A DNA stretch of 23,163 bases. It comes from a virus. Below are positions 1-23,163 of the stretch, in pieces. The translations under genes were made by a program, and so were the position numbers. The notes under the pieces are model-generated. The model did no database searches. It was not told the origin of the DNA and saw only the letters and a program-made list of their open reading frames with translations. Location of the stretch: the IMG/VR virus record IMGVR_UViG_3300044845_000184, positions 1-23,163 of that record, one strand, 5' to 3'. Position 1 is the first letter of the stretch. Every line of letters begins with the position of its first letter.

Positions 1-58
1 AGGGTGGACGCAGGAGAAAACGGTTCTATTCCACCGTTGCCACCGCCGCTAGTTGTGA

Positions 59-241
59 CTAGCGAAGTGCTGCTATTTCTTGCTCAACCTCAGCAATCCT
101 TGCCGATACGCTGTCCATAATCGATTGCAATCGCTCTGCGTCAGTTCCTGCGACGGTCATAGCCTTTGCTGCGTTGCGGTACTTCACTTCGAGAGTTGCG
201 AGTTCGTTGATCTTGCCGTTGCGTAGTTCGTACTTGGTCAT
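59..241 (-). CDS. small coiled-coil protein, unknown
   Basis: The product has 60 residues with AAGGG eight bases before the ATG. It is charged and helical throughout, with heptad spacing in ERLQSIMDSVSARIAEVEQE. No membrane span, cysteine or enzyme motif is present. It follows a 152-base noncoding stretch with two inverted repeats, so it may begin a new transcript, perhaps that of the next module beyond the window. The function is unknown. Confidence 0.55.
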   Translation of the reverse strand: MTKYELRNGKINELATLEVKYRNAAKAMTVAGTDAERLQSIMDSVSARIAEVEQEIAALR

Positions 242-322
242 TTGCTTAACCCTTGTGAAGAAACTTAAAAGCGACTTGCTTCTGATGCGTAAAGATTATC
301 GGCAACCGCCGAGCATTGCAAG

Positions 323-347
323 ACTACTAATTTATAAACTTAGTAGT
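323..347. repeat. inverted repeat with AT-rich loop, possible promoter or operator
   Basis: ACTACTAA and TTAGTAGT form a perfect 8-bp inverted repeat around TTTATAAAC. On the minus strand the centre reads TTTATAAA, close to a -10 box, but the sequence 16-17 bases upstream (TTCGAC) is a poor -35. It lies upstream of the small coiled-coil gene, in the only sizeable gap of this end of the operon. A promoter, operator or weak terminator (four T on the plus strand) are all possible. Confidence 0.35.
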
Positions 348-370
348 TTTCGGTCGAAAAGTGCGTTTGA

Positions 371-386
371 CCAATGAAAACATTGG
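371..386. repeat. inverted repeat CCAATG-AAAA-CATTGG
   Basis: A perfect 6-bp stem with a 4-base loop lies 8-23 bases downstream of the metallopeptidase stop. On neither strand is it followed by a clean T run, so it is not a standard terminator. It may be an RNA stability hairpin or an operator. Confidence 0.4.
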
Positions 387-393
387 GAAAAAT

Positions 394-702
394 TTATTCC
401 GCTGAAACGATTTTTTCGTATACTCTGTACGCTTTCGAGTACTCAAGCCCCCACAATGGCCCATGCTGCTGCGTGTTTTCCCACTCTATCCAGCTTGCGG
501 CATGGGCGATTTCGTGGATTAGCGTGTCAAGCTGCTCTTGCTCCGTGAGACTCGAAGAGATGCGAATTGCGAAGTGATCCGGCATCCGCTTGCAGTAGCC
601 GCAAACCTTGCTTGATACGCGGCACCTACGCACCGAGATAGAGAGCGTAGAGTGCTCCGCTTTGAGTGCGTCACGCAGTTCGCAAAACAGGTCTTTGCCC
701 AT
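394..702 (-). CDS. SprT-like zinc metallopeptidase
   Basis: The product has 102 residues, shorter than bacterial SprT (about 165). The zinc-binding HEIAH is at 63-67 and a third ligand is His80 in HGPLWG, the SprT/gluzincin-like arrangement HExxH...H. A CxxC (Cys34, Cys37) with Cys27 lies before the active site (RCRVSSKVCGYCK) and may be a small metal site. The start ATG 702 follows the phosphoesterase stop by four bases. Small proteins of this type are common in phages with no known substrate. A noncoding stretch follows the stop. Confidence 0.75.
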   Translation of the reverse strand: MGKDLFCELRDALKAEHSTLSISVRRCRVSSKVCGYCKRMPDHFAIRISSSLTEQEQLDTLIHEIAHAASWIEWENTQQHGPLWGLEYSKAYRVYEKIVSAE

Positions 703-706
703 TTTG

Positions 707-1579
707 TCACTTCGCCCGCATGTGATCGAAAAGCACTCGTTCTGCCTTGCCGTCCCAATAGAATCGCAGCCAATGCGAACCTAAAGACTTCGGGCCTAGC
801 ATCCGCTCAACTTCCCAGCCGTGATCGCCATCGCCCCAAGCGTCTTTGTACCCTGGGCACCTGATGTGTAACTGTTCATCGTGGTACACGTTGCCATGTA
901 TGCTCAATCGCTGCCTTGGTATCGTTAGCGACCACTCGTCGTGAGTGTGGCCCGTCAACACAATTTCGGGGTCTGGCGTCATGACCGCGATTCGGTTGGT
1001 TTGGATCGTGCCCCGCGTTACCGGCCCGCCTCCGCCAGTACCGTGAAAGTGATACAGCGTCACGGAGTCCTTGGCACTTCGGCTACCTTCGCCGACTCTA
1101 AAGCGGAAGATAACCCATCCGCCGTATCCGCTAGCTTCTGTGATGCCGCTATGGGCACGCAATCGCCCCGCTAACCTATCCGTCAAGTCGGTTTCGTGCG
1201 CCTTGGTGATCGCTGTTTCGTGGTTGCCGCGTCCCATCACCGCGAATATATCTTTGTAGGGCTTGTAGTATTCGTAGGCCGTATCGACTAGCAAGTCGAA
1301 GTAGTTGCTACCTTGATGCTCTGGCCTCAATGCTGACTTGTCCGCTCGCTTGTCCCATCGCCCCTGCATCGCACAAAATAGATCGCCGTTGTCGATGACC
1401 GGAGCATTAACGGCGAGTGCTTCGTCGAGGTGTTTACGCTCGAGAGTTTGATCGCACTTTGGGTTATCGTGGTGGACGTCGCTTCGCAGCAATACCCATT
1501 GCTCCCAGTCTTTATTTTTCGTCAACTCGCAATTGATCTCGATTACATTGCGTTGTAGTTTGTTGAGTCTCCACGCCAT
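707..1579 (-). CDS. calcineurin-like metallophosphoesterase
   Basis: The product has 290 residues. I chose ATG 1579 because GGAGG lies seven bases upstream; GTG 1582 adds one residue. The full two-metal signature is seen: Asp34/His36 (LLRSDVHHDN), Asp66 (VIDNGDLF), Asn119-His120 (GRGNHE), His177 (TLYHFHGTGGGG) and His211/His213 (VLTGHTHDEW). Family members cleave phosphomonoesters, phosphodiesters or nucleic acids, and the substrate here cannot be read from the sequence. It lies at the end of the late operon, just before a metallopeptidase gene, and has no signal peptide. Confidence 0.85.
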   Translation of the reverse strand: MAWRLNKLQRNVIEINCELTKNKDWEQWVLLRSDVHHDNPKCDQTLERKHLDEALAVNAPVIDNGDLFCAMQGRWDKRADKSALRPEHQGSNYFDLLVDTAYEYYKPYKDIFAVMGRGNHETAITKAHETDLTDRLAGRLRAHSGITEASGYGGWVIFRFRVGEGSRSAKDSVTLYHFHGTGGGGPVTRGTIQTNRIAVMTPDPEIVLTGHTHDEWSLTIPRQRLSIHGNVYHDEQLHIRCPGYKDAWGDGDHGWEVERMLGPKSLGSHWLRFYWDGKAERVLFDHMRAK

Positions 1580-1943
1580 CACTCCGCCTCCAAATTGCTA
1601 ACGCTTCTTCGACGGTCAACTCGGTTTTGCCGAGCTTGCGATTAACCCAGTTGTGTAGATTGTAGCCCCAAAGCCAATAGGCCGCCGGCGATGAGAAGTC
1701 GGGCGGGTTTGCGGCTTTGTATTGATCGTAATTTGCCCGACAAGAACACCCGTAACGCGGAATGGTCGATTCCCATTCAATGTGCCACTGCGGATCGGAA
1801 CCGCTGTATTCGTGCAACACTTTCCAGGGGTTTACCTTCGGCGTGTATACAGTGCCGAGGAATGTCCTAGTAACCTTCTGTGGCCTTGGTTGCTCGCCTG
1901 TGTCCGTGAATTCGTATCCGTCCCAAGTGTCTCTAGGAAACAT
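1512..1943 (-). CDS. Erv/ALR-like protein (possible sulfhydryl oxidase)
   Basis: The product has 143 residues from ATG 1943, coupled to the stop of the cysteine-rich gene; a longer frame to 1982 would overlap it. Residues 64-118 match the Erv1/ALR pattern: a cysteine pair in RYGCSCRANYDQY, then NPPDFSSPAAYWLWGYNLHN, and HNWVNRKLGK, followed by an EEALAIW helix. The HN..VN..L.K segment is the FAD-binding signature of that family. However the active-site pair is CxC (Cys66, Cys68) rather than CxxC, and the N-terminal half is unlike Erv1. It could be an active oxidase for its neighbour or a structural relic. Its last 68 nt overlap the next gene. Confidence 0.55.
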   Translation of the reverse strand: MFPRDTWDGYEFTDTGEQPRPQKVTRTFLGTVYTPKVNPWKVLHEYSGSDPQWHIEWESTIPRYGCSCRANYDQYKAANPPDFSSPAAYWLWGYNLHNWVNRKLGKTELTVEEALAIWRRSDGVETQQTTTQCNRDQLRVDEK

Positions 1944-3403
1944 TATGCAAGTCCAACCGTAACTGACGGAAGCGAAACGCAAGTATTGCCGACCGTGTTA
2001 TTCGTCCGTGTTGTTACGCAAGAAAGATTGCTAAACTTATAACCGCAAACAGGGCCTAGAAGCGGACATTGAGTAGTTGACACACCGCCATTAATAAGCA
2101 GTTCGGAACAGCAATCGCCTGATTGGCAAAGACCGGGCAGAGGCGGCATCGGCCCCCCAAAGCAGTCGTTAAACGCAGTGTTTCTGCAATCACCCAGAGG
2201 GTTTATGTCGCACTCGTTAACATACGCTGTTCCGCACATTGTTGACCATGTGTACAAAGGCGTTCCTAACTCATCGAATCCGCGAAGTCTTCCTATCCTA
2301 TCAATGCCAACACCTATGGTGTTACAAAACCTGCTGATCTTTAGGTAGCATGGGCTTCCTTCTTGGTAGACATTGTTGGCGAAAGATCCCGGCTGCTCGT
2401 AACCGTTCTCTATGACCTCAAAGCACTTAAACTGACCCGTCGAAGAATCGAAATAGATAGGCTCTGGAGTAGTCGCAACTGACTGCCCGACAATCTGCAA
2501 TGTGCATGGTATCAAGCGGAAGAACCCGAGTCCGCCTGGCTCCATCGGCCAAGTAGGGATTGGCGGCAAACAATTTGTTCCAGGCGACAATCCGCAATTG
2601 TAGTTTAATACTGTGCAACCTGTTTTTCCATCGCAGCATGAGAACGGCGAGTCGTCGCTTTCTGTGATAGTCACATCCCCTATATCTGGCAAGGTGTCGT
2701 ACAGTTTCATCCTGCTAAAAGACACAGTCGTCGGCCCCCCAATGAACGATAAGTCTTCCTCGTCGTGTTCCCCGCAATCATCGCTGTTCACTCCTGACTG
2801 ATCGACCCATGAATTAGAGACCGAGCAGTTGTCGACCTCATAATCGCCTGTGCATGTTGTTGTTCCTGTCGAACTTAATTGAACCCGCGAAAGTTCTTCG
2901 TTGATCTCAAACTCCCACGATGCAGCGACGTAGTATTTGCAAGCAGACTCGGTTTCCCCACTGCAAAGAACTCGCACCTTTCCTACAGATATACTGATCG
3001 CTTTAAGCCTTCTTGATTGACGAAAAAACAACCTTGCCGCAGACTGAACAGAAACGTTCCTTGTCTGAACCGCAATACAATCGCAGTCGAATTGCGTATC
3101 TGGCGGGTAGTTTCCAGGGGGAACAAACAGGACTTTCGATCTGTATAGAGTTGCGTCAAATGAAAAATCAGCAGTCTGCTTTGCGTACAGGCTGCACGTT
3201 ATATTAGTCCAAGGCTCACAAGGAAACTCGAACCGTGCTTTATAACAGCACGACTCTCGCACGAACTCCGCGACCGGATCCTCTTCGCTAGGCTCTTCTC
3301 CCTCGCAAGTCGTCGCGTTAGGCAGTTTAAGAGTTGCCGTTGTGTACGGCATCTCTCCAGGTTCTAGGCAACAATCGCAACAACACCGCCCGAATCCACC
3401 CAT
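1943..3403 (-). CDS. cysteine-rich virion protein
   Basis: The 486-residue protein carries 37 cysteines by my count, about one in thirteen. They include an N-terminal cluster GRCCCDCCLEPGEM, then pairs such as FDCDC, SCCDGKTGC and SGDCC, and a C-terminal set TQCPLLGPVCGYKFSNLSC. The rest is beta-rich (RVQLSSTGTTTCTGDYEV, FIGGPTTVSFSRMKLYDTLP). A strong GGAGG lies eight bases before the ATG. Spacing of many cysteines is not that of a simple zinc finger, and it suggests disulfide-bonded or metal-bound lobes in a tail-tip protein. It is directly upstream of an Erv/ALR-like gene (TAATG overlap). Lambda gpL, an iron-sulfur tail-tip protein, is a distant functional analogy only. Confidence 0.65.
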   Translation of the reverse strand: MGGFGRCCCDCCLEPGEMPYTTATLKLPNATTCEGEEPSEEDPVAEFVRESCCYKARFEFPCEPWTNITCSLYAKQTADFSFDATLYRSKVLFVPPGNYPPDTQFDCDCIAVQTRNVSVQSAARLFFRQSRRLKAISISVGKVRVLCSGETESACKYYVAASWEFEINEELSRVQLSSTGTTTCTGDYEVDNCSVSNSWVDQSGVNSDDCGEHDEEDLSFIGGPTTVSFSRMKLYDTLPDIGDVTITESDDSPFSCCDGKTGCTVLNYNCGLSPGTNCLPPIPTWPMEPGGLGFFRLIPCTLQIVGQSVATTPEPIYFDSSTGQFKCFEVIENGYEQPGSFANNVYQEGSPCYLKISRFCNTIGVGIDRIGRLRGFDELGTPLYTWSTMCGTAYVNECDINPLGDCRNTAFNDCFGGPMPPLPGLCQSGDCCSELLINGGVSTTQCPLLGPVCGYKFSNLSCVTTRTNNTVGNTCVSLPSVTVGLA

Positions 3404-4081
3404 TTAGCAAACCTCCACTGCGACCCATTTTGCGTCCACTGGGAATATCATAACAACCGCGTTGGAACTCACTGCAACGCTCGTAGGATTCCACGCCGTA
3501 TAGGTCACGCTTCCGCTCGTCCAATTGCCCGATGCCGGTTGCTTAGCCGTAACCGTACCACTTGAGTTGGCCGGTATGCCGCCACTTCCAGCGATGGCTA
3601 ATAGAGGTGTCTCACATGCGATTAGGCGAACGCAATCGGCTTCTACGTCATCTTCGCCGAGGTATGTAAAGACGCTGCCCTTGCCCACCGTGTACGCATC
3701 AGGAAGCGGGCCAAACCTAGTCCCCGTCGTGTACGCTGAACCATCGCTGATCGCTCGATAGATCGGCCCCCATTGAGCCGTCCCGAAGTCGTCCGCGTCC
3801 ACCTCGTTCGGCCCGTTGAGCAGAAATGGCCCCATCACCGATTGGCTGTAATCGAATGGCCTTGTCACCTGCAAGTAATTGCGACCGCCGATCTCTTCGG
3901 TGCCGATTATCTGCATGCAACCATACGCGGGGATAACTGTAGCCCCTTTGTTAACAAAGGATATCGGGGTCGGCGTGATCGGTTTCTCGTCCGATGCTCG
4001 GCCCTTAGTTCCCTTCTCGAAAGCCTTGGTTGCTTCCCAGACGCGTTCGGCTTGACGCGGGGTGAAGTAGCCTACCTCCAT
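3404..4081 (-). CDS. virion protein, unknown
   Basis: The product has 225 residues from ATG 4081, with AAGGGG seven bases upstream. A helical start (FTPRQAERVWEATKAFEKG) is followed by a Pro-rich linker and a beta-rich body: ATVIPAYGCMQIIGTEEIGG, YLQVTRPFDYSQSVMGPFLL, a Gly/Ser/Thr-rich part (about 160-195), and a last strand AKWVAVEVC ending in cysteine. Its stop is adjacent to the ATG of the cysteine-rich gene. The C-terminal half may be an exposed fibre-like domain. No family is recognised with confidence. Confidence 0.55.
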   Translation of the reverse strand: MEVGYFTPRQAERVWEATKAFEKGTKGRASDEKPITPTPISFVNKGATVIPAYGCMQIIGTEEIGGRNYLQVTRPFDYSQSVMGPFLLNGPNEVDADDFGTAQWGPIYRAISDGSAYTTGTRFGPLPDAYTVGKGSVFTYLGEDDVEADCVRLIACETPLLAIAGSGGIPANSSGTVTAKQPASGNWTSGSVTYTAWNPTSVAVSSNAVVMIFPVDAKWVAVEVC

Positions 4082-4084
4082 TGC

Positions 4085-4714
4085 CTAGCCCCTTGTGTCG
4101 CACAAGAGCGAAACCTTGTAGACCGCCGGAATTACGGACGTACCGCTTGCCGCGTCGTTGCTGGCGATAGTTAAGCGGCATTCAAGCAACTGCCCTGGAT
4201 CGACGCCAGTCGCGTTGATCGTGAAGTCGTAGTTCGCCGCTGATAGGGAGTTCATCGAGGTTGACGGGCTTGTCACCAAGTCGCTTGACAGCGTGCCATC
4301 TGACCCAACGTAGGCCTCTAGATCAATGGTGCAAGACGTATCGGCAACGGTCGTCTCCATCTTCGCACGGATGCGAACCTGAATCGTCTGCCCGTCTTCG
4401 TAGTTGGCCGGAATCGGCACGCTGAAGTAGATTCGACGCGTAAGACTTCCCGATGCTTTGACGTCTCCGGCCGTAATCCGAACTGGATTGGTTCCCCAAG
4501 TCCCGGTCACTAGCCCCAAGTCATCGTTAGCCGCTGCGGAAACGGGATTCGATGCGACCGCGTCCCATACTCGAAACGAGTGGACGGGCACAACCGATTC
4601 AGCAAGTACCCTTTGGGCCATCTTGGTATAGGCAATGTCCGCATTGCCCGCGATGGTGTAATTGGTAATTACCTCAGGTGGGAGGATAATCGTTGTGTTT
4701 GATATGGTGGTCAT
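4085..4714 (-). CDS. beta-sandwich virion protein, unknown
   Basis: The product has 209 residues in a TAATG overlap with the preceding gene and with AGGA eight bases upstream. The sequence is nearly all beta strand: AESVVPVHSFRVWDAVAS, then SGSLTRRIYFSVPIPANYED, IQVRIRAKMETTVADTSCTI, and a close with VYKVSLLCDTRG. It has the look of a viral jelly roll. It belongs to a run of three co-transcribed virion proteins between the tape measure and the cysteine-rich protein. It could be a head or tail surface protein. The family is unknown. Confidence 0.55.
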   Translation of the reverse strand: MTTISNTTIILPPEVITNYTIAGNADIAYTKMAQRVLAESVVPVHSFRVWDAVASNPVSAAANDDLGLVTGTWGTNPVRITAGDVKASGSLTRRIYFSVPIPANYEDGQTIQVRIRAKMETTVADTSCTIDLEAYVGSDGTLSSDLVTSPSTSMNSLSAANYDFTINATGVDPGQLLECRLTIASNDAASGTSVIPAVYKVSLLCDTRG

Positions 4715-5628
4715 TAAATCAGTCCTAGTGCGTTGAAAGGTAGTGAATCGAACTTTTTGAATTCAAGCCAATGGGCGGTCACTGGTTGCCCCGGCTCTTC
4801 GGTCTGGATCCTAAAACCCTGAGCGTTCAGTAGCACGGGCTTGGTTACAGGCTCTTTGTTGCCGTCGACCGCTCGAACAATCCGCGTACCCGCGTTGCCC
4901 GGCCCTGACAATTGTACACGCTCGTAAAATCCTTCGTGACGAACTCTCGAGTACCAAGCCCTCTCTGGAGTGGTGCGATACGGAAAACGAAACTGAATCT
5001 GGGCTGTGATCTCCCAGTATGCCTGCTCTTTGGTGGTCACGTTCGACGCTGCAAACTTGGTTATTCTCGCCGTACCCGGAGGCCATCCCAGAAACAGGTC
5101 GGAGTTGACCGCTCGTCGGTATCGTGCTTGCACGTATGAGTTGAAAACAAGCATGTTTCTTTTGATCGTCACGGTCTGATCTGGAATTGGCACCGTTACT
5201 CCGTCGATAGGCTCGCCGTTGACCGTCTGTATAGGGTTTCCGTCCCAGTCCTCATCGATAGCCTCATCGGTTTCAACGTCATCCCAATCGATTCTAGGAG
5301 GGGCCAGAAGAGGATTGTCTGTGCCTCCATCGGTGAGGCTTGCTAGTTCGCCGTTGTAGTCGTACGTCACAATCCAGTAAATTGGGCTTACACGTTGCGT
5401 ATTAACACCGTCTGAGTAAACGTAGGGATAGTTCGCTGAGTAGATCGAACCGGATGCGGGCAATCGGTCGTCGTTGAATATGTCGTACTCTACCGCTTCT
5501 TTCGTCGTGACAACTTGAAACGCTCGCTGGAACTTAACCGTCAGTTTTCGGAACTTGTCGGTAAGTCTCTGGTCGTAAGTTGGACGCGACCACATTTCAG
5601 TGACTTCCAAAACATTTGGGCTTCGCAT
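4714..5628 (-). CDS. virion protein downstream of tape measure, possible distal tail
   Basis: The product has 304 residues with AGGAG seven bases before the ATG. It is mixed beta with many aromatic residues: the start MRSPNVLEVTEMWSRPTYDQ, YSANYPYVYSDGVNTQR, an acidic loop (IDWDDVETDEAIDEDWDG), RITKFAASNVTTKEQAYWEI, and an end LPFNALGLI. The segment YWEITAQIQFRFPYRTTPER resembles strands of phage tail-hub proteins. It follows the tape measure, where distal tail or hub proteins are made. I do not recognise the family, and its role is inferred from position. Confidence 0.55.
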   Translation of the reverse strand: MRSPNVLEVTEMWSRPTYDQRLTDKFRKLTVKFQRAFQVVTTKEAVEYDIFNDDRLPASGSIYSANYPYVYSDGVNTQRVSPIYWIVTYDYNGELASLTDGGTDNPLLAPPRIDWDDVETDEAIDEDWDGNPIQTVNGEPIDGVTVPIPDQTVTIKRNMLVFNSYVQARYRRAVNSDLFLGWPPGTARITKFAASNVTTKEQAYWEITAQIQFRFPYRTTPERAWYSRVRHEGFYERVQLSGPGNAGTRIVRAVDGNKEPVTKPVLLNAQGFRIQTEEPGQPVTAHWLEFKKFDSLPFNALGLI

Positions 5629-5630
5629 GG

Positions 5631-7013
5631 CTAGACTCCTGGGCTTTGGAATTCGATGATGGTTGTCGGTGGTTGCAGCTTGTCCTTTAGTGCGGTGATC
5701 GCTTCGGTGACCTTGTCGAGCTTACCCACCGTTGCGAGCGTGTTAGCTTCGATCTTCTTTTGCGAGTCGTCAGCCTTGCCCCTGCTAAGCAACCGCGATT
5801 CCTTCGCTGCTAGATCAGGGGTGCTTATCGTCGCTTTCATTTCCTTCTTTTTGGCGGCTTCTGCGAACTGTGCTTTAGCTGCCGCGATTGCTAACGCGGT
5901 GTCCTTGTCGAGTCCTTGCTGCTGGAGCCTGAATGCTTCTGCGGCTTGCTCACCTTGCTCCAAAAGGATCTTCTGTTCTTCGAGTCGCTGCAATTCACTC
6001 TTGCCTAAATCCGCGATTCTCTGCAATCGGGATTTCTCTTCGTCTTGCGCCTTCTTCTTCGCCGCGTCGGCGTCTTGCTCTGCCTTTAGCAACTTCTCGG
6101 CGAACATGATTCGCTTGATGTCAGCATCGCCTAGCCCCTGATCTTGGAGTTGTGCCCGTCGTGCTTCTTCGGCACTCTTCGTTAGTGCGATGTACTGGTA
6201 GTTAACGTTGCGAAGCGTCGATATAGTTGACTGATCGATCTGTGCTTTCTTCGCCGCTGCCGCGTCTTCTGCGGCTTGCTGCTCTTTAATCAATCGCACT
6301 TGCTGAGCATGGGCACTGTATTTTTCGCCGAGCTGGTTCTGTTGCTCACGAAGCGATTGGGCTACCTTCATGTAGCCGTCCGCCTGGTTTCTCAAGTCGG
6401 CAATAACCTCAGGCCCTTGCTTGCTCTTCGTTGCCTTTTCCGCTTGTTGGCTGTAATACTGAAACGATGCTATCGCGTCATCAACTTCTTTCCCGATGGA
6501 CTTGAAGAGTTCAACCGCTGCCTGTTGCTGCTTGTCAGGATCACGGATTAACGTTAGGTCTTCCATCTGGTCGCCGACTTTAATCGACGCCATCTTGACC
6601 ATATGAGACGCAAACCTGTCAGCCTCTTTTGCCGCGTCTTCCATCCGTCCCGCTAAGTCGTCGACTCCGAAGATAGCCTCGCCTATCGTCTTGCCGAGTT
6701 GAAACGCCATAACGCCAACTAGAGCCGCAATGCCTCCCTTAAAAGCCATCGCACCCGCGCCACCCAGTTTCATCACTTCCGAGAACTGGCCGATCTTCTC
6801 GGTGATACCAGCAACACCTTGAGCCGCTGCCGCAAACTCAGTGCCGCCTAGTTGACCGGCCAAGACTCCGATGAATTCCGTTGACGCTTTAGCCTTCGCA
6901 CCGACTTCCTTAACGCCGCTTACTGCGTTCTCAATGTTCTTTGCTGCGTAGACCGCTTTTGCGCTCGCTTGGTCTTCGGCCTGGATCAGGATTTTTACGG
7001 CGTCACCGGCCAT
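5631..7013 (-). CDS. tape measure protein
   Basis: The product has 460 residues. It is almost wholly helical, with a glycine/alanine-rich hydrophobic segment at about 82-116 (LGGAGAMAFKGGIAALVGVM) and long Gln/Lys/Glu/Ala coiled-coil regions (about 130-430, such as AEDAAAAKKAQIDQST and EEQKILLEQGEQAAEAFRLQ). The end is IIEFQSPGV. Position after the G/GT pair, overlapping by one base (TAATG), is that of lambda gpH. At about 0.15 nm per helical residue it would specify a tail near 69 nm, short for a siphophage. No peptidase or lysozyme domain is seen inside it. Confidence 0.85.
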   Translation of the reverse strand: MAGDAVKILIQAEDQASAKAVYAAKNIENAVSGVKEVGAKAKASTEFIGVLAGQLGGTEFAAAAQGVAGITEKIGQFSEVMKLGGAGAMAFKGGIAALVGVMAFQLGKTIGEAIFGVDDLAGRMEDAAKEADRFASHMVKMASIKVGDQMEDLTLIRDPDKQQQAAVELFKSIGKEVDDAIASFQYYSQQAEKATKSKQGPEVIADLRNQADGYMKVAQSLREQQNQLGEKYSAHAQQVRLIKEQQAAEDAAAAKKAQIDQSTISTLRNVNYQYIALTKSAEEARRAQLQDQGLGDADIKRIMFAEKLLKAEQDADAAKKKAQDEEKSRLQRIADLGKSELQRLEEQKILLEQGEQAAEAFRLQQQGLDKDTALAIAAAKAQFAEAAKKKEMKATISTPDLAAKESRLLSRGKADDSQKKIEANTLATVGKLDKVTEAITALKDKLQPPTTIIEFQSPGV

Positions 7014-7333
7014 TACTCGCTCTCCGCTTTGATCCTGTTTTCTTCGTACTTCAAAATCCGCACCGCGTCAACAAAGGATGCTGATTGATCGAGACTGCCA
7101 CCCGCTACAGGCGGCAATCCCTCGTTGAACAAATCAGCCATCGAAACAAACTGGCCGATACTATCACAGTATCGATTCGGGCATCCTTTCAAAATCCAAC
7201 TTCCGTTCGTGCATTCTTCGCATCCTGTTCCGTTGCACGCCGGGCATTCAATCTCGATAGGCTCCGCGTCTGTTCCTTCGTCTTCGCACTTCTTGTCGCT
7301 GCATCGTCGGCAAAGTTCACCCTGCCGAATCAA
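7013..7333 (-). CDS. gpT-like extension of tail chaperone, zinc-binding
   Basis: This frame gives 106 residues if begun at TTG 7333, but it is more likely made as the C-terminal part of a G-T fusion by -1 frameshift at 7351-7357; AAGGG eight bases before TTG leaves separate initiation possible. It has several cysteine pairs: ELCRRC..KKC, then ECPACNGTGCEEC like a DnaJ zinc finger, and GCPNRYC. The C-terminal helix is FVDAVRILKYEENRIKAESE. In lambda the T domain recruits tail tube subunits to the tape measure. A zinc finger in this part is unlike lambda. Its TAA overlaps the ATG of the tape measure gene. Confidence 0.7.
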   Translation of the reverse strand: MIRQGELCRRCSDKKCEDEGTDAEPIEIECPACNGTGCEECTNGSWILKGCPNRYCDSIGQFVSMADLFNEGLPPVAGGSLDQSASFVDAVRILKYEENRIKAESE

Positions 7334-7344
7334 TGCCGCGACCC

Positions 7345-7689
7345 TTAGTCTTTTTTTTCGTTGGTGTCCATTCGCTGATTGTACGCCACCTTGATGAGCA
7401 GTTCCCTTGCCTCTCGGTACGTCAATAGGTTGTCAAGGTCATCGACAACGAATGAACGCTCGACGTTTCTCCATCCGACAACAACCCGCTTTAATTCACT
7501 GATTGTCGCGTCGAAGATTTCATCAATTGAATGCTTTTCGTCGAGTAGATCAACCGCCTGAAGTATGCTGCGTTGCCCTCGCATCGATTGCGATAAGCAC
7601 ACGAACGAAGGCCGCGTCTCGATGGGCTTGCTCTGGTCGGCATCAAGGCACACCTCAAACGTCTGGTCTGGCTCAAGGAAAATCGGCAT
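7345..7689 (-). CDS. tail assembly chaperone, gpG-like
   Basis: The product has 114 residues, mostly helical, with AGGA six bases before the ATG. It starts with strands (PIFLEPDQTFEVCLDADQ) and continues with helices (ILQAVDLLDEKHSIDEIFDA, REARELLIKVAYNQRM). The last codons (AAC GAA AAA AAA GAC TAA) contain an A8 run, a slippery site. It lies between the tail tube and tape measure genes, where lambda has G. Such proteins coat the tape measure during tail assembly. A -1 shift on the A run would fuse it to the cysteine-rich downstream frame. Confidence 0.75.
   Translation of the reverse strand: MPIFLEPDQTFEVCLDADQSKPIETRPSFVCLSQSMRGQRSILQAVDLLDEKHSIDEIFDATISELKRVVVGWRNVERSFVVDDLDNLLTYREARELLIKVAYNQRMDTNEKKD
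7351..7357 (-). promoter_or_regulatory. -1 ribosomal frameshift slippery site (A AAA AAA)
   Basis: Read in the chaperone frame the codons are GAA AAA AAA GAC TAA, with eight A in a row. A -1 slip on A AAA AAA gives AGA CTA AGG GTC GCG GCA TTG, which joins the downstream frame with no stop. The fusion would be about 225 residues (113 + 6 + 106). A 6-bp stem (TCGGCA/TGCCGA, bases 7307-7328) starts about 22 bases after the slip site, farther than usual for a stimulator. The lambda G/GT pair is the established precedent. Confidence 0.75.
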
Positions 7690-7701
7690 TGGTGATCCTG
7701 A

Positions 7702-8646
7702 TTAGGTTGCTGCTGTAAAGGTGATCGAGCATTCTTCGTCGACATTCGAGCCGTTGCGATTGGCTTGCCACTCGATTTCATCGACAACCAAGTTCTCTCG
7801 GTCTGCTTCTTGCAAACTGATGATCTGTGCTTTGGGTGCGGTGAATGTCATAACGCTGTTCGTCGGCCCGTCGAGTGACCACGTCAGCGAATGCTCGGAC
7901 ATATCCAAGAGTTTACCGTATCTGTCTTGAGTAGCAACCAACTTGGACTCAGGGTTGCCCGTGATCCTAACAACTCGATTGGTGATTAGACCGGCAAGGA
8001 AACCTGATACGTCCGAAGGGTCTTCGCGTAGGATGACCGTGTTCCCGCTGTCAAGCGTGATATTCTCCACGCCCAAGGCTACGCTGTTCCAAGTCGTCGT
8101 CGAGGATGCGAAGCGAAGCGACTGAGCCGAAGGATAGGTTGGTGCAAGGATCGCGGTATCGGTCGGACTCGACCAAACGCCGGTAAACTCGAACTCGAAG
8201 AACGCCGCCTTACCCGTCGGGCAGTTCAACTTGAAAGTACCCGCACATCCTCGCAGTAGTTTTCGCATTCCGTCGATGTAGACGCCAATTGTTAGCGTCT
8301 TTGGTTGAGTGACAAGGCTACCTGGTGCTTCCGTTCGAGGTGTGAAGACTTGACCGCTCTTGACCCAGCCGCAAGCGGGTAGAAATGTATCCGCCCAACT
8401 TGGTTCGGTTGCTGTTCCGTCCCAAGATGCGTCGTGCTTAAAAGTCACCTTACCGCGATACCCGCCCGGTACGCTTGCACGCATCCCGAATGCCGCTTGA
8501 CCTTCCCGCGATTCGAGTTCGGTTTCGGTCTGGATTGCAATGTCGTAGCAGTTAAACGCCGCATCCGATCCGGTCAGGCTCATCGCTGTACCTGGAGTCG
8601 ATTCAATCGATGCTGCCAACACTCGCTTGCGTTTCAGTAACGTCAT
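7702..8646 (-). CDS. major tail tube protein
   Basis: The product has 314 residues with AAAGGA and good spacing before the ATG. The start (LKRKRVLAASIESTPGTAMSL) followed by an AFNCYDIAIQTETELESRE strand and VPGGYRGKVTFKHDASWDG is the usual pattern of gpV/tube-like proteins of siphophages. The strand CGWVKSGQVFTP and later LTIGVYIDGMRKLLRGCAGT, SLTWSLDGPT fit a beta-sandwich that stacks in hexameric rings. Position between gpZ-like and the assembly chaperone genes agrees. It is longer than lambda gpV (246), so the C-terminal part may be a surface domain. Confidence 0.8.
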   Translation of the reverse strand: MTLLKRKRVLAASIESTPGTAMSLTGSDAAFNCYDIAIQTETELESREGQAAFGMRASVPGGYRGKVTFKHDASWDGTATEPSWADTFLPACGWVKSGQVFTPRTEAPGSLVTQPKTLTIGVYIDGMRKLLRGCAGTFKLNCPTGKAAFFEFEFTGVWSSPTDTAILAPTYPSAQSLRFASSTTTWNSVALGVENITLDSGNTVILREDPSDVSGFLAGLITNRVVRITGNPESKLVATQDRYGKLLDMSEHSLTWSLDGPTNSVMTFTAPKAQIISLQEADRENLVVDEIEWQANRNGSNVDEECSITFTAAT

Positions 8647-8656
8647 TTTGTTTCCT

Positions 8657-9304
8657 TTATTGGTTCAATGCTTTTAACTTGATCTTGCCTTGTGCCGCTA
8701 GTATGACGTCACGCAAACGGCGATTGACTTCGATTGGGAGTCGCTCCCTTGCTTTGTTCTCTGCAACCTTGCCTATGCCGCCTCGGATGTAGTAGTCACC
8801 GGGCTTCTTGCCCTTTACTTGCCTAAGCGTACGTCGGTTAGTCTCGTCGGCTGTGTAGACATTGCCTCGCCAGTTGCGAGCGATGAACCCGTCCAGTACG
8901 GTCGTCCATCCTCCGCCCATGTCAGGCTTGTAGACAACGCCGCTAGACTTGACCTTGCCTTTTCGCTTGCGAGTGTACGTCTTTGCTTCGTGATACTTCG
9001 CGGGGAATGGATAGCCTTCCCATAGTCCGATGGTTGCTTCGGCCCGCTTCGGTACTGCTTTGTTCTTTTGGCGTATTGTCTTCTTTAGCGTTGCCGCTTT
9101 GCTGATTGCCTTGCTGTTGCCTTTGTTCATCGATGACAACTTTAAGTTAATCATCTTGCCTACTACCTGAGCTACCTCGACGCGTACGCTCTTTGCAGTG
9201 CGATTGACCGCCGTTGCTAAGACTCTTGGCAAGTGTACTTGGAAGTTCCCCAAGTTGGTTTTCATGTCCTGTAATGACTTCGCGTCGATGGATATCTTTA
9301 TCAC
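8657..9304 (-). CDS. minor tail protein, gpZ-like
   Basis: The product has 215 residues from GTG 9304, in a GTGA overlap with the previous stop and with GGAG eight bases upstream; the frame is open for another 246 bases but that part overlaps the tail terminator gene. It is basic: VIKISIDAKSLQDMKTNL, then LPRVLATAVNRTAKSVRVEV, the typical 'a.a.aiNr.a..ar..' start of gpZ proteins, and a Lys/Arg-rich middle (KAATLKKTIRQKNKAVPKRA). gpZ acts in tail completion, perhaps by positioning DNA. In lambda the order is FII-Z-U; here U-like precedes Z-like. Confidence 0.75.
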   Translation of the reverse strand: MIKISIDAKSLQDMKTNLGNFQVHLPRVLATAVNRTAKSVRVEVAQVVGKMINLKLSSMNKGNSKAISKAATLKKTIRQKNKAVPKRAEATIGLWEGYPFPAKYHEAKTYTRKRKGKVKSSGVVYKPDMGGGWTTVLDGFIARNWRGNVYTADETNRRTLRQVKGKKPGDYYIRGGIGKVAENKARERLPIEVNRRLRDVILAAQGKIKLKALNQ

Positions 9305-9789
9305 GCTCGCAGCTCCGTCATGTCGTCTTCGGAAACTCGATAGGTGATGTTCAATGGGATCTGTAGCCCATCCATTCCGCCGTCCGCCTGAATGTAGTTT
9401 ACCGTTTGCCATTGGGCATCCGTTGCATAGCCTCCAAAGGTATGCCAAGTCGAGGAACCCGACGCGACCGCCTTGATGACGTCCGCATGAAACGCATTGA
9501 GCAGCGAGTCTATCGCGTCCGTGTTTCGCTCGTCCTGCATCACATGGCAATGAATCAAGAACTGCTGCTTGTATGCGTTCGACGGTGGCTCGCCTGGCCT
9601 GTCGAGTTCAGGCACTCTTTCCGGCTGTCCTTGTGTCAAAACAATCTGATTGTTTCGCGGCGTAAAGTCTGCAAATCTAGCCGGTCGTTGCACTTCGCAA
9701 ATCTCGGTTTGGTAGCCGTTGGCCCCGATCATTGCATCGAGGCGAGACTTGAGTTCAAGTGCTATAGATTCAACGACTGCTACCGGCAT
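9301..9789 (-). CDS. tail terminator / tail completion protein
   Basis: The product has 162 residues. The N-terminal helix (VVESIALELKSRLDAMIGAN), the mid-section with LLNAFHADVIKAVASG, and the closing strand GLQIPLNITYRVSEDDMTEL match the layout of lambda gpU-like and related tail terminators, whose last strand typically reads '..i.YR..e.D'. Such proteins cap the finished tail tube and join it to the connector. Position between the gpFII-like and gpZ-like genes supports this. The stop TGA overlaps the GTG start of the gpZ-like gene. Confidence 0.7.
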   Translation of the reverse strand: MPVAVVESIALELKSRLDAMIGANGYQTEICEVQRPARFADFTPRNNQIVLTQGQPERVPELDRPGEPPSNAYKQQFLIHCHVMQDERNTDAIDSLLNAFHADVIKAVASGSSTWHTFGGYATDAQWQTVNYIQADGGMDGLQIPLNITYRVSEDDMTELRA

Positions 9790-10127
9790 TCTAAGACTAG
9801 CATCCCTTCATCGTGACTCAACAGTTTCAGGATCGACCTTCGCTTCGGTGCTTCACCTACGCGATTCGGAAACGCCAGTTCGTCCCCGCCTAAGTTTATC
9901 TCGTCGCTTGCAATCCCGCTTGACTGATCGTTGGCAACGTGTACCTCGAATAGAGGGTAAACCACGTTTCCATCCTCAGGCAAGACGCCGAGTGCTTCGC
10001 GTATCACAACCGCCTTGATCTCTCTGGATCGACCGTTCCTTTTGTAGTAAACAATCGATTCAGCGAAGTCGTCAGCGTTGCAAAATACGCTCTCGGCATC
10101 TTGCTTAATCAGGTCGTGAAGCGTCAC
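9780..10127 (-). CDS. head-tail attachment protein, gpFII-like
   Basis: The product has 115 residues, similar in size to lambda gpFII (117). The opening DLIKQDAESVFCNADDFAES, then IVYYKRNGRSREIKAVVIRE, is the family pattern (D..vF.n..dFae.i.Y). The rest is beta-rich and ends KLLSHDEGMLVLECR. gpFII-type proteins form the head-side platform for the tail. The start is GTG 10127, four bases after the previous stop, with a weak ribosome site. The gene overlaps the tail terminator gene by 10 nt, as expected for co-assembly partners. Confidence 0.75.
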   Translation of the reverse strand: MTLHDLIKQDAESVFCNADDFAESIVYYKRNGRSREIKAVVIREALGVLPEDGNVVYPLFEVHVANDQSSGIASDEINLGGDELAFPNRVGEAPKRRSILKLLSHDEGMLVLECR

Positions 10128-10130
10128 TTA

Positions 10131-10799
10131 CTAGGCTCGCTTGCAAGTGATCTTGACGTAGTCAACAACCACCGAATCCACGTTTGTATTCGCGGCCTTC
10201 TGGAGTTGGATGATCGGCTGCAACCCAGAGCTATAGCCGCTCATATCGAAGGTCGTGCCGGTTGCGACTCGGCGTCCGTCGATGTAAAACTTGACGTCCT
10301 GCTTTCCGCCAGTGAAGTCGATCACGAATTCCTTGTAGGTCGTGCCTAAGGTCGTCCCGCTGGAAACGTCGTCGTTATCCCGCGTTCCGTCATCAGTCTC
10401 GACATAGACGAGGCTGGTGCTATTCGCACCTTCCATTCGGAACCATGCGTTAGCCGATACACTGTCGGCTGTATCGTTACGTGCCGAGCCAACACCAAAG
10501 CAGAGAATTGATCCGCTGGTGAAGGTAGCCGCACCGATCTTCACTCGCATCTCGACTCGCTGAACCAAGTCGATGTCGAAGTCCAACGCATCGTTGAAGT
10601 GAGGGCAAACGTTCTCAATCTCGTTCGTCGAGGCGAGAGTAACGGTCAGTTCCGAGGTGCCCTTAGTGTAGGTCGGCGCACCTGCTGAGGAAGTGTCATC
10701 GACTAGCCAAGCGGTAGCCGGATCCGCCGAAGTTGGAAGCGTTGCTACCGCTCCGTTGAAGTCGTCGTAGAAAATCTGGAAGTCTCGAATGTCACTCAT
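10131..10799 (-). CDS. LamG/concanavalin-like virion protein
   Basis: The product has 222 residues from ATG 10799, with AAGGA seven bases upstream; an upstream extension to 10871 would run through the terminator hairpin and is rejected. The sequence is beta-rich throughout: FQIFYDDFNGAVATLP at the start, strands with DIDLVQRVEMRVKIG in the middle, and KEFVIDFTGGKQDVKFYIDG then GRRVATGT near the end, which is the usual closing pattern of LamG/laminin-like jelly rolls. It comes right after the capsid gene, so it may decorate the head surface or bind glycans. The fold is a fair inference and the location on the virion is a guess. Confidence 0.6.
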   Translation of the reverse strand: MSDIRDFQIFYDDFNGAVATLPTSADPATAWLVDDTSSAGAPTYTKGTSELTVTLASTNEIENVCPHFNDALDFDIDLVQRVEMRVKIGAATFTSGSILCFGVGSARNDTADSVSANAWFRMEGANSTSLVYVETDDGTRDNDDVSSGTTLGTTYKEFVIDFTGGKQDVKFYIDGRRVATGTTFDMSGYSSGLQPIIQLQKAANTNVDSVVVDYVKITCKRA

Positions 10800-10830
10800 T
10801 ATCAATTCCTTTGCTTTATTTGTTCGTTTG

Positions 10831-10862
10831 AAAAAAGGCCCCAACCCAAGCGAGTCAGGGCC
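10831..10862 (-). terminator. rho-independent terminator-like hairpin after the capsid gene
   Basis: Just downstream of the capsid stop, the minus strand reads GGCCC, a 16-base spacer, GGGCC (with an extra G) and then six T. The stem is short and GC-only and the loop is long. It lies between the most abundant virion gene and the LamG-like gene and is the only clear terminator form in the late operon. It may be partial, letting some transcription pass into the tail genes. Confidence 0.55.
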
Positions 10863-10883
10863 GTGTGTCAATCAGGTAGTCGC

Positions 10884-13493
10884 TTAGGTGCGATTACCGA
10901 AGATGCCGCGATGATCGATCACCGCACAACCGAAGGTCTGACGAACCTTGTAGAGGTAAACGTCTCGACTCATATCCCAGTCGTTCTCAAGAACCGGTGC
11001 TTCTTCGCCACTCAAGAACGAGAGTTCCATCGTGTCGACTTGAGCATTGTCGGCGATTGCATACCAGTTAGTTGTGCTGTTCGCATCTAGCAACGCGGTA
11101 GCAACAACTTGCAAAGGTCGTACGCCGTTAACTCCGTAGATGTTTACTACGCCTTCGTTGCCGTTGCTTTGTGCGTAGGATTGGCTATTAACCAACTCCA
11201 ACGCATTGGCCGCATAGTTCTGAGGAACTAGCAAAACTCTTGGCGAAAGGTTGAGGATTGACCCGTTAAGGCCAGTCTGCAGACTCATATAGCGGAACGC
11301 TTCGTTGAGCGTTGTCACGCTTGGTGCCGCTGGAGTCGTATTGGTGATGTTACGTCCGCTTGTATGAGAAGCAGAGAACAACGCGAAACCATCAGGCATC
11401 GTTGGGTTGCTCAAGAATGTGTCGTAAACAACTCGCTCTTGAGTGCGTCGAGCAGCTTGCCCTTGCATCGATGGGATGCGAGAGAGTGCATCGAGATCGT
11501 CATTGATGACGGTTTCCCAAGTGACTGAGAATTCCGCACCGAATTTGTCAACCTTGTACGACTTCTTCTGATCGCTCAGCCCCTTCTCTGGGTACGCCTT
11601 GCCTTCAGGAACCATTTCCAAGTTTGGATACTCGGAGAGTTGAACGCGATTGATTGCTTTAAAATCATCCACGCTGGCCGCTTGGCGAACCCACAAAGCC
11701 CAAGTGAATGGGGCTTCGTCGTAAGCCGCTCGGAGAGTCTTGTTGACCGCATCCGAGAGGATGTTCTGAAACGATCCGGTCGTGTGGTACGCATCGGATC
11801 GGCGTACCTTGAGACGATTGAACGTCCCAGCGTGACCCATCGCCATTCGTGCTACGTCGCCCTTGGTGTGCTTCAATGGGTCGATGCCCATTCGACGTAC
11901 GCATTCTTCGGCAAGTCGGTACAGTCCGACATTGCGAAACTCAGCATCGCCTTGGGCAGTCGGTGCCTTGGTGCGTTGGATGTTCCCTTGGAAGCAACGT
12001 TGAACCAAGCCAGCCTTAGCGGCTTGTTCAAACTTATCGTGTTCCGATTCGGTGACGGTGACGCTGCTGCCGATTGGTTGATTAGCCATCTGTCGAATAA
12101 TCCTTTGCTGAGCGTCTTCCAGTGAACAACCGGAGTCAACCAACTCGTCAGCAAAGGTACGCTCAACCTTCGCTAGTTTGGCCGCTGCGTAAATCGATTT
12201 CTTTCGCTCGTCGATTGCTTTCAGTTGTCTAGCAACTTCGCTTTCGACTTTGTCTTCGCTGCGAACCGCTTCGGGCTCCTTGGGCATTTCGTGTTCTGCC
12301 CTAGTCGCTTCTTCGGTTGGCTTGTCCATGCCTTCCATCAACTCAACTTCGAGTTCTGGTTTCGCCATGTGATCGGCCATCCACTTGATGATCTCGTTTG
12401 GATCGGTCATACCTTCGGGTAGACCAAGAGACGAGAGTTGAGCCATCAATTGCTCATCCATGCCTTCCTGCCTTTCTGCTTGGTCGTAAGACCGTCTGAC
12501 CGTGGAATTAGGATCTGCACCCGTTGCACAGATACTCGCGTTGTGAGGCTCCCAAGCGGTAACAATCTCCGCTGGCCCTTCAACGATGACGCCACGTTTC
12601 GTCGTGTATGCTTGCCCCTCAGGGATGTAGATGCGATTGAGGATTACCGCATCAATGCTAAAGTCGTTTAGATGCCCCTCTTGGTATCGAGTTGCCACGA
12701 CCTGGCTCTCTGGATCGGAGGCGAATGAAGGATCGCCAATCAACTCGCCATCTTCGATTTCGATATTGCGAATTGATCCGAAGACGTTCCGAACTGTTCT
12801 ATCGTTGTGCGAGTCGACGATAGGCAGTTGATTCTTTGAGTTGCGGAACTGGACGCCGTCCATCAGTAACACTTGGCGAACCATGCGACCGCGTTGTTCG
12901 TCGTAGATTTCAATCGGAGTCTCGGTTGCAATGACTGCTCGACCGTCTTTAGGTGCTGCGAATGCTCGCTGAATCTTTGGGACTGCTGCGATACGCTCGA
13001 CTTTATCTGCTGCTTGCATTTGTCGTTGCACCTTTTCGCTCCAAGTTTTTCCAGCGTCTCCGCCCCATAACGCCCACGCAATCCGACCGGCTGAGGGAAA
13101 GCCCTTTTGGCTTGGCTTCCATCCTTCGCCTTGCTTGTCCACTTCGTGCCTTGCGAAGTAACTGACCATGCGTCCGATAGTATCTGGACTCATCGCCTTG
13201 CCGTTGCTCAAGTCCCTGGCCCTTGCAACACCAACCGGAGTTCCTCCGCGATTGTGTTCGCGTCTCCACTCAAGGCCCTGCTCAGCCTCTTCGCGTACGC
13301 CCTCAGGTGGAGTAAAGTCAATGTCGTCGTACTTCGCTCGTTCGATCTCTTCCGATGCGTACAATGCCGCGACCTGATCGCTGGCCGCATCTTCTGAAGC
13401 ATGGCAACCCATTAACTGGGCGGTATCGTCTTTCACGACACCCCAGGGACGCGATATTGGGCAAGCCTTGGTTTGCTTCGTTCTATAGGGCAT
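10884..13493 (-). CDS. prohead protease / scaffold / major capsid fusion protein
   Basis: One uninterrupted frame of 869 residues from ATG 13493, which has GAGG six bases upstream (TTG 13499 is less likely). Part 1 (about 68-160) is a small domain with GTPVGVARARDLSNG and FPSAGRIAWALWGGD that I recognise from other phage proteins. Part 2 (about 180-330) is an S78-type prohead protease with His229 in VDSHNDRTV and Ser279 in LNDFSIDAV, plus the typical AWEPHNASICATGADPN segment. Part 3 (about 335-500) is acidic and helical, like a scaffold. Part 4 (about 520-869) is a major capsid domain like Mu gpT: EGKAYPEKG, TWETVINDDLDALSRIP, MPDGFALFSASH, LSPRVLLVPQ. Self-cleavage should release the capsid subunit. 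A terminator-like hairpin follows. Confidence 0.9.
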   Translation of the reverse strand: MPYRTKQTKACPISRPWGVVKDDTAQLMGCHASEDAASDQVAALYASEEIERAKYDDIDFTPPEGVREEAEQGLEWRREHNRGGTPVGVARARDLSNGKAMSPDTIGRMVSYFARHEVDKQGEGWKPSQKGFPSAGRIAWALWGGDAGKTWSEKVQRQMQAADKVERIAAVPKIQRAFAAPKDGRAVIATETPIEIYDEQRGRMVRQVLLMDGVQFRNSKNQLPIVDSHNDRTVRNVFGSIRNIEIEDGELIGDPSFASDPESQVVATRYQEGHLNDFSIDAVILNRIYIPEGQAYTTKRGVIVEGPAEIVTAWEPHNASICATGADPNSTVRRSYDQAERQEGMDEQLMAQLSSLGLPEGMTDPNEIIKWMADHMAKPELEVELMEGMDKPTEEATRAEHEMPKEPEAVRSEDKVESEVARQLKAIDERKKSIYAAAKLAKVERTFADELVDSGCSLEDAQQRIIRQMANQPIGSSVTVTESEHDKFEQAAKAGLVQRCFQGNIQRTKAPTAQGDAEFRNVGLYRLAEECVRRMGIDPLKHTKGDVARMAMGHAGTFNRLKVRRSDAYHTTGSFQNILSDAVNKTLRAAYDEAPFTWALWVRQAASVDDFKAINRVQLSEYPNLEMVPEGKAYPEKGLSDQKKSYKVDKFGAEFSVTWETVINDDLDALSRIPSMQGQAARRTQERVVYDTFLSNPTMPDGFALFSASHTSGRNITNTTPAAPSVTTLNEAFRYMSLQTGLNGSILNLSPRVLLVPQNYAANALELVNSQSYAQSNGNEGVVNIYGVNGVRPLQVVATALLDANSTTNWYAIADNAQVDTMELSFLSGEEAPVLENDWDMSRDVYLYKVRQTFGCAVIDHRGIFGNRT

Positions 13494-15069
13494 TAGCAAC
13501 CTCGCTTACAACCTCTTGCGTCTGAGGCGATGGAGTAGCCGACTGAGCTGCACTGATTGCCAGTTGCTGTTCTTGTGGGGTGAGCAACCCAAGTTTCTTC
13601 TTCAGGTCTTGCTCTTTTTTGCGTTGATAGAACACCGCTCGCCATGATCGACCACGGGAACCGAGTTCCGTTTGGTAGTCGCTCATGAACGAATCGATTG
13701 CATCTTTTGCCGACGCCTGTTCGGTCTGAGGATCCACCCATTCCCATTCAGGGGTCTGCCACTCGACCGGGCTTGCTTTGCGTCGATCTGACAGCAAGTC
13801 GATCGGAGTTGGAAAACCTCGAATTCCGCTGATCGATGCCGCATCGAAGAACGCGTCCCAAGTCGGCTGGAGCATGTGCCGAATCAAGTATTGCTGCCAA
13901 CAGCGAAACCGCCTTCGGTCTTCGAGTTGACTCGTACGGCTCGAACTGTAGGACGTCTGCGAATAGTCGCGGGCTACGGTCTCGTAAGACAATCCCGTGC
14001 CCACCGCAATCTGCCGAAGGATTAAAGCAATCCAAGGCTCCGCACCCGTAGACGGTCGCCCTGGGTTGATACCCTCGACGCTTTCGCCTGGGTTAAGCTC
14101 CATCACCATGCCCGGCTCAATGTATCGCTGTTTGTTGCCCGCCGAGTCTACAGGGCTTCCGCCGTCTGGATCCGCTAGATCACCCAGAGGAGTTTCGGTT
14201 TTAATGGCGACCGTGAAGCATGAAGCAACCGCCGATGCTTGTAGTTCGTTGTCGAGGTACGTACCCAAGTCACGAATAGCCGCGACGACTGGAGCGAACC
14301 ACGAAACGCCCCGCGTCTGACCCACTCGCTCCCGGCGGAATAGGTGCATGATTTCTGACGCAGGAACTCGCTCAGGCTCTCGAGTGTAGGAGTATGGTTG
14401 CAAAGGATGATCAGGATAGATCCAATAAGCAACCGGCCTGCCTGTGTCGTCTACCTCAACACCGCGAATGATGCGGTTTTCTCCGTTGGCCGTAAGCCGC
14501 GATGCGTAGTTGTCTTTGTCACCCGCCAAGCGGTCTGCTTCGATGATCTCCAACGCCAATGGCACTGGGCGATAGATACCGCGATAGACCGGCCCTGGCG
14601 TGCGAATCTTTCGGATGAGGACTTCACCAGCCTCAACAACTTCGCGTTGTGCGATGGACTGGATTTCCTCTAAGGTGTATTGCCCGTTGATGTCGCAGAC
14701 TTCGCACCATTCCGACCAAACGCTATCACGCCGGTCGTTTACCTCTTCGATATCATCGCCTGCAGGAGTCTCGAAGACAGATTGTGCCTTAATGCCGCAT
14801 CCGACAACGGATGAGACAATCGTATCGACAACGCCCCATGCGTAGGCATTGTTGCGGACAAGCTCCCTTGACCACGCCCTAAGCCGATCCGCTCCAAACG
14901 GGCCAAGTAACTCGGTGTCCGCTGGCTGATTCTTCGGCGTGCGTCCGCTCGACACTCTCGAAGGCTCTGCACCTAGATAGGATCGCAATACCTTACGGGC
15001 TTGCATTCGTCGCAATGCTCGAAGCGGGCTTACTGCCTCAATCGCTTTGTCGATAAGTCGAGTAATCAT
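13483..15069 (-). CDS. portal protein, lambda gpB type
   Basis: The 528-residue product matches the lambda gpB portal family (533 residues in lambda) in length and motifs. There is a basic start (RALRRMQARKVLRSYLGAEP), then the family hallmark RNNAYAWGVVDTIVSSVVG at about 72-90, an acidic linker, wing-domain strands with VVEAGEVLIRKI, the segment EIMHLFRRERVGQTRGVSWF, and the SYETVARDYSQTSYSSSRTS region. A Gln-rich C-terminal tail (about 490-528) is probably disordered. Twelve copies form the DNA channel at the head vertex, where terminase docks. The gene starts in an ATGA overlap with the gpW-like gene, and its stop overlaps the capsid gene start. Confidence 0.92.
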   Translation of the reverse strand: MITRLIDKAIEAVSPLRALRRMQARKVLRSYLGAEPSRVSSGRTPKNQPADTELLGPFGADRLRAWSRELVRNNAYAWGVVDTIVSSVVGCGIKAQSVFETPAGDDIEEVNDRRDSVWSEWCEVCDINGQYTLEEIQSIAQREVVEAGEVLIRKIRTPGPVYRGIYRPVPLALEIIEADRLAGDKDNYASRLTANGENRIIRGVEVDDTGRPVAYWIYPDHPLQPYSYTREPERVPASEIMHLFRRERVGQTRGVSWFAPVVAAIRDLGTYLDNELQASAVASCFTVAIKTETPLGDLADPDGGSPVDSAGNKQRYIEPGMVMELNPGESVEGINPGRPSTGAEPWIALILRQIAVGTGLSYETVARDYSQTSYSSSRTSQLEDRRRFRCWQQYLIRHMLQPTWDAFFDAASISGIRGFPTPIDLLSDRRKASPVEWQTPEWEWVDPQTEQASAKDAIDSFMSDYQTELGSRGRSWRAVFYQRKKEQDLKKKLGLLTPQEQQLAISAAQSATPSPQTQEVVSEVANAL

Positions 15070-15281
15070 CTACGCGACCTCGACATTTTTGCAAGACTTA
15101 TACCGCCGCTAGAAGTCTCTCTGTTGACTTGCTGCTGTAGTTGCCGACGCTCTTGGAGTAGAGTACCCAAGTCAAGTTTTGTAACCGTCCTAGAACCAAT
15201 CGAATACGAAGAGGCCCCGCCTGTAAGGAGGGCTTCGATTGCTGCGTCAATGAGTGCAAGTAGACTCGCTGCTGTTGCCAT
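15066..15281 (-). CDS. gpW-like head-tail connector protein
   Basis: The product has 71 residues, the size of lambda gpW (68). The pattern matches the gpW family: an N-terminal helix (SLLALIDAAIEALLTGG), a short beta hairpin (SSYSIGSRTVTKLDL), a second helix (GTLLQERRQLQQQVNRE), and a basic disordered tail (KMSRSRR). In lambda gpW sits between terminase and portal genes and closes the filled head; the same position is seen here. AGGGA lies close upstream of the ATG, and the stop overlaps the portal ATG (ATGA). Confidence 0.75.
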   Translation of the reverse strand: MATAASLLALIDAAIEALLTGGASSYSIGSRTVTKLDLGTLLQERRQLQQQVNRETSSGGISLAKMSRSRR

Positions 15282-15323
15282 GTCCCTAGCATGGCAAACC
15301 TAACGCTACTTGCTAGATCGCAA

Positions 15324-15339
15324 TACAATTGCAATTGTA
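15324..15339. repeat. 16-bp perfect palindrome in a 71-bp intergenic gap
   Basis: TACAATTGCAATTGTA is a perfect inverted repeat with no spacer, in the gap between the zinc-ribbon gene and the gpW-like gene, about 43 bases upstream of the latter's ATG. On the minus strand a TTTACA hexamer overlaps it, but no good -10 box follows at the right distance. It could be a protein-binding site or chance in AT-rich DNA. Confidence 0.35.
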
Positions 15340-15352
15340 AAGAGACGGAAAA

Positions 15353-15688
15353 TCAATCGCCTTCTTGCGACCACGTATTCCCGCAATAACCGCATTTGCA
15401 ATATCGAATCTTTCCACGCTTGGCATAGACTCGGCTGAATTGCTGTCGAGGTGGACGCGACGTAATGCAAAGCGTGCAGTCTCTAGGCGTGAACTCTCTT
15501 GGCTTAGGTGCCGACTCAATGGGCATGTCTTGGTCTTCCTCCAGTGAATCGAAAACAACGTTGCCTTGATCGTCAGTTCCCCTCCTTCGATGCACCACGT
15601 CTTCAACGGGATCATAGTCGACAACCAATGAATTAGGCGGTAGCTTCTCTTGCTCAACCGCTGGAATCTGCTTCTTGCTCTTTGCCAT
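15353..15688 (-). CDS. zinc-ribbon protein downstream of terminase
   Basis: The product has 111 residues from ATG 15688, which has AAGGGG five bases upstream; a longer frame up to 15742 would run into the terminase gene. The N-terminal half is acidic and probably disordered (DYDPVEDVV, DSLEEDQD). The C-terminal half carries CTLC (Cys71, Cys74) and YCKCGYCGNTW (Cys97, Cys99, Cys102), which together make a zinc ribbon, with basic residues between (RVYAKRGKIRY). It lies between the large terminase and gpW-like genes. It may help packaging or bind DNA. The metal-binding part is clear and the job is unknown. Confidence 0.7.
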   Translation of the reverse strand: MAKSKKQIPAVEQEKLPPNSLVVDYDPVEDVVHRRRGTDDQGNVVFDSLEEDQDMPIESAPKPREFTPRDCTLCITSRPPRQQFSRVYAKRGKIRYCKCGYCGNTWSQEGD

Positions 15689-15689
15689 C

Positions 15690-17900
15690 TTAACCCCTTC
15701 GCTTTGGTATCCATCCGCCTTGCCGAGTCTTAAAGTTACCATGCTGATAACGCTTCGGCTGTGGCTTTGGTTGTGACTGATTCTGATCGCCGCTTACCGT
15801 CTTGGGCTGAATCTCGACTTCTGACGGTGCTATTAGTTTAACACCGCAAGCCTCGCCTGCTGCCGCTGCCATGTAAGTCGCGTCTAGCCAGTGGTTGTTT
15901 GTGTCCTTGACGCTCCAATACGTCTTTGCTCCCTTGCCCTCGGTAAACTTCGTGACTAGCTCTTCCGCTGCAATGTGCTGTGCGTATTGGCTATGCCGCT
16001 GGTTCTCATCGAGGGAGAAGAGTGAGAGTGATCCACGCCGAATCATGTTGGACTCGTCGAAGGTCGGAGTCATAAATCGCTCATGGACAAACTGCTTCCA
16101 ATACGAGGTATCAAGTTCGTACAGCCATAGATTACCGTTTGGGAGTTTCGATGCGTGCAAGTTGTCACCCGCGATGCAGGTTGTTGTAGACTTGGTTTTT
16201 CGATGATACGGGAACTGCCCTTTTGAAGCGTGAAAGATACCGCCGACTTCGCGGACAAACTTATACGGTGCATTCGTGAAAGCACCCGAATCGACGAAGC
16301 AGAAGTCGACCGCCCGTCGCGTACCTGTTGCGTCAACAAACTCACGACTGAGTAATTCGTCACGCCAGTTTAGCAACGCGTCGTAGATCATAGGCTCGGA
16401 TGCTTCGTGATCCATGCTCTTATCTGTCCCGTAGACTTGAGCAATACCATAATCCACGACGACACCGCCCGCTCCGTGCCACCAAGCCGTTACAACCCAA
16501 TGGCAATTGTACTTGCCTAAGTCAATTGCCGCCGTAAGTGCAGCCGTGTTAGCGGGTAGTTGTCTTCGTGCGAATCCCGACAGACGCGACTCGACGAGGG
16601 CTGGAGTGATCCCAAGCCCCATTGGCCCCGCTTCCTCTGGTGGGTCGTTATCGATCTCGGTCGATACCGCTCTCGCTCCAACGTCCGCTACGCGATTGTA
16701 GTAGCTTTGCACCGCCGATAGCTCCATCGGCTCGCCGTCAGCGTGCGTCTTGCGACTGAATGAGCATTGATTAGAGACAACCGACCCACGTTCAATCTCT
16801 TCCTTGTTGTCACGCCAAAACGCAAATGCTTCCCGTGCGTCTGGGTCTTCGTTCTTGCGTCCGCGTCTTAGGTCGATGTACTTCTCGACCAAGTCGAGAC
16901 GGTCAGGTGCCTTGACTAGCTTTCGATACCGCTTGCCTCTCCAAGATGGTTTCCGCTTCGGGTCTGTGTACGTGTACGCGATGCACTTTCGATTCTGAAT
17001 CGTGCAAAGCATAACGCGGGGTATTCGCTCCGATGACTGACCTAGACCTGCAATGTCCTGTTCGATGATGTCGGTATTCTTTGCGACTTGTGCTTCACTT
17101 GCTGCCGCGTCTCTATCCTCGATGTCGTCGATGATCGCAAGGGTAGGCCGCTGGCTTCGGTACTTAGTACCTCGGATCGCTCCGTCGATGCCGAGAGAGT
17201 AAAGCACCTGCCCATTCGACGCGGGCTTGATCTCCTTAGGCCATCCTGGTAACTGGTCAATATGGATTGATGGGAAGACAAAGAACTCTGGGCCGATGAC
17301 GATGTTGGTTGATCGCCCGCCAACGGTCTGCATCCTTCCGCGACTTGACCAAGCCCCGACGGCTTGAAACGGGATGCCGATCTCTGGATAGTCCTCGATG
17401 AACACTTCGTTTTGCTGAAGTTGCTCGACGACGTCACGGACTTCCTTCTTCGCCTTGTCAGCATTCTTACCGATGACAACTGGGAAATGAGACAAGCCGC
17501 GAACCATCAGGAACAACGCGGTAAGAATGGCAAGCGTAGTTTTTCCCTCGCCTCTAGGCCCTGCTATCGCCTGGTCACCGCCATAGCAAGCCGCGTCAAT
17601 GATCGACTTGACCATCGCTAGCCGGTCTTCAGTCCAAGCCTCAAAGAACTTGTCGGAGAAGTACGTTGACAGCCACAAAGAGCAATCAGCCTCGCATCGA
17701 AGACGACGCGAAGGATCGGAGGGAGGTGGGATGATTAGGTCACGTTCTGCTGCTCGCTTCTTCCGCATCAACTCACGTTGCCTCATCCGTTCGTCGCCCT
17801 TGATCGGATCTGCCGACGATGCCGTTTTCGGATGCAATGCGAGCAAGTTCTGCAACTGGGACAGACTGAGCGACTGCAAGAAGTCTGAGTCTAAGTTCAT
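15690..17900 (-). CDS. terminase large subunit, GpA-like
   Basis: This is the DNA-packaging motor of 736 residues. The ATPase domain carries a Walker A motif at about 113-122 (AGPRGEGKTT) and a Walker B-like TLAIIDDIED at 253-262. The C-terminal RNase H-like nuclease carries Asp460 (AAIDLGKYN), Asp537 (FCFVDSGAF) and Asp673 (NHWLDATYMAAAAG), in the arrangement of lambda gpA-type terminases. A basic tail ends KRYQHGNFKTRQGG...PKRRG. The start is uncertain: ATG 17900 has AAGGA only two bases upstream, while ATG 17786 (Met39) has AAGGG ten bases upstream and leaves only a 14-nt overlap with the preceding gene. The stop TAA is one base before the ATG of the zinc-ribbon gene. Confidence 0.92.
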   Translation of the reverse strand: MNLDSDFLQSLSLSQLQNLLALHPKTASSADPIKGDERMRQRELMRKKRAAERDLIIPPPSDPSRRLRCEADCSLWLSTYFSDKFFEAWTEDRLAMVKSIIDAACYGGDQAIAGPRGEGKTTLAILTALFLMVRGLSHFPVVIGKNADKAKKEVRDVVEQLQQNEVFIEDYPEIGIPFQAVGAWSSRGRMQTVGGRSTNIVIGPEFFVFPSIHIDQLPGWPKEIKPASNGQVLYSLGIDGAIRGTKYRSQRPTLAIIDDIEDRDAAASEAQVAKNTDIIEQDIAGLGQSSERIPRVMLCTIQNRKCIAYTYTDPKRKPSWRGKRYRKLVKAPDRLDLVEKYIDLRRGRKNEDPDAREAFAFWRDNKEEIERGSVVSNQCSFSRKTHADGEPMELSAVQSYYNRVADVGARAVSTEIDNDPPEEAGPMGLGITPALVESRLSGFARRQLPANTAALTAAIDLGKYNCHWVVTAWWHGAGGVVVDYGIAQVYGTDKSMDHEASEPMIYDALLNWRDELLSREFVDATGTRRAVDFCFVDSGAFTNAPYKFVREVGGIFHASKGQFPYHRKTKSTTTCIAGDNLHASKLPNGNLWLYELDTSYWKQFVHERFMTPTFDESNMIRRGSLSLFSLDENQRHSQYAQHIAAEELVTKFTEGKGAKTYWSVKDTNNHWLDATYMAAAAGEACGVKLIAPSEVEIQPKTVSGDQNQSQPKPQPKRYQHGNFKTRQGGWIPKRRG

Positions 17901-18111
17901 TGTCCTTCGCTTCTTTTTTGGCTCGTGCTTCTTCTCGCTTCTGGTCGATTGCGTCCGCTGCTAAAAGCACTTTCGCCGCCTCGACCGCCAACTCTGGATC
18001 CGTCAAGCATGCCATCAAAGCCGCCTTGATTTTATCCTTGTCTACGTCCCAGTTTTTTTTGAGTGCTTGGTTGATCATCCCGATGTCGCGTCGTGATTCG
18101 ATTGTGAACAC
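17773..18111 (-). CDS. putative small terminase subunit
   Basis: The predicted protein has 112 residues from GTG 18111, which has an AGGGGG ribosome site just upstream; a longer TTG start at 18147 is possible but would run through the iterons. It is helical: MINQALKKNWDVDKDKIKAA, then TDPELAVEAAKVLLAADAID, a Lys/Glu/Ala-rich coiled-coil stretch, and VPVAELARIASENGIVG, which has a helix-turn-helix look. The position directly before the large terminase and the pattern of a DNA-binding start plus coiled coil fit a TerS. No family-specific motif proves this. Its last 128 nt overlap the start of the large terminase in another frame if the long terminase start is used. Confidence 0.5.
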   Translation of the reverse strand: MFTIESRRDIGMINQALKKNWDVDKDKIKAALMACLTDPELAVEAAKVLLAADAIDQKREEARAKKEAKDNELRLRLLAVAQSVPVAELARIASENGIVGRSDQGRRTDEAT

Positions 18112-18138
18112 TTCGCCCCCTACCCCGTGTGCGTCGTG

Positions 18139-18160
18139 ACTAACCAACTAACGGACTAAC
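18139..18160 (-). repeat. three GTTAGT iterons upstream of the packaging genes
   Basis: On the minus strand GTTAGT occurs three times at an exact 8-bp spacing (GTTAGT-CC-GTTAGT-TG-GTTAGT). The array lies 28-49 bases upstream of the chosen start of the small terminase candidate. Small terminase subunits bind short repeats next to cos or pac in several phages, so this is a candidate recognition site; it could also be an operator. The repeats are directly visible, and the role is inference. Confidence 0.45.
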
Positions 18161-18248
18161 TTTCTGTTGTTTTTCTGTGCGAAAGGTCTGCGTGTAGCAT
18201 TTTGAGACACTTTGGGAGTACCTTGAGTATGGGGGGCCGGTTTTTTTA

Positions 18249-19745
18249 TCATGTCTGCTTCTCCTGCCACTCGGCATTCTTACCGCTTTTAACCCTCGTA
18301 ACCTCGACGCCAGACGCCGAAACAATCTCGACCGACCAATCATACCAACCCGGTCTTAGATCGCCTGTGACCGTCTTAGCAACATCGAACGATAGTGTCA
18401 CGTTACCGCTTCCGGCATCCGTTACCGTGCCCGTAGCAACGAACGAATTAACGCCCGTCTCGTCCTCAAATCGCATACCGAATCGGCAAGAGGCGGTAGC
18501 CGCAACGAATCCGGCAGGCAATGCAACCGTCCAGCTAAAGGCCCTGCCATTAGCCGACAGGTAGTCGTCACCGATAACCAATGGGCTTGTAATCTGACCG
18601 CTTGACGTGACTGGCAACGCGGTCTGAACCGTGCCTGATGTAATCAACGCGGTCTTGTCCCTGATCTCATCCAGAATACCAACCGATGGATCAACGACCG
18701 AGCCGCTCGAATTGAACCCAAGGATGCTACGAATAGCCGACCGCTCATTCGACGTCCAGTCGGTGCTTCCACCGCCACCGCCACCGCCGCCAGTCGGTGC
18801 CATGCTCAAAGCAATCGTATCAAACCTAAACTGACCCGCTCCATCAGACTCAATCATCGAATCCAACCGCGTTAACACCTGCAACGTACCTACCGCCGTT
18901 GCTATCTCCGTAGCCGCATCCGCCGCCAATGCCCTAGCCGACAACGCACCCGTAACGAAGGCATCTTCGGGAATCGAATCAGGCTCGGCATCGTGAAGCA
19001 CGGATGCAACATGATGGCTACCCGTTACCGCAACTGATCGCTGCGTTGACGATCCTATCAACACTTGCTTGCCGAAAGAATCGGTAGGCCAAGTTGCCGT
19101 AGTGAGACTGCTCCATACAGCCGATGCAATGTCGTCCTGTAAAGAGTTTGCGTTAAGTGCATCAGTACCAAGTTCGTTCACGACGTCCACCGTGTTTACG
19201 AATGGTATCGTCGCTCCCGTATGCGTCACCGCCGCTAGTGTGATACCGCTTGCTTGAGTAATGTTTGTCGTGCTTGCAACCGTCGCGGGAAATGTAGCCG
19301 TCAAGAATCCAGTTGGTTGCGTGTACGTAGCCATTCGACTCGTTACCGCCGCATCTATACGCGATAGGCCGAACCCGTCAGCGTCCTGATAGTTTACCGC
19401 ATCGATTTCGTACTCGATAAGGACCGGAAGCATATTAGCAACGCCACGAATCCTGATAACCACAAACGGAACGCCAGACGCAACCGCCGCGTTTGGCGGA
19501 TCAATCTCGTAGGCTCCATCCAGCGAACCATCCGCGACGATGCCGCCGCTGGTATATGTGCCGAGAGTCTTGCTTACTGGAGTCACCGAAGTCCAAGACG
19601 ACTGACCGGCCCTGCGGTACTCAAACACAAGACCGCTCGATGCGTGAGTTACACCCGCAAGACCTGCGCCGGTTGTGCTTGTTGTGTCTCTAACAAAGAT
19701 GGGTAGTGATACGCTCGTTGATCCGCCAGTTTTTCGCTTGCTCAT
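18249..19745 (-). CDS. tail fibre / baseplate-type structural protein
   Basis: The 498-residue protein is modular. An N-terminal beta-rich domain spans about 10-115. A middle region (130-310) is rich in Ala, Thr and Val with IDAAVTSR-type short repeats. A run of eight glycines at about 319-326, encoded by a GGTGGC-type tandem repeat, leads into DWTSNERSAIRSILGF and IRDKTALITSGTV, a helical segment often found in phage tail proteins. The last part (about 385-498) resembles BppU N-terminal/Ig-like domains: GDDYLS...FSW, then GNVTLSFDVAKTV and LRPGWYDWSVEI. It is most likely an elongated trimeric fibre. Its stop is followed by the noncoding leader of the packaging genes. Confidence 0.65.
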   Translation of the reverse strand: MSKRKTGGSTSVSLPIFVRDTTSTTGAGLAGVTHASSGLVFEYRRAGQSSWTSVTPVSKTLGTYTSGGIVADGSLDGAYEIDPPNAAVASGVPFVVIRIRGVANMLPVLIEYEIDAVNYQDADGFGLSRIDAAVTSRMATYTQPTGFLTATFPATVASTTNITQASGITLAAVTHTGATIPFVNTVDVVNELGTDALNANSLQDDIASAVWSSLTTATWPTDSFGKQVLIGSSTQRSVAVTGSHHVASVLHDAEPDSIPEDAFVTGALSARALAADAATEIATAVGTLQVLTRLDSMIESDGAGQFRFDTIALSMAPTGGGGGGGGSTDWTSNERSAIRSILGFNSSGSVVDPSVGILDEIRDKTALITSGTVQTALPVTSSGQITSPLVIGDDYLSANGRAFSWTVALPAGFVAATASCRFGMRFEDETGVNSFVATGTVTDAGSGNVTLSFDVAKTVTGDLRPGWYDWSVEIVSASGVEVTRVKSGKNAEWQEKQT

Positions 19746-20410
19746 TATCCGTCGTATCCTCCGCTAAATGCGTTTGGTAGCATCAATCCGCCACCGCCAC
19801 CACTTACGCCGTACACCGGCGACTCCACCAGAGACAGAACGAATGTCCGCCATGCTGCCGAGTTAGTTACCGATACGTTTGTGCTGGCCCAGATTGTCGT
19901 GCGTGATAACTGGTAATCGAGTCTCGTCTGCCAAGTCGAACCATCCGTTGCCGACTGTGCTAGCGTCATGCCAGTTGGACTTGATAACGTATTAGCCGAG
20001 TTTCGATTTGCAACCCAGCCGACTAACGCTTGGTCGCTTGCGTTCGTCTGAAAAGTGTTCGCCGTTTGCGATAGGTAGTTGATCGTCGTACTGGTCGCAT
20101 TGTTGGAGCTAATATAGTTCGGGAAAATCAACGTGTTCGGATCGCCTCTCCACACTGACGCAAATATCTGCGTTGCGTTTGTCCATGTGCCGCTAGTCTC
20201 TGCGTTGCTTTGTGCGTGCTTGTAAGCAATCGCCAGCGAACCGACCGACTGCGACAAACTAACCCGCGTAATCCAACCGCTAGGGATTGTTGGCACTGTC
20301 GCTGAGTTGTCGCGGTATGCAAAAAACAGCAATAGATCGCCTGCTGCGTGACTTGGCATTGTTATCGTCGTCGAGTTTGCTGTATCGCTACCTTGTAGGG
20401 CAATTGTCAC
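19745..20410 (-). CDS. virion protein, probable fibre or tail-tip component
   Basis: The product has 221 residues from GTG 20410, with GGAG eight bases upstream. It is rich in Thr, Ser and Asn with alternating hydrophobic residues, as in beta-sandwich virion proteins. The opening (IALQGSDTANSTTITMPSHA) and the repeated 'S/T-W' strands look like a jelly-roll fold. It ends in a glycine-rich tip (VSGGGGGLMLPNAFSGG), a form often seen at the exposed end of phage adhesins. Its stop overlaps the ATG of the long fibre gene. It is probably part of a receptor-binding complex with that protein; this is inference from composition and position. Confidence 0.55.
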   Translation of the reverse strand: MTIALQGSDTANSTTITMPSHAAGDLLLFFAYRDNSATVPTIPSGWITRVSLSQSVGSLAIAYKHAQSNAETSGTWTNATQIFASVWRGDPNTLIFPNYISSNNATSTTINYLSQTANTFQTNASDQALVGWVANRNSANTLSSPTGMTLAQSATDGSTWQTRLDYQLSRTTIWASTNVSVTNSAAWRTFVLSLVESPVYGVSGGGGGLMLPNAFSGGYDG

Positions 20411-20904
20411 AGGGTAGGCTCCGTATCAGGGCTTCCGTCCCACGCTTCCATCGCGGCACAATAGGCATTGTATCGCGTCGATGCAATTACCTTTTTCTCA
20501 CGCTTGATCGCTCCAAGTTGCATCCCGCTCAGGACAGTTGCAACGAGGCTTTTATCGGGAGCGAGGTCGTAAAACTCCAACGGGGTTACCATTCGCCGAC
20601 CGGCTTCTGCGATTAGCCAAGCGTCAGTGCTTCCAAGGTTTCGCAAAATGTTATTGATAGTCACGTCACCAATCGGAATCCCTCTTCCAGCTGCCTGCGT
20701 TGCAACCCACTCAAGATTGATCGACTTTAGATAGGCAATGAATGGCGATACATTAACCTCGCCGATTACCTGGGCGATGCCAAGCAAGCTCCACCATTGA
20801 TCGCTTACAAACTGCTTTGTGTTGGCGTTCAACTCCGCCCACACTTCATCAATTGTCTTCGTCTGCCAATCGTCAATCTGTTCAATCAGGTCTGACACTC
20901 GCAT
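20407..20904 (-). CDS. late protein of unknown function
   Basis: The product has 165 residues, starts in a TAATG overlap, and has GAGGGG six bases before the ATG. The sequence is mostly helical in character and Trp-rich in its first third (DQWWSLLGIAQVIG). Its C-terminus is GSPDTEPTL. It has no membrane span, no cysteine cluster and no enzyme motif that I recognise. It lies between a holin-like gene and two fibre-type genes and is translationally coupled to the next gene (GTG overlapping its TGA), so a role in fibre or tail-tip assembly is possible. The function is unknown. Confidence 0.6.
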   Translation of the reverse strand: MRVSDLIEQIDDWQTKTIDEVWAELNANTKQFVSDQWWSLLGIAQVIGEVNVSPFIAYLKSINLEWVATQAAGRGIPIGDVTINNILRNLGSTDAWLIAEAGRRMVTPLEFYDLAPDKSLVATVLSGMQLGAIKREKKVIASTRYNAYCAAMEAWDGSPDTEPTL

Positions 20905-21110
20905 TATGCACCCCTCAATAATTTGCCGATTTCCGTCTGGAGCGTTTCAATTTTGGCCCAAAGCCTTTCGCGGTCGCTTCGGCATTCTTGGAGGTCTGCC
21001 CGTGTTGTTTTCTTTTCCTCGACGAAGAAGCGAAACAAGATGGCTATCGCTGTAGATTGCACGCCGACGATACCTGATCCGATGATGTAGATTAATGATT
21101 CCTGAGTCAT
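20904..21110 (-). CDS. holin-like small membrane protein
   Basis: The product has 68 residues, starts in an ATGA overlap with the thioredoxin-like gene, and has GGAG eight bases upstream. It has one hydrophobic segment at about residues 6-29 (IYIIGSGIVGVQSTAIAILF) followed by a charged coiled-coil region (EEKKTTRADLQECRSDRERL). This N-terminal span plus cytosolic coiled-coil layout resembles many phage holins and holin-associated proteins. The stop overlaps the ATG of the next gene. The assignment to holin rests on size, topology and position only. Confidence 0.55.
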   Translation of the reverse strand: MTQESLIYIIGSGIVGVQSTAIAILFRFFVEEKKTTRADLQECRSDRERLWAKIETLQTEIGKLLRGA

Positions 21111-21541
21111 TTCGCCAACTCCGTTGCAAGTCGCTCTAGTGTCATATAGCCGCTAATCTCGACGTTCTTATCGCCATCCGTAATGATGAAGTGAGGCACC
21201 CGCTTAACGTCATCGGGATTGCCATACGCGAAAGTATAACCAGCATCTGCAAACTTCGCTTGCTCGCATCGCTTCCACCGTTCGCAAGGCTCGCACCATT
21301 CCGCCGAGAATATGACGATCTCACGCTTGATCGCTTTAGGCTTGTCGCTTGGTGAAGGAGTCGGATCGATTGCAACTTGAGTCTCAATCAGCGTTTTTGC
21401 GGCTTGCTCAAGTTTGCTAATCAACTCACTCGAACTCGGTGCAATGTCGCACTGTGTCGGATCGACTACCACTGGAGTCTGTGACCAAAACAACAACGCA
21501 AAAAACAATAGCACCATCATCAAACCTCCTTGTTTGTTCAT
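21107..21541 (-). CDS. membrane-anchored thioredoxin-like protein
   Basis: The product has 144 residues if started at ATG 21541, in an ATGA overlap with the peptidase stop and with GAGG about eight bases upstream. A longer frame from 21565 is possible. Residues 5-20 are a hydrophobic signal or anchor (GLMMVLLFFALLFW). A low-complexity linker rich in Pro and Ser (about 58-68) leads into a thioredoxin-like domain with the active site WCEPC (Cys83, Cys86) and the cis-proline loop RVPHFII (Pro116). A further Cys92 follows the active site. The topology puts the redox domain outside the cytoplasm. It could reduce or isomerise disulfides there, perhaps for its peptidase neighbour or for Cys-rich virion proteins; this is inference. 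Confidence 0.8.
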   Translation of the reverse strand: MNKQGGLMMVLLFFALLFWSQTPVVVDPTQCDIAPSSSELISKLEQAAKTLIETQVAIDPTPSPSDKPKAIKREIVIFSAEWCEPCERWKRCEQAKFADAGYTFAYGNPDDVKRVPHFIITDGDKNVEISGYMTLERLATELAK

Positions 21542-22356
21542 CCTAGCGGCCTCGACTGTAGCCACGATACGCTACGCGGCCCCGGTAGGCTCAAGTCACT
21601 TATGCCGACAATCGACGTGTACTGATGCCGACACAACGCATCGATTACCGAAGGGGCAATTTCTGTCCAAGAATCGTTATGGCTGTTGAGTCTCCAGATG
21701 TAATTGCGGCCCTTGCTGTCTTTACGTCTGGAGTAGCCGAGCCACGCTGTAGCGTGACCGCCGCCACCGCGTAGACTGATCGATTCTAAGACACCGCTGG
21801 ATGCGTAGAAACTGTCGTTCCATGTAGTCCCCGTATGCACCGCACCGCTGCCACTCGCAAGGTACTTATAAATGTCGTCGTAACTCTCAAGCCACGTATG
21901 CGAACGGATGCGATAAGGCGAAGCCTCAAGTCTCATTTGATCGGTAATCAGGCTTCGAGCGTTGTTCGGATACGGCGTTCGATACGGCAAGGCTGATTCG
22001 AGTAAATAGCCGATCTCCTTCGCAACTCTCAAGCCGCCGCTAATCGTCGAACCCGCATCGCGTCCGAGTAACCCATCGATTCGCTGTGACTCAAGGTAGG
22101 CAAACAATTGCGAAAACTGCCGCGATTCGCTTACCGCTCCGTGCCCTAAGGCCAAAAGATACTCGCCGCAATTCGTCAGCGAAAAACCTTGGCAACTTCC
22201 CATGCTGCCCTGCTTGTCGTGCCTCATCAGTTTTCGCGGATCAATCTCTTCCGGTGCGGCGAAGTCACGAATCGCAAACGGCATCGAAACCGAACCGCTT
22301 TGCAATTCGTCGCGTCGCTCTAGCGTTGGATCGTAGCCGGTGAAAAACTCGCTCAC
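21538..22356 (-). CDS. papain-like (C1A family) cysteine peptidase
   Basis: The predicted 272-residue protein has the papain catalytic set in order: oxyanion Gln49 and catalytic Cys55 in QGSMGSCQGFS, His201 in GGGGHATAWLGY, and Asn224 in WRLNSHNDSW. A typical mid-domain GYLLESALPY segment lies at about 115-125. No signal peptide and no inhibitory propeptide of normal length are evident (about 48 residues precede the Gln). I chose GTG 22356 because GGAGG lies eight bases before it; GTG 22371 adds five residues but has no ribosome site. The gene sits among small membrane proteins where lambda-like phages carry lysis genes, so an endolysin-type or virion-maturation peptidase is plausible. The fold assignment is strong and the substrate is unknown. 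Confidence 0.85.
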   Translation of the reverse strand: MSEFFTGYDPTLERRDELQSGSVSMPFAIRDFAAPEEIDPRKLMRHDKQGSMGSCQGFSLTNCGEYLLALGHGAVSESRQFSQLFAYLESQRIDGLLGRDAGSTISGGLRVAKEIGYLLESALPYRTPYPNNARSLITDQMRLEASPYRIRSHTWLESYDDIYKYLASGSGAVHTGTTWNDSFYASSGVLESISLRGGGGHATAWLGYSRRKDSKGRNYIWRLNSHNDSWTEIAPSVIDALCRHQYTSIVGISDLSLPGPRSVSWLQSRPLG

Positions 22357-22360
22357 TTCG

Positions 22361-22645
22361 TTAGCCTCCACGACTTACAAAAAACAACACAATCACCATT
22401 GCAAGCGTAACCAACGCAACAGCCGCCGTGAAACTCAATCCCGTGTTTATCTGCGAAGAATCATCTTCTAGGCCTCGAAGAATTGCTTCGATTCGGTCAA
22501 GCCTCTCTGCCTCTCTAAAATATCGATTTTTCCAATCGTCTCGTTGCTCTCGCAGTCTTTGCAGTTCTGATTGATCCGCTTCGATTACGCCTAGCACTGA
22601 CTTAATCAAGTCATCAAAGGGTTCTTTGCTCTTTTGTTCGCTCAC
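22361..22645 (-). CDS. tail-anchored coiled-coil membrane protein
   Basis: The start is GTG 22645, in a GTGA overlap with the previous stop and with a strong GGAGG eight bases upstream. The 94 residues form a long charged helical region (about 10-65, LQRLREQRDDWKNRYFREAE) and a C-terminal membrane span at about 71-91 ending in SRGG. The topology is that of a tail-anchored protein. Together with its neighbours it could form part of a holin/spanin set, but no diagnostic motif such as a lipobox is seen. The next gene's ribosome site overlaps its stop codon. Confidence 0.6.
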   Translation of the reverse strand: MSEQKSKEPFDDLIKSVLGVIEADQSELQRLREQRDDWKNRYFREAERLDRIEAILRGLEDDSSQINTGLSFTAAVALVTLAMVIVLFFVSRGG

Positions 22646-22854
22646 TTGACCCGCCTCCCGATTGCGTCGATGCCTTGCATATGCTCAAGCCGCTCAAGCC
22701 GCTGGTGATGCTGCAAAGCCGATGTAAACGCAATGATTAAAGCAATCGCAGTAAGCAACAACGCCAACACCATACCGCCGGCTAAATGCTCGTTGCGTTG
22801 GGCCTGCTTCGCTTCAAGTTCCAGCAACTTATTTTCGAGTTCTTTGCAGTCCAT
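22642..22854 (-). CDS. small membrane protein with N-terminal coiled coil
   Basis: The product has 70 residues. It has a charged heptad-like N-terminus (residues 1-24, KELENKLLELEAKQAQ), one transmembrane span at about 27-46 (GMVLALLLTAIALIIAFTSA), and a charged C-terminus with a duplicated RLE unit encoded by a tandem 9-bp repeat. Its ATG follows the stop codon of the upstream membrane gene directly, and its TGA overlaps the next GTG. It is one of four consecutive or nearby small membrane proteins, which suggests a membrane or lysis cassette. The family is unknown. Confidence 0.6.
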   Translation of the reverse strand: MDCKELENKLLELEAKQAQRNEHLAGGMVLALLLTAIALIIAFTSALQHHQRLERLEHMQGIDAIGRRVK

Positions 22855-23055
22855 CTACTTCGCCGCCTTTTCTTCAAGCATGATTTTTGCCAGTTGTTGC
22901 AACGCTTCCCGCTCGGCAACCTTTCGGCCTTGGTAGTAACCCGCTCCGAAGCTAGCCCAAAGCATAGCGACCAGAAACAACGCCTTCACTATCCCGTCAT
23001 CGGCAAATATCCAGGCCTCAATGTAAGTCATGACGTTGCGTATGATGCCTACCAC
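22855..23055 (-). CDS. small single-span membrane protein
   Basis: This 66-residue protein starts at GTG 23055, inside the end of the previous frame. One hydrophobic span lies at about residues 23-43 (GIVKALFLVAMLWASFGAGY), followed by a charged amphipathic tail (GRKVAEREALQQLAKIMLEE) that looks like a short coiled coil. It stops directly before the ATG of the next small membrane gene. The size, single span and charged tail fit a holin, spanin or other lysis accessory, and so does the position next to a peptidase gene. There is no sequence signature that proves a lysis role, and the start has only a weak ribosome site. Confidence 0.6.
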   Translation of the reverse strand: MVGIIRNVMTYIEAWIFADDGIVKALFLVAMLWASFGAGYYQGRKVAEREALQQLAKIMLEEKAAK

Positions 23056-23163
23056 GATTCAGCAATTCTTCGGTTGAGGTCTGCAATCTCTTTTTCGCGT
23101 CCGGTGAACTCAACTGGTAGTTTCATTTCGTCAATCGCGGAATACACCTTGTCCATACCCTCT
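23049..23163 (-). CDS. 3' end of an unidentified late gene (partial)
   Basis: The frame is open to the window edge and ends in TAG at 23049-23051, overlapping the next gene's GTG by 7 nt. An ATG lies at 23156 and would give a 35-residue peptide (MDKVYSAIDEMKLPVEF...). The only purine-rich ribosome site sits too close to that ATG, so this is more likely the C-terminus of a gene that starts outside the window. The visible part is charged and probably helical. No family is recognised. Confidence 0.4.
   Translation of the reverse strand, partial: EGMDKVYSAIDEMKLPVEFTGREKEIADLNRRIAESW

Follow-up and report, generated by a model that had tools for sequence, protein, structure and literature searches.

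Bacteria are thought to form structural disulfides mainly outside the cytoplasm. Erv enzymes are familiar from eukaryotic viruses, with related members described in NCLDVs, poxviruses and baculoviruses. Their molecular signature is the FAD-proximal CxxC disulfide, and the poxvirus enzyme works in virion morphogenesis (PMC10598087). In vaccinia virus, E10R, A2.5L and G4L constitute a cytoplasmic disulfide pathway (PMC1318495). The shuttle disulfides of Erv enzymes can be of the CxC type, and the shuttle pair is missing from many viral members, i.e. it is optional (PMC3509050). A redox-active CxC also has a precedent in Mia40, for which PMC4019985 gives CPC. Among phages, lambda gpL and its homologues hold an oxygen-sensitive [4Fe-4S] cluster on four cysteines in the tail tip (PMC10721106), and the tail structural proteins of Agrobacterium phage Milano are held by many disulfides (PMC10811340). 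Here we describe a locus in which a gene for a cysteine-rich protein and a gene for an Erv/ALR relative lie end to end, an arrangement suggesting that some phages see to the disulfide bonds of their virions themselves, during assembly in the bacterial cell.

Genomic context

The window, that is the whole stretch of DNA analysed, is the 23,163 nt of IMG/VR record IMGVR_UViG_3300044845_000184, a tailed-phage genome or fragment. Its late operon lies on the minus strand, begins with small membrane proteins and proceeds in the order terminase, portal, capsid, tail (Table 1). The cysteine-rich and Erv-like genes are located behind the tape measure and a few more tail genes, the place that distal-tail and adhesion genes occupy in siphophages. 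This position agrees with the initial annotation, made from the sequence alone, which had called the cysteine-rich protein late. Relatives of the portal and capsid proteins were at most 35% identical and gave no pointer to the host. The gene directly preceding the tape measure, at the usual place of a tail-assembly chaperone, encodes a 106-aa protein (7013-7333, minus strand) with 9 cysteines in CxxC-type motifs, resembling a DnaJ zinc finger. At the position of the phosphoesterase-like gene, two unlike phosphoesterase types alternate among relatives.

Table 1. Features of the window, with nucleotide positions and the basis of each assignment.
Feature	Position	Strand	Basis or remark
SprT-like metallopeptidase	394-702	-	Pfam above cut-off; operon end
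Phosphoesterase/exonuclease-like gene	707-1582		between SprT-like and Erv-like genes
Erv/ALR-like protein, 143 aa	1512-1943	-	Pfam, PDB profile, AlphaFold, Foldseek
HNxVNxxLxK signature, residues 97-106 (HNWVNRKLGK)	1626-1655	-	aligned with ALR HNEVNRKLGK
CxC dithiol, Cys66-Ser67-Cys68 (GCSC)	1740-1748	-	at FAD-proximal CxxC place of Erv/ALR
W40..xH44, first helix	1812-1826	-	profile-aligned with WAxLH of ALR
TAATG stop/start overlap of cysteine-rich and Erv-like genes	1941-1945	-	sequence
Cysteine-rich protein, 486 aa, 37 Cys	1943-3403	-	ORF, cysteine count, homologues, AlphaFold
Protein in tape-measure position, 460 aa	5631-7013	-	
Fused protease/capsid protein	10884-13499	-	followed by neck and tail proteins
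Lambda-type portal	13483-15069	-	
Terminase	15690-17900	-	
Thioredoxin-like protein, N-terminal membrane anchor, WCEPC	21107-21565	-	PHROG 22 thioredoxin, E=0.0014; possible third member

An Erv/ALR-like protein with a CxC dithiol

The downstream gene had been proposed to encode an Erv/ALR-like protein, and profile and fold searches both bear this out. Its product matches Pfam Evr1_Alr (PF04777) with E=6.5e-8 (33.3 bits against a gathering cut-off of 27.6), and its relatives at loci L120 and L124 score 42-43 bits. Searched alone against the PDB, it reaches human ALR at 5.8e-5; when 41 relatives are combined into a profile, human ALR is matched at E=1.9e-13 over all helices, including the W..LH of the first. 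Helices are predicted at residues 39-45, 51-58, 68-78, 86-104 and 111-121, and AlphaFold, run as a single chain here and for the cysteine-rich protein, gives a five-helix core with core pLDDT mostly 91-96. When this model was compared with the PDB by Foldseek, ranks 1-24 were all Erv/ALR (probability at least 0.96). African swine fever virus (ASFV) pB119L was the best match, and the top matches also included ALR, Erv2 and Erv1 at a probability of about 1. The E-values of the Erv/ALR matches, for a short protein with disordered tails, are just 0.007-0.17 though the probabilities are near 1.

The FAD-site residues of Erv/ALR, W..xH and HNxVNxxLxK, are present and aligned to ALR. The signature had been written as HN..VN..L.K; the motif stands, with the correction that one residue, not two, separates HN from VN. 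That it is spurious is ruled out by the Pfam, PDB profile and Foldseek matches. Among 41 aligned sequences, down to 20% identity, W40, H44, C66, C68, G93, H97, N98, N101 and L104 are invariant, and this alignment contains no conserved second (shuttle) cysteine pair. Between helices alpha1 and alpha2, ALR has about 10 residues more. Judged by sequence profile and predicted fold, the product is a true Erv/ALR homologue, one that would bind FAD and act as an oxidase.

A closer inspection of the active site, using contigs found with the Erv-like protein in which both genes were readable (95 loci, 94 viral and one on a bacterial MAG contig; the phage relatives are all metagenomic, from uncultured phages), revealed a feature absent from the initial annotation. 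At the FAD-proximal site, CxC rather than CxxC occurs in 95/95 loci, as CSC, CDC, CTC, CQC, CGC, CMC, CLC, CRC, CAC or CPC. Locus L102 escaped the CxC pattern, reads CDC and is counted among the 95. The phage protein thus does not carry the FAD-proximal CxxC of Erv/ALR (PF04777). Because CxC replaces the defining CxxC in all 95 loci, the protein is not filed as a classical member; its sequence and model mark it as a homologue that has the Erv/ALR fold but a variant dithiol. To our knowledge, there is no known case of CxC spacing at this site. The change makes an oxidase mechanism less sure, yet is compatible with it.

In the distant loci L119, L120, L122 and L124 the Erv-like domain carries a C-terminal fusion. 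Two types of fused domain occur, about 220-270 aa long. One type has an FVDAD stretch and is glycosyltransferase-like in look, with no convincing family match. Neither Pfam nor PHROGs gave an identity for these domains, nor did the PDB for that of L120. The Erv-like protein of L124 (5740-6987) also begins with a zinc-ribbon-like CEHC...CLC segment.

The cysteine-rich partner

The count of 37 cysteines in 486 residues, reported earlier, was confirmed on the ORF. Cysteine makes up 7.6% of this protein against a mean of 1.2% for the other proteins of the window (binomial P about 1e-18); this value and the comparison of 95 loci exclude chance enrichment. Homologues and analogues carry 25-55 cysteines, and in L139 and L124 the gene has about double the length. 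The protein is predicted to be all-beta, with long strands of 15-38 residues (66-90, 109-146, 154-172 and 175-189), and the AlphaFold model has a pLDDT of 79 and a pTM of 0.74. A fold search with this model returned no known fold; pore-forming hairpin proteins reached a TM of only about 0.1-0.15 and were left uninterpreted. Pfam returned no match to the protein, and PHROGs returned none that was significant. The N-terminus of the L124 cysteine-rich protein matches window positions 19748-20410 over only 17 residues, from which we do not claim homology. A tail-tip or adhesion component is probable, and the protein would then reside in the virion at the tip of the tail.

Exclusive pairing of the two genes

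The TAATG overlap noted previously is present: the TAA of the cysteine-rich gene shares one base with the ATG of the Erv-like gene. Among the 95 loci the overlap is one base in 28 and four bases in 18. A gene for a protein with 25-55 cysteines lies immediately upstream of the Erv-like gene in all 95, usually overlapping or a few bases apart. At every locus this neighbour has the highest cysteine fraction of the same-strand ORFs of at least 200 aa (median 8.0% against 1.0%). Where it is missing, the contig itself begins within the Erv gene or directly ahead of it (L067, L121). In the reverse direction, searches with the cysteine-rich proteins found the Erv-like gene downstream in 31/31 loci with enough downstream DNA, although the two contig sets overlap and are two views of one phage group. 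Wherever the DNA is long enough (95/95, 31/31), neither gene was seen alone, as the initial annotation had led one to expect.

The partners themselves are not all related. Identity between the Erv genes is 87% for L058 and L059 and about 80% for L087 and L095, whereas within each pair of loci the cysteine-rich proteins have no BLAST similarity to each other; further unrelated partners occur in L119, L124 and L139. Because near-identical Erv genes adjoin dissimilar cysteine-rich proteins, the conserved property of the partner is its cysteine content. An enzyme acting on cysteines accounts for unrelated partners; position alone or recognition of one fold does not. The cysteine-rich protein would be the substrate of the Erv-like enzyme.

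Strict pairing is also compatible with an Erv-like protein that, with its CxC, is redox-dead and serves as a chaperone or assembly factor holding the cysteine-rich protein, whose disulfides would form spontaneously after lysis. The departure from CxxC in every member and the shortened alpha1-alpha2 region point the same way. However, both cysteines together with the W, H, HN and N of the FAD signature are invariant to 20% identity, which a scaffold would not need, and mutually unrelated partners that share only cysteine-richness suit chemistry better than shape recognition. We therefore regard a redox-dead chaperone as unlikely and favour an active oxidase.

The pair is found in at least two tail-gene architectures. 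Since it stays in place in L010-L013, L018 and L019 while the upstream tail genes are replaced, there by a set of proteins of about 297 aa and about 109 aa, it is suggested to travel as a cassette. An oddity of a single lineage is ruled out by the 95 contigs, these architectures and the several cysteine-rich types. Acquisition of a host bacterial gene by the phage was also considered: among 84,980 genomes scanned with patterns, one distant locus only came up (L124, from a Flavobacteriaceae MAG), and Evr1_Alr was absent from 295 other genomes of its phylum, the one phylum sampled, both of which oppose such an origin.

Disulfides or metal sites

In pairs of cysteine-rich proteins that are 30-70% identical, 94% of cysteines are retained against 55% for the next residue. 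Of the simple changes in cysteine among close relatives, two involve cysteines in twos, as a gain (L054 to L057) and as a loss (L060 and L062); another is a compensated shift, and only one is single. Though the events are few, such change in pairs favours disulfides over four-ligand metal sites as the fate of these cysteines. Since most of the cysteine totals are odd, it is likely that one cysteine stays free or bonds between molecules.

The cysteines might instead bind metal, be it zinc or an iron-sulfur cluster like that of lambda gpL, with the Erv-like protein managing thiols during metal loading. The cluster of gpL, on four cysteines in a tail tip (PMC10721106), offers a model for this, as does the N-terminal CCCDCC of the window protein, which is invariant at four cysteines. 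Against it, these proteins have 25-55 cysteines rather than 4, and the window protein has a single histidine in 486 residues and few CxxC motifs. Moreover, cysteines change in twos and not in sets of four, metal-binding families gave no match, and an oxidase would counteract thiolate metal sites. Metal binding is thus very improbable, and the cysteines would rather form disulfides.

A thioredoxin-like protein in the same operon

A possible third component is encoded early in the late operon. Its Pfam Thioredoxin_2 score is below the cut-off. Homologues were found in 16/29 virus records of the family, rising to 13/17 among those of at least 33 kb, and CxPC is kept in all 12 that were read; four long, distant records had no match. 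The protein may take part in disulfide formation. If its orientation is N-in, however, the thioredoxin-like domain would face the periplasm and not the cytoplasm, which counts against a cytoplasmic role.

The presence of this membrane-anchored protein in the same phages also fits a role at infection, with the Erv-like protein in the virion or host envelope rearranging tail-tip disulfides then and not during assembly. Disulfides of phage Milano must indeed break for contraction (PMC10811340). However, the Erv-like protein has no apparent signal peptide, nothing supports its presence in the virion, and the poxvirus Erv-type enzyme acts in morphogenesis (PMC10598087). Such an infection-stage role has very little likelihood, and action during assembly is preferred.

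A proposed oxidative-folding module

Taken together, the two genes probably make up an oxidative-folding module that a siphovirus-like phage dedicates to a distal-tail protein. This supports the initial annotation, which had suggested that the phage brings a disulfide-forming enzyme for a disulfide-stabilised tail tip. The product of the upstream gene would be a structural component of the distal tail, all-beta and rich in cysteine. The downstream gene, coupled to it in translation, would provide a thiol oxidase of the Erv/ALR fold, small and compact, that binds FAD. The CxC disulfide would receive electrons from the cysteines of the partner and pass them via FAD, presumably to oxygen. Disulfides could thereby form in the reducing bacterial cytoplasm while virions assemble, and the membrane-anchored CxPC protein may shuttle or isomerise them.

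If true, the module would explain how virions gain covalent tail tips and would provide an Erv active site in which nature has replaced CxxC by CxC. It might also give a compact tool with which to produce disulfide proteins in the bacterial cytoplasm. Because the pairing is strict although the partners are unrelated in sequence, the idea is directly testable.

Comparison with known systems

Neither protein has relatives in 50,697 phage records (INPHARED) or a convincing match in PHROGs, and literature searches, which reached few subscription papers, found no phage Erv enzyme described. The impression recorded earlier, that no phage disulfide module of this type had been described, therefore holds for the sources searched.

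With Erv1/ALR oxidases (PF04777; ASFV pB119L, human ALR) the phage protein has in common the sequence profile, the helical-bundle fold, W..xH and HNxVNxxLxK. It differs in its CxC, in a helix 1-2 span shorter by about 10 residues and in its occurrence in tailed phages, where its gene is coupled to a single cysteine-rich one. Compact NCLDV Erv enzymes such as Mimivirus R596 are likewise small viral domains, some with fused extra domains and many without a shuttle disulfide. However, R596 retains the CxxC active site (PMC3509050), and the domains fused in distant phage members are unrelated.

Phage Milano resembles the present phages in having tail structural proteins rich in disulfides, which here would follow from the gene content. 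Milano is contractile and its structural proteins are about 2% cysteine, whereas here one protein, mostly of 6-10% cysteine, comes with its own enzyme gene; the words oxidase, oxidoreductase and thioredoxin are all absent from the Milano paper (PMC10811340). Lambda gpL, a siphophage tail-tip protein, shares conserved cysteines and a gene position after the tape measure, but has four cysteines and a cluster where the window protein has 37 cysteines, and the latter had no sequence or fold match to this iron-sulfur class.

The vaccinia E10R-A2.5L-G4L pathway likewise involves a virus-encoded Erv-type enzyme expressed late, and the phage also has a thioredoxin-like protein; no counterpart of A2.5L was seen in the phage. 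In vaccinia the viral enzymes make the disulfides of structural proteins, for which the phage genes point to a counterpart. The phage system differs in belonging to a bacterial DNA phage, in its one dedicated cysteine-rich partner and in a thioredoxin-like link that is putative. On balance, we lean towards the view that a pathway for disulfide formation, the first known from a bacteriophage, is encoded here. In it an Erv-fold CxC oxidase would act on a disulfide-dense tail protein in a reducing cytoplasm, possibly with a thioredoxin-like carrier, and it would have evolved in parallel with its counterparts in poxviruses and NCLDVs.
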